Shown here one piece after another: positions 1 to 45,826 of a DNA stretch of 45,826 nt. The notes under the pieces are model-generated. The model saw only the letters and a program-made list of their open reading frames with translations. It had not been told where the DNA came from and searched no databases. How positions within the stretch are numbered: position 1 is the first letter of the stretch; every line of letters starts with the position of its first letter. Source of the stretch: a virus. The DNA is taken from positions 1 through 45,826 of IMG/VR virus record IMGVR_UViG_3300013233_000561. One strand, given 5' to 3'. A program made the translations under genes and the position numbers.

Positions 1-45
1 CTATAGAAGATATTAAAAGTAATTTAGAAAAGATAGATGAAGCAC
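1..45. repeat. Terminal direct repeat, left copy (circular join)
   Basis: These 45 bases are identical to the last 45 bases of the window. Because the repeat sits inside an uninterrupted coding frame, it is best read as the overlap left when a circular or circularly permuted genome was assembled, not as a biological terminal repeat. Confidence 0.95.
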
Positions 46-3000
46 TACCTACTGGGGGCACAAAAAGGGTATCTAATTTCTCTGGAACGAAAGAAGAACT
101 TATAGACCAACTGAACGAATTAGTAGTTCCAGAAAGTGTAAAAGAAGATTTTGACAACCTTGGAGTTAGTAGAGGAACATTTTTTGAATCTCAGATAAAA
201 GCCCTATATTTAACCAGTAACAAGGGCATACCTGCTACGGATATTAAAGCAATGGCTTTAAAGCTAGGGCTTTCGGATAAGGGAGACGCAATTGATGTTG
301 CCAGTAGAGTAATAGATTTTGCTGAAAGCAATAAAAAAACTGCTACTTCTCAAGAATCAGTTGCTGCTAAAGAAGAAACTGAGTTTGAGAAATCCGCTAG
401 GGAAGAGGATGAATTAGCAGAATTTGAAACTGGGTTGCAAGGTATGTTCCAAACTTCTAAAGAGTTTGGTCAGACTAAGAAAGAATATGAAAGTTACCTA
501 CTGGCAAGGCAAAGGAGTGCAGACGGGCGTATTAAGAAACTGGCTTTAAAGAAAGCTAAAAGGGCGCTAAAAACGGCAACTTCTGCATTAGATAAAGCTA
601 CAGAAAAAATGAGAGAGGTGGTTCAAGAAGAGGTTGAACAGCGCCCGGAATATGTAGCTCTAGAGTTTCTTAAGTCCGGCGGTCGTATAGATCAGGAGGC
701 TATATTTGATTCTGATTTTTTGGGTGAGCCCTTCGATTTAGACACTTTGGACGGGTTTCCAAAGATTGGAAACAAGAAAATATTTGGTCCAGTTAAAGAA
801 GGGGAAGACGTTTTTCACCCAGATTTACTAGCAGAAATTTCTGGCTTTTCCAGCGGGAGTGAGTTATTAAATGCTCTTTTTAACTCACGACCTATTGAAG
901 ATGTAGTTGCGGAGGAAGCTGACATAAGGGTAGCCCACGAGAAAGGCCAGCTTCCAAAAAGGGTTGCAGATATAGAGAGCGCAATTGAGGGACTGTACGT
1001 AGATAAAACGGCAGACATTTTAGCTATAGAATTGAACGCTCTTAGGAACGCGAAGAAGGAGGGTAGGCTAAAGACCTCTGTACTTAAAGCAGCAGCGAAG
1101 CAAAGAATACAAAAGTACCCTCTAGCGGATATAAGTCTAACTAAGTTCATAAGCGCTGCTAAAAGATTTGGCGAGTTATCCGGTAGCCTATTGAGGAAAG
1201 GTGACAGAACTGGCGCAGCAGATGCTAAGTTCAACCAGATAATAAATTTTCAAATGGCGCAGCAGGTATTTGGCATAAAGGCGAAGATAAAGAAAGATAA
1301 AAAGTTTTTGAGAGACTCCACTAAAAAACCTAAACTCGGCGGCACTAAAAAGAGGGATTTGATACCCCCAGATTATTCTACAGTAATACGGGGACTTTTA
1401 AATAGCTATGGCCTTGGAGGAGAAGCTCTTCCGCAGAATTTCGATTTAATCGAGTTTCAATCTAAAGAGTTTGAGGATGGCATAGCATTTAAACTTCCAC
1501 CTCTGGGGGATCCTAATATATCGCTTAAAGAAATGAGTTTGCACGATTTTAATAGGTTAGTAAACAGCATTAAAGCTATAGAAAATGCTGGATCGTTAAA
1601 AAATAAAATAGCAAAGAATGCTAAAAATAAGTTAGTTAGCGATATACTTGACGTACTTATTACGCAGATGCAAACTACAATAGACCCTAAAAAGGCTCGT
1701 AGTGCAAAGGATAGTGTTACTGGTATAGAATTAGTTCCTATTAAAGAGAATATCCTGGAAAAAATATCTATGGCTGCTCAGGACAAGGGTGCGGATTTCG
1801 CTGCCCTTATATTTAATATGGATACACTAGTCCGAGAGAATGATGGGTGGAAAAATCTAGGACCCACTTATGAGGCTCTCAAAGGGCCTATAGATGATGC
1901 TATTAGCAATGGATACCTGGAAGGCCAGAAGGGTTATAATGTCAGGTATAGGCAGATGCTGGATGACATAACAGACATTATATCCTCCCATTATACTATA
2001 AAAGAGCGTTCAAAGTTCAGCCGTTTTAGGGATATAGAAGTAGAGGGTGAAGATAACGTCAGGTTTACGGGCCATGAAATTCTTTCAATACTCCTGAATA
2101 GTGGTAACGAAGAGAATATATCTGCTCTTACCGAGGGAGAGAACAAGAAATTATCTATAGCAGCTTTAGAAGCTATTAGGAATTCGGTTGGTGAAAGAGA
2201 CTTAGACTTTGCCCAGGCAATGTGGGACTACAATGAGACGTACTGGGAAGAGATAGAAGCTTCAACAATAAGAAGAAAGAATTTCAAACCTGAGAAAGTA
2301 ATAGCGCAACCCTTTACTGTAAATGGGAAGTCTTACAGGGGGGGCTTTTACCATCTGGCATACGAAGGTGACAGTTTAGCTTTAAATGACGTAGCTTCTA
2401 TAGAAGATGTAAGAGACGCCCTTTTGTATGGGGACTACGCTTCTGAGCATGTGAATGACGACCACATTGAAAGGCGAAAAAACAATGTTGACAAAGCCGT
2501 AAATTTAGATCCATTCGTAGCAGTATCCCACTTGCAGAGGGTTATATACGATCTAGAAGTAGGAGAGGCTGTGTCTGATGTGTTTAAGGTGTTGCATAAT
2601 AAGAGGTATAAAAAAGCGTTTGAACGCTTGGGAAGGCAGAAGATGTGGCAAGCTATGGATTTATGGTTCCGTAGTACTGTAACGGGTGAGATACGCCGAG
2701 GGGGCCCTGTAGAAAAATTCCTCAGGCATCTTCGCAGCGGTATAGGTGTATTCGCGCTGGGTTATAGCTTTTCTGTAGGTATATTACAACCTTTAGGCAT
2801 TATTTCTGCGACTCTTTTAACTGGTAAGAGGAACATGGCTGTGTCTCTAAGTAATATAGTAGGAAGTGTTGTTACTGAGGGGCCAAATGTTCTGAGTAAA
2901 ATGGCTAGCGTTACTCCTGTAATGGAACAAAGAAGTTTTTCTCAAAGTAAGGAAATAAGTGATCGCACGAGATCTTTTAACAAAACATGGTCTGACGTTG

Positions 3001-3803
3001 GTCTTAAGGGTAGGGCAAAGAAACTCATGGAACATACTATGTTTATGTTCATGATAAAAATGCAAGGGTTTGCTGACATAGCAGTATGGAATGCCGCATA
3101 TAGTGCTGGTATGAAAGAGTTTGCGAATAATGACAAGTTGGCTAAACGTTCTGCTGATAGAATTGTTATCCGTACGCAAGGATCAGGAAACTTTCAAGAG
3201 AGAACTCTAGTAGAGCAGGGCACTCTATCTAAAGGCATAAATCAGACTGAGATGGTGAAACTTTTTACATTATTTATGGTATTCTTTGCAGCTAAAACTA
3301 ACGTAGTGTATGAGGTTATAAAAAAGAATAATAAAAAAACTACTGTTAAAGGCGCTGCAAAATTGGGGTCAGCTCTTGCTTTAGCTTTCGTTCTTGAGAC
3401 TCTTACTGTAATGCTTTTTCAGGGGAGATTTAGCGGGGATGACGATGATGGTGCGTTAGGTGATGAGGGCATGTTAGGAACGATTAAGGAAGTGACTAAA
3501 GAGGTATTAGCGTCAACTACTGCGGGCGTCCCATTCCTTAGAGATATAGTTGGGTCAATAAGGGGGTTTGCAGGTGGGGGAACCGTAGGCTCATTTGGTG
3601 AGGACGTTGGACAACTTTTCCAACAGTTTGACCAAGGAGAAGCGGATGTGGGTCTAGGAATAGCTCTAGCTACAGTTCTTGGTATAGCCCTTCATAAGCC
3701 TACGGGACAGCCTATTAAAACTATTAAGGCCATAAACAAACAAGAGAATGGTGAAGAGGTTAAAGTAATAGAGTTTGCAATGGGACCACACTATAAACCC
3801 TAG
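1..3803 (+). CDS. Giant internal virion (gp16-like) protein, C-terminal part
   Basis: This is the distal two thirds of the gene that begins at 44035. The frame is open from base 3, so the ATG at 252 is internal and not the true start. Joined across the window ends, the protein is about 1,849 residues. By size and by position after two other internal virion genes it corresponds to T7 gp16-type ejection proteins, which leave the capsid and help move DNA through the cell envelope; this role is inferred. Lysine- and glutamate-rich helical stretches dominate. Hydrophobic segments are visible near bases 2745-2825 and 3370-3425, and the region between them has a basic helical character. I do not see a lytic transglycosylase signature. 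The tail fibre gene follows after a short gap holding a promoter-like sequence. Confidence 0.85.
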   Translation, partial: IEDIKSNLEKIDEALPTGGTKRVSNFSGTKEELIDQLNELVVPESVKEDFDNLGVSRGTFFESQIKALYLTSNKGIPATDIKAMALKLGLSDKGDAIDVASRVIDFAESNKKTATSQESVAAKEETEFEKSAREEDELAEFETGLQGMFQTSKEFGQTKKEYESYLLARQRSADGRIKKLALKKAKRALKTATSALDKATEKMREVVQEEVEQRPEYVALEFLKSGGRIDQEAIFDSDFLGEPFDLDTLDGFPKIGNKKIFGPVKEGEDVFHPDLLAEISGFSSGSELLNALFNSRPIEDVVAEEADIRVAHEKGQLPKRVADIESAIEGLYVDKTADILAIELNALRNAKKEGRLKTSVLKAAAKQRIQKYPLADISLTKFISAAKRFGELSGSLLRKGDRTGAADAKFNQIINFQMAQQVFGIKAKIKKDKKFLRDSTKKPKLGGTKKRDLIPPDYSTVIRGLLNSYGLGGEALPQNFDLIEFQSKEFEDGIAFKLPPLGDPNISLKEMSLHDFNRLVNSIKAIENAGSLKNKIAKNAKNKLVSDILDVLITQMQTTIDPKKARSAKDSVTGIELVPIKENILEKISMAAQDKGADFAALIFNMDTLVRENDGWKNLGPTYEALKGPIDDAISNGYLEGQKGYNVRYRQMLDDITDIISSHYTIKERSKFSRFRDIEVEGEDNVRFTGHEILSILLNSGNEENISALTEGENKKLSIAALEAIRNSVGERDLDFAQAMWDYNETYWEEIEASTIRRKNFKPEKVIAQPFTVNGKSYRGGFYHLAYEGDSLALNDVASIEDVRDALLYGDYASEHVNDDHIERRKNNVDKAVNLDPFVAVSHLQRVIYDLEVGEAVSDVFKVLHNKRYKKAFERLGRQKMWQAMDLWFRSTVTGEIRRGGPVEKFLRHLRSGIGVFALGYSFSVGILQPLGIISATLLTGKRNMAVSLSNIVGSVVTEGPNVLSKMASVTPVMEQRSFSQSKEISDRTRSFNKTWSDVGLKGRAKKLMEHTMFMFMIKMQGFADIAVWNAAYSAGMKEFANNDKLAKRSADRIVIRTQGSGNFQERTLVEQGTLSKGINQTEMVKLFTLFMVFFAAKTNVVYEVIKKNNKKTTVKGAAKLGSALALAFVLETLTVMLFQGRFSGDDDDGALGDEGMLGTIKEVTKEVLASTTAGVPFLRDIVGSIRGFAGGGTVGSFGEDVGQLFQQFDQGEADVGLGIALATVLGIALHKPTGQPIKTIKAINKQENGEEVKVIEFAMGPHYKP

Positions 3804-3812
3804 TTCTAAAAT

Positions 3813-3841
3813 TTGATGATTAGTACAATATGTGGTATTAT
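3813..3841 (+). promoter_or_regulatory. Putative sigma-70-type promoter before tail fibre gene
   Basis: TTGATG and TATTAT are separated by 17 bases in the 74-base gap before the tail fibre ATG at 3878. This is a plausible host-type promoter that would boost the fibre and the genes behind it. It is a sequence match only. Confidence 0.45.
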
Positions 3842-3877
3842 ATAGTATTCTCACCCTTATTATAAAAGGCATATAAA

Positions 3878-6808
3878 ATGGCAGTTAGCGAGTTAACAAA
3901 CAGAGCAATAGGAAATGGCAACGGCGTAGCTAGAACTTTTTCTTTCAGCCCGGTTATAATAAGTAAATCCAGCGATCTTGTTGTAGTAAAAAGAGAACTA
4001 TCTGGCGATGAAACCCCCCTTTCAGAAGGCTCTTCGTCCTCAACTTACAGCGTATCAGTAAGCGCCTACCCTGGAACTGGGTCAATAGATTACCCAGCAT
4101 CTGGTGGATCTCTATTAGTAACCGGTGAATCCCTGTCTATGAAGTCTGTAAGGGAGCTCACACAAAGTACAGATTTAAATAATAGGGGTGGCTATTTTTC
4201 AGACACGCAAGAAACTGCTTTCGATAAGCTCACCTACATATGCCAGCAGCAGCAGGAAGAGATAGACAGGGCCGTAAAGATACCAATTACTGATACAAGC
4301 ACATCCACCAGCACTCTTACGGCTAATATAATTACGTTAGCTGCAATATCTTCAGATATATCTTCTGTTTCTACAGTGTCTGCGAATGTAACTACCGTTG
4401 CTGGTATCTCTGCGAATGTAACTACCGTTGCTGGTATCTCTGCGAATGTAACTACCGTTGCTGGTATCTCTGCGAATGTAACTACCGTTGCTGGTATCTC
4501 TGCGAATGTAACTACCGTTGCTGGTATCTCTACAGACATCACGACCCTAGCCCCCGCTAGTTCTGATATATCTTCAGTAGCATCCCTTTCATTCAAATTT
4601 CTATTTGACAGCTCCACTACGATGGCAGACCCAGGCAGCGGATCCATACGGTACAATAACGCTACCCCGGCCTCTGTAACTCAGATAGCTATTTCTAATA
4701 CGTTTTCTGGGGGGGCAGACATATCTAACTTCATAAACGTTTGGGACGACGCCACAAACGCTGTAGCTAAAGCTTATCTATTTATAAGAAAGGGTGGCTC
4801 AGGTACGGTATTTCAAGTATTTAAAATAACGGGTGCCATAACGGACAATACTACATGGTTACAGATACCCGTTACGCATTCTACAGGAACAACTTTACCA
4901 TCTGATACGGATGCCCTGTACCTGTCCCCGTCCATAAGTGGGGAGGATGGCGCTTCCAGTGGGCTACCACAATTGATTGACACGAATGCCGATAATATAT
5001 CTTACGCTTTCGATCTTATACAAGATCAGCATGGGCTTGGTGTGCTGCTTATGGAGAGTGGGTTCTCAGATTCATTTGAAGCATCTAACGACCAGGGGGC
5101 TGATGAGTCTGCCAGCTCAGGGTATGAGTACGATGCAGCCCTAGATTTATATAAGGGTGTGACCGGTGGGACAGCCATTAACTCTGATTTTCCATTCACG
5201 ACTGAATCAAATTATATCCAGAAAGAAGAAAGCCTTGCGGATGTTTCTATTTCTGGGAACACTGTAACCGTTAACACTGGTAGTGTCGGGGCTAATGTTT
5301 TGAACGCCCGTTTTAGCGTCGATGATTTTGCTAACGAAGCTATTATTGCGGTTAGGACAGATTCAACCCATTTTGATTTACCGGCGGGGCATGGTTTGAC
5401 TGGGACTAACGTTGCTGGAAGGATTAGGTTTATCCAGCTTTTGTCGGGTGTGGCAAAGTTATCTGGTGGCCCAGAGGCTTCTGATAACGCTCAAAATACT
5501 CAGGATGGGTCAAATCAGAATCTAAATGGAGGCACTGGAACTCTAGAAGAGCTAGGACAAAATTTTACTGCTGGCACAACAGGGACGTTGACTAAGTTAA
5601 CCGCGAGTATCTTTAAACTTAATTCTCCTACAGATAGCGTTACATTTGAAATTTTCGCTGTTGACGGTAGTGGGTTTCCTACTGGGTCGGCTTTATCTGA
5701 CGCGCCCTCTATCGTAGCATCTACTCTTGACGCTACTGCTCCTGGAACTGCTCAAACATTTACATTTAATTCTCCAGCTAGCGTTGTTAATGGCACAAAG
5801 TATGCGGCTGTTATGAAGCGAACCGGTTCTAGAGATGCAACTAATAGAACTGGTTGGGATGAAAGCGGCGCGGCTCCATTAGCAAATGGGACAATGATAA
5901 AAAAAGATAGTGGTACTTGGTCTAACCTTCCAGGAGATGCCTACTTTGAGACGTTCATTACGCCCGCAAGTAATGTTATCAATGAGGCCGCAGCTATTGT
6001 CCCTGCTTTCACGCAATTAAAATCTGCCGCGCCCGTTACTGATATTAACTCTATCGCTATAACCGAAACACTCAACAGCCAGACTGCGCAGTATGCTTTC
6101 ATTTTCGGCCCCGCTGGCATGACCGCCTACAATGACACCGACACGCTGGTTACTATTTTTAATCAGACTGGGAGTGTTTGGAAGAAGGCGCTCAACTGGA
6201 CAGGGGCCAAGTGGCAGTATAACTCCGACACGAATAACACTACCGCAACAACATGGACGGATTCTGCAAGCGCGACTGATTTCCCAACAGCTTTGGCAGA
6301 GGCTTTAAACACAAACGCGGCTCTTGCCATGACCGGCACACAAGCGGCGGCTATTACTGATGCTGAATTCGAGGCATCAGGTGGTTTTGTAGTAGGCACT
6401 CATACGCAATATGGAGTTGGGGTTGTTTTAAAATCAACTAACAGCGCTCAGAACCCGCAAGTCGATTTGATCCGCACAAATTGGGATGCGGATAGGGCCG
6501 CTATGGTTTTGCAGTCTAAAACTTACGACCCAGGTATTATACCAGCTACAGGTTATTTATGGGCAAGGGCAGAGCATAGCGTATCTGATGGCCCTGGGAC
6601 TTTTGAAGTAACACGAGATGGTGGCACAACCTGGGCGACCGTTACTATGACAGAAGTATTCAATATAACTGGTGGAAATCAGCGGGTCTTAAGTGGCACT
6701 GTAGATTTATCAGCTCAACCATCCGCTCAAGATTTAAGATATAAATACTCTACTACCCAGGCTAAAGATCAATTCTTACATGCAGTAGGTTTGCAAGGGA
6801 GGTCCTAA
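3878..6808 (+). CDS. Tail fibre / receptor-binding protein with T7-type N-terminus
   Basis: A 976-residue protein. Residues 1 to about 140 (starting MAVSELTNRAIGNGNG, with a conserved ETAFDKLTYICQQQQEE segment) resemble the T7 gp17 N-terminal domain that anchors the fibre to the tail. This is followed by a repeated Ala-Asn-Val-Thr-Thr-Val-Ala-Gly-Ile-Ser segment, which likely forms a slender trimeric shaft, and then Ser/Thr/Gly-rich beta-structured modules to the C-terminus that probably contact the host surface. AAGG lies eight bases before the ATG. The gene ends TAATG, overlapping the next gene by one base. I see no chaperone-like autocleavage domain or glycosidase motif. The distal modules are the part most likely to vary between relatives. 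Confidence 0.85.
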   Translation: MAVSELTNRAIGNGNGVARTFSFSPVIISKSSDLVVVKRELSGDETPLSEGSSSSTYSVSVSAYPGTGSIDYPASGGSLLVTGESLSMKSVRELTQSTDLNNRGGYFSDTQETAFDKLTYICQQQQEEIDRAVKIPITDTSTSTSTLTANIITLAAISSDISSVSTVSANVTTVAGISANVTTVAGISANVTTVAGISANVTTVAGISANVTTVAGISTDITTLAPASSDISSVASLSFKFLFDSSTTMADPGSGSIRYNNATPASVTQIAISNTFSGGADISNFINVWDDATNAVAKAYLFIRKGGSGTVFQVFKITGAITDNTTWLQIPVTHSTGTTLPSDTDALYLSPSISGEDGASSGLPQLIDTNADNISYAFDLIQDQHGLGVLLMESGFSDSFEASNDQGADESASSGYEYDAALDLYKGVTGGTAINSDFPFTTESNYIQKEESLADVSISGNTVTVNTGSVGANVLNARFSVDDFANEAIIAVRTDSTHFDLPAGHGLTGTNVAGRIRFIQLLSGVAKLSGGPEASDNAQNTQDGSNQNLNGGTGTLEELGQNFTAGTTGTLTKLTASIFKLNSPTDSVTFEIFAVDGSGFPTGSALSDAPSIVASTLDATAPGTAQTFTFNSPASVVNGTKYAAVMKRTGSRDATNRTGWDESGAAPLANGTMIKKDSGTWSNLPGDAYFETFITPASNVINEAAAIVPAFTQLKSAAPVTDINSIAITETLNSQTAQYAFIFGPAGMTAYNDTDTLVTIFNQTGSVWKKALNWTGAKWQYNSDTNNTTATTWTDSASATDFPTALAEALNTNAALAMTGTQAAAITDAEFEASGGFVVGTHTQYGVGVVLKSTNSAQNPQVDLIRTNWDADRAAMVLQSKTYDPGIIPATGYLWARAEHSVSDGPGTFEVTRDGGTTWATVTMTEVFNITGGNQRVLSGTVDLSAQPSAQDLRYKYSTTQAKDQFLHAVGLQGRS
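4381..4530 (+). repeat. Five perfect 30-bp tandem repeats in the tail fibre shaft
   Basis: Five consecutive, base-identical 30-bp units each encode ten residues (Ala-Asn-Val-Thr-Thr-Val-Ala-Gly-Ile-Ser, in rotated register). Degenerate copies lie on both sides (for example TDITTLAPASSDISSV), so the array grew inside an older diverged repeat. Perfect identity at third codon positions indicates recent expansion. Confidence 0.97.
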
Positions 6809-7053
6809 TGGCGGTTAAGTTTTTTGAACACGAAGAAAATAAAAAAATAAATGAGGATAGAAGGAAAGCTAGGGATGGTGAAGAAATTCTAAAATCTCAC
6901 ATGGGTCGTAATGAGGCCTCAGCAATAGAGTATCTTGAGCTAAGACTATCTGGCATTAAAAACATAGACCCTTCTCTAAGATCGTACCTTAGAGCTGAAG
7001 GACTTAGAAATATAAAAATTTGTTTTTCTAAAATACAAGGAAACATAAAATGA
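6808..7053 (+). CDS. Small phage protein of unknown function
   Basis: 81 residues, charged and helical at the N-terminus (MAVKFFEHEENKKINEDRRK), with no membrane segment or recognised motif. Its ATG overlaps the tail fibre stop by one base and its own stop overlaps the next ATG (ATGA), so it is translationally coupled on both sides and probably late-expressed. A lysis-cassette or tail-accessory role is possible from position only. A GGAGG sequence lies just before the start, inside the end of the fibre gene. Confidence 0.75.
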   Translation: MAVKFFEHEENKKINEDRRKARDGEEILKSHMGRNEASAIEYLELRLSGIKNIDPSLRSYLRAEGLRNIKICFSKIQGNIK

Positions 7054-7346
7054 CGGATTTGATCTCCAGGAAAGAATTTCAAGAAGCTAATGCCTATGTA
7101 GTTAGTTCAATAACTAACCACATAAACGAAAAGTTTGAGGCTCATTCAAAACTTGAATCTCTGAGGCACGAGCGCATAGATACTGCGTTAGCAGAGTACG
7201 GAAATACTTTGTATGGGGATCCTAAGAGCAACACAGCCGTTGGCCTACGCATAAAGGTCGATAGGCTAAATACGTGGGCCAAAGCTGTATCCGCAGCTTT
7301 CGCTGCTGTATTCACCGCTGGTATGTCCTACCTTGGGTTTAAATAG
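7050..7346 (+). CDS. Small membrane-anchored protein, possible XhlA-like lysis accessory
   Basis: 98 residues. Residues 1-70 are polar and helical with coiled-coil character, and residues about 76-97 form one hydrophobic segment (WAKAVSAAFAAVFTAGMSYLGF). A soluble coil followed by a C-terminal transmembrane helix is the layout of XhlA/hemolysin-type lysis accessory proteins and of some phage holins, so a lysis role is plausible. It is the last gene of the rightward late block and ends only six bases from the end of the convergent endolysin gene, with no obvious terminator between them. Confidence 0.7.
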   Translation: MTDLISRKEFQEANAYVVSSITNHINEKFEAHSKLESLRHERIDTALAEYGNTLYGDPKSNTAVGLRIKVDRLNTWAKAVSAAFAAVFTAGMSYLGFK

Positions 7347-7352
7347 AAATGT

Positions 7353-7868
7353 TTATAAACTAACTGTAAGTATATAAACTATTCTGTTAAACCACCCTCT
7401 GGCAAAGGTGTCATTTTTTCTAGCTAGCATAAGTCTGTATACGGCTATCTCTCTAACCATTTTGTTCACAAACTCTGAACCTTTAGCGCTAACCGTATGA
7501 ACAGCATCTAAAGTTTTAGGACCTATTAGCCCATCCATCTTCTCACCTACGGCCCTTTGTAACCACCTAATTGCCCTTGCTGGACCAGCATGTACTGCGG
7601 AGTCAAATACCATTGTAGATAAACCAGAAGGAAGCTCATCCCCCCTAATAGCATCCCAGTACATTGTTTTATATATTAACTCCGCAATTCCTTTATCTAT
7701 ACCTTTTAACGGAGGTAGTTCTTCAGGAGCGTCTTTAGACTCAATCCATATTTTATAAGTACCCTCTGTAATACCATACTTAGTTTCACCCCCCTTATCT
7801 TTTGGGTTGTTAGAATATCCGCCCTCTACAAAGAAAATATAGGATAAAGCGTTTCTAAATTTAATCAT
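7353..7868 (-). CDS. Endolysin, glycoside hydrolase family 108 type
   Basis: 171 residues. The N-terminal motif FFVEGGYSNNPKDKGGETKYGIT-like (residues 12-34; Glu15 in EGGY is the expected catalytic residue) is characteristic of GH108 N-acetylmuramidases. The C-terminal part contains MDGLIGPKTLDAVH, matching the peptidoglycan-binding domain usually fused to GH108. It should cleave host peptidoglycan at lysis. There is no signal peptide, so it needs a holin to reach the wall. It is the last gene of the leftward block, on the strand opposite to the holin at 27014. GGGGGAT precedes the ATG. Confidence 0.92.
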   Translation of the reverse strand: MIKFRNALSYIFFVEGGYSNNPKDKGGETKYGITEGTYKIWIESKDAPEELPPLKGIDKGIAELIYKTMYWDAIRGDELPSGLSTMVFDSAVHAGPARAIRWLQRAVGEKMDGLIGPKTLDAVHTVSAKGSEFVNKMVREIAVYRLMLARKNDTFARGWFNRIVYILTVSL

Positions 7869-7885
7869 AGTTATATCCCCCTTTT

Positions 7886-8272
7886 TTATTTTTTTGCTTG
7901 CCCAATACCAGACATGTCGTAAGCTGACTTTTTGGGCTCACCTATTGGTCCCCCCGTATATTGGTAATCATCTGGGGCCCCGTAGCATTTTTCCAACTGA
8001 ATTTCTAATCGAGCTAGGGCTCCCCAAGCTATCTTTGCCGCGTGTAACGCACCATCCTCAGGGTCTACAGGTCCATGGAGTACCTCATCAAATATATGTC
8101 TGACCATAGCCTCCGTGTATTCCTGGTGCCCATTCTCAATGTCGCAGTAGCTTCTAACTGTACCATCATGCTTCTCGTCCCCCGCACGACTTACCTCAGC
8201 CAAAGCTAGTATTGCTCTGGGAAATTTTCTAATGAAAAATCTAAGCAGTTTTGGTTTACTAGGGCAAGACAT
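7886..8272 (-). CDS. dGTP_diPhyd_N-type (DUF5664-like) nucleotide hydrolase family protein
   Basis: 128 residues. The run FPRAILALAEVSRAGDEKH, then EYTEAMVRHIFDEVLHG and PEDGALHAAKIAWGALARLE, matches the all-alpha family called dATP/dGTP diphosphohydrolase N-terminal domain in phages, which is MazG-like in general character. Members are thought to hydrolyse dNTPs or to accompany such activity. The Glu/His/Asp positions in those segments would be the metal ligands. The stop of the upstream small membrane gene overlaps its ATG. It sits near an HD phosphohydrolase and a deoxyribosyltransferase-like gene, so a dNTP-pool function fits. The exact substrate is unknown. Confidence 0.7.
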   Translation of the reverse strand: MSCPSKPKLLRFFIRKFPRAILALAEVSRAGDEKHDGTVRSYCDIENGHQEYTEAMVRHIFDEVLHGPVDPEDGALHAAKIAWGALARLEIQLEKCYGAPDDYQYTGGPIGEPKKSAYDMSGIGQAKK

Positions 8273-8490
8273 CAGTATCCTCCTGTGAGTTGTTTTTTAA
8301 TAGCTCTAGAATATATTAATATGTAGCCAAATCCAAGGAATAAAAATCCGTATTGTTCTGAAAAAACCCATACTAAAATCCACAGTATTGATACAAATAA
8401 TCCTAGGAATGTAGCTATGATATACCCTTCTGACATTAGAAAAATTTGAAGTAGAGTTAGAGCGCTAAGAAGGGTTTCTATTATCATCAT
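8272..8490 (-). CDS. Small membrane protein with about two transmembrane helices
   Basis: About 72 residues from the ATG at 8490, very hydrophobic (IIETLLSALTLLQIFLM, then IIATFLGLFVSILWILVWVF and FLFLGFGYILIYS), ending in a basic tail KKQLTGGY. AAGGTGG lies immediately before two consecutive ATGs at 8490 and 8487, so initiation is likely there and not at the further-upstream TTG. The start overlaps the end of the HD gene. The function is unknown; a second holin or pinholin-like role is possible because the endolysin is two genes downstream, but nothing in the sequence proves it. Confidence 0.65.
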   Translation of the reverse strand: MMIIETLLSALTLLQIFLMSEGYIIATFLGLFVSILWILVWVFSEQYGFLFLGFGYILIYSRAIKKQLTGGY

Positions 8491-9091
8491 CCACCTTAAA
8501 TTTAAGGGTAAAGAAAAGATCAAGCCACCTATTTTTAGCTGTCCAGGGGTTAAAGCACTTTATTTCAACCCCCCCTAGCGGTTCTAAATTATCATGAGCC
8601 CACTCCTGTGATGTGTCAAATAGAGCTGCTTTCTCATTAACGATTATTCTGTTATCTAACTCTTTGACGTCACAAGCCATATGTAAGTAGCTTAAAAGAA
8701 TGTCATACTTCCGCAATATAACATTCTGAATATTGTCCTCCATTAGTTTAAAGGAGTCACCTACCGCCGACTTCATAGACCTTATTAAGTCCCCAGTATA
8801 AGCCTCGGCAGCGTCGTGCATGAGACAACAAAAGGCCAGGAGGTTCCTATAATTTTCAGAACACGGTTTCCTTAAAGCGTAGTTTGCCATATGCAGAGAA
8901 TGCTCTGCTACGCTATAAAATTTATTTATTTTACCCTGACCTCCGTACCTGCAAGTAAGGGCCAGGCCATTTGCTATGTCCCTTATATGAACCTCTTCTG
9001 GACTGGGATCTTGCGGGAAAAACTTCCCACCTGAGGAAACTTGCATCCACTCTCCCTTCCTGTCCGGGATACAATCTTTCATAGTTTTCAT
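8465..9091 (-). CDS. HD-domain nucleotide phosphohydrolase (YfbR/DatZ-like)
   Basis: 208 residues. The order of motifs is SGGKFFPQDPSPEEVHIRDIA, YSVAEHSLHMA with His64, LMHDAAEAYTGD with His92-Asp93 and Glu96, and VKELDNRI with Asp146: a complete HD-superfamily metal site. The FxPxDP...IRDIAxxLxxxCRY opening is typical of the phage family that includes 5'-deoxynucleotidases and the dATP triphosphohydrolase DatZ of 2-aminoadenine phages. It likely dephosphorylates dNMPs or dNTPs. The ATG at 9091 overlaps the stop of the upstream gene (ATGA). No PurZ partner is present, so a DatZ role in Z-DNA synthesis is not supported. Confidence 0.85.
   Translation of the reverse strand: MKTMKDCIPDRKGEWMQVSSGGKFFPQDPSPEEVHIRDIANGLALTCRYGGQGKINKFYSVAEHSLHMANYALRKPCSENYRNLLAFCCLMHDAAEAYTGDLIRSMKSAVGDSFKLMEDNIQNVILRKYDILLSYLHMACDVKELDNRIIVNEKAALFDTSQEWAHDNLEPLGGVEIKCFNPWTAKNRWLDLFFTLKFKVDDDNRNPS
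8562..8590. repeat. 29-bp dispersed repeat, copy A (inside HD gene)
   Basis: This segment matches 25636-25664 in 28 of 29 positions and in the same orientation. Here it encodes the DNLEPLGGVE region of the HD protein. The other copy is read in a different frame. One of the two must be an ectopic copy. Confidence 0.9.
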
Positions 9092-9321
9092 TCTATCCCC
9101 CTCTCTAAGCGTAAGGTGCTGACACGATGGTTTAAATCCTTAAAAAGTTTAGATAAAAATGCTCTCCTATCAATCCTGCTGGCTTTTACTAAAGGGGCTA
9201 CCGGTATGTCAATCCTGATTATTTCAGGTCTATCCCCTTCTTGAACTGCTTCTCTATGTTGGTTAACCTCTACTTGAACTACCTCCTCAAGAGCGCCATT
9301 CTGAATATCTTCGTTTCTCAT
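9088..9321 (-). CDS. Small phage protein of unknown function
   Basis: 77 residues, soluble, acidic first half (ALEEVVQVEVNQHREAVQEGDR) and basic second half (RIDRRAFLSKLFKDLNHRVSTLRLE). No recognised domain. Both ends overlap neighbouring genes by four bases (ATGA), so it is part of the same translationally coupled leftward operon, between the metallophosphoesterase and the HD phosphohydrolase. The charge split suggests a small nucleic-acid- or partner-binding protein, which is only a guess. Confidence 0.65.
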   Translation of the reverse strand: MRNEDIQNGALEEVVQVEVNQHREAVQEGDRPEIIRIDIPVAPLVKASRIDRRAFLSKLFKDLNHRVSTLRLERGIE

Positions 9322-10916
9322 TCAACCCTCCACTTGTTATTCCATACATTTATGATAGTGCGCTTTCCGTTTGGGTACGTAATTATGTGACCCACAGACC
9401 AGGAAGATGGCCCTACGTTATATACCTGGTCCAGATCTCCAGTTATACCAGCGCAGTATGCCCCACTTTCTATGCCAACACTATGGGTATGCCCAACATT
9501 GCACTTCCTACCCATCTTTGCAAATGATCTTAAAGAACCCCTAGACCCGTTAGCCCCGTGGTGCCCATGCATACCACACTCTATACCTGAGGCTCCCTCC
9601 TTGCGACATATAATAAAACTTTCATCCGGGGAAAGGAACTCTATCTCCATATTTCTACTGGGGTATCTCTTTTCAAGAGCCCACTGTATTAGGTTAAACC
9701 CTTCCGTACCTAAGCGTATTGACCTATATTTTGCGGCTTGAGCCTCTAGAAAAAACTCAGCATTCGGAGGGTCGCTACGGTAGTCAGCTTCTCTTAGCCA
9801 CTTTTCAAAAGCGTTGTCGTGATTGCTGTCAACAACAATAGTTCTAGTCCCTTTGTGGACATAGTTTGTTCCTGTAATAAATGACAGGACCTTTTGTATC
9901 TCACTGGCTACACGATCATTACCGCTTATGTACTTTGCGTATCTTGAGTGATGGTTTTTTATGTTGTGATGGTTCCTGACTCTAAAATCAAGAACGTCGT
10001 GCATGAACTGATATTTAGGTTTCAGCGTCTGGATTATGCCACCAAATCCCCAGTTTGTAATAAAGGTATCGTCGCTAACAGTACCAACGTGTATATCCCC
10101 CCAGTTAATAGCTTCTACTCTTTGCCCCCCAGTTACCTTACCATTCTCAACTTTGTTTGTTAAGTCGTATATGACGTTATCCTTATCAGCATTCAGTTGC
10201 CTACAAAACCAATCGCCATTCGAGTTAACTTCCACAAGTAGCCCTCCGTAAGAGTGGTGGAAATTTGCTTTAAATCCAGCTGTCTTGGCAATATAATTTC
10301 TCTTTGTTATGCAGCCTGTAGTGTAATTGAACTTGGTGGGCTCGTATTTAGCTGAAGGGATAGATGCCATAGAAATTTTAGCGTGTGGGAATATGCCTGA
10401 GTTTCTACCTGTGTAACTTTCAAATCCAGTCAATGGCCTAACCGCCGTAGGTAAAATATTAAGCTCCCCGCACCAGGTTAAGCCTGGGGCTACTACTACG
10501 TTTTCGTCCAGAATGTATGGCTCGATCTCAGGGTCGTACCATATATCACTTTTAGATTTAGCCTTACCCCTCTTAACAGAGTTAGCTCTATAGCTAGCTA
10601 AGTCATATGTGAAGGTTGAAACGTATATCTTAGCTTCATAAAGTTCAGCTAGAGCTTTTATGTTCTCCCACACTTCCTTGTTTAGATAAGTATTGCTTTG
10701 AGCGCATGTGAATATAAACTTTCCTGGGTAGGATAATACCTTCTTTTCAGGTATGCTTGTAACACCGGCAGCTATAGGTTTAAACCCCTTGTTCAGTCCA
10801 GCTTTGTACCTATTTTGCAGTGTGGTGTATGGTATACCAGAAGCCGCTGATGCTTTTCTGATACCAGAGTAAGCTGTAACCAGGTCTACCGCTTCCTGCT
10901 CTTTTTCGCTACGCAT
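9318..10916 (-). CDS. HTH-containing metallophosphoesterase
   Basis: 532 residues. Residues about 5-40 form a helix-turn-helix (GIRKASAASGIPYTTLQNR). The remainder has an ordered calcineurin-like metal site: GDIHVG at 273-278, an Asp-containing DVLDFRVRNHHN near 308-319, SNHDN at 364-368, GHHG at 451-454 and GHTH at 475-478. Such proteins hydrolyse phosphodiesters or phosphomonoesters with two metal ions. The fused HTH suggests targeting to DNA. Long phage proteins of this layout are known, but their substrate is not settled. It overlaps the resolvase-like gene by eight bases and the next gene by four. Nuclease, DNA 3'-end processing and nucleotide-signal cleavage all remain possible. Confidence 0.8.
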   Translation of the reverse strand: MRSEKEQEAVDLVTAYSGIRKASAASGIPYTTLQNRYKAGLNKGFKPIAAGVTSIPEKKVLSYPGKFIFTCAQSNTYLNKEVWENIKALAELYEAKIYVSTFTYDLASYRANSVKRGKAKSKSDIWYDPEIEPYILDENVVVAPGLTWCGELNILPTAVRPLTGFESYTGRNSGIFPHAKISMASIPSAKYEPTKFNYTTGCITKRNYIAKTAGFKANFHHSYGGLLVEVNSNGDWFCRQLNADKDNVIYDLTNKVENGKVTGGQRVEAINWGDIHVGTVSDDTFITNWGFGGIIQTLKPKYQFMHDVLDFRVRNHHNIKNHHSRYAKYISGNDRVASEIQKVLSFITGTNYVHKGTRTIVVDSNHDNAFEKWLREADYRSDPPNAEFFLEAQAAKYRSIRLGTEGFNLIQWALEKRYPSRNMEIEFLSPDESFIICRKEGASGIECGMHGHHGANGSRGSLRSFAKMGRKCNVGHTHSVGIESGAYCAGITGDLDQVYNVGPSSWSVGHIITYPNGKRTIINVWNNKWRVE

Positions 10917-11265
10917 CTCTGTGAAACTCCCTTTTTAAGTTTTCATACTTTTTTAAAAGTGCTAGAAAATTCTCAGCCGGTAGTATGGCTAACCACTCTT
11001 TACCCCTACGCCTATGTAATACAACAGGTATTTTTTTATGTCCGTCTTCACGAGCCTGTTGCATAGCCTTATAGACACTGAGGGTTTCAGTTCTTTTTAC
11101 TTCTATATGGATTTTTGGAATGTTGTGCACTACATCTGGGCTATCCCCACCGCCAGAAAATTGCTGACCCCTTCTGGCTTCAAATCCGTACTTGCGCAGT
11201 AAAGCTGCGGCTTCTCTTTCACCCGCTTTTCCTTTTTTTATACTATTTATTCTCATTTTATTCAT
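10909..11265 (-). CDS. Holliday-junction-resolvase-like PD-(D/E)XK nuclease
   Basis: About 118 residues. The sequence KKGKAGEREAAALLRKYGFEARRGQQ, then GGGDSPDVVHN, then IHIEVKRTE supplies the Glu, Asp and Glu-X-Lys residues of an archaeal-Hjc/phage resolvase-type active site, followed by a VYKAMQQA helix. It probably cuts branched DNA during replication or before packaging. I chose the ATG at 11265 because it overlaps the stop of the upstream gene (ATGAATAA); the more upstream GTG at 11274 lies inside that gene. It belongs to the DNA polymerase operon. Confidence 0.75.
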   Translation of the reverse strand: MNKMRINSIKKGKAGEREAAALLRKYGFEARRGQQFSGGGDSPDVVHNIPKIHIEVKRTETLSVYKAMQQAREDGHKKIPVVLHRRRGKEWLAILPAENFLALLKKYENLKREFHRDA

Positions 11266-11695
11266 AACAAACACAACAAGGAGGATTGCCTAAAAAATTA
11301 GGGCAAATCACTCTATTGCAAGCTCCTTTGAATAGGGGTGACGTAAACACACCGTTCCCATGAGGGAACCACAAGTCGATGTCCTCGTCTAGTGGCCAAA
11401 ACTCCCAGTAAACTACTTTCTTTTTAGATAAAGCGTATGATATTTCAGACTTTGTGCTATCGCCGATATATCTTTCCTCCGTATTCACCACAAAAATCGC
11501 ATCAGAGTTATCAATTTTTTTCTTGTGCACATCATCCAAAATCTTCTTTTCCTCTAGAGTATACCAATTTTTCCCTCCGGCATAGGACGGATAACAAGAT
11601 AGGGTGTAGACAACATGCCCTTGTAAACTTAACACCTTATCCCAACTTTTAAAACTATCCTCAAATTTAGCTGACCCGCATAGAGCTACTTTCAT
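11258..11695 (-). CDS. Nucleoside 2-deoxyribosyltransferase-like protein
   Basis: 145 residues. The opening MKVALCGSAKFEDSF, the central KKKIDNSDAIFVVNTEERYIGDSTKSEI and the following YALSKKKVVYW strand fit the Rossmann-like nucleoside deoxyribosyltransferase/DUF4406 superfamily, in which an acidic residue after the G-D-S-T loop acts on the N-glycosidic bond. It may exchange or hydrolyse bases on deoxynucleosides for salvage. The C-terminus has a Cys-rich tail (NPPCCVCYE) that is unusual for this fold. Sixty bases separate it from the polymerase gene. Confidence 0.65.
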   Translation of the reverse strand: MKVALCGSAKFEDSFKSWDKVLSLQGHVVYTLSCYPSYAGGKNWYTLEEKKILDDVHKKKIDNSDAIFVVNTEERYIGDSTKSEISYALSKKKVVYWEFWPLDEDIDLWFPHGNGVFTSPLFKGACNRVICPNFLGNPPCCVCYE

Positions 11696-11756
11696 TTTTC
11701 ATCCCCCAAAAGTTTAATAGCTGATTTTATTCCGGCCTATTATGCTGTCTTATTTT

Positions 11757-13739
11757 TCATTTTTTGTAGTGTACTCCTTCCCAGACATCCGCTGTTATAG
11801 GCCAGTCTTCAGCCCAGTATTCCTTAACTTCTAACAGGCTTTTAAACTCTTCCTTACTTCCAAAGTTAAGGGGTACTTCTGACACTATCTCATCATATAC
11901 GGTTAAAATTATATGGTATCCCGCAGCCTCAGCCCTAAACATTGCTGGAACTAGCAGTTCTCTACTAACGGCCTGTGTGGCATTCTCAGCGAGTTTGCCC
12001 CCGTATGTACCAACACGTCTCCATTGGCCCTCCTTTTGAGCCATGTATGTTAGCTGTAGCCGTGGGGTGCAACCACAGGTTCCGTTTCCACAACTATCTT
12101 CAGTTATGGGCTTGTGCCAGGGGGGCATATTCGTTCTGAGTTCTGGGCTAAAATACCATAGACGCTTTCCATTCACAAGTACCATAGATAACCATTGATC
12201 TACAGTCTGGAATCCTATTTTGTAATTCACTTGAAAGAGCTTTCCTGGATTACGAACTGCTGATATAGAAGCCCACTCTAAATCAGACCAGAACTGTACC
12301 GTAGCGGGGTGCTCACTCCTCCATGTATTTTTAATATCATTTATTTCTTCGTCCGTGTGCCTGTCAGACCTGTCGAAGTTTCTCCATGCCCCAATAGAGC
12401 CCTGGTACCCAAATGCTAGCTCGCCTGTTTTTCCATCCTGCCTTTCTCTAGGATGCGTTTCTTTTGTTACAGTACCTTCCGGGAGATTATATATTTTGTC
12501 AGCAGTTAACTCATATATTTTTTTACCCGATGCAAAGGCGTCTATCTTCCACTGTTCACCTGCGAGACATGCTAATATGATAGCTTCAACAGAAACGAAG
12601 TCCCCCGCTATTATTTTGTTACCGGATGCAGGGATAATCCAATGCCTGGACGCCTTACTCACAGCGTCCGTAGAGTCACCATACAGAGCATCTAGCCACT
12701 CGCAACTGCCCAGCATAATATCCCTCACAAGCTGCTCTGGAGGAACGTCATCGAAGCCACGAGTTAGGTTTAATGGTTGGAACCCAGAGCCAGTCCAACG
12801 ACCGGTTGACGCCCCATGGTACCTGGTTTGAAACCTGGCCCTCCAATCCTTCCCCCTCTGGCGAAGCATAGCTTCTAGTTTTTTTGTACTAGCCTTGTTT
12901 ACTTTACATCTTATTTCCAAGGAGCGTATTACATTAGAATTATTTCCAGATGCAATATCACCTTCTAGAGTTTCTTCTACAGTTTCAGCCTTTAAGTCTG
13001 GTAGTTCTAAGCCATTAGCCGCTAACCAGCTAAGATACTTGTCTCTTTGGGTTGGGTTCAATCCTGTTATACTCTTAAATTCAAGGGTCAATTCTTCCGC
13101 TCTCTGCTGTACTATTGACCTAGCTGTCTTTATACCAGCACTGTCCAGCATAAGGCCGCGCATGTTTATAACACGGTCTAGATCAAACACCTCTTGCTCC
13201 CTGTCTGGGAGATCTCCTAAATAATTACCAATGTTTCTTTCTAGCTCAACATCTATTTCGCAGTATCTTATCCACTTTTTAAGATCTTCCGGAGGGATAA
13301 CTAATTTGGAAGTTTTTAAGTAAAGCTTTGAATACTTAGTTATGAGGCGACCCCCTTCTGGATCCTTACTCCCAAATCCTAAAACTTGAGATAGCTTATC
13401 AAGCCTTTGTGGGAGTGAGTAGTATGATGCAACAGCCATGGTATCTCGCCATGCGTATTCTGTAGGGTCAGGCCAATTGTACTTCCTGGAAAGAACATTG
13501 GTCCATATGGATAGTTCAAAAGCGTAGTTGTGCGCTTCTATCTTCTCCCCATCGCGCAGAAGTGAGAATAGGGGGTATAGACTTTCCATACTGCCCCCTG
13601 GTACCCAAGATTTTATTTCCCCGTCATCTACTGCCCAACAGACACAAATTACATCTGTGCTAGGATGTTCAGAGTAAGCCCACTGCCCAACTTTTCTAAG
13701 GTCAGATTCGCTTTTTGTTTCTAAATCTAGAGTTATCAT
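11757..13739 (-). CDS. Family A DNA polymerase with 3'-5' exonuclease
   Basis: 660 residues. The exonuclease domain shows Asp5-X-Glu7, AHNYAFE (69-75) and YCEID (159-163). The polymerase domain shows HGASTGRWTGSGFQPLNL (308-325), motif A with Asp380 and Glu385 (GDFVSVEA), motif B as RQDGKTGELAFGYQG (433-447) and motif C as LTVYDE (612-617; the usual His is Tyr). All catalytic acids are present, so it should be an active proofreading replicase. There is no 5'-nuclease domain. A Cys-containing insert (SCGNGTCGC, about 549-557) is unusual. GGGGG precedes the ATG. The long leader upstream is strongly structured. Confidence 0.95.
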   Translation of the reverse strand: MITLDLETKSESDLRKVGQWAYSEHPSTDVICVCWAVDDGEIKSWVPGGSMESLYPLFSLLRDGEKIEAHNYAFELSIWTNVLSRKYNWPDPTEYAWRDTMAVASYYSLPQRLDKLSQVLGFGSKDPEGGRLITKYSKLYLKTSKLVIPPEDLKKWIRYCEIDVELERNIGNYLGDLPDREQEVFDLDRVINMRGLMLDSAGIKTARSIVQQRAEELTLEFKSITGLNPTQRDKYLSWLAANGLELPDLKAETVEETLEGDIASGNNSNVIRSLEIRCKVNKASTKKLEAMLRQRGKDWRARFQTRYHGASTGRWTGSGFQPLNLTRGFDDVPPEQLVRDIMLGSCEWLDALYGDSTDAVSKASRHWIIPASGNKIIAGDFVSVEAIILACLAGEQWKIDAFASGKKIYELTADKIYNLPEGTVTKETHPRERQDGKTGELAFGYQGSIGAWRNFDRSDRHTDEEINDIKNTWRSEHPATVQFWSDLEWASISAVRNPGKLFQVNYKIGFQTVDQWLSMVLVNGKRLWYFSPELRTNMPPWHKPITEDSCGNGTCGCTPRLQLTYMAQKEGQWRRVGTYGGKLAENATQAVSRELLVPAMFRAEAAGYHIILTVYDEIVSEVPLNFGSKEEFKSLLEVKEYWAEDWPITADVWEGVHYKK

Positions 13740-13760
13740 TTACCCCCTGAAGAGTGGAAA

Positions 13761-13835
13761 TGAACCAACTTTTGGACACGGTATTCCTGTCCTTTTTTTC
13801 TGTGTGATTTCAGACAGCCTACAAAAGTTGGTTCA
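13761..13835 (-). promoter_or_regulatory. Structured leader of the DNA polymerase mRNA
   Basis: A perfect 14-bp inverted repeat (13761-13774 with 13822-13835) closes a 75-base element. Inside it, a GGACA...TGTCC hairpin (13774-13792) and a CTGT...ACAG hairpin can form, giving a three-way-junction shape in the leftward transcript. It lies 22 bases before the polymerase ATG. It could regulate translation or transcript stability, or act as DNA; no known riboswitch class was recognised. Confidence 0.7.
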
Positions 13836-13848
13836 CATTTTGGTGGTA

Positions 13849-13873
13849 TAAAGTGTCAAGTACAGACACTTTA
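13849..13873 (-). promoter_or_regulatory. Second hairpin in the polymerase leader
   Basis: A 9-bp perfect inverted repeat, TAAAGTGTC / GACACTTTA, with a 7-base loop lies between the ssDNA-binding protein stop and the larger structured element. It lacks a following T-run in the leftward direction, so it is not a normal rho-independent terminator. It could be an operator or RNA stabiliser. Confidence 0.6.
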
Positions 13874-13885
13874 CGCAAGTATATA

Positions 13886-14515
13886 CTACCCCCTTCTCCT
13901 TCTTGACCCGCTGGACGTAGTTTTAGCACCAGCTACGGGGGTGAATACCTTGCTGTAATCGGAGCTTGATCCCAGGGGTTCACCATCCCTGGTTTTTTGA
14001 AAGGCGTTAAGGTATATCTTTAGGGCTTTCTCCCCCTTGTTAGTCTGGTATTCAGATATATTTCCAGCGAGTATTCCATAGCAACCTGGATATACTTTAG
14101 CCTGGTCAACAGGCTCTATTGTTTCCACATCAGGACCATAAACTGCAATTCCACCTGGAGCATTTTGTCCCATTTTATTGAATTGAGTATTTGAACGAAT
14201 TACTAATTTTCCTACGTAAGCAGTGCCTTCCTTGCCCTTTTGCTCGCGCCTCGCCGCTAAAGAATCACCTTCAATAACCGGGCTAACGATAACCCCATTA
14301 TTGTAATCATCCTCAGCAGAGTTACCCCATTTAGCTATGGCAAAATTTACGATATGGTCCTCAGCTTCAATAATATCATCCGGGTCGTAGGCAATCTCGA
14401 TCTTATACTGTGGGGTAGCTTTATCGTCATACTTATCCTTCTCAAACAAAGCACAATTTATAACCCTTCCTTCCGGGAAAACGATACTGCTAAGTTCCTG
14501 GGTGTCTTGACTCAT
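13886..14515 (-). CDS. Single-stranded DNA-binding protein, DUF2815 type
   Basis: 209 residues. The pattern GRVINCALFEKDKYDDKATPQYKIE-like, then WGNSAEDDYNNGVI, GKLVIRSNTQF and YPGCYGILAGNISEYQ matches the phage DUF2815 family, OB-fold proteins related to T7 gp2.5-type ssDNA-binding proteins. It should coat replication intermediates and coordinate the polymerase, nuclease and primase-helicase encoded nearby. The C-terminus is basic and Ser/Gly-rich (SSGSRRRRG) and lacks the acidic tail common to SSBs. Its ATG overlaps the preceding small gene's stop. Confidence 0.8.
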   Translation of the reverse strand: MSQDTQELSSIVFPEGRVINCALFEKDKYDDKATPQYKIEIAYDPDDIIEAEDHIVNFAIAKWGNSAEDDYNNGVIVSPVIEGDSLAARREQKGKEGTAYVGKLVIRSNTQFNKMGQNAPGGIAVYGPDVETIEPVDQAKVYPGCYGILAGNISEYQTNKGEKALKIYLNAFQKTRDGEPLGSSSDYSKVFTPVAGAKTTSSGSRRRRG

Positions 14516-14700
14516 TTTTTTTCCTCCTCTTTTTCTTTAGTAATTTCTAGTAGGCGCCTTACCTGAAGCTCTACGCTACTCATTATATAAGGCAGTTTTT
14601 CATCCTCCCTTAATTGCTCATATAGGGATTCATCTAACATTAAATGAACCTCACAAAAACCAAACTCTTCGTTAACTTTTAGTTGCGTAATAAGTTCCAT
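14512..14700 (-). CDS. Small acidic phage protein of unknown function
   Basis: 62 residues, acidic and helical (LDESLYEQLREDEKLPYIM; EITKEKEEEKK at the C-terminus), with no recognised domain. Its start overlaps the stop of the Cas4-like nuclease gene by one base, and its stop overlaps the ssDNA-binding protein start by four. The tight coupling between two recombination/replication genes suggests it is an accessory of that complex, but no function can be read from the sequence. Confidence 0.7.
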   Translation of the reverse strand: MELITQLKVNEEFGFCEVHLMLDESLYEQLREDEKLPYIMSSVELQVRRLLEITKEKEEEKK

Positions 14701-15884
14701 TATAAACTACCCTCAGTGGGTGTGAATAAACTTTTTGTATCTGTATTTATAGCCGCTCTTTTGTCAGACTCTAAAACCATAGTAAGTTTAGCCGGTGGCT
14801 TAAAAGCGTATTCTGCGGCTAAATCTTTACCACCTGGCAACTTCTCAATCTGAGCCGGGCTCAACAGTTTTTTCTTTTCGAAAGCTTGCTCCTTAAATTT
14901 GCTATTGAGGGCTTGTTCTGCGTCTTCTTTCCACACGCGGTTAGACTTCCCAGAAACTAGCTTTCTACCGGGTATTTTTTGCCCAGCTTGTAACCTCTGA
15001 TAAGCTACAGTGCTTATTGCCTTACCAACAATTTTAACCTTGTCCATGAGGTCTAAGTAATGGGATACCTGGGCGTTCGATAGGCTATCAACCTTTGAAA
15101 CATCACCTTCATCCCCAAAGTAAGTTTTTACTCCAATTTCTTCTACACGCTTTTCCAGTGCAGGGCATTTACGTAAGCGAACTGGACAAAACCTGCAATG
15201 CTCCCCATCTATAGTCTCTGTGGAAGTTTCAGCTTTTTTCATAGCTGGTAAAAGAACATCTTGAGCCCAGTCAAAAAGCTCTTCTGAAGTATATACCACT
15301 TGCCGTACAGGGCCATCAGCATGGAATGATCTAGGTTGCACTATAGTGAAGAACACCTTACCAACGTCTATTTGCAGTTCTTTTTTTATCTTCAGTATCA
15401 TGCCAACACCATAATACTTTAGCTGCGAGTTACCTTCGACCTCAACAACTACCCCAATACCATGCTTGTAATCCCACAATCTAAGAGCTGGCCCACTGCT
15501 TATGGTAATTAGCTTCGCATAGTCTACAATACCCCTGAAATGCTTATGCACCTCAGGTATGTCAAAGCCCGCCTCTACCCAGTTTTCACCCTCCTGCTCA
15601 TCCCATTTTCTTACGTCGTTTAAATACACCTGTATAGCATCAGCCATGTCTTTAGACACACCCTTCTTATCATCTATAAACTCCCAAGCGTCTGAGCCAG
15701 ACTTGATGCAATCGGCGGCTAATTCATGAGCTCTAGTTCCTTCTTCTGAGAACTCTGATTCTTCATCCTTTATACCTTGGCTAAGAGTTACAGAACCTGG
15801 ACAGGCTATGAAACGCTCTGCTTTACTACCCCCCATAGGAGAATGCTCTAACTCTTTTTTAAGATGTTTCTCAAAATCTACCAT
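14700..15884 (-). CDS. Cas4/RecB-like Fe-S nuclease, DUF2800 type
   Basis: 394 residues. It has a PD-(D/E)XK nuclease layout: His53 in EEGTRAHE, Asp121 in GIVDYAKL and Asp138-Tyr-Lys140 in LWDYKHG. Cys28 and the cluster Cys230-X2-Cys233-X6-Cys240 (EHCRFCPVRLRKC) match the four cysteines that hold a 4Fe-4S cluster in Cas4/AddB-type nucleases. It is probably a 5'-3' resecting exonuclease used in phage recombination together with the ssDNA-binding protein encoded next to it. No CRISPR genes are present. Coupled by one-base overlaps on both sides. Confidence 0.85.
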   Translation of the reverse strand: MVDFEKHLKKELEHSPMGGSKAERFIACPGSVTLSQGIKDEESEFSEEGTRAHELAADCIKSGSDAWEFIDDKKGVSKDMADAIQVYLNDVRKWDEQEGENWVEAGFDIPEVHKHFRGIVDYAKLITISSGPALRLWDYKHGIGVVVEVEGNSQLKYYGVGMILKIKKELQIDVGKVFFTIVQPRSFHADGPVRQVVYTSEELFDWAQDVLLPAMKKAETSTETIDGEHCRFCPVRLRKCPALEKRVEEIGVKTYFGDEGDVSKVDSLSNAQVSHYLDLMDKVKIVGKAISTVAYQRLQAGQKIPGRKLVSGKSNRVWKEDAEQALNSKFKEQAFEKKKLLSPAQIEKLPGGKDLAAEYAFKPPAKLTMVLESDKRAAINTDTKSLFTPTEGSL

Positions 15885-16393
15885 TATTGAAACGCCTTGT
15901 TATTTGTGTTTTGAAGGTCGCGCAAAGTTTGTAAGAACTCTACGCGCTGTTCCTGAGTCAGCTCACAGACTTTTTCAACTTTAAATTCGTGAAGCTCTTT
16001 GAGAACAACTTCAACAGTTAAATTTCTAGCGGCTTCACTTGCGGCTTTTGATGCCTCAGCATCAGAGATATTCGTCACCGCTTCAGTTGCTTCTTCTTCT
16101 TCTTTTTTAGCGCGGCGCCCCAGGCGACTAGGGGTTTTTTCTACCTCTTCCTTTTTAGGCCGACCACGCCTTCGAGTTGTAGGCTTTTTATCCTCCTCAG
16201 ATTTAGAAGCGTCGTCAGCCTCAGGTTCTTCAGACTTGGAAGCGTCGTCAGCCTCAGTTTCCTCAGACTTAGAAGTAGCGCCAGCATTAAGTTCCACCTT
16301 CTTATCCTGCGGGGCCATTTCATAAGATACGTTAGCGTGTTTCATGAAAGCAATTGATTCTTCAAGGCTACTAAACTCAAATGTAATCTTCAT
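15884..16393 (-). CDS. AT-hook protein with acidic repeats
   Basis: 169 residues. The first 40 residues form a small folded segment (ITFEFSSLEESIAFMKHAN). Residues about 43-70 carry near-identical acidic repeats (EADDASKSEE). They are followed by RRRGRPKKEE, a good AT-hook core (Arg-Gly-Arg-Pro flanked by basic residues), a second basic patch RLGRRAKK, and an acidic helical C-terminus. AT-hooks bind the minor groove of AT-rich DNA. It may act as a DNA-bridging or origin-associated protein; this is inference. The gene overlaps the zinc-ribbon gene by 17 bases. Confidence 0.7.
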   Translation of the reverse strand: MKITFEFSSLEESIAFMKHANVSYEMAPQDKKVELNAGATSKSEETEADDASKSEEPEADDASKSEEDKKPTTRRRGRPKKEEVEKTPSRLGRRAKKEEEEATEAVTNISDAEASKAASEAARNLTVEVVLKELHEFKVEKVCELTQEQRVEFLQTLRDLQNTNNKAFQ

Positions 16394-16613
16394 CTTTTCC
16401 CTTTCTTTTTTTAAGATTTCCCAAGAAATTTAGTTCACAGATGTTGCACTTATACAAGTATTTCCTTTTATTTAGAAAATTAAATTTAAAAATACTAGAC
16501 AACAACCGGCTGAAAAGTCCTGGGTTATAAAACGTGGCTTTGTAAGGGGCTATAACCCTCCTATTAGTTTTGCAGACTGGGCACTTTGGATTGACTAGCA
16601 CTTCCACCTCCAA
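16377..16613 (-). CDS. Small zinc-ribbon protein
   Basis: 78 residues with two Cys pairs: CPVCKTNRRV near the N-terminus and CNICELNF near residue 56, about 42 residues apart. This is the pattern of a zinc ribbon, with a basic C-terminus (KKRKGKDEDYI). Such small proteins often bind nucleic acids or act as transcription accessory factors. It starts the lower part of the leftward operon immediately after an intrinsic terminator. No specific function can be named. Confidence 0.65.
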   Translation of the reverse strand: MEVEVLVNPKCPVCKTNRRVIAPYKATFYNPGLFSRLLSSIFKFNFLNKRKYLYKCNICELNFLGNLKKRKGKDEDYI

Positions 16614-16624
16614 TTTTTTTTGTG

Positions 16625-16667
16625 GAAAAAAACGGGGCCCTTGCTTTTAAGTATATAACGGGCCCCG
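16625..16667 (-). terminator. Rho-independent terminator after the SNF2 helicase gene
   Basis: In the leftward direction an 8-bp GC stem (CGGGGCCC with GGGCCCCG; 16660-16667 and 16633-16640) with an AT-rich loop is followed by seven T residues. It lies about 100 bases after the helicase stop and would split the leftward block into two expression levels or act as a partial terminator. The remaining bases of the 16614-16765 gap show no gene. Confidence 0.85.
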
Positions 16668-16765
16668 CTTTACAGGCTCTTACTTCATATTTAAGCCCTC
16701 CATGTATTAGATTTATTTTCTTTCGCTACACAATATACTTGCGACATGTAAGCAGACTACCATAA

Positions 16766-18217
16766 CTACAGTGGGGCGTCAAGGGCTTTATATATATTTT
16801 GATCCTTTTTTATAGCAGTTCCAATTATTCTTTCATCGAGGCTATCAGGAATTATCGGGACATGCCCTATTATATAATCACCTTCTTGACCAATCCTGTG
16901 TACCCTATCTAGAAGTTGATCGTTCCTCCCAGGAACCCAATCCACTTCTGCAAAGACAACATCCTGAGCCTTAGTAAGAGTCCAGCCCTCTCCCAATGGT
17001 TGCATTTGACCGAGCATTATCCTAACGTCACTCTTATTTTGAAATTGATCTACAGCTGATTGCCTATTGCTTTGGCTTGTTGAACCATCCATGTATACAA
17101 GGCCGAACTTCGCAAGCCTACTTTTTAAGATTACCAACACGGAATGGTGCCAAGCGGACACTATCACCTTTTCTACGCCACTGCTCAAAAGGTCGTCTAT
17201 ATACTCCGCCACAGACTTTGCTTTGGCCTCACCGAGTAGCCTCCTAGCTGTAGAAATAGCTCCATCTATACTGGAGTTAGCATTGAAGTGCTTAGGGTCT
17301 AACTCATAAAGCTTCTCTGCTCTATGCCACCCTGAATGAGCCATAGCTTTTTTAATTTGGGCTGTCCTAACTAGGGGAAATGGGTGCCATTGCTTGGGGG
17401 GTAGTTCTGATAATACGTCTTCTTTCAGGCGCCGTACCATGACGTGTTTGCGAAGCCGGTATTGTAAATTGTCAAGATTTTTTGGTACGTTCCTTACCTC
17501 GTCGGACCAGTGCAACTTATTTGACCATGTTTTTGTTTTCTCGTCAAACACTGGCCCCCTCACCATACCCTCCCCCTTGTCGTAATAAAATTCTCGGAAA
17601 GAGTTCAAACTAGCTTTGTCTATAGCATCCCAGTTCATAAGTCTTATGGCGTTATAACATTCTATAGGCTGGTTAGGAAGTATCGTTCCACTAGCCATGG
17701 TTATTCTGCCACACTTCGACTGTAACCCATCTGGAGCGCATATATAATTTGTTCTTTTGTTCCCCTTCGGGTTCTTTAAGTAATGAGCCTCATCTAGTAT
17801 AAGATGGTCCCACAACTTAGACATTAGGGCTTTAAATATACCAGGATTCCCAACGAGGTTGTAGGATAGTATGACGTAATTGGCTATAAAGCTAACGCCA
17901 TCCTTTGACTTAATTATCGGATAGGTAGAAACGTCCGGTATTGTAGACCACTTCCAAATTTCCCTCTCCCAGTTGAGGCGTAGGGAGGCTGGACATACAA
18001 CTATGGTGGACTTTGATTGTATGGCGTTGTCAAGCAGGATTGATTCTATAGTTTTTCCAAGTCCTGGAGCATCCCCAAAAAGAGCGTTGCGCCTGTTGAG
18101 ATGGTATTCAACCCCCGCTAGCTGAAATTGCTTCGGGGATAAACCAGGCGGGGATGGAGCATCGTAGAAGAAGGGAGCCTTAGCGCGGGATGCTAAAACA
18201 TCGAAGTCTGCGCTCAC
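16766..18217 (-). CDS. SNF2-family DNA helicase/translocase
   Basis: 483 residues. Superfamily 2 motifs in order: Walker A GDAPGLGKT (48-56), DEAH box (142-145), ASGTILPNQ (175-183), a C-terminal RecA domain with VSAWHHSVLV, DGSTSQSNRQ, LGEGWTL and QLLDRVHRIGQ. The last motif, D-R-x-H-R-I-G-Q, is diagnostic of SNF2/SMARCAL1-type ATPases. It probably remodels or anneals branched DNA at replication forks, assisting the phage polymerase. It is near family length for phage members. Its ATG overlaps the stop of the upstream gene by four bases. Confidence 0.93.
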   Translation of the reverse strand: MSADFDVLASRAKAPFFYDAPSPPGLSPKQFQLAGVEYHLNRRNALFGDAPGLGKTIESILLDNAIQSKSTIVVCPASLRLNWEREIWKWSTIPDVSTYPIIKSKDGVSFIANYVILSYNLVGNPGIFKALMSKLWDHLILDEAHYLKNPKGNKRTNYICAPDGLQSKCGRITMASGTILPNQPIECYNAIRLMNWDAIDKASLNSFREFYYDKGEGMVRGPVFDEKTKTWSNKLHWSDEVRNVPKNLDNLQYRLRKHVMVRRLKEDVLSELPPKQWHPFPLVRTAQIKKAMAHSGWHRAEKLYELDPKHFNANSSIDGAISTARRLLGEAKAKSVAEYIDDLLSSGVEKVIVSAWHHSVLVILKSRLAKFGLVYMDGSTSQSNRQSAVDQFQNKSDVRIMLGQMQPLGEGWTLTKAQDVVFAEVDWVPGRNDQLLDRVHRIGQEGDYIIGHVPIIPDSLDERIIGTAIKKDQNIYKALDAPL

Positions 18218-18705
18218 AGATACTCCTTCTTTAGAAAATCAATATTATTAGCCGCCTCTTCATCGTAGCCATCAAAGGGTGGGAACACTTGAATCAAATT
18301 TTTGAAAAACTCTTTCCTGCCCTCAGCAGACAAATCATGAAAACGCTTCGTTACAAAATCCACATTTTTGTAAGAAGCTTTCACTCTCTTCCTATAGGCT
18401 ATATTATTTTTCCTATTATTTTCCCGTCGAGCTGTTATAAACTTCTCAGGATTTCCACTCTCCCCCGCTTGAGCTAAACGCTTGCACTCCTCATATCTTA
18501 TACCCTTTATATTTTCCCTTATCCATTTAGGAAAGGAAACGCTAGAAAATACGCAGGCTTTTCTACCCTCAGCTAACAAGTTAGCTAAGGCTACTTGAGC
18601 GAACATTGGATATGGCCTACCTGTTTTTCTAACTTGATTATTTACCAGGTTATTTATATCCTTAGCAATTTCATCCCTTACTTTTTTTTCCAACTCTTTA
18701 TCCAT
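18214..18705 (-). CDS. Unknown basic protein between methyltransferase and helicase
   Basis: 163 residues, rich in Lys, Arg and Asn with long helical stretches (AQVALANLLAEGRKACVF; ARRENNRKNNIAYRKRVKASYKN). I do not recognise a domain. It overlaps both neighbours (eight bases with the methyltransferase, four with the helicase), so it is co-translated with DNA-processing enzymes and its charge fits nucleic-acid binding. That is inference from context only. Confidence 0.65.
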   Translation of the reverse strand: MDKELEKKVRDEIAKDINNLVNNQVRKTGRPYPMFAQVALANLLAEGRKACVFSSVSFPKWIRENIKGIRYEECKRLAQAGESGNPEKFITARRENNRKNNIAYRKRVKASYKNVDFVTKRFHDLSAEGRKEFFKNLIQVFPPFDGYDEEAANNIDFLKKEYL

Positions 18706-19519
18706 TACCTACCTCCACATCCATAAGCTCTTTTTCCAGATAATTATAATGAGACTCTTTAATTTCAATTCCTATAGAATTCCTGCCTAGCCTATGAGCC
18801 GCTTTAATAGTTGTACCCGACCCGGTGAAAGGGTCTAGAACATGGTCTTTTTCCTCAGTAAATAATTTTATAAACCATTCAGGCAACCCCTTTGGAGCAG
18901 TAGCGCTATGGCCCTTATTACCACACTCTGTAGCCATATGCAAAACGTTAGTTGGGTACGCCATGTCCCGCTTAACCCAATTGGAGATGTTTTTTCCGAA
19001 GCCACTTCCTACTTTAGATTCGTTTCGTTTTTTATCTACTTCACTGAGGTTCTTTAACCTGGTTTTAGACCAGTCCCCCATAGGTACCATAACGGACTCC
19101 TGAAACATTTTAAATTTTTTGTTTTTGTTAAACTGAAGGAGGCGTTCCCATGAATCCCGAAAGCGGTTAGGCCATTTTCCGGGGTAACAATTCTTTTTAT
19201 GCCATATAAATTCTTCAGTCCACAACCACCCTTGCTTCCTCAATGCGAGTATAAGCTCTAAGACGTAAGTATGCCTTTCCCCGCTAACAACTCTCTCTTT
19301 GATGTCCAGAACAAATGTTCCTGTAGGCTTCAAAACCCTAAGCAACTCCTCCGAGATGGGCAGAAACCATTCGACATACTTATCTGGGTGTATCCCCCCA
19401 TAAGTCTTTTTCCTCTGGTCGCAATATGGGGGAGATGTAAAAATCAAGTCAATTGAATCCGCATCCAGGTCTTTTAACCTTTCCCGACAATCGCCGTATA
19501 ACACCCTTATTCTAGCCAT
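18698..19519 (-). CDS. DNA methyltransferase, beta-type (N4-cytosine or N6-adenine)
   Basis: 273 residues. The catalytic motif TSPPY is at 28-32 and the AdoMet-binding motif DPFTGSGTT at 229-237, giving the IV-to-I order of beta-class amino-methyltransferases. The S-P-P-Y form is more frequent in N4-cytosine enzymes but is also found in N6-adenine ones. There is no companion restriction endonuclease, so it is an orphan enzyme likely to protect phage DNA from host restriction or to mark it. AdoMet is the methyl donor. The recognition sequence cannot be told from the sequence. Confidence 0.92.
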   Translation of the reverse strand: MARIRVLYGDCRERLKDLDADSIDLIFTSPPYCDQRKKTYGGIHPDKYVEWFLPISEELLRVLKPTGTFVLDIKERVVSGERHTYVLELILALRKQGWLWTEEFIWHKKNCYPGKWPNRFRDSWERLLQFNKNKKFKMFQESVMVPMGDWSKTRLKNLSEVDKKRNESKVGSGFGKNISNWVKRDMAYPTNVLHMATECGNKGHSATAPKGLPEWFIKLFTEEKDHVLDPFTGSGTTIKAAHRLGRNSIGIEIKESHYNYLEKELMDVEVGNG

Positions 19520-19534
19520 TGATTAACCCCCGTA

Positions 19535-19729
19535 TTATTGCTTTATAATTTTCCATTTCTTGCATTTCCTGTTAACGAAGTCATACACAGCGCATACCTT
19601 TACAACCTTTGAGTGATTGTAAGAATAGCCACCTGATGGTGGATATACAGCTAGAGCTGGTATAACACACTGGGGTAAAGATACCGACAAACAGATTAAA
19701 AATGTGATTACTATAATGGCCCTACTCAT
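19535..19729 (-). CDS. Small exported protein
   Basis: 64 residues. A signal peptide is clear: MSRAIIVITFLICLSVSLPQ with a probable cleavage after ALA around residue 27. The mature part is short, basic and contains two cysteines that may pair (VCAVYDFVNRKCKKWK). There is no lipobox. It is the first gene of the leftward operon, so it should be expressed early and act in the periplasm or inner membrane, for example in superinfection exclusion. The role is a guess. GGGAGG precedes the ATG. Confidence 0.65.
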   Translation of the reverse strand: MSRAIIVITFLICLSVSLPQCVIPALAVYPPSGGYSYNHSKVVKVCAVYDFVNRKCKKWKIIKQ

Positions 19730-19739
19730 AGCGAACCCT

Positions 19740-19803
19740 CCCTTTGTATTTTACTTTTACCAAAAAATGAGTTAATATATGTATCCTACCGTCTAGGGAG
19801 ACT
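19740..19803. promoter_or_regulatory. Divergent promoter region between the two replication units
   Basis: This short AT-rich gap separates the leftward operon from the rightward primase-helicase gene and must hold or receive promoters for both. Weak candidates are TTACTT-N16-TAATAT rightward (19751-19778) and TTAACT-N16-TAAAAT leftward, overlapping each other. AGGGAG precedes the primase ATG at 19806. Confidence 0.4.
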
Positions 19804-19805
19804 AA

Positions 19806-21692
19806 ATGTCAAATAAATTGTTGGAGCAAGCGCTAAAATATGCCGAGAAGGGATGGGCTATTTTCCCTTGTAGGGCAGACAAAACGCCGTATACAAAGTC
19901 GGGGGTTTTAGAATCTAGTTCGAACCCTGATACAATTGAGGGTTGGTGGAGTAAGTGGCCTAATGCTAATATCGCTTTGGATGTAGGAAGCGCTGGCATG
20001 ATGGTTATAGACTTAGACCCAGGCCACAGTATAAGCGAGCTGGAAAGTAATATAGGAAAGTTACCGGATACTAACCTTATACAAAAAACGCCAAGAGGGG
20101 GGCGGCACCTGTTCTATGAGTTAGGCGAGGGAGAGGTAGTACCACAGTCATCCTCTAAGTTAGCCCCTAAAGTAGATGTTCGATCTTTTCACTCCTACGT
20201 TCTTCTATACCCCTCAAGAACAAAGGATGGAGCCTATTCCTGGAGCCACCAGGACAAGCCCGCTTTTCGATCTGATAAAATGGTTGAAATGTCTTCAGCT
20301 AGAGTTAAAAGTGAGGACCGGGATAATTGGATTATAGAGCCAGACTTACCGCAAAATGTAGCCGCCGCTACAAAATGGCTGGTAGAGAGCGCTAAAGTAG
20401 CCATAGAGGGACAAGGTGGCGACGCTATGACTTACGCTACGGCGGCTCACTTAAAGAGCTACGGCATATCTGAGGCCCTCGCCCTTGACCTTCTATGGGA
20501 TAACTGGAACCTGCGTTGCTCACCACCCTGGGATATACAGGAGCTAGAGATAAAAGTCAGGAATGGGTACTCTTATAACACCAGCCCCCCTGGTAATATA
20601 ACAGAAGGATATAGAGAAGCCCTAAACAAAAATTTATTCAAGCCGGTTGAAGTACCGTCAGAGTCAGGTTCGGAAGTACACTCAGGAAGATTCAGGTTTA
20701 TTAGCCGAGACAATATGGAGCTGATAAAAAACCCTGAAATGCTTATTGATGACTTTCTACCGGTTGAATCATACGCTTTGATAGTTGGGGCGCCCGGAAC
20801 CTTTAAAACCTTCGTTGCCCTCGACATCGCTTTATCAATAGCTACCGGGGGAGGGTTCCCCTGGGACGGCCCGTGGCCCGTAATAAATAACTCCGGGCCG
20901 GTTTTATTTTGCGCTGGGGAGGGTAGGGCTAACTTAAACTTGAGGGTAAAAGCTTGGGAGAACAGGCACTATGGGGGTAATAAGGTTGAGGGCTTCACCC
21001 TAGCGGACCCGGTTCCTTTTATCGGGGAAGATATTGAGCCATTTTTAGAAGGAGCCATGGCTTTAAACAAACGGTATAAACTTGTGGTCTTGGATACAGT
21101 TAGCCGGGCCATGCAGGGGGTAAATGAGAATGCTCAGGAACACGCCTCAAACTTTACTAAAATGGCAGAATCAATTCAGAGAAGGCTTGGCGCGACTGTG
21201 CTCGGTCTACATCACACTGGTCATGGAGAAGCTTCCAGGGCCAGGGGAAGCTCTGTTTTCGGCGCGGATGCGGATACAATTATCAAGCTCGACAGAAAGC
21301 AGGGGAAAAGAGTTATAAGTCTTACCATGCTAAAGCAAAAAGACCTTGCCCAATGGGATAGCAAAAAATGGGTAAGACTAGATACAGTATCGTTAGGCGA
21401 TAGTATAAGTAACTTGGCGTGTGTAGCTTCCGAACAGGAGGTCAGGGATAACAACAGCACTTCCGCAATAGTGGCTATAGTTGATGAATCTGTAAGCATT
21501 AAGCTAGCAAGCATCCCTGGCAGGGAATGGACCACTAAAGGACTAGCGGAAGCTTTAGCTACCCAGGACGATATGGGTATAGGTTCGAGTATGCTGAGGC
21601 AAAAGTATTTAAAGGAAATTCGAGAAAATTCAGAATGTAAATCCGCTAAGTATTACGATGCGGATACAGCAAAATGGAGGTTTAAAAGGTAG
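19806..21692 (+). CDS. Bifunctional primase-polymerase / RepA-type helicase
   Basis: 628 residues in two parts. The N-terminal Prim-Pol domain shows VIDLD (67-71), TPRGGRH (95-101) and KVDVRSFHSYVLLYPS (122-137). The C-terminal RecA-like helicase shows GAPGTFKT (328-335, the relaxed Walker A typical of RepA/AAA_25), LVVLD (426-430), and HHTGHG (469-474) followed by ARGSSVFGADAD. It should lay down primers and unwind the fork, taking the place of T7 gp4. It is the only rightward gene between 7.3 and 27.0 kb apart from the transposase remnant, and it ends at a bidirectional terminator. Confidence 0.93.
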   Translation: MSNKLLEQALKYAEKGWAIFPCRADKTPYTKSGVLESSSNPDTIEGWWSKWPNANIALDVGSAGMMVIDLDPGHSISELESNIGKLPDTNLIQKTPRGGRHLFYELGEGEVVPQSSSKLAPKVDVRSFHSYVLLYPSRTKDGAYSWSHQDKPAFRSDKMVEMSSARVKSEDRDNWIIEPDLPQNVAAATKWLVESAKVAIEGQGGDAMTYATAAHLKSYGISEALALDLLWDNWNLRCSPPWDIQELEIKVRNGYSYNTSPPGNITEGYREALNKNLFKPVEVPSESGSEVHSGRFRFISRDNMELIKNPEMLIDDFLPVESYALIVGAPGTFKTFVALDIALSIATGGGFPWDGPWPVINNSGPVLFCAGEGRANLNLRVKAWENRHYGGNKVEGFTLADPVPFIGEDIEPFLEGAMALNKRYKLVVLDTVSRAMQGVNENAQEHASNFTKMAESIQRRLGATVLGLHHTGHGEASRARGSSVFGADADTIIKLDRKQGKRVISLTMLKQKDLAQWDSKKWVRLDTVSLGDSISNLACVASEQEVRDNNSTSAIVAIVDESVSIKLASIPGREWTTKGLAEALATQDDMGIGSSMLRQKYLKEIRENSECKSAKYYDADTAKWRFKR

Positions 21693-21722
21693 GCGGGCTT
21701 TGCTAGTACCCACCTACCTTTT
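21686..21722. terminator. Bidirectional terminator between convergent genes
   Basis: A 12-bp stem with one mismatch (AAGGTAGGCGGG with CCCACCTACCTT; arms 21686-21697 and 21709-21720) is flanked by T-rich sequence on both strands. It separates the end of the primase gene from the convergent small gene and can work in both directions. Confidence 0.85.
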
Positions 21723-21731
21723 ATCTGTAAG

Positions 21732-22055
21732 CTAATAATAAAAAACTTCTGAGTCTTTACAATCCTTAAAAGCACTAGGAATTTCTGCGCTTGAATTTAT
21801 ATCATAGTCCACAAGGGTAAACTTTATCCGGGTGTTAGATTTAACGCCAACTACAACACCCCCACTTACTTCAATAACTATTTTTACCCCTTTACTACTA
21901 ACCCTTTCAATCCGCTCTTTTACCCATGTTAAAATCTTCTCTACAACATCAAGCTTACCATCTATAAAACCACATTCATAGATATGCCAGCTTGGGACAT
22001 ACTCCTTTCTTAACTTTTTTATATCAGCTTCTAATTTTCGTAAAACTCTTTTCAT
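21732..22055 (-). CDS. Small conserved-type phage protein of unknown function
   Basis: 107 residues. The N-terminal half is a charged helix (LRKLEADIKKLRKEYV). The C-terminal half, from about residue 57 (VKIVIEVSGGVVVGVKSN...FTLVDYD), is beta-strand-rich and resembles a common small phage module with a V-x-x-V-D-Y-D ending seen in many uncharacterised proteins. It is the last gene of the upper leftward block, next to the terminator. GGAGGG precedes the ATG. No function can be assigned. Confidence 0.7.
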   Translation of the reverse strand: MKRVLRKLEADIKKLRKEYVPSWHIYECGFIDGKLDVVEKILTWVKERIERVSSKGVKIVIEVSGGVVVGVKSNTRIKFTLVDYDINSSAEIPSAFKDCKDSEVFYY

Positions 22056-22124
22056 CTTTTACCCTCCTTAGATTCGAATACTATAAACGACTTCTCGTGT
22101 ATGTAGATAGCATTAAGGCCATGC

Positions 22125-22253
22125 CTACGAGAAATGGAAAGGTAAATCAGCTATAAATTCTATAAAATCTTTGTACTTTGGGTGTTTTGGCTGTGTAACT
22201 TCCCTTTTTCTTAAGTAGCACTGTATGGCGCAAGTCGCATTATCAATTTCCAT
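22125..22253 (-). CDS. Microprotein, 42 residues, with two cysteines
   Basis: Starts MEIDNATCAIQCYLRK and ends DLPFHFS. AGGAGG sits four bases before the ATG, one of the strongest ribosome sites in the window, and only eight bases separate it from the preceding gene. These features support a real gene in spite of its size. Cys8 and Cys12 could bind metal with a partner. Function unknown. Confidence 0.55.
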   Translation of the reverse strand: MEIDNATCAIQCYLRKREVTQPKHPKYKDFIEFIADLPFHFS

Positions 22254-22261
22254 AGTTCCTC

Positions 22262-22390
22262 CTAGTCGTCAGAACATGCTAAATGTTTACAAACTTGACA
22301 AGCGGTTTGGCAAACACTTCTTTTTACCCACCTGCTAAATCTTTCCCCACGCACAAAGAAATCAAAATACTTTTTAATTGTCGAAGCCAT
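22262..22390 (-). CDS. Microprotein, 42 residues, Cys-rich
   Basis: Reads MASTIKKYFDFFVRGERFSR, then four cysteines spaced Cys-X3-Cys-X2-Cys-X4-Cys (SVCQTACQVCKHLACSDD), which could form a small metal-binding knuckle. The ATG overlaps the end of the upstream 57-residue gene in another frame and AGAGGTGAG precedes it. It is likely translated by coupling. Function unknown. Confidence 0.5.
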   Translation of the reverse strand: MASTIKKYFDFFVRGERFSRWVKRSVCQTACQVCKHLACSDD

Positions 22391-22547
22391 GGCTCACCTC
22401 TGATTTTTCAAAGTTTATAATATGAAACCTTTCCTTTTTCGGAAGCATTTTTTGGCACTTCTTATCGTCAGCTTCCTCTAGTTCTTTAGCTGTATGGACC
22501 CTTACTAACTTCCCTTCTTTATCGTATACCCTACAATCGAAAAACAT
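22374..22547 (-). CDS. Small phage protein, 57 residues
   Basis: Begins MFFDCRVYDKEGKLVRVHTA and continues KELEEADDKKCQKM, a fold type found in many tiny phage proteins of unknown role (a beta-hairpin D-x-x-G-x-L-V-R-V followed by a basic helix). AGGAG lies six bases before the ATG. It begins a run of three overlapping or adjacent microgenes. Function not known. Confidence 0.6.
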   Translation of the reverse strand: MFFDCRVYDKEGKLVRVHTAKELEEADDKKCQKMLPKKERFHIINFEKSEVSHGFDN

Positions 22548-22581
22548 AGTAGACTCCTATAAAGGTAAATGATTAATTTTT

Positions 22582-23046
22582 TTAAGCGTAACGATCCCCA
22601 GATATACAATCTTTTCTAGAGGCACGCGCTTTTCCATGCACACGCGCTTTTCCAATGACAAGAGCATAATCGTAAACTATGGCATTTTCATAAACACAAG
22701 CATTCCCACAAACACAAGCATTCCCAAAAATGTGAGCTTCTCCGTAAACACGAGCTTTTTCAGAAACAATAGCATTACCCCAAATTAAAGCTTTTCCATA
22801 AACACGAGCTTTTTCAGAAACAATAGCATTACCCCAAATTAAAGCTTTTCCATAAACACGAGCTTTTCCGTAAACACGAGCTTTTCCGTAAACCCAGGCT
22901 TCATCGTAAACACAGGCACCTTTAGCTACATGAGCACTAGGGGAAACATAAGCTGTATCAGCCACCCAACCCCCCATTGTACCATCTTGGTTTATATGCC
23001 TGGACGCCGGTACTTCACCTTTTCCATCTTTAAAATCATAAACCAT
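22582..23046 (-). CDS. Hexapeptide-repeat (beta-helix) protein, short paralogue
   Basis: 154 residues from the ATG at 23046, which is preceded by GGAGG and begins MVYDFKDGKGEVPASRHI. Longer upstream extensions of the frame are shadows of the paralogue. After a GGWVADTAYVSPSAHV lead-in come about 18 six-residue repeats (VYGKAR, IWGNAI, VSEKAR, IFGNAC), the period of left-handed beta-helix proteins. No transferase active site is visible. A near-identical 36-bp pair coding IWGNAIVSEKAR shows recent duplication. The protein probably forms a rigid rod or oligomerising scaffold. The start overlaps the paralogue's stop by 11 bases. Confidence 0.8.
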   Translation of the reverse strand: MVYDFKDGKGEVPASRHINQDGTMGGWVADTAYVSPSAHVAKGACVYDEAWVYGKARVYGKARVYGKALIWGNAIVSEKARVYGKALIWGNAIVSEKARVYGEAHIFGNACVCGNACVYENAIVYDYALVIGKARVHGKARASRKDCISGDRYA

Positions 23047-23848
23047 TTTTGTTACCTCCAGAAATATGTTTATTACGAGAAATTGTATCATTCCCGGAAA
23101 CGATAGCCTTCCCGTAAACACGAGCATTCCCAAAAACTCTAGAGAGTACGAAAACATGAGCATTCCCGTAAACCTCAGCGTTCCCAAAAATACGAGCTTC
23201 CCCAAAAACATGAGCCTTCCCGTAAATACGGGTGTCCGTAAGTATACAAGCATACCCGTAAACATGGGCTTCGCCACAAACTAAAGCATTCCCGTAAACA
23301 CGAGCTTTTCCGTAAACACGAGCATTCCCGTAAACACGAGCTTTTCCGTAAACACGAGCTTTTCCGTAAACCCAGGCTTCATCGTAAACCCAGGCTTCAT
23401 CGTAAACCCAAGCGTTCCCAAAAATGCGAGCTTCTCCAAAAATGCGAGCTTTCCCATAAACACAAGCTTTCTCAAAAACATGAGCCTTCCCATAAACACG
23501 AGCGTCCCCGAAAACACAAGCATTCCCAAAAACGCAAGCATGTCCATAAACACGAGTATCCGTGAGTATACGAGCATCCCCGTAAACCCAGGCTTCATCG
23601 TAAACACAAGCGTTCCCAAAAATGCGAGCTTTCCCATAAACACAAGCGTTCCCAAAAATGCGAGCTTTCCCATAAACACAAGCGTCCATAGAAATGCGAG
23701 CTTTCCCATAAACACAAGCGTCCATAGAAATATGAGCACTAGGGGAAACATAAGATGTATCAGCTACCCAGCCTCCGATTGTACCGTCGGGGTTTATATG
23801 CCGGGCCGCCGGTACTTCACCTTTTCCATCTTTAAAATCATAATTCAT
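23036..23848 (-). CDS. Hexapeptide-repeat (beta-helix) protein, long paralogue
   Basis: 270 residues from the ATG at 23848 (MNYDFKDGKGEVPAARHI), preceded by GAGGG. The first 45 residues match the shorter paralogue almost residue for residue. About 33 hexapeptide units follow (CVYGKAR, RIFGNA, WVYDEA, RILTDTRVYGHA), then a short Asn/Lys/Gly-rich tail. The units have aliphatic residues at position i, Gly/Asp at i+2 and Ala at i+4, as expected for stacked beta-helix coils. Related YDFKDGKG-type proteins occur in other phages; their function is not established. Possible roles are a structural rod, an ice-like or surface-binding protein, or a host-factor trap. Confidence 0.8.
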   Translation of the reverse strand: MNYDFKDGKGEVPAARHINPDGTIGGWVADTSYVSPSAHISMDACVYGKARISMDACVYGKARIFGNACVYGKARIFGNACVYDEAWVYGDARILTDTRVYGHACVFGNACVFGDARVYGKAHVFEKACVYGKARIFGEARIFGNAWVYDEAWVYDEAWVYGKARVYGKARVYGNARVYGKARVYGNALVCGEAHVYGYACILTDTRIYGKAHVFGEARIFGNAEVYGNAHVFVLSRVFGNARVYGKAIVSGNDTISRNKHISGGNKNGL

Positions 23849-24110
23849 TTTTGTTACCCTCTTTAGTGTAAGGTTTAAATACTGGTATTCCATCATCAAG
23901 GGAAATTAATCCAATATTATATGATTCATATTTATCAGTAGACCCAGATGTGATAGTTATTTGAAAAAAGTCTTCGCCGCTATGGTGATAGCCTTCAATC
24001 GCCACCCCTAAATTCCATCCTCTAGTGTGACTATTACTACCACTATCCTTTGAACCACACCGAGTTGCTTCTCCTTTATCGCCTTGTATACTAGCATAAA
24101 AATGTGACAT
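23838..24110 (-). CDS. Small phage-family protein (GEATRCGSKDSG motif)
   Basis: 90 residues from the ATG at 24110 (MSHFYASIQGDKGEATRCG), preceded by GAGG. The sequence GEATRCGSKDSGSNSHTRGWNLGV is typical of a widespread small phage protein family of unknown function; the C-terminal half is beta-rich (DFFQITITSGSTDKY). The stop overlaps the ATG of the long beta-helix gene, so it leads that pair. The family assignment is from memory of the motif. Confidence 0.7.
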   Translation of the reverse strand: MSHFYASIQGDKGEATRCGSKDSGSNSHTRGWNLGVAIEGYHHSGEDFFQITITSGSTDKYESYNIGLISLDDGIPVFKPYTKEGNKNEL

Positions 24111-24191
24111 TTTATACCTCACTTTTGAATTGTTGTTTTTCTAAAATGTTAAAATTAAGACAACAAAAACCCATAAGGAAATAGCTATGAA

Positions 24192-24382
24192 AAAACCTAC
24201 GGAATCCAGTGCAGTATGAGCCGGAAAGTTTTTTCCACACCTTAAAGGTGGAGCTGATTCACGGCAAAATCTATAATACTCGTCAGGAAGCGAAGACGGC
24301 TATTTTTGAATACATCGAAGTGTTCTACAACAGGCAACGCCGCCATTCCTATCTTGGCTATCTCAGCCCGGTAGGTTTCTAG
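24192..24382 (+). pseudogene. IS3-family transposase (OrfB) C-terminal remnant
   Basis: Two frames together encode the end of an IS3-type DDE transposase. The first reads [13 protein letters not shown] frame change then leads into [15 protein letters not shown], followed by [21 protein letters not shown] and a stop at 24380-24382. The residues normally between SMSRK and ESFF (about nine, G-[DN]-C-x-D-N-A-x-x) are missing with a frameshift, so a short deletion of around 26-29 bases occurred. No inverted repeats or upstream part of the element remain. Its stop codon overlaps the stop of the convergent clamp gene. Confidence 0.88.
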
Positions 24383-24993
24383 AATCGCATCGGCATGAGC
24401 ATTGCCGTGATATTGTGGTCGTCCTCTTCCGACTTGATAACGATGGGATGATCCTTGTCTTTGGTGTAAAACTTTATCAAACCGCCGGTTCCGTTACCTT
24501 CCATTGATTCTAGCAAACCCCGCAAAAGATTTACGCTAAGGCCTATGGCGGAATAGCCTGAATCTTCCGCGTCAACGTCGGGTACAACTTGACCGTAGTT
24601 AGGGAACTTTCCATCAACCGCCTTTGATTCGGACACGCTTTGATTTCCGGCGATGGTGGTAACCAACTTGTGTTTCCCGTCGCCATTTTTGCCGACTTGG
24701 CATAAGTCGGCAAAAGGGCCGTTTTTTGCTGTGACTTTTTTGACATCCTTGGCTTTTTCTAAGCAAACCTTTGCAGGCAAGGTAAAGGATTCGCTTGATT
24801 CAATTTCAATCCCTTCTGGAGTAGGGAAATCTTTGTCCTCACAGTTGAGCCTATCCACAACTATCAGGCGATGACCGTCGGTAGCGACTACACGGTTATT
24901 CTCAGGTTCGAAGCGTAAACCGGCAAGGCATGGCCTTGTTTCATCGGGACTTGCTATTTTTGCGGCATTGAGCATTTTTTTTGTAACTAACAT
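24379..24993 (-). CDS. Shortened DnaN-like sliding clamp
   Basis: 204 residues. The string [11 protein letters not shown]...[15 protein letters not shown] matches the middle domain of bacterial beta clamps, [10 protein letters not shown] matches the domain 2-3 junction, and the C-terminus MLMPMRF matches the very conserved DnaN ending. Bacterial clamps have about 366 residues (three domains, six repeat units). By eye this protein keeps domain 2 and only the second half of domain 3, three units. It may tether the phage polymerase, or act as a modifier of the host clamp. AGGAGGG precedes the ATG. Arg CGN and Ile ATC codons are commoner than in neighbouring phage genes, suggesting recent transfer. 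Confidence 0.82.
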
Positions 24994-25052
24994 GATATAC
25001 CCTCCTCTAAGGTTATTTGTGGCGGTTTTTAGTTCAATTAATCCGCCTAATG

Positions 25053-25280
25053 TTAAATTTCCCCTGTTCCTAACATCCCGCAGATTCCTTCGGCTGATAT
25101 AATCTCGACCGGTTCGCTGATCTTTTCCCCTGCATTGGCAAGGTAATCCCTTAACTCGACTGATTCAGGGAATGGTTTAAATGCTTTTTTGATTAATGCG
25201 ATGCGATATTCGAGAGAATCTTCTTTTGCCGCTATATCTATAAGGTTTTTGCTTTCCATCAATCTTTGTCTTTCAAACAT
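25053..25280 (-). CDS. Small soluble protein of unknown function
   Basis: 75 residues, charged and helical in the first half (RQRLMESKNLIDIAAKEDS; YRIALIKKAFK), ending GICGMLGTGEI. No recognised domain. It lies just upstream of the clamp gene in the same direction, 59 bases away, and shares its moderate codon use, so the two may have been acquired together. GAGGGGG lies upstream of the ATG. Function unknown. Confidence 0.6.
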   Translation of the reverse strand: MFERQRLMESKNLIDIAAKEDSLEYRIALIKKAFKPFPESVELRDYLANAGEKISEPVEIISAEGICGMLGTGEI

Positions 25281-25343
25281 GGTTGAATCCCCCTCAAGGT
25301 AAGTGATTGAATAGCCGCTTTATTGCGACCGCTGGTATTGCGG

Positions 25344-25637
25344 TTAATTTAAAAAGATACCGCCATCATCCAATGGCTGGCCCCTCTTTCCTAGGTTCCA
25401 TGCGTTCAAAACTCTTAAGCATGTTGCGAAATTCCTGGCTTTGTAAAGCCGGTCGAATCCTATGATCTTGAATGATGTTTTGCTAGCGATGACTTCCGCA
25501 CCGTTAAATGCGGCGATCTTTTCTACCATAGTCTTTTCCTTAGGAAAGACCGAGTGCATCTTTTTTGCGCCAAATTGCCAATACATATATTGTGTTGCGA
25601 TTTTCTTCGGAAATCTTACTTCGTATTGTTTTTTCAT
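25344..25637 (-). CDS. Small basic protein of unknown function
   Basis: 97 residues, basic, with aromatic-rich N-terminus (MKKQYEVRFPKKIATQYMYW) and a compact alpha/beta look (AAFNGAEVIASKTSFKIIGF). No recognised domain. The ribosome site AGGGGGG is supplied by the 29-bp dispersed repeat that overlaps its start. It belongs to the same leftward accessory unit as the clamp. Function unknown. Confidence 0.6.
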   Translation of the reverse strand: MKKQYEVRFPKKIATQYMYWQFGAKKMHSVFPKEKTMVEKIAAFNGAEVIASKTSFKIIGFDRLYKARNFATCLRVLNAWNLGKRGQPLDDGGIFLN

Positions 25638-25664
25638 TTCAAACCCCCCTAGCGGTTCTAAATT
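25636..25664. repeat. 29-bp dispersed repeat, copy B
   Basis: Matches 8562-8590 in 28 of 29 positions, same orientation. Here the leftward reading supplies the last codons of the 58-residue gene and the ribosome site of the next gene, instead of the internal HD-protein codons seen in copy A. Confidence 0.9.
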
Positions 25665-25815
25665 GTTTAAAATCGTTTACCTCAACTAAACCTCTTTTAG
25701 CAAGGCTAAATATTATAGTTTTAGAATCATCCGCAAAGGTATGCCATCCTAAGCACCGATCTATAAAGTTTAAAGCATGTTTCTGCCGTCTCCCAAGTCT
25801 TGTGGTATTTCGCAT
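25639..25815 (-). CDS. Small basic leader gene of the accessory unit
   Basis: 58 residues from the ATG at 25815, chosen because AAGGAG lies about eight bases upstream and a strong promoter ends just beyond it; the longer frame to 25878 would start inside the promoter. The protein MRNTTRLGRRQKHALNFIDR continues with TFADDSKTIIFSLAKRGLVEV, a pattern like a small winged-helix (H-A-L-N...I-F-S-L-A-K-R-G-L-V). It could be a DNA-binding regulator. The C-terminal eight residues come from the dispersed repeat. Confidence 0.65.
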   Translation of the reverse strand: MRNTTRLGRRQKHALNFIDRCLGWHTFADDSKTIIFSLAKRGLVEVNDFKQFRTARGV

Positions 25816-25850
25816 TTTTTTTCTCCTTGTTAAAGTAAAGTATAAAGGCA

Positions 25851-25878
25851 AGTATACTCCGGTATTTATAGCTGTCAA
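25851..25878 (-). promoter_or_regulatory. Near-consensus sigma-70 promoter, leftward
   Basis: On the minus strand TTGACA (25878-25873) and TATACT (25856-25851) are 16 bases apart, reading into the leftward accessory unit whose first ATG is at 25815. This is the best-matching promoter on this strand and should be recognised by the host polymerase immediately after infection. Confidence 0.85.
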
Positions 25879-25910
25879 GCTTTTTTTTGATTTAATTAAA
25901 TATTTAATTC

Positions 25911-26020
25911 TAATAGTATATAAATCAATGGTTTATAATTAATTGTACCCGTGACAACCGTGACAATGGCGAGCCAATTTCATTGGCACGGATAATAGTA
26001 TATAAATCAATGGTTTATAA
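25911..26020. repeat. 28-bp direct repeat pair
   Basis: Bases 25911-25938 and 25993-26020 are identical over 28 positions (beginning TAATAGTATATAAATCAATG). A third partial copy of the TATAAATCAATG core is at 26109-26120. The palindrome ATTAAATATTTAAT also occurs twice, at 25895-25908 and 26085-26098, so this stretch has a duplicated architecture. Confidence 0.95.
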
Positions 26021-26173
26021 ATAACGTGCCAATGGTGTGCCAATGCCAATATAGCCGTGCCAATCGGCAGACAATGCCAACATGATTAAATATTTAATTA
26101 TAAACCCTTATAAATCAATGCCCCTTGTGCCAATGCTAAGACAATTAAGGCTATATTGGCAATATGTGCCAAT
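25982..26173. repeat. Cluster of eight TGCCAAT/ATTGGCA motifs (iteron-like)
   Basis: Exact TGCCAAT starts at 26027, 26038, 26044, 26058, 26128 and 26167 on the plus strand, and its complement ATTGGCA starts at 25982 and 26155. Near-matches lie at 25969 and 26075. The pair 26155-26161/26167-26173 forms a 7-bp palindrome with a 5-base centre. This many copies in 192 bases suggests binding sites for a phage or host initiator or regulator. Confidence 0.85.
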
Positions 26174-26247
26174 GTAGGGTATATATACGTAGTATATACC
26201 CACATGCAATGCTAGGTATATACTACGTATATATACCCTACATTGGC
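26168..26247. repeat. Perfect 33-bp inverted repeat with 14-base loop
   Basis: Arms 26168-26200 and 26215-26247 are perfect complements over all 33 positions, beginning GCCAATGTAGGG and rich in TATATA and TACGTA steps. The loop is CACATGCAATGCTA. It would extrude as a cruciform or fold as a long hairpin when single-stranded. There is no protelomerase gene, so a hairpin telomere is unlikely; origin or second-strand start functions are more plausible. Confidence 0.97.
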
Positions 26248-26382
26248 TTATTTAAATTGACCGGATTAGGTAGGATTATTTACCCGATGATTTATTGCGA
26301 GCCAACTAGGCTCCTACCCGCGCAAGCTTGCGCCCCCACAGCGCACGCTATAATCGCATAACCTCAATAACATATTTCATTC

Positions 26383-26447
26383 AATTAATCCCTCGAATTA
26401 ATCCCTCGAATTAATCCCTCGAATTAATCCCTCGAATTAATCCCTCG
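26383..26447. repeat. Five tandem 13-bp repeats (AATTAATCCCTCG)
   Basis: Five perfect consecutive copies, with a sixth broken copy (AATTAAATTG) directly after. The mixed AT-rich and CCCTC composition resembles origin iterons or binding sites; they lie about 135 bases from the long hairpin. Confidence 0.97.
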
Positions 26448-26485
26448 AATTAAATTGCAGGTATAATCATTCGTGAGTTCGACAC

Positions 26486-26537
26486 CGTTATGTTTTCAAT
26501 TTCATAACGCCCGTTATGTTTTCGATTTCATAACGCC
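26486..26537. promoter_or_regulatory. Two adjacent palindromic operator-like sites
   Basis: Two 26-bp units differing at one base are joined head to tail. Each contains CGTTATG and CATAACG, a 7-bp perfect dyad with a 10-base centre. Paired dyads of this kind typically bind dimeric regulators. An 11-bp inverted repeat (26471-26481 with 26632-26642, TCGTGAGTTCG) brackets them. Confidence 0.75.
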
Positions 26538-26740
26538 CAAATCTTAATCTCATGGGCCGACTTCGGGGGTGCCCCCCCGTTTTCTCCGCTAGGGGGCTAT
26601 TGTACGGTAAAAAAAAATTTCAATTATTTAGCGAACTCACGAGTTTACAATATAAAGAACTCATATGATAACCTCTACATCAGGGGAAACTTAATATAGG
26701 ATAAATACGGAAATAAATTGTAGGAAAAGGATGTACTAAT

Positions 26741-26770
26741 AAATACTAATATGTACTAACATTAGTATTT
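26741..26770. promoter_or_regulatory. 10-bp dyad upstream of the rightward promoter
   Basis: AAATACTAAT and ATTAGTATTT are separated by 10 bases, with additional TACTAA copies before and between. It sits 50 bases upstream of the rightward promoter at 26821, a suitable place for an activator or repressor. Confidence 0.6.
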
Positions 26771-26820
26771 GGAAAAAAAAGTTGTAATTTGAAAACCTAG
26801 AGTATACCAACCCTGACAAT

Positions 26821-26849
26821 TTGACATATCCCATGCTTCAATGTATACT
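26821..26849 (+). promoter_or_regulatory. Near-consensus sigma-70 promoter, rightward
   Basis: TTGACA (26821-26826) and TATACT (26844-26849) are 17 bases apart, reading toward the holin and the late block. The two hexamers are the same as in the leftward promoter at 25851-25878. An unpaired 160-base leader follows before the first gene at 27014. Confidence 0.87.
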
Positions 26850-27013
26850 CAGATAATTAACTTGGGACAAATTACCATGAACATAAAAAATGGTATGGGT
26901 ATCCTGAGAATTAACCAGCGGCAACTCTCCCTCCCCGCTGTTTAGGTCCAGGTGTGGTGGCCTTGTAAAAAACTTCAAATCCACACCACGAATAATTTAG
27001 TAGGAGGAAAAAA

Positions 27014-27475
27014 ATGCCTTTTTTTGGTGGTATACTTAGCGGTATTGGAAAGATCACTGACTTCGCTGGAAAATTTATAGAAGACAAAACTGTAAAGATG
27101 AAATTGGTTGCGGATAATGCAAAGCTCCTGCTAGAAATGGAGCAGAAGATGAGCGAGCTCGCAATAAAAAAAGCATCTGAGGGAGACATGGCGGTGTACG
27201 CTGACCTGGCATCTTCCAGAGCTTTGGCAGCGAAGGAACTGGAAAAGGCACCCTGGGTAATTAGAATGCTGAATGGTATGGTAAGGCCAATCGGTGGCCT
27301 GGGTTCTCTGGTAACGCTATTTTGGATGGTTTGGGCACAATACTTTGGATATGAAAAACTTGATCTCCCGGAAATTGACCCACTTCATCCCGTGATGGTT
27401 TTGCTAGGATCTATAATTGGCTTCTTCTTCGTACTGCGGCATAGGACTCAAATAAATGGTGTGAAGGACAAGTAA
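27014..27475 (+). CDS. Holin, 3TM type
   Basis: 153 residues. The N-terminal 70 residues are amphipathic and helical (ITDFAGKFIEDKTVKMKLV; EMEQKMSELAIKKASE), followed by EKAPWVIRMLNGMVRPIGGLGSL, a hallmark of the phage 3TM holin family, and hydrophobic segments near 98-113 and 127-142 (PVMVLLGSIIGFFFVL). It should open the inner membrane for the endolysin encoded far away at 7353. GGAGG precedes the ATG. It is the first gene after the rightward promoter, so its timing must be controlled by level or by protein inhibition. Confidence 0.85.
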   Translation: MPFFGGILSGIGKITDFAGKFIEDKTVKMKLVADNAKLLLEMEQKMSELAIKKASEGDMAVYADLASSRALAAKELEKAPWVIRMLNGMVRPIGGLGSLVTLFWMVWAQYFGYEKLDLPEIDPLHPVMVLLGSIIGFFFVLRHRTQINGVKDK

Positions 27476-27505
27476 AGAATTAAAAAAAAATTAGGAGGGT
27501 ATGTT

Positions 27506-27739
27506 ATGAAATGGGCACTTTTATTTTGTATACTTTTCGTAGGCCAGAACTCACATCCAGGGATACAAGATCCAGAGATCATCAAAACCTTCGTCTCACA
27601 GGGGCGTTGTATAAAGTACATGAAAAAGGAGGCTGACAGAATTAACGGCATCAGGTCTAAGATGACTAACCCGCCGGATGCGTACCTGGGGTGCGTCAAA
27701 TATACGGGGCCGTGGAAGATAGAAGCGAGGCTCAGATAA
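27506..27739 (+). CDS. Small exported protein, possible lysis-associated
   Basis: 77 residues with a short hydrophobic N-terminus (MKWALLFCILFVGQNS) that looks like a signal or anchor, then a polar domain containing two cysteines (QGRCIKYMK and YLGCVKYTG). It lies between the holin and the SPFH gene, so a role in the envelope is likely. It is too short for an i-spanin and has no lipobox. AGGAGGG precedes the ATG. Function unknown. Confidence 0.65.
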   Translation: MKWALLFCILFVGQNSHPGIQDPEIIKTFVSQGRCIKYMKKEADRINGIRSKMTNPPDAYLGCVKYTGPWKIEARLR

Positions 27740-27762
27740 TAATTTTCGCATTGTAGGGCACA

Positions 27763-28290
27763 ATGGATTGGTCAGAGATTTATAGTCAGGTTATTAGATT
27801 TCTGCCTCGTGTGGAAATATTGAATCCTGATGAAATTGGGGTTCACATACGGTTTGGGGTGCTTAAATCCTCCATAGGCCCCGGTGTGTACTTTTGCCTT
27901 CCGTACTTTGACGAAATATTTAAATTCACTTCAGTATCGCAGATAGCAAATCTACCCCACCAAAGTGTAAAATCTAGAGATAATAAGGTTGTAGCTGTAA
28001 CCGGGTCTGTAACGTTCTCTATAGTAGACCCGGAGAGGGCCATACTGGGGGTTGATAGCCTGGATGAGCAGGTTCGATGCCATATAGGTGGCATAATTTC
28101 CCACTACATAGATGGAACGATGTATGATAATATAAATGTGGATGGCCTATCTGAATATGTGCTGAAAGAGTCTGAAGATTATTTGGTGGAAGATTTGGGA
28201 GTCCATATAGAGGGTATAAATATATTTGACCTGGCTCAACATAAAATAATTCGTCTTATGTCCGGGACGCACGTACAGGTGGAAGAGTAA
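27763..28290 (+). CDS. SPFH / Band 7 (stomatin-prohibitin-HflK/C-like) protein
   Basis: 175 residues. Residues about 14-120 follow the SPFH domain closely: LPRVEILNPDEIGVHIRFG, GPGVYFCLPYFDEIFKF, QSVKSRDNKVVAVTGSVTFS and VDPERAILGV. A helical segment follows (GLSEYVLKESEDYLVEDLGV). It lacks the N-terminal transmembrane helix of HflK and HflC; the short N-terminus may bind membranes peripherally. In bacteria these proteins organise membrane domains and control FtsH protease. Here it is cotranscribed with the holin and terminase. It may interact with host HflKC/FtsH or time lysis; both are inference. The stop is one base before the terminase small subunit ATG. Confidence 0.85.
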   Translation: MDWSEIYSQVIRFLPRVEILNPDEIGVHIRFGVLKSSIGPGVYFCLPYFDEIFKFTSVSQIANLPHQSVKSRDNKVVAVTGSVTFSIVDPERAILGVDSLDEQVRCHIGGIISHYIDGTMYDNINVDGLSEYVLKESEDYLVEDLGVHIEGINIFDLAQHKIIRLMSGTHVQVEE

Positions 28291-28291
28291 C

Positions 28292-28843
28292 ATGGGTAGA
28301 AAAAAAATATCTGATAGAGAAGAAATTGCAATAAGGGAATTGTTCGATAACAAATTCACCAGCAAAAGGAAGGCGCTGGATGCCGCTGGGTATTCTAAGG
28401 AAAATAGCGTCGGAAAGGTGTTTAACAAACCAACAGTAAAGGCTGAGATAGAAATCCGTCAAAAAAATTTGGCGAGGAAGCATAACATAAACCAGGATCA
28501 GATAGTTGACGAACTGGTTAAAATAGGATTCAGTGGAGTGGGGGACTTGATTGAAGTAAATAAAAACGGCGACGCCACTTTAGATTTTAAAAAGCTTACA
28601 CCAGCACATCGAGCCGGGATCAAGTCCTTCACTACTAAAGTTTACACAGATGGGAAGGGACAGGATGCTAGGGAGGTTAAAGAAACAAAGGTAGAATTCA
28701 TTAGTAAACTGTCAGCTTTAGACTACTTGAGCAAACACCTGGGTCTGTTCGAGAAAGATAATGATGATGCGAAGGGTTTAATAGAAGCTCTTGTATCCGC
28801 CAGGAAAAGAGTCAGAATAGGTATCCAGATAGATGGCGAGTAA
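28292..28843 (+). CDS. terS: Terminase small subunit
   Basis: 183 residues. The N-terminal DNA-binding half reads REEIAIRELFDNKFTSKRKALDAAGYSKENSVGKVF-like (residues 8-43), a helix-turn-helix typical of Terminase_2 proteins, then VKAEIEIRQKNLARK and a central oligomerisation region. It recognises the packaging site and loads the large subunit. It overlaps the large subunit gene by 11 bases, the usual arrangement. The packaging mode (headful or site-specific) cannot be inferred from it. Confidence 0.88.
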   Translation: MGRKKISDREEIAIRELFDNKFTSKRKALDAAGYSKENSVGKVFNKPTVKAEIEIRQKNLARKHNINQDQIVDELVKIGFSGVGDLIEVNKNGDATLDFKKLTPAHRAGIKSFTTKVYTDGKGQDAREVKETKVEFISKLSALDYLSKHLGLFEKDNDDAKGLIEALVSARKRVRIGIQIDGE

Positions 28844-30404
28844 ATCCCCAAATGAACAGCTCATGGAGTATCTGGGTAACTTCTATGCAGACCCCCTCGG
28901 TTATGTTATGTTCGCATTCCCGTGGGATACTGAAGAGTCTATACAGATGGTACCGCTGGCGGAGAAGTATAGGGAGAGGTTCAATTGCAAATGGGGCCCT
29001 GATCTTTGGGCTTGTGAGTTTTTAGATCAGCTCGGAGAGCAGATAAGGGATAGAAAGTTCGACGGCAAAAAAGCAGTGTTGCCAATACAGTTTAGTACGG
29101 CGTCGGGGCATGGTATAGGAAAAACCGTATTAACATCCTTCCTGATTAAATTTATATTAGATACACGACCACGCTCTAAGGGTATGGTAACAGCTACAAC
29201 TGCCACGCAGCTTAGAACTAAAACTTGGGCAGAACTAGGAAAATGGCATAAAATTTCTCTCACCAGCCATCTCTTCAAGTACAGCGCCGGAAGGGATAGT
29301 ATGGTTCTGGAACACAAGGATATGCCTGGGGAATGGAACTGCCAAGGCATAACGTGCAAAGAAGAAAATTCTGAAAGTTTTCAGGGCCTTCACGCTAGTA
29401 ACTCAACCCCATTCTACATATTTGATGAAGCTTCAGGTATACCGGACTCCATTTTTGTAGCCAGGGAGGGGGGTACTACAGACGGGGAACCCATGACGTT
29501 TGACTTTGGAAACCCGACTAGAAACACCGGACAGTTTTTTGAAAATTGCATAGGCAAGTTCAAACACAGGTATATAGTAAGGGCTATAGACAGCCGCTCT
29601 GTATACATAACCAACAAGGCGAAGCACCAGATATGGATAGACGATTATGGTATTGAAAGTGACTTCGTAAAGGTACGTGTACTTGGTAGGTTCCCCTCCT
29701 CTGGAAACTTACAATTCATAGATGGGGACGACGTAAGGGTTGCAATGCAGAGGAGCATTGAGTCTGTAAGGTATTCTCCATTGGTAATTGGTGTAGACGT
29801 AGCTCGCCGTGGACAGAATAGTAGCTGTATATACGCACGTAGGGGGAATGATGCGGTTACTTTTCCCGTAAAGGAGTACAAAGGTTATGATGCCATTCAA
29901 CTGTCCGACGCCATAATAGCGGAAGTGCTGTATTATCGTAGTATAGGAATTGAATATGCTATGATATTTGTGGACGCTACGGGCGTTGGGGGACCAATAG
30001 CAGACATTTTAAAACACGCTGGGTATAAAGTAACAGAAGTAAACTTCGGGAACAAATCCCCAGATACGACGTATCGCTACGTGAGTGATATGATATGGGG
30101 TAGGCTCAAGGACGCTATTAAATCAGGACTTGTTTTGCCCAGGCTTACAGACCCTACAGGAGCAAGAATTTACTCGCAGTTGACACAGAGGGATTTTGGA
30201 TATACACTGTCTGGTAAGATTTCTTTAGAATCTAAGGAGGATATGGAAGCTAGAGTTGAATCACCAGATCATGTTGACGCCCTGGCATGTACATATTTTA
30301 GGGAGATAGCTCCTTTATACACACCTTATACAAAAAATAAGCCGGTGGTGGATGACTACGACCCGCTAGCTTACGCAAAAGAAGAATTTAATCCACTGCG
30401 TTAG
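28833..30404 (+). CDS. terL: Terminase large subunit
   Basis: 523 residues. The ATPase part shows Walker A SGHGIGKT (91-98) and Walker B YIFDEA (195-200) with a coupling region after it. The nuclease part shows acidic residues in VIGVDVARRG (Asp322), IFVDATGVGG (Asp381) and PDHVDALAC (Asp479, Asp482), the RNase H-like triad. It pumps DNA into the prohead and cuts concatemers. The length is usual for this group. It starts inside the small subunit gene. Confidence 0.96.
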   Translation: MASKSPNEQLMEYLGNFYADPLGYVMFAFPWDTEESIQMVPLAEKYRERFNCKWGPDLWACEFLDQLGEQIRDRKFDGKKAVLPIQFSTASGHGIGKTVLTSFLIKFILDTRPRSKGMVTATTATQLRTKTWAELGKWHKISLTSHLFKYSAGRDSMVLEHKDMPGEWNCQGITCKEENSESFQGLHASNSTPFYIFDEASGIPDSIFVAREGGTTDGEPMTFDFGNPTRNTGQFFENCIGKFKHRYIVRAIDSRSVYITNKAKHQIWIDDYGIESDFVKVRVLGRFPSSGNLQFIDGDDVRVAMQRSIESVRYSPLVIGVDVARRGQNSSCIYARRGNDAVTFPVKEYKGYDAIQLSDAIIAEVLYYRSIGIEYAMIFVDATGVGGPIADILKHAGYKVTEVNFGNKSPDTTYRYVSDMIWGRLKDAIKSGLVLPRLTDPTGARIYSQLTQRDFGYTLSGKISLESKEDMEARVESPDHVDALACTYFREIAPLYTPYTKNKPVVDDYDPLAYAKEEFNPLR

Positions 30405-30416
30405 GAGAAAAAAGTA

Positions 30417-30893
30417 ATGTGCAAAGGCTTATTCGGTGCAGGTGGTGTGCCAAAACCTTCGGGTGCTGATCGTATAGCTGCTACTGGCGAGGTTCCAACT
30501 GTAGAAGGTTTGACACGAGCTCAAGTATTAAATAGAAGAACTGATGTTCTAGCAAATTTTTCAAAGCAAAGGGCTGAAGAATCATTAGTATCTGCAAGGA
30601 GGGACTTGACGAAGCAACAATTTGATAGCACTTTCCCAGAACTTGCTGAAAAGAAGAAGGTTGAGAACATTGCTCCGCCGACGCAGACTTCGCAAAGAGC
30701 ACCCGCGCGACCACCCGCACCTCCGCCCCCGCCTCCTCCACCCCCTACACCAGCGGATAAAAGAGTGGTTCAAGCTAGAAAAAGGCAGCAGAGAAGAACT
30801 TTAAGCACAAGCAGAAGGGCTACAATAGCTACAAGCAAACGTGGTGATCTGAGTCCTGCTAATACAGAAAAAAAATCTCTTCTAGGGTCTTAA
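30417..30893 (+). CDS. Proline-rich small protein between terminase and portal
   Basis: 158 residues. It begins MCKGLFGAGGVPKPSG, has a helical middle (LTKQQFDSTFPELAEKKK), a run of nine consecutive prolines in a Pro-rich tract near 98-112 (APPPPPPPPPTPA) and a basic C-terminus (RKRQQRRTLSTSRRATIATSKR). Proteins that start with M-C-x-G-L-F and sit next to the portal are common in podovirus-like phages; the function is not known. The basic tail could contact packaged DNA. GGAG precedes the ATG. Confidence 0.7.
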   Translation: MCKGLFGAGGVPKPSGADRIAATGEVPTVEGLTRAQVLNRRTDVLANFSKQRAEESLVSARRDLTKQQFDSTFPELAEKKKVENIAPPTQTSQRAPARPPAPPPPPPPPPTPADKRVVQARKRQQRRTLSTSRRATIATSKRGDLSPANTEKKSLLGS

Positions 30894-30896
30894 ATA

Positions 30897-32570
30897 ATGG
30901 TAGATAAAAATTCTAAAGCGTTCTTTAACAGTAGCATATCTGCTATGAAGGCCGAGAGGTCCACTTTCATACCACATTACAAGGACATTTCCGCGAACAT
31001 TTCCCCTAGAAGGGGCAGGTTTTTAGTGTCTGACGTAAATCGTGGTGGAAACAGATACCAGAAAATAATCAATAGCAGGGGTACCCAGGCGCATAAGATA
31101 GCCAGGGCAGGTATGCTATCCGGGCTTATGTCTCCCGCTTCCCCGTGGTTTAGTCTTGCGGCTCCAGATCCAGAAACGGCTGAAATTCCAGAAGTGAAGG
31201 TATGGATTAACCATGTGCAACAGGTGATGCAAAATATATTTAACGGAAGCAACTTAAATATAATGGCTCCCAAATTTATAGGGGAGTTACTCTTGTTTGC
31301 TACTGGTGTTATGTTTGATGAAGATGACTTTGAAGATGTATCTAGATATTATGTTCACACCGCCGGAAGCTATATGCTGGCGCAAAATGAGAAGAATGAG
31401 ATAGATACTTTTGCGAGAGAGTTTCAGTCTACTACTATACAACTAATCTCCTGGTTTGGGTTAGACAATGTTTCATCTAGCGTAAGAGATGCTTACCGTA
31501 GTGGAAAGTACCATTCGTGGTTTCCTGTTGTGCACTACATAGACCCTAACCCAGAGAGGGATTTAAGAAGTAAAAAAAGTTCTGCCAAGAATTTTAGGTC
31601 TGTATATTTTGAGCCTGGTGGAACTGATGAAAATAAATTTTTAAGTAAGAAAGGATACGACGAATTTCCTGTTTACGTGTCGAGGTGGGATACTACAGAC
31701 GGGGACATATATGGTACTGACTGCCCAGCCATGACTGCTCTGGGCGATATTAGGGGCTTGCAAGTCCAAGAAAAGGCCAAAGCGCAGGGTGTTGCAAAGA
31801 TGGTTAGCCCGCCGCTGAAGGGGCCCGCACAACTTAAAAATGCTTCAGTTGAAAGCGTTCCGGGAGGCTTCACACCATCTGAGTCCATAAATGCTGTAGA
31901 TAAGTTGGAGTCTATTTACGACGTTAGACTTCCTATAGGAGAAATGAGGCTTGACATGGACGCGGTAGAGAGGCGTATTAACGAAGCGTTCATGGTTGAT
32001 ATGTTTCTAGCTATATCTAATATGCAGGGAGTGCAACCCAAAAACGAGTTAGAATTATCACAAAGGAACCAGGAACGGCTGTTACAACTGGGTCCAGTTT
32101 TACAGGGATTCCACAAAAACTTTTTATCGAAGTTGATAGATAGAACATTTAATAAGATGGTTCGAGTTGGATTAGTAGGAGATCCACCTGAGGAGTTACA
32201 AGGAAGACCACTAAAAGTAGAATATATATCTACTCTAGCTATGGCTCAAAAGGCTATAGCCACTACTGGCATAGAGCGTTTAGGATCTTATGTTGTGAAT
32301 CTCGCTGGAGCTTATCCTGAGGTTCTGGATAAGTTCGATGCAGATCAATCTGTTGATGAGTACGCAGCCGTACTAGCTATTCCTCCTAAGTTAGTTGTTT
32401 CGGACGAGGATGTTAAAGAAAAGAGGCAGGCTAGGCAGCAGCAGCAGCAAGCTCAGGAGGGCCTTGACATGGCGTCACAAGCAGCTTCTGCTATTAAAGA
32501 TGTATCTAGCGCTTCACTTGAAGACGATAATATAGTATCTAGAGCAGCAGATGCTGCACAGGATCAGTAA
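30897..32570 (+). CDS. Portal (head-tail connector) protein
   Basis: 557 residues. The beginning (ERSTFIPHYKDISANISPRRGRF) and segments RGTQAHKIARAGMLSGLMSPASPWF and FLAISNMQGVQPKNELELSQRNQERL match the T7-type/BPP-1-type head-to-tail connecting protein family. Twelve copies form the ring at the capsid vertex through which DNA is packaged and ejected. The C-terminus carries Gln-rich sequence (RQQQQQAQ) typical of the barrel helix. The stop overlaps the next ATG by one base. Confidence 0.92.
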   Translation: MVDKNSKAFFNSSISAMKAERSTFIPHYKDISANISPRRGRFLVSDVNRGGNRYQKIINSRGTQAHKIARAGMLSGLMSPASPWFSLAAPDPETAEIPEVKVWINHVQQVMQNIFNGSNLNIMAPKFIGELLLFATGVMFDEDDFEDVSRYYVHTAGSYMLAQNEKNEIDTFAREFQSTTIQLISWFGLDNVSSSVRDAYRSGKYHSWFPVVHYIDPNPERDLRSKKSSAKNFRSVYFEPGGTDENKFLSKKGYDEFPVYVSRWDTTDGDIYGTDCPAMTALGDIRGLQVQEKAKAQGVAKMVSPPLKGPAQLKNASVESVPGGFTPSESINAVDKLESIYDVRLPIGEMRLDMDAVERRINEAFMVDMFLAISNMQGVQPKNELELSQRNQERLLQLGPVLQGFHKNFLSKLIDRTFNKMVRVGLVGDPPEELQGRPLKVEYISTLAMAQKAIATTGIERLGSYVVNLAGAYPEVLDKFDADQSVDEYAAVLAIPPKLVVSDEDVKEKRQARQQQQQAQEGLDMASQAASAIKDVSSASLEDDNIVSRAADAAQDQ

Positions 32571-32872
32571 TGACAGATAACGCAGAAGAGGTTACACGAA
32601 AAAGGATGTTGTCCAAGGATATGGATAACAACGCATATAGGGATTTGAAGGATGTTTTAAGTACATACAGCGGAAGGGCTGTACTTAGTGCTGTACTTGA
32701 CGAGTGTGGTCTGTACGCAGCCATACCAACGGATGAGCATAAAACCTTTCGAGCATTGGGGAAGAGAGATATTGGCCTGTGGCTAAGGGATAAGATTTTG
32801 ACAACTGGAAATAAATATGTTATGCTCATGGAAACTGAATCTCGAAAGAGAGAAGAGTACATAAAAAACTAA
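32570..32872 (+). CDS. Bbp19-like small head protein
   Basis: 100 residues. DLKDVLSTYSGRAVLSAVLDE, followed by ALGKRDIGLWLRDKIL and YVMLMETESRKREEY, resembles the short Bbp19-type proteins encoded between portal and scaffold in Bordetella phage BPP-1 and relatives. Its role in the head is not established. One-base overlap with the portal gene suggests coupled translation. Confidence 0.75.
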   Translation: MTDNAEEVTRKRMLSKDMDNNAYRDLKDVLSTYSGRAVLSAVLDECGLYAAIPTDEHKTFRALGKRDIGLWLRDKILTTGNKYVMLMETESRKREEYIKN

Positions 32873-32887
32873 CGGGAGAAAAATGCT

Positions 32888-33541
32888 ATGGCTGAAGTGG
32901 AGAAACAGGAGAAGCAGGAAGAAAGTTCGGAAGAAAGTAAAGAAGAGGGAGATAGTAAAACTTCTCTAGTAACTGACGAGAAAAAAGAAGAGGGAGATAG
33001 TAAAACTTCTCTAGTAACTGACGAGAAAAAAGAAGAGGGGGATGGAAAGACCTCTGACGATAAGTCTGAGAAAGAAGGTGCTCCTGAAAAATATGAGGAT
33101 TTTAAACTTCCAGATGGCATGGAGATGGATAAAGAGTCCCTTGAGAAGTTTCTCCCACTAGCAAAGGAGCTAGATCTTACACAAGAGGAAGCGCAAAAGC
33201 TCATTGATTTTAAAAGTGATGCTAAAAAAGAGGAGTCCCAGAAACAGTGGGACCATTGGGAAAACACTCAGAAAGAGTGGGTCGAAGACTCAAGAAACGA
33301 CAAAGAAATAGGAGGCGAAAAATTTGAGGAAAACTTAGCCGTTGCTAAAAAGGCGTTAGACGCCTATGGCAACGAGGCGCTGAAGGACTTAGCTGACGCA
33401 ACTGGTGTCGGGAATAACAAGGAGTTTATTAGATTTCTGGTAAAGGTTGGTAAAGACATTAGTGAAGACAAGCTTCGTATCAGTGGGGCTATGACTAAGG
33501 AAGGATCTAGAGCTTCCAGGATTTACGATAAAACCAATTAA
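32888..33541 (+). CDS. Capsid scaffolding protein
   Basis: 217 residues, strongly acidic and Glu/Lys-rich, with no cysteine. A disordered N-terminus containing tandem 15-residue repeats (EEGDSKTSLVTDEKK) is followed by helical segments (LEKFLPLAKELDLTQEEAQKL and QWDHWENTQKEWVEDS). Composition and position directly before the major capsid gene identify it as the scaffold that guides prohead assembly and then leaves. The second of two close ATGs is used; GGGAG precedes it. A 45-bp DNA repeat lies inside the N-terminus. Confidence 0.85.
   Translation: MAEVEKQEKQEESSEESKEEGDSKTSLVTDEKKEEGDSKTSLVTDEKKEEGDGKTSDDKSEKEGAPEKYEDFKLPDGMEMDKESLEKFLPLAKELDLTQEEAQKLIDFKSDAKKEESQKQWDHWENTQKEWVEDSRNDKEIGGEKFEENLAVAKKALDAYGNEALKDLADATGVGNNKEFIRFLVKVGKDISEDKLRISGAMTKEGSRASRIYDKTN
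32941..33030 (+). repeat. Two perfect 45-bp tandem repeats in the scaffold gene
   Basis: Units 32941-32985 and 32986-33030 are identical; a diverged third copy begins at 33031. The repeat is a multiple of three and keeps the frame, so the acidic arm length can change by replication slippage. Confidence 0.97.
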
Positions 33542-33564
33542 CAACATAAAAAAGGAGTACGAAC

Positions 33565-34587
33565 ATGGCGGTATTGAGCGTTTCTAACCCAACCCTGTTA
33601 GACCTGGCAAATATGAGGGATCCTAACGGGAAGATTGCTGATGTAGTTGAGATTCTGAATGAGACAAATCCTATCTTGCAGGATATGACTTGGGTTGAAG
33701 GAAATCTTGCTACTGGTAATAAATCGTCTGTCCGTACCGGTATTCCTGGTGCCACGTGGCGTAAGATGTACGGCGGAGTACAGCCGAATAAATCTACGGT
33801 TGCTACTGTTACGGACAACACTGGTATGCTTGAGCAGTACGCGGAGGTGGATAAAGCTCTGGCAGACCTTAGTGGTGATGTTCCAAAGTTTCGTATGCAG
33901 GAGGACAAACCTCATATTGAGGGTATGAACCAGGAGATGGTAGATACTTTGTTCTATGGGAATGAGGGCACTGAGCCTGAAGCTTTTACCGGACTTTCGC
34001 CACGATATAATTCTTTGTCTGCGGAAAATGCAGATAATATTATCGTGGGGGGTGGATCTGGTGCTGACAATGCAAGCATCTGGCTTATCGTATGGGGTCC
34101 CAACACCATTCATGGCATTATCCCGAAGGGTAGTATTGCTGGTATGCAAGTTACGGATAAAGGCCAGGTAACTATTGAGGACGCATCTGATGGTAGCAAT
34201 ACGGGCCGAATGGAAGCGTACAGGACTCACTACAAATGGGACGCGGGTTTGACCGTACGGGATTGGAGATATGCTGTACGAATCCCTAATATTGATAAGT
34301 CTGCATTGTCTACCGTTTATGACGCTGGCGTGTTTGCTTCTCCCAGCGCTCATCTTCCGAACTTGATGTTTGAGGCTATGTACCTTATTCCAAATCTCTC
34401 TATGGGACGCCCCGTTTTTTATATGTCTCGCAGTATCCTGACCACATTGAGACAGCAGCTTGCTGCGGCTGTACAAGGGTCTACTCTTACTGTTGAGAAC
34501 GTGGGTGGCGTGTTTACAGAGCGGTTCCATGGCATTCCAATCCGAAGAACTGATGCCTTGGCTGCTGATGAAGCTCTCGTTAGCTAA
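33565..34587 (+). CDS. Major capsid protein, BPP-1 type
   Basis: 340 residues. It begins MAVLSVSNPTLLDLANMRDP and continues with NETNPILQDMTWVEGN and SVRTGIPGATWRKMYGGVQ, the pattern of the BPP-1 Bbp17-like major capsid family (a variant HK97 fold). It should form the icosahedral shell with the cement protein encoded next. The codon composition is richer in G and C than the accessory genes, as expected for a highly expressed protein. AAGGAG precedes the ATG. Confidence 0.9.
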   Translation: MAVLSVSNPTLLDLANMRDPNGKIADVVEILNETNPILQDMTWVEGNLATGNKSSVRTGIPGATWRKMYGGVQPNKSTVATVTDNTGMLEQYAEVDKALADLSGDVPKFRMQEDKPHIEGMNQEMVDTLFYGNEGTEPEAFTGLSPRYNSLSAENADNIIVGGGSGADNASIWLIVWGPNTIHGIIPKGSIAGMQVTDKGQVTIEDASDGSNTGRMEAYRTHYKWDAGLTVRDWRYAVRIPNIDKSALSTVYDAGVFASPSAHLPNLMFEAMYLIPNLSMGRPVFYMSRSILTTLRQQLAAAVQGSTLTVENVGGVFTERFHGIPIRRTDALAADEALVS

Positions 34588-34620
34588 TAAAAACCTTTAA
34601 TATTAACTGAGGAACATATT

Positions 34621-35061
34621 ATGATTTTAGATGAACGAACAGAATTTTGTGATGCTACCGCTCTAACTACCGGAGCTACTGGCACAAAGAATATTGGAGA
34701 TATTATAGATCTGACAGTGCCGCACGATCTAGGTCAGAGACAGGCATACCTTGTAATTCAGGTGACTACAGCAATTGTTGGTACTTCATCTACTGTGCAG
34801 TTTCAACTTGTCTCAGACTCAACCTCTACTATCTCCACTACTACGCAAACAATTCATCACATCAGTATGGCGATTCCAGAGGCAACTCTGGTAGCTGGGT
34901 ATCAAATGGTTATTCCATTGCCATCTGAAAGCCCTGCTTATGAAAGGTATCTCGCTTTGCAAACTGTGATTGGTGTCGCTAACTTGAGTGCCGGAGCTAT
35001 TAACGCCTTCTTGACTCTAGACCCTAATGGCAACAAAGCTTACGCTGATGCTGTCAATTAG
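34621..35061 (+). CDS. Capsid cement/decoration protein, Bbp16-like
   Basis: 146 residues, beta-rich: MILDERTEFCDATALTTGAT, DLTVPHDLGQRQAYLVIQVT, VQFQLVSDSTST, then IPLPSESPAYERYLALQ. This matches the Bbp16-type cement protein that forms jelly-roll dimers on the BPP-1 capsid and stabilises the shell. It lies directly after the major capsid gene, as expected. GAGGAA precedes the ATG. A GC-rich hairpin follows its stop. Confidence 0.85.
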   Translation: MILDERTEFCDATALTTGATGTKNIGDIIDLTVPHDLGQRQAYLVIQVTTAIVGTSSTVQFQLVSDSTSTISTTTQTIHHISMAIPEATLVAGYQMVIPLPSESPAYERYLALQTVIGVANLSAGAINAFLTLDPNGNKAYADAVN

Positions 35062-35069
35062 CAACTGAA

Positions 35070-35097
35070 TTGCTGCCCCCATTTACGGGGGCAGCAA
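35070..35097 (+). terminator. GC-rich hairpin after the capsid genes
   Basis: An 11-bp perfect stem (TTGCTGCCCCC with GGGGGCAGCAA) with a 6-base loop lies eight bases after the cement gene stop. No clear T-run follows, so termination would be partial; it may instead protect the 3' end of the highly expressed capsid mRNA. Confidence 0.7.
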
Positions 35098-35123
35098 AAT
35101 ACTTCTTAATAAAAGGGAAAATT

Positions 35124-35447
35124 ATGCAGGTTATTTTAAAGCGTAAATGGTTTGTAGGGGGAAACCGGTACAGGAGTAACGGAAAATTTCCTGTAGAAAT
35201 CCCCAGTATATTTAGAAAGATGCTTCCTAAAGACGCCGTAGTTGTGGGTGAGCCAATTGTAGTTCCCAAAGAGGATGCTTCAGAGTTTGTTCCGAATGAG
35301 GATGCTCAGGAGATGGCCTCCGCAACAGCGTATGTAAATCCGGCACACGAAACCGATACGGACAGAGCTTTTTCAGAAGCTTTTTCTGAGGTAAATGAGG
35401 AAGCAAAAAGCGAAGTAGATCGTTTTAGAGAGAAACTTAAAAAATAA
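35124..35447 (+). CDS. Small head-region protein of unknown function
   Basis: 107 residues from the ATG at 35124 (MQVILKRKWFVGGNRYRSNG), chosen because AAAAGGGA is upstream and because the longer frame would start inside the hairpin. The first half reads like a small beta domain (GKFPVEIPSIFRKMLPKDAV); the second half is acidic and helical (SEAFSEVNEEAKSEVDRF). It lies between cement protein and a larger unknown structural protein. No function is assigned. Confidence 0.7.
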   Translation: MQVILKRKWFVGGNRYRSNGKFPVEIPSIFRKMLPKDAVVVGEPIVVPKEDASEFVPNEDAQEMASATAYVNPAHETDTDRAFSEAFSEVNEEAKSEVDRFREKLKK

Positions 35448-35461
35448 AAGGAAGGTAAGAT

Positions 35462-36346
35462 ATGGCTACCGTATCAACAAGCTTTACAGGGGTCGGAGCT
35501 TCTTCTGTTTTGGTGTCGCAACAGGAAAGCGAGAATATAACAGTCTCAATATCCGGCACCTACAATATGACGATTAGGCTTGAGCGGGCTGTAACCTCTG
35601 ACGAAAGCGCATGGGAAGTAATTAAAACCTGGACCACTGCAAATGCTACTGTAGATTTTGTGCATAGGACAGTAAGGAAAGGCGACCACTTTCGGCTTAA
35701 TGTTACTGTTGACAATAGCGGTACAGCAGTTACTACCCTCTCAGACGAGGATGAGGAGCACCAGGTTGTTAAAAACAAGAATGGAGTCTCTCTTTACACG
35801 GTAAGAGAAAGTGGTCTATTATACCACCAGAGAGCGCAACACGACCTGGATGTAGGTACGCCCGGTACTAACGTAACAGCAAAGCACTATTCTGCTGACG
35901 GTATTAACTTCACTTCCGTACTTACACTTTCTTCAGTGGCTGTAACAATTGGGGATCTTGCAAGTTTAGCGTATGGAGCCCTTATTTACACGATGCCATC
36001 AGGAGATATTGCAATTAAGGCTTGCGCTATTAGCGTTGGATTGACGGGCGCGGGTACTCCAACTACTGATACTCCAGAAGTCGGCATAGGAACTGTAATT
36101 GCATCTGGTGCTGTATCTGCACTTGGAGGTACGGCTACATTTGAGGATATTTTAGAAGGTCAGGCTATGGCTAATATAGCTGGAACCGCTAAAGTTTTTC
36201 TAGATCAGAGACCAATGGATATGCTTTCTGCTGGGGCACATACTATCCACATTAACGGAGCAGACGCTTTCGCTGACTTGACTAGCACTTCAGCAACATT
36301 TAGTGGAACTGTAACCCTTAGTTGGTCAAAACTGCCTTTGTCTTAA
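35462..36346 (+). CDS. Probable virion surface protein of unknown type
   Basis: 294 residues, almost entirely beta-strand-forming and rich in Thr, Ser, Val and Ala. The first 90 residues resemble an immunoglobulin-like or decoration domain (ENITVSISGTYNMTIRLERA; GDHFRLNVTVDNSGTAV), and the rest a second beta domain (GTATFEDILEGQAMANIAG). Position between the capsid genes and tail tubes suggests a head decoration protein or head fibre. I did not recognise a family. A strong terminator follows, which implies abundant expression with the capsid genes. Confidence 0.7.
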   Translation: MATVSTSFTGVGASSVLVSQQESENITVSISGTYNMTIRLERAVTSDESAWEVIKTWTTANATVDFVHRTVRKGDHFRLNVTVDNSGTAVTTLSDEDEEHQVVKNKNGVSLYTVRESGLLYHQRAQHDLDVGTPGTNVTAKHYSADGINFTSVLTLSSVAVTIGDLASLAYGALIYTMPSGDIAIKACAISVGLTGAGTPTTDTPEVGIGTVIASGAVSALGGTATFEDILEGQAMANIAGTAKVFLDQRPMDMLSAGAHTIHINGADAFADLTSTSATFSGTVTLSWSKLPLS

Positions 36347-36367
36347 TAACAGAGGGGATGTAATACA

Positions 36368-36415
36368 CGGGGCATTCCTGGCGTCTTGCTATAGGGATGC
36401 CCCGTTTTTATTTTA
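36368..36415 (+). terminator. Rho-independent terminator after the head gene block
   Basis: A stem with CGGGGCAT and ATGCCCCG arms (36368-36375 and 36397-36404, extended by further pairing) is followed by TTTTTATTTT. It separates head genes from tail genes, likely to keep capsid transcripts in excess. Confidence 0.88.
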
Positions 36416-36434
36416 TTGATAAAGGAGACTAAAG

Positions 36435-37052
36435 GTGTCAATCAACGTTCAAACTGTAACGGAAGTTCAGATAGCAAAATTTTCTTTATCAAGAATTGGG
36501 GGTGAAAGTATAGAAGCATTTGACCCTCCTGAGGATTCTACAGAGTCACACCAAGTTAACCTGTGGTACCACCATTGCAGGAGAGAAACGCTGGAGTTAT
36601 ATGATTGGTCATTCGCCAGGAAAAGACTGGCCTTAGCTGATGATTCTAATGTTCCCCCAGATGGTGTTTGGGCATACAGGTACCAGTACCCAGCGGATGC
36701 TATAGCAATTAGATCTTTAGAAAATCCCGCTGGAAGAAACGCTCCTCCAGTTCCATTTTCAATAGAACTACCTACCTCCCCGGATGTCAAAACAATTTTA
36801 ACGGATATAGATGAAGCTATAGCTATTTACACAGCTAATATAATTCAGCCATCTCTCTACCCATCCAGTTTCGTAAACGCTTTCTCTTTAACCCTAGCTC
36901 ATAAGCTTTCTAATGCGATACGGGGGGATGAGGCGATGAAGGAACAAGTTCTAAAAGAGTATAACTCTATGATAAGCCTAGCTGCTGTGCTGAATCAGAA
37001 GGAGGGTCGAGATCACCCCCCAAGAGAAGCGGCGTGGATAGAGGCAAGATAG
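36435..37052 (+). CDS. Tail tubular protein A / adaptor
   Basis: 205 residues. It starts with GTG at 36435, placed seven bases after AAAGGAG. IAKFSLSRIGGESIEAFD, YHHCRRETLELYDWSFARKRLAL, PPDGVWAYRYQYPADAIAIRSL and a C-terminal helical part match the T7 gp11-like tail tubular A family. It forms the ring that joins the portal to the tail tube. The next gene starts right after the stop codon. Confidence 0.85.
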   Translation: MSINVQTVTEVQIAKFSLSRIGGESIEAFDPPEDSTESHQVNLWYHHCRRETLELYDWSFARKRLALADDSNVPPDGVWAYRYQYPADAIAIRSLENPAGRNAPPVPFSIELPTSPDVKTILTDIDEAIAIYTANIIQPSLYPSSFVNAFSLTLAHKLSNAIRGDEAMKEQVLKEYNSMISLAAVLNQKEGRDHPPREAAWIEAR

Positions 37053-39854
37053 ATGCCAGTATTCATACAATCATCTTTTTCCAGAGGCGAGTTAGCCCCC
37101 TCCTTATATGGTCGTGTGGACACGACTATGTACAACATAGCGTTGCGTACCGCCAGGAATACAATAGTAGAGTCCGGCGGGGGTATAAGTAATAGGCCAG
37201 GGCTTATATATATGGGGCCATCCAAAGACCATTCGGTAGATCCTAGACTTATACCTTTTCAGTTTAATACAACTGACAAATATTTTTTAGAGTTTGGCAA
37301 TCTATACATGAGGGTCATACGTAACCACGCATACGTTCTTGAGTCTTCCGTTACAATAACAGGCGCTACATCAGCAAACCCGGTAGTGATAACGGCTGCC
37401 TCACATGGGTATTCTGATGGGGACGAGGTAAGTATAGCTAGCGTAGCTGGAATGACTGAAATAAATAGCAGAAGATTTATAGTAGCAAATAAGACTGCAA
37501 ATACTTTTGAATTGACAGACCAGGTAACTAGCAATAATGTAGACGGTTCGGCTTACACGGCGTACACATCTGGCGGGTCTGTATCTAAAGTATATGAGAT
37601 AGTAACGCCATATGCAGTAGCTGATACCATAGAAATAAAATATCAGCAAACTGCTGATGTAATGACTTTGACACACAAGTCATACGAAACGAGGGAGCTA
37701 ACCAGGTCTGGTCATTCTTCGTGGTCAATAGCTGTTCCCGAATTTGTTCCTGATACTAACTTTCCTACTGGTGTTTCAGTAACCGTAAACTCTACGGGTA
37801 CTACAACTTACAGGTACCAGGTAACTGCTGGCAATGTAAACCCATTTGAAGAGAGTTTACCCGGTATTGCGACTAATAAAACTATTACCGGAATTACCGC
37901 TGCGAACCCTGCTGTTGTAACATCCACATCTCATGGATTCATAAATGGAGATGAGGTAGCGCTAGCAGGAATAGATGGTATGACGGAACTAAACGATAGA
38001 AGGTTTATCGTAGCAAACAAGGCAGCAAACACTTTTGAATTAGAAGGGGAGGATAGTTCAGCTTACACAGCATATACGTCAGGTGGTACAGCTTCAGCAA
38101 GCTTTGCTATAGTTACAAACGGACATGCGACGGTGATAGATAATACTATCAACTGGACTGGTATACAAGGTGCTAACAGATACACTGTGTACAGGGAGAA
38201 GAATGGTTTATTTAGCTTCATGGGCGAGACGGAACTAACCACTTTTCATGACGATAATATAGATCCTGACGTATCTGTAACACCACCAAAATTTAGAAAT
38301 CCTTTTTTCGGCTCCGGTAATTATGCTGGCGCCGTTGGATACTACGAGCAGAGAAGGGCTTTTGGGGGCTCTACAAATGGCCCAGACACAATAAACTATT
38401 CCCAAACGGGTAACCATTCAAATTTTACTTTTTCCACACCACAGAAGGCGGATGATTCAATAACAACAACTCTGGCATCTGGCGAGGTGAACGAGATAAG
38501 GCATTTTGTGCCCGGCGCGGACCTTTTGATTATGACTAGCGGTAGTGAGTGGAGGAGTGATTCTGGGGCAAATGTCGGCTTCGCAGCTGATACTTTAAGG
38601 CAGAAGCCTCAGTCTTTTTGGGGATGCTCACACCACAGGCCAATTGTTGCTGGCGCAATAGTTTTGTTCGTTCCAGATAATAACTCTCAGGTCAGAACTT
38701 TAGGATTTTCTCTAGAGCAGGACAAGTATATAGGGGTTGATATAGGGCTCATATCTCCACACCTTCTTGAAGGAAGGACTATAGTTGACACAGCCTTTAC
38801 CAATTCACCAGCGCCAAGAATGTACCTTATTTTGGACAACGGGCACCTTTTAACAATAACATACAACCCTAGTCAGGATATGATTGCCTGGACTAGATGG
38901 GACACATTAGGTTTTTTTACAAGGGTTGCTGTATTAAGAAATGAAGCTTCCCCCACCGAGGACTCGATAGCGTTAGTTGTAAAGAGAACCATAAATGGTA
39001 ATGTCGTTCGGTTCATAGAGCGAGTGAGCAGCCGTATATTTGACGTTCCGCAGGATTGCTACTTTGTAGACGCTGGCCTCAGTTTAGACGAACCAAAGAC
39101 CATTACGGGAGTAACGGCTGCTAATCCTGTAGTAGTAACTGCAACATCACACGGATTTTCAAATGGTGACGAAGTGGATTTACACGATATATTATTCACT
39201 CCACAATTTGACTCTTCATATAACGAGACTCAGCCAGATCAATTGAACGGTTTTAGGTATACTGTTGCAAATAAAACGGCTAACACTTTTGAGTTGTCTG
39301 GAATAGACGGAAGTTCTAATGTGGCTTACGTATCTGGTGGCGTCGCCAGGAAGGCGGTGTCCTCCATAAGTGGTTTGTTCCATCTTGTGGGAGAAAGTGT
39401 TGTCGTTCTAGCAGATGGTAATGTGGTAGAAGGTCATTCTGTAGATTCTACAGGTTCGCTTACCCCCGATCTAGCAAGGAAGGCTAGCAGAGTCCACATA
39501 GGCAAGCGCTTTATATGTGATATAGAAACGCTGGATATAGAGGCCCCAGCTGGGACAACCGGTGGAACTACAAATAAAACCTTGCAGGGGATAAAAAAGA
39601 GTGTAGCTAGAGTAGTCCTACGGCTTCAAAAGACCCGTGGGCTTCTAGTAGGGCCTGATTCTAGCAGGTTAAGGCAAGTCAAGTTCCGGGAGAACGAGGT
39701 AATGGATGACCCCACCAGTTTGCTTACTGGAGACAAATCCGTTACACTAGACCCTTCATGGAAATCTAATGGGCGCGTTTTTATACGACAACCATTTCCG
39801 CTTCCAGTTACGTTGCTAGCTGCTATACCAAAGGTTGATATAGGCGGGAAGTAA
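37053..39854 (+). CDS. Tail tubular protein B (nozzle) with three inserted repeat domains
   Basis: 933 residues. The opening FIQSSFSRGELAPSLYGRVD, then SGGGISNRPGLIYMG and PFQFNTTDKYFLEFG, is typical of T7 gp12-type nozzle proteins and their relatives. Three homologous beta domains are inserted at about residues 101-178, 277-348 and 682-772; each carries N-P-V-V-x-T-x-x-S-H-G-[YF]-x-[DN]-G-D-E-V and a V-A-N-K-x-A-N-T-F-E-L signature. This repeat resembles the module that profile searches label as the E1 FCCH-type domain in many phages. They probably decorate the nozzle surface. Confidence 0.88.
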   Translation: MPVFIQSSFSRGELAPSLYGRVDTTMYNIALRTARNTIVESGGGISNRPGLIYMGPSKDHSVDPRLIPFQFNTTDKYFLEFGNLYMRVIRNHAYVLESSVTITGATSANPVVITAASHGYSDGDEVSIASVAGMTEINSRRFIVANKTANTFELTDQVTSNNVDGSAYTAYTSGGSVSKVYEIVTPYAVADTIEIKYQQTADVMTLTHKSYETRELTRSGHSSWSIAVPEFVPDTNFPTGVSVTVNSTGTTTYRYQVTAGNVNPFEESLPGIATNKTITGITAANPAVVTSTSHGFINGDEVALAGIDGMTELNDRRFIVANKAANTFELEGEDSSAYTAYTSGGTASASFAIVTNGHATVIDNTINWTGIQGANRYTVYREKNGLFSFMGETELTTFHDDNIDPDVSVTPPKFRNPFFGSGNYAGAVGYYEQRRAFGGSTNGPDTINYSQTGNHSNFTFSTPQKADDSITTTLASGEVNEIRHFVPGADLLIMTSGSEWRSDSGANVGFAADTLRQKPQSFWGCSHHRPIVAGAIVLFVPDNNSQVRTLGFSLEQDKYIGVDIGLISPHLLEGRTIVDTAFTNSPAPRMYLILDNGHLLTITYNPSQDMIAWTRWDTLGFFTRVAVLRNEASPTEDSIALVVKRTINGNVVRFIERVSSRIFDVPQDCYFVDAGLSLDEPKTITGVTAANPVVVTATSHGFSNGDEVDLHDILFTPQFDSSYNETQPDQLNGFRYTVANKTANTFELSGIDGSSNVAYVSGGVARKAVSSISGLFHLVGESVVVLADGNVVEGHSVDSTGSLTPDLARKASRVHIGKRFICDIETLDIEAPAGTTGGTTNKTLQGIKKSVARVVLRLQKTRGLLVGPDSSRLRQVKFRENEVMDDPTSLLTGDKSVTLDPSWKSNGRVFIRQPFPLPVTLLAAIPKVDIGGK

Positions 39855-39869
39855 TAGAGGTAGGGAGAA

Positions 39870-40340
39870 ATGCCTAAGCATACATATAAAGTAAGGGATG
39901 CTACAGAGGCTGATGCTGAAGAATTAGGGCCGAAGCTACGACAAGCTGATATTGACGAGTTAAAAGCCTCTAGTGATATTGACCCCCTAGATTTGCTAAA
40001 GTCTTCTGTTACATCCTCATACGCTGCTAAAGCGGGTTTAGTGGATGGAGAAGTTATTTGTTTATTTGGGGTGGTTAAATTAAGCCTTGTGTCTTTTACT
40101 GGTATACCTTGGTTACTAGCATCTAGTAAATTGGAAAAACACGCGAGGTTATTCCTGAGAGGGAGTAAACTAATAGTTAGTGAAATGAGGAAAAATCACA
40201 GTTATTTATATAATTTTGTGGACGTAAGGAATAAGCACGCCATAAGGTGGCTTAAATGGTTAGGGTTCAGTATTTTACCAGCGAAACCTCACGGGCCACG
40301 AGGTTTCATGTTTCATAAATTTGAGATGAAAAGGAAATAG
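39870..40340 (+). CDS. gp13-like internal virion protein (GNAT-fold, DUF2833 type)
   Basis: 156 residues. The layout VRDATEADAEELGPKLRQADI, VICLFGVVKLS, GIPWLLASSKLEKHARLFLRGS and NFVDVRNKHAIRWLKWLGF is that of a GNAT-like fold, as in the DUF2833/T7 gp13 family. T7 gp13 is needed for virion assembly; acetyltransferase activity is not established. It directly precedes the other internal virion genes as in T7. Two ribosome-site-like sequences (GAGG, GGGAG) precede the ATG. Confidence 0.82.
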   Translation: MPKHTYKVRDATEADAEELGPKLRQADIDELKASSDIDPLDLLKSSVTSSYAAKAGLVDGEVICLFGVVKLSLVSFTGIPWLLASSKLEKHARLFLRGSKLIVSEMRKNHSYLYNFVDVRNKHAIRWLKWLGFSILPAKPHGPRGFMFHKFEMKRK

Positions 40341-40342
40341 TT

Positions 40343-41092
40343 ATGTGTAGTCCCCCCTTATTTGCGGTAGGTTCTTTAGGGCTTCAGGCTGTAGGAGCAC
40401 TAACTAGCTCTAGAGGCGGCAGTGTCCAGGCTAGTGGTATAGATCAGCAAGCTAGAGGGCAGGAACAAGTGGCTAGAGGGCAGGAACAAGTGGCTAGAGG
40501 GCAGGAACAAGTTGCACTAGCTCAGATAGAAGAAGGAAGGGCGCTTAGGAGAACTTCAGAATTTAGGGCGCAAATAGCTGAAAACAATGCTGTAATTTCC
40601 AGAAGGAATTCTGAAGATGCCATAACTAGGGGTAAAATAAACGCCGGTGAAAGGGAGCTTAAAACTAGCCAGGATATAGGTAGGCAGCGAGTAGCTTTAG
40701 CTGCTAGTGGGCAAGAGGTAGATAGTGGAACACCAGGCAGGTTAACGGGTGATACTGCGGCTTTAGGTAAGCTGGATTCTCTTCGTATAGTAAATAACTC
40801 CGAAAGGGAAGCTGCTGCGTTCGGCCTCGCTGCGGATACTTTTACATCAGAAGCAGCTTTACAAAGGGCTACGGGGAGTAACGCTATAATATCTTCAAGA
40901 ATCAGAGCCAAGGGAACCAGATTTGAGGCTGATGGAACCCGCTTTCAGGCCATGGGGACACGTTTTGAGGCTAGGGGGACAAGAGCTAGAGCTAAGGCAA
41001 AACGCTCCAGTAATACGGGTAGCTTAATCAGTAATGCTGGAAGCATAGGTCTTAAGTTTGTTGAGCTTAAAAATTCTGGAGTTTTTTCTTAA
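40343..41092 (+). CDS. Internal virion protein, gp14-like
   Basis: 249 residues. A short hydrophobic N-terminus (PPLFAVGSLGLQAVGALTSS) is followed by long helical, Gln/Arg/Ala-rich sequence. It includes three tandem ARGQEQV repeats and a C-terminal series of seven-residue repeats (KGTRFEADGTRFQAMGTRFEA). Size, N-terminal membrane-active segment and order match T7 gp14-type ejection proteins, which form the outer-membrane part of the DNA channel. AAAGGA precedes the ATG, two bases after the preceding stop. Confidence 0.82.
   Translation: MCSPPLFAVGSLGLQAVGALTSSRGGSVQASGIDQQARGQEQVARGQEQVARGQEQVALAQIEEGRALRRTSEFRAQIAENNAVISRRNSEDAITRGKINAGERELKTSQDIGRQRVALAASGQEVDSGTPGRLTGDTAALGKLDSLRIVNNSEREAAAFGLAADTFTSEAALQRATGSNAIISSRIRAKGTRFEADGTRFQAMGTRFEARGTRARAKAKRSSNTGSLISNAGSIGLKFVELKNSGVFS
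40451..40513 (+). repeat. Three 21-bp tandem repeats in the gp14-like gene
   Basis: The unit GCTAGAGGGCAGGAACAAGT plus G is repeated three times, with only the last base of the third copy differing. Each encodes seven residues (one coiled-coil heptad), so copy changes keep both the frame and the helical register. Confidence 0.95.
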
Positions 41093-41113
41093 AATTACAC
41101 AAAGGAAACAATT

Positions 41114-44035
41114 ATGCCGGTAGTCCCAACAATTAAACAACCATCTGTTAGAGTAAGACCGCTGAATCTTCCTACGCAGAATATAGGTGGAGTTACTCCT
41201 GAAGCTTTTGGAGCTGGTATAGCTCGCGCTAAACAGGATGCGGGCAGGTCAACACAGCGAGCGGGGCAGTCAGCACAGGCTTTTGGTAATTCTACCCAGC
41301 GTGTTGGGCAATCTACACAAGCAGTAGGGGCATCATTACAGGAAACTGGTAGGTCGATACAAGCTTTTGCTGATAATCTAGGAAGGTTAGCTATTAAAAA
41401 GCAAAATCAGGATAATGAGCTTGAACTTAAAGGGCTTGCTTTAGATTATTCTGCATCAGCTAGTAAATTCAAGAATGCCTTTCTTGAGTCTAAGGGTAAA
41501 GACACCATAGATTCTTTTGATGAGATTTCCAAAAAGATAGTCCAGGTTGGGGATGATTTCAGAGGTAGATCTCTAAAAAATCCTGTGGTTAGCAGGGGCA
41601 TAGATCTGTTTATAAAGCAAGATCAACTTCAGACTCAGAGTCAAATTGTATCCCATTTTGAAAAACAAAAGAGAGTTGTATTCGACGATAGGGATAAGAG
41701 CCTGATAGATAAAGAGACGGATAATGGCATAAAAAACTTTATGGATTTTGGTTCTATACCTAATTTTGAAACTTTAGAACAGCTAGCGCAGAAGCAAGTT
41801 TCATTAGAAAACAAAGGGCTTGTAGAAGAAGCTGTGTCCTTAGGAAATGAAGCTATTGGGGACATAATGTCCGGTACGAACAAAGTTTTAGAATCTGCCG
41901 CTAAGGTAAGAGGGTATGCTGAGGACAGGGCGGATAGGAATGGTGAGGACACTAAGGTAGCTGCTGACAAAGCTGAGTCTAATTACTATGTATCCGTAGT
42001 AAAAGCAGCTGAGGCTGCCGGAGAGATTAACCAGGCTCTAAAAATATTCTTCTCTGTAAAAGAAAAAATTTTGGGGGAGGACGGGGTAAAGATAACGAGA
42101 TTATTGAAGGATAGGGTAGAAAAAAGGACAGCCTTAAGTGCTGGCAGACTGGCGCTTGAATCTGTTCAGCATCTCCCAATAGAGGAGCAGCTACCAGCAT
42201 CCTTGGCAAAACTTCAAGAGTTATTAGGAGATACCCCAACTTTGATACTGGCGGAGAATAGGGCTGAGGCGCTTTTTAATAGAAAGCAAGCAGATCGTAA
42301 GATAGTTTCTTTACACTCTGCGGGCAAAGTAGTACAAAATATGTTGAACAATAGAAGGTCAATCGAGCAGGTGACTTCTGATGTAACTGAAAATTTGGAC
42401 TTAACCCCTGAGCAAAAAGAGGCACAACTAAATGTTTTAGCCTCCTTAAAAGCTGCAAGGGAAGATGAGGTAAAAAGCTTATCAGAAGACTTCGTAAGAC
42501 GTGTATTTAGTGTAACGGATGGTAACGTTGTAGAAACGAGAAAGTTCATAGAAAGGGTATTTAGCGGCGAGGAGTCTAGTGGCCCAGATACCATTTTAAA
42601 TATAGATAATCCTGGTACCACGAGCGGTCTTAAAGAAGGTGTAAATAATCTTAGTGGTATAGGGGAAATGGGTAATAGTGATAAACTTAAGGGTAAACGT
42701 ATCGCCACACTATTACTGGAGGCTCTTGCGAAAAGCGATGCAGAAGTACAAAAGTCTAGCGTACCCCATATAGTGGATAAAGCCGTAAGGGATATTATAA
42801 GTAAAGCTGGGCAAAATGTCCCAGTTTTAGATAAAAAAGGATCAAACGTACTAGCTGATGCCATAGCTTCTAATGAGGCTAGAAGAGCTAGTGCTCTAGC
42901 TGACGCTAGAGATGAGTTTGTTGGAAAGCCTATTATCTTGGCGGCTGTTTTAAAGGACATAAATGGGCATTATGACTCTATAAAGGCTGCATCCCAAGAG
43001 GTTGAAAAAGAATTTAACTCACAAAAATCAATTGACCTCGCTTCTTTAGCTAAAGAAAGTAGCGCTAGCCTTGCAGAACAACTTGAATTTGTAGCAAATA
43101 GTGATTTTAATAGCAATATTAGGAAGGGAGCTATACAAAATATCAAAGATAATAATTCTGCTAAATTAGCAGACAAAGCTAGAAAAGAAGCTGAGGATAA
43201 AAAGATTTTACAAGAATTTAGAGCTGACATTTCTAAAGCTGTACTCGCGGGTGTAACTCTTGATGAATTCAAAAAGTCTAATCCTAAGGTTTATGAATCA
43301 GTATCTGGAGACTTAGAATTTATGAATAGGTTGAGATCTGCTGCAATAAAAGTTTCTGGTGATGAACAATTTAATACTGTATCTAGTAGGGCTAAGCTTG
43401 TTGAGGTGGCGAACTTAACTCAGGATCAGCTAGTTAAAACTAATCTTGGTCATTACTCTTTGTATTTGTCAAAAGAAGATTTCTCTAGTTTAGCTGCTTT
43501 AAAAAGGGGTGCTATAGCCAGCAGGGAGTCCAAGAATGCTAAACTTAAGGAAGACATAGCAGGACTTATTAAAAGGTACCAGCCTAAAGCGGATAATGAC
43601 AGGCCTAAATTAACGTCTGAAGACCTCAGCTTGGTAGAAAGCGTCGTATGGACTCGCGTAAATGATCTTCAAAACCAAAACCAAGGTAAAGACCCTGACG
43701 AGAAAACGGTTAGAAAAATTGTTTCATCTGCGTTATCTTCCGCAAGTTTTAAACCGGATAAAGAAACATTTATTGAAGGGCTGTTTAATATGAGAAGGGG
43801 CGGAGGTGCTAGAGACGTCACTGGCAAACTTGTTTCTGATATGTCGCGTACAGAACTCGAATCATTACATATCGAAAAAGAGAAGTTTAGACCTGAACTA
43901 AATGGGAGTCTTAACGTGCTCGTAGATCTGTGGAAGGAAACTCATCCTAAGGCCGGTGAGCCTAGTGAAGATGTACTAGAGCTTCTACGGGGCCGTGTTG
44001 AGTTGAACTTTTTAGGTATTGAGGTAGGAAAATAA
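41114..44035 (+). CDS. Internal virion protein, gp15-like
   Basis: 973 residues, predicted mainly alpha-helical, rich in Lys, Glu, Ala and Ser. After a short N-terminus (VPTIKQPSVRVRPLNLPTQN) there is a heptad-like Gln/Ser/Thr array (RSTQRAGQSAQAFGNSTQRV), then long helical-repeat sequence (for example QVTSDVTENLDLTPEQKEAQLN). Position between gp14-like and gp16-like genes and its size point to the periplasmic-tunnel ejection protein. No enzymatic motif was seen. The stop overlaps the next ATG. Confidence 0.83.
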   Translation: MPVVPTIKQPSVRVRPLNLPTQNIGGVTPEAFGAGIARAKQDAGRSTQRAGQSAQAFGNSTQRVGQSTQAVGASLQETGRSIQAFADNLGRLAIKKQNQDNELELKGLALDYSASASKFKNAFLESKGKDTIDSFDEISKKIVQVGDDFRGRSLKNPVVSRGIDLFIKQDQLQTQSQIVSHFEKQKRVVFDDRDKSLIDKETDNGIKNFMDFGSIPNFETLEQLAQKQVSLENKGLVEEAVSLGNEAIGDIMSGTNKVLESAAKVRGYAEDRADRNGEDTKVAADKAESNYYVSVVKAAEAAGEINQALKIFFSVKEKILGEDGVKITRLLKDRVEKRTALSAGRLALESVQHLPIEEQLPASLAKLQELLGDTPTLILAENRAEALFNRKQADRKIVSLHSAGKVVQNMLNNRRSIEQVTSDVTENLDLTPEQKEAQLNVLASLKAAREDEVKSLSEDFVRRVFSVTDGNVVETRKFIERVFSGEESSGPDTILNIDNPGTTSGLKEGVNNLSGIGEMGNSDKLKGKRIATLLLEALAKSDAEVQKSSVPHIVDKAVRDIISKAGQNVPVLDKKGSNVLADAIASNEARRASALADARDEFVGKPIILAAVLKDINGHYDSIKAASQEVEKEFNSQKSIDLASLAKESSASLAEQLEFVANSDFNSNIRKGAIQNIKDNNSAKLADKARKEAEDKKILQEFRADISKAVLAGVTLDEFKKSNPKVYESVSGDLEFMNRLRSAAIKVSGDEQFNTVSSRAKLVEVANLTQDQLVKTNLGHYSLYLSKEDFSSLAALKRGAIASRESKNAKLKEDIAGLIKRYQPKADNDRPKLTSEDLSLVESVVWTRVNDLQNQNQGKDPDEKTVRKIVSSALSSASFKPDKETFIEGLFNMRRGGGARDVTGKLVSDMSRTELESLHIEKEKFRPELNGSLNVLVDLWKETHPKAGEPSEDVLELLRGRVELNFLGIEVGK

Positions 44036-45826
44036 TGCCAGAACTAGACCCGCTTGAGCAAGCGCTTAAAGAAAATTCTACGCAAGAAAAGTCAATTGAA
44101 GATTCTTTTCTAAATATCACAGGGTTAACAAACGAACAAGTTGAGCAAGCGCTTAATGGCCCGCCTAATAAAGTAGATGTAAGTAAAAACCCTATTCTGA
44201 ATGAGACTGGGCTGTCGGACTCAGATATTAAAAACGCTCTTGCAGAAAAGCAGGACAGCGACAACGCCCTATTATCATCTCTAGATCAGGCCCTTCCAAT
44301 ACCCCCGGATGAGTCAGCTAAACTCAGGGGGTTATCCAGGAAAACAGGTTTTCCTGAAGAGGTAGTAGAGTCTGATAAAGCTACATTTGAGCAGCAAGCT
44401 AGAAAGCAGGAAATAGTAGACTCAGTGGGATCTGATAGTCCAGTTACTAAGAAGCTCATGTCGGACCCTCTCTTCGCCAGCATGAGTCATGACGAAGTGG
44501 AAGCAATTTCCAATATAGAAAAAACTTCCAAAAGTTTGACAATAGGTAGAGCGTTTGGGTTAGGTGTAGACTCCCTTCAAATAGGACTGTATGGTGGTGT
44601 GGAAGCTTTTAGCAGATTTTTAGGTGCAGATACTCTAGCTGACGTTTCCGCCGAAGGAAGAAAATTTAATGAAAAGCAATCTGCTGACGCATCCGCGCAA
44701 GCACAAAAGTTTCTAGCAATAAAGACAGTAGGGGATGCGCTAGACTTTGTAAAAACTGGTTTGCCACAGGTCGCTCCATCTATAGCTGCTATGGCTTCTG
44801 CTGGATATGGAGCTGGGGCTATAGCAACTGCTCTTGGTGTTGTAGCGCTAGCACCAGAAGCCATAGCTACACTAACTGTTCTTTCTTTTGCTTGGTTATT
44901 AGGCGCTGGTGGAATACAAAGCCAAATACAACAAGAGTCACCTGGGGTAAAGGGTACTGAAGACGTTTCAATAGTTGGTGGTCTTGGTGTAGGACTGCTA
45001 GATTCTGTATTTCCGGGTAAGGCGGCATCATCATTTATTTCTCAACTAACAAAAAAAGGTCTTTTACGTTCTATTCCAGAACTAGCTGGTCGAGCTGCAA
45101 TTTCGGGGGCTAAAGGAGCGCCACTAGAAGGATTGACTGAGGGATCCCAAAATGTCGTGCAGGATATAGCTTCTAGTAAAGCTACAGGAAACCCTTTAGA
45201 TGTTAAAAAAACAGTTATTGGAGCCATAGAATCCGGTGCTTTGGGCCTACTTGGTGGGGCTAGTGCTGGCCCTGTACTGAGCGTTGTAAACGATGTAGCT
45301 TCAGCTAGAAAAGCTGTCGTTAATGAAGAGGCAATGGCTGAAATATCCAAGCAAGTTAGGGATCTGAAGCTATCTAAAAGGGATGTTGAATCTGCTATAA
45401 AACTTGAGATGGATATTCTTAAGGAGCAGAATGTAGAAGAAATTTCTATACCTGTAGATAAGCTAGTTGAGTTTTCACAATTATCTGAAGAGAAGACTAG
45501 CGAGCAAGTTATTGAAGAGATGGGTTTGACGGAAAGGGTTGAGCAAGCTAAAGTTACGAATGGAGACGTTAGACTTTCTACACGACAGTATTCTGAATTT
45601 TTCTTATTATCTAAAAACTATGATTCTGTTAAAAAGCATATTCGCATGGGCAATGGGGAGATGACTTCTGCGGAGGCTGAAGAGTTTGAAACATCCGGGC
45701 TGCCAGAAGCTTTAGACAAGTTAGAACAGGCGCAAGTGGAAGCTGATGCTGAGATTACCCTAACTAAACAGGCGCCAGTCACTATAGAAGATATTAAAAG
45801 TAATTTAGAAAAGATAGATGAAGCAC
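44035..45826 (+). CDS. Giant internal virion (gp16-like) protein, N-terminal part
   Basis: The ATG at 44035 overlaps the stop of the preceding internal virion gene (TAATG), showing translational coupling. The frame is open to the window end and continues at base 1 to the stop at 3803, about 1,849 codons in all. The N-terminus contains short acidic repeats of the type EQALKENS / EQALNGPP / IKNALAEK, which look like capsid- or portal-docking repeats, although that role is a guess. Residues near 243-290 are strongly hydrophobic (Ala/Gly/Val-rich) and a second Gly-rich hydrophobic patch follows near residue 405, consistent with a protein that must enter or cross a membrane during DNA ejection. 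The family assignment rests on size and synteny with T7 genes 14-15-16. Confidence 0.85.
   Translation, partial: MPELDPLEQALKENSTQEKSIEDSFLNITGLTNEQVEQALNGPPNKVDVSKNPILNETGLSDSDIKNALAEKQDSDNALLSSLDQALPIPPDESAKLRGLSRKTGFPEEVVESDKATFEQQARKQEIVDSVGSDSPVTKKLMSDPLFASMSHDEVEAISNIEKTSKSLTIGRAFGLGVDSLQIGLYGGVEAFSRFLGADTLADVSAEGRKFNEKQSADASAQAQKFLAIKTVGDALDFVKTGLPQVAPSIAAMASAGYGAGAIATALGVVALAPEAIATLTVLSFAWLLGAGGIQSQIQQESPGVKGTEDVSIVGGLGVGLLDSVFPGKAASSFISQLTKKGLLRSIPELAGRAAISGAKGAPLEGLTEGSQNVVQDIASSKATGNPLDVKKTVIGAIESGALGLLGGASAGPVLSVVNDVASARKAVVNEEAMAEISKQVRDLKLSKRDVESAIKLEMDILKEQNVEEISIPVDKLVEFSQLSEEKTSEQVIEEMGLTERVEQAKVTNGDVRLSTRQYSEFFLLSKNYDSVKKHIRMGNGEMTSAEAEEFETSGLPEALDKLEQAQVEADAEITLTKQAPVTIEDIKSNLEKIDEA
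45782..45826. repeat. Terminal direct repeat, right copy (circular join)
   Basis: Exact copy of bases 1-45. Removing one copy leaves about 45,781 unique bases and joins the gene that starts at 44035 to the frame that ends at 3803 without a frameshift or stop. Confidence 0.95.

Follow-up and report, generated by a model that had tools for sequence, protein, structure and literature searches.

What purpose might a perfect 33-bp inverted repeat serve in a phage genome, when it lies among short repeated boxes in DNA that encodes no recognizable protein? The window, by which we mean the whole stretch of 45,826 nucleotides analysed here, begins and ends with the same exact 45-bp direct repeat (1-45 and 45782-45826), and this contig is therefore probably a complete genome of ~45.8 kb closed in assembly. 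Its gene content is that of a podovirus-like phage, with a replication side (Prim-Pol/RepA-type helicase, family A polymerase, Gp2.5-like SSB, DUF2800/PD-(D/E)XK exonuclease, SNF2-like helicase and a clamp-like protein) followed by terminase genes, which start at 28292, and by head-tail adaptor, head and tail genes. An earlier note on this DNA had proposed that the inverted repeat and the boxes beside it form a replication origin.

A dyad and a box array between divergent promoters

The dyad, the boxes and a direct repeat all lie in ~1 kb of non-coding DNA between divergent sigma70-like promoters, both identified by sequence match only, and stop codons are abundant in all six reading frames from 25880 to 26880. 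The features of this gap are as follows.

25851 to 25878, minus strand: sigma70-like promoter (TTGACA-16-TATACT), reading leftward into the early/replication genes
25911 to 25942, plus strand: AT-rich direct repeat, copy 1 (28 bp exact, 32 bp at 97%)
25952 to 26173, plus strand: main box array, with 11 degenerate plus-strand boxes at 25952-26145, another plus-strand box at 26167 and inverted boxes at 25982 and 26155
25993 to 26024, plus strand: AT-rich direct repeat, copy 2
26168 to 26200, plus strand: left arm of the perfect 33-bp inverted repeat, starting inside the TGCCAAT box at 26167-26173
26177 to 26201, no strand assigned: imperfect palindrome GGGTATATATACGTAGTATATACCC within the left arm, with an inverted copy at 26214-26238
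26215 to 26247, minus strand: right arm of the inverted repeat, ending in an inverted box (26242-26248)
26383 to 26453, plus strand: 13-bp tandem array, 5.5 units of AATTAATCCCTCG
26485 to 26538, plus strand: 26-bp tandem of two units, with inverted unit ends (CGTTATG...CATAACG)
26564 to 26579: G+C hairpin followed by T, terminator-like
26821 to 26849, plus strand: sigma70-like promoter (TTGACA-17-TATACT), reading rightward to the holin-like and terminase genes

The arms of the dyad, 33 nt each, are 100% complementary and enclose a 14-nt loop. The earlier note had described this repeat exactly to the base, and its other anatomical claims were recovered as well, namely eight TGCCAAT boxes (all eight within 25982-26173), one of them at the left end of the dyad, and a 28-bp direct repeat (25911-25938 and 25993-26020, exact over 28 bp and extending to 32 nt at 97%). 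The dyad is by far the longest perfect one in the 45.8-kb window, the runner-up being 14 bp, and the single-stranded form of the region has a folding energy of -35.2 kcal/mol (z = -12.1), a value equalled by 0 of 200 shuffled sequences. Each arm is itself the imperfect palindrome GGGTATATATACGTAGTATATACCC, found at these two sites only, and most of the stem consists of sequence other than boxes. A search of Rfam with the region returned no match.

The boxes are distinguished by their clustering. Across the whole window, TGCCAAT shows no overall excess (11 copies versus 6.9 +/- 2.9 expected); 8 of the 11 nevertheless fall within 25982-26173 (p about 5e-13). The degenerate form [TA]G[AC]CAA[TC] occurs 16 times in 25900-26300, where its density elsewhere in the window predicts 0.23. 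Four pairs of boxes are spaced exactly 11 bp apart (25961/25972, 26027/26038, 26058/26069 and 26128/26139), each pair forming a 19-nt composite repeat, D2, and helical phasing in the window is partial, given that gaps of 6, 14 and 28 bp are present too. Boxes occur in both orientations, TGCCAAT reading ATTGGCA on the other strand. As in iteron-type origins, several direct copies of a short word are thus gathered in one non-coding place, and the same holds for the relatives described below.

Directly downstream of the leftward promoter, and preceded by a good ribosome site, lies a 59-aa basic ORF (25639-25818, minus strand). Its product resembles a small winged-helix protein by eye, and a Pfam search gave no match.

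Box arrays beside Prim-Pol genes in relatives

No relative of the window was found at the DNA level, and searches with the dyad sequence gave no DNA match among phages, nor an exact one in viral_contigs. The comparison rests on protein relatives, specifically IMG/VR viruses found through their Prim-Pol/RepA-helicase gene (42-56% identity over the whole protein), several of which share the terminase and polymerase too. Arrays were detected by a local scan for word enrichment followed by inspection. Nearly every relative with enough flanking sequence carries one array of short boxes near the Prim-Pol gene, written in a word of its own; the lineage words include TTACCAAC, ATCCCAA, GGCCAAC, GTGCCAGCC, GTATCACGAC and others. 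By locus, the array words are the following.

ATCCCAA: L003
TACCAAC: L006 and L018 (near-identical words)
GGCCAAC: L016
ACGCCAA: L011
GCCAGC: L007
TACCAT: L022
ATCACGA: L012, L014, L019 and L021
TTACAGT: L017
GCACAG: L013
Further words: L065, L067, L074 and L076

Box spacing in these relatives peaks at 10-12 bp, and the longer steps (mostly 19-23, 42-43 and 53-55 bp) correspond to whole helical turns. A core, CCAA, is shared by five of ten lineage words (p = 0.003); it is weak in a looser alignment of 14 lineages (p = 0.02), and the TTGG core is not universal among the relatives. In five lineages (L003, L005/L006/L008, L016/L020, L018 and L022) blocks of boxes face each other and so produce long perfect dyads, whereas in L007 and L017 all boxes lie on one strand and no long dyad is formed. 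The exact dyad sequence occurs in this phage alone and dyads are not universal; what is conserved is therefore the box array and not the hairpin, the dyad of the window being one form of a more general feature.

The analogous yet different dyads at arrays in independent contigs from other samples also bear on whether the inverted repeat could mark a site of telomere resolution by a protelomerase or have arisen as an artefact of assembly. Perfect long inverted repeats do occur at telomere-resolution sites and in chimeric assemblies. Here, by contrast, the arms are separated by an asymmetric loop of 14 nt, the 45-bp end repeat closes the contig at another place, and, unlike in an N15-type telomere, no protelomerase was found among those window proteins that were scanned with Pfam/PHROGs, a result that agrees with the earlier note on this point. 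We regard either explanation as extremely improbable.

A second kind of palindrome, distinct from the arrays, was observed in some of the same relatives. The 16-bp palindrome GGTATCACGTGATACC (variants GGGATCACGTGATCCC and GGTCTCACGTGAGACC) is scattered every 1-4 kb within and between genes in the L011 contig (G007), L022 (G017), L013 (G009), L018 (G014), L003 and L006, with 23 copies in 44.6 kb, 25 in 34.9 kb, and 16, 15, 8 and 10 copies, respectively. The window has no copy and the L012/L019/L021 clade almost none; in L006 and L018, the space between the facing box blocks contains one copy. This palindrome may act in the manner of a stoperator, a centromere or an RNA hairpin.

Arrays extend to distant elements, comprising Prim-Pol/RepA helicase genes at ~30% identity together with bacterial genome contigs (one of which, L088, shows 63% identity in the helicase) and the annotated phage record MW202867 (L105). 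In L079, L081, L082, L085, L086, L088, L089 and L091 an array follows the gene on its 3' side at a distance of no more than a few hundred bases, and in MW202867 the first box, at 7880, comes directly after the annotated Prim-Pol/helicase gene, whose end is at 7878. When each locus was represented by its single most enriched word cluster, 14 of 36 distinct loci had this cluster in the 0-1500-bp interval 3' of the gene, versus 3.4 expected (p about 2e-6); the interval was picked after some arrays had been seen. This test is noisy in that the top cluster is sometimes a coding repeat elsewhere, as in the window, where such a repeat lies at 23.1-23.7 kb. Part of the distant clade (L029-L031, L033 and L035) showed no strong array. 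The array of the window lies 4.3 kb 3' of its Prim-Pol gene, unlike the immediately 3' arrays of divergent relatives.

The gene context of the arrays varies between relatives, while their nearness to Prim-Pol stays, and it is against this pattern that two further explanations have to be weighed. Boxes and dyad could be operators at which a phage or host transcription factor controls the divergent promoters at 25851-25878 (minus) and 26821-26849 (plus) in an early/late switch. The array does lie between two strong outward-reading promoters, each dyad arm is palindromic like the site of a dimer, and the 59-aa ORF could encode a small DNA-binding protein. This ORF, however, has no family match, about 75 bp separate the first box from the closer promoter hexamer and more than 570 bp the dyad from the farther one, each genome has a single cluster instead of sites at several promoters, and promoter context is not conserved at the arrays 3' of Prim-Pol in L013, L017, L074, L079-L089 and L105. 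An operator function therefore seems unlikely to us. Less likely still is a packaging (pac/cos), partition or incompatibility site whose boxes would be targets of the small terminase or of a segregation protein. Other systems do use iteron-like arrays for partition or as pac sites, and the terminase genes begin about 2 kb rightward (28292), but the arrays of relatives stay near Prim-Pol, often 3' of it and sometimes several kb from the terminase, and the circularly closed assembly of the window, with its 45-bp end repeat, yields no packaging start.

Since analogous single arrays with other words recur near Prim-Pol in relatives, a replication origin is the best-supported reading, and we consider it likely that the box array and dyad at 25.9-26.3 kb constitute the origin of this phage. 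The proposal of the earlier note is upheld in this respect; its emphasis on the dyad as the key element is not, given a dyad sequence unique to the window and arrays without a dyad in L007 and L017.

Cumulative GC skew, which had been suggested as a check, neither confirms nor refutes an origin here. The minimum of the window, at 26,989, is beside the array. Nevertheless, the skew of the window records coding orientation, because Prim-Pol, the lone plus-strand gene in the minus-strand arm, has the same coding-strand skew (+0.143) as other genes (0.167 for minus-strand genes; 0.147 and 0.126 for plus-strand genes). Among relatives, the minimum coincides with the array in G004, G017, L006 and G014 (if circular) and lies away from it in some others, including G008, G015 and G016. 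With the coding strand explaining the minimum in the window and these three genomes disagreeing, GC skew was set aside as evidence for an origin.

The fused Prim-Pol helicase and known replication systems

Three replication proteins of the window are relevant to how such an origin would work.

11757 to 13739, minus strand: family A DNA polymerase, the proposed elongating polymerase
13886 to 14515, minus strand: Gp2.5/Enc34-type single-stranded DNA-binding protein
19806 to 21692, plus strand: Prim-Pol/RepA-type hexameric helicase, the proposed initiator, with a predicted C-terminal winged-helix-like domain (residues 544-628)

The last of these combines AEP Prim-Pol (PF09250, E 1.3e-32) and helicase (AAA_25, E 6e-32) domains in one protein. 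The helicase domain has a RecA fold, and its nearest solved relative, by both sequence and fold, is RSF1010 RepA; it is thus RSF1010 RepA-like and not of superfamily 3. A PDB profile search gave no match between the window protein and NrSPol. For residues 544-628, AlphaFold2 predicts with fair confidence a winged-helix-like layout (helix, helix, helix, hairpin), for which the winged-helix matches of Foldseek are weak (best E 0.66). Box-word divergence tracks the divergence of all Prim-Pol domains about equally (Mantel correlation, r 0.28-0.39), and the use of this correlation to single out the C-terminal domain as the reader of the boxes was dropped, every domain correlating alike.

The window resembles several characterized systems in part. 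At RSF1010 oriV, RepA helicase, RepC-bound iterons and RepB' primase at the ssiA/ssiB hairpins offer a parallel in the RepA-like hexameric helicase and in the combination of repeats with inverted repeats. The iterons of RSF1010 are ~20 bp long, whereas the boxes here are ~8 bp with a spacing of 10-12 bp. RSF1010 replication uses three proteins (PMC4234260), whereas primase and helicase are fused here. In satellite phage P4, the alpha protein unites primase, helicase and a C-terminal winged-helix binding domain and acts at short repeats (PMC4234260); the architecture of the window protein would be similar, but the P4 primase is of Toprim type, and the winged helix is here a prediction with weak fold matches.

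The pRN1 plasmid family, with its ORF904 Prim-Pol, shares with the window an AEP Prim-Pol joined to a helicase and a non-coding inverted-repeat element near the replication gene. Replication of pRN1 depends on a stem-loop just 3' of the Prim-Pol gene, an isolated 100-bp piece carrying it restores replication of a deletion construct, and across the family the structure is kept while the sequence diverges (PMC4234260). A stem-loop has likewise been proposed 3' of the replication gene in Bordetella phage BIP-1/BPP-1, and the Bbp16-like head protein of the window is a loose link to BPP-1-like podoviruses. pRN1 and BIP-1, on the other hand, use an SF3 helicase and lack iterons (PMC4234260), in contrast to the RSF1010 RepA-like helicase of the window, where an iteron-like box array is conserved, the dyad is optional and the array lies 4.3 kb from the gene.

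Phage NrS-1 provides a parallel at the level of the site, having a Prim-Pol with ring helicase (NrSPol) and a TTGG-core sequence on both strands. Its Prim-Pol starts DNA primer-free at 5'-TTTGGTTA-3' (PMC8718748), which occurs in one copy per strand, both central in the genome (PMC7102993) and proposed as the origin. The ATTGGCA boxes of the window likewise place a TTGG-containing sequence on both strands and towards the middle of the genome, a likeness in the core that is suggestive but not proof, and NrS-1 has two copies of an 8-nt site where the window has about 16 partly phased boxes.

A candidate origin, probably bound by the phage's own Prim-Pol

By analogy with pRN1 and NrS-1, recruitment of Prim-Pol to the region is plausible, and the boxes are probably bound by the phage's own Prim-Pol-helicase. 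We infer that DNA synthesis would start at the array in the following order. The array, with boxes often paired one helical turn apart and in both orientations, would be the recognition site of an initiator, most likely the Prim-Pol-RepA-helicase acting through its C-terminal winged-helix-like and/or helix-bundle domain. Such binding would lead to loading of the hexameric helicase and to opening of the dyad and the AT-rich DNA beside it, after which the Prim-Pol domain would start primers on the exposed strands, and family A polymerase and SSB would extend them.

A broader and rather doubtful proposal is that Prim-Pol-RepA-helicase phages and prophage-like elements share an undescribed class of origin. 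Such origins would consist of ~8-bp boxes that have a diverging GTRCCA/TGGYAC-like core and are arrayed in helical phase, often inverted. The word would co-diverge with the fused initiator, and one protein would read the box in two ways, as a landing site while the DNA is duplex and as the start of primer-free synthesis once the strand is exposed. Prim-Pol phage origins are little characterized, and beyond the genetic work on pRN1, the related suggestion for BIP-1 and the primer site of NrS-1, a literature search found no described origin of this kind. If the array of the window is indeed an origin, a phased box array near a Prim-Pol-helicase gene would predict the origin in many uncultivated phages and prophages, the arrays would be ready substrates for tests of primer-free replication, and pairs of initiator and word would help to work out how such initiators recognize DNA.

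Two further observations concern genes between Prim-Pol and the array. Those at 22582-23899 contain 18-bp periodic DNA repeats, one of them matching YdcK beta-solenoid repeats (PF18836), and akin periodic repeats occur in L013 (about 9.0-9.3 kb) and L076 (about 5.5-5.9 kb). The protein encoded at 24379-24993 matches the central domain of the DNA polymerase III beta-clamp (PF02767) and a RusA-like PHROG, and is possibly a phage sliding clamp.
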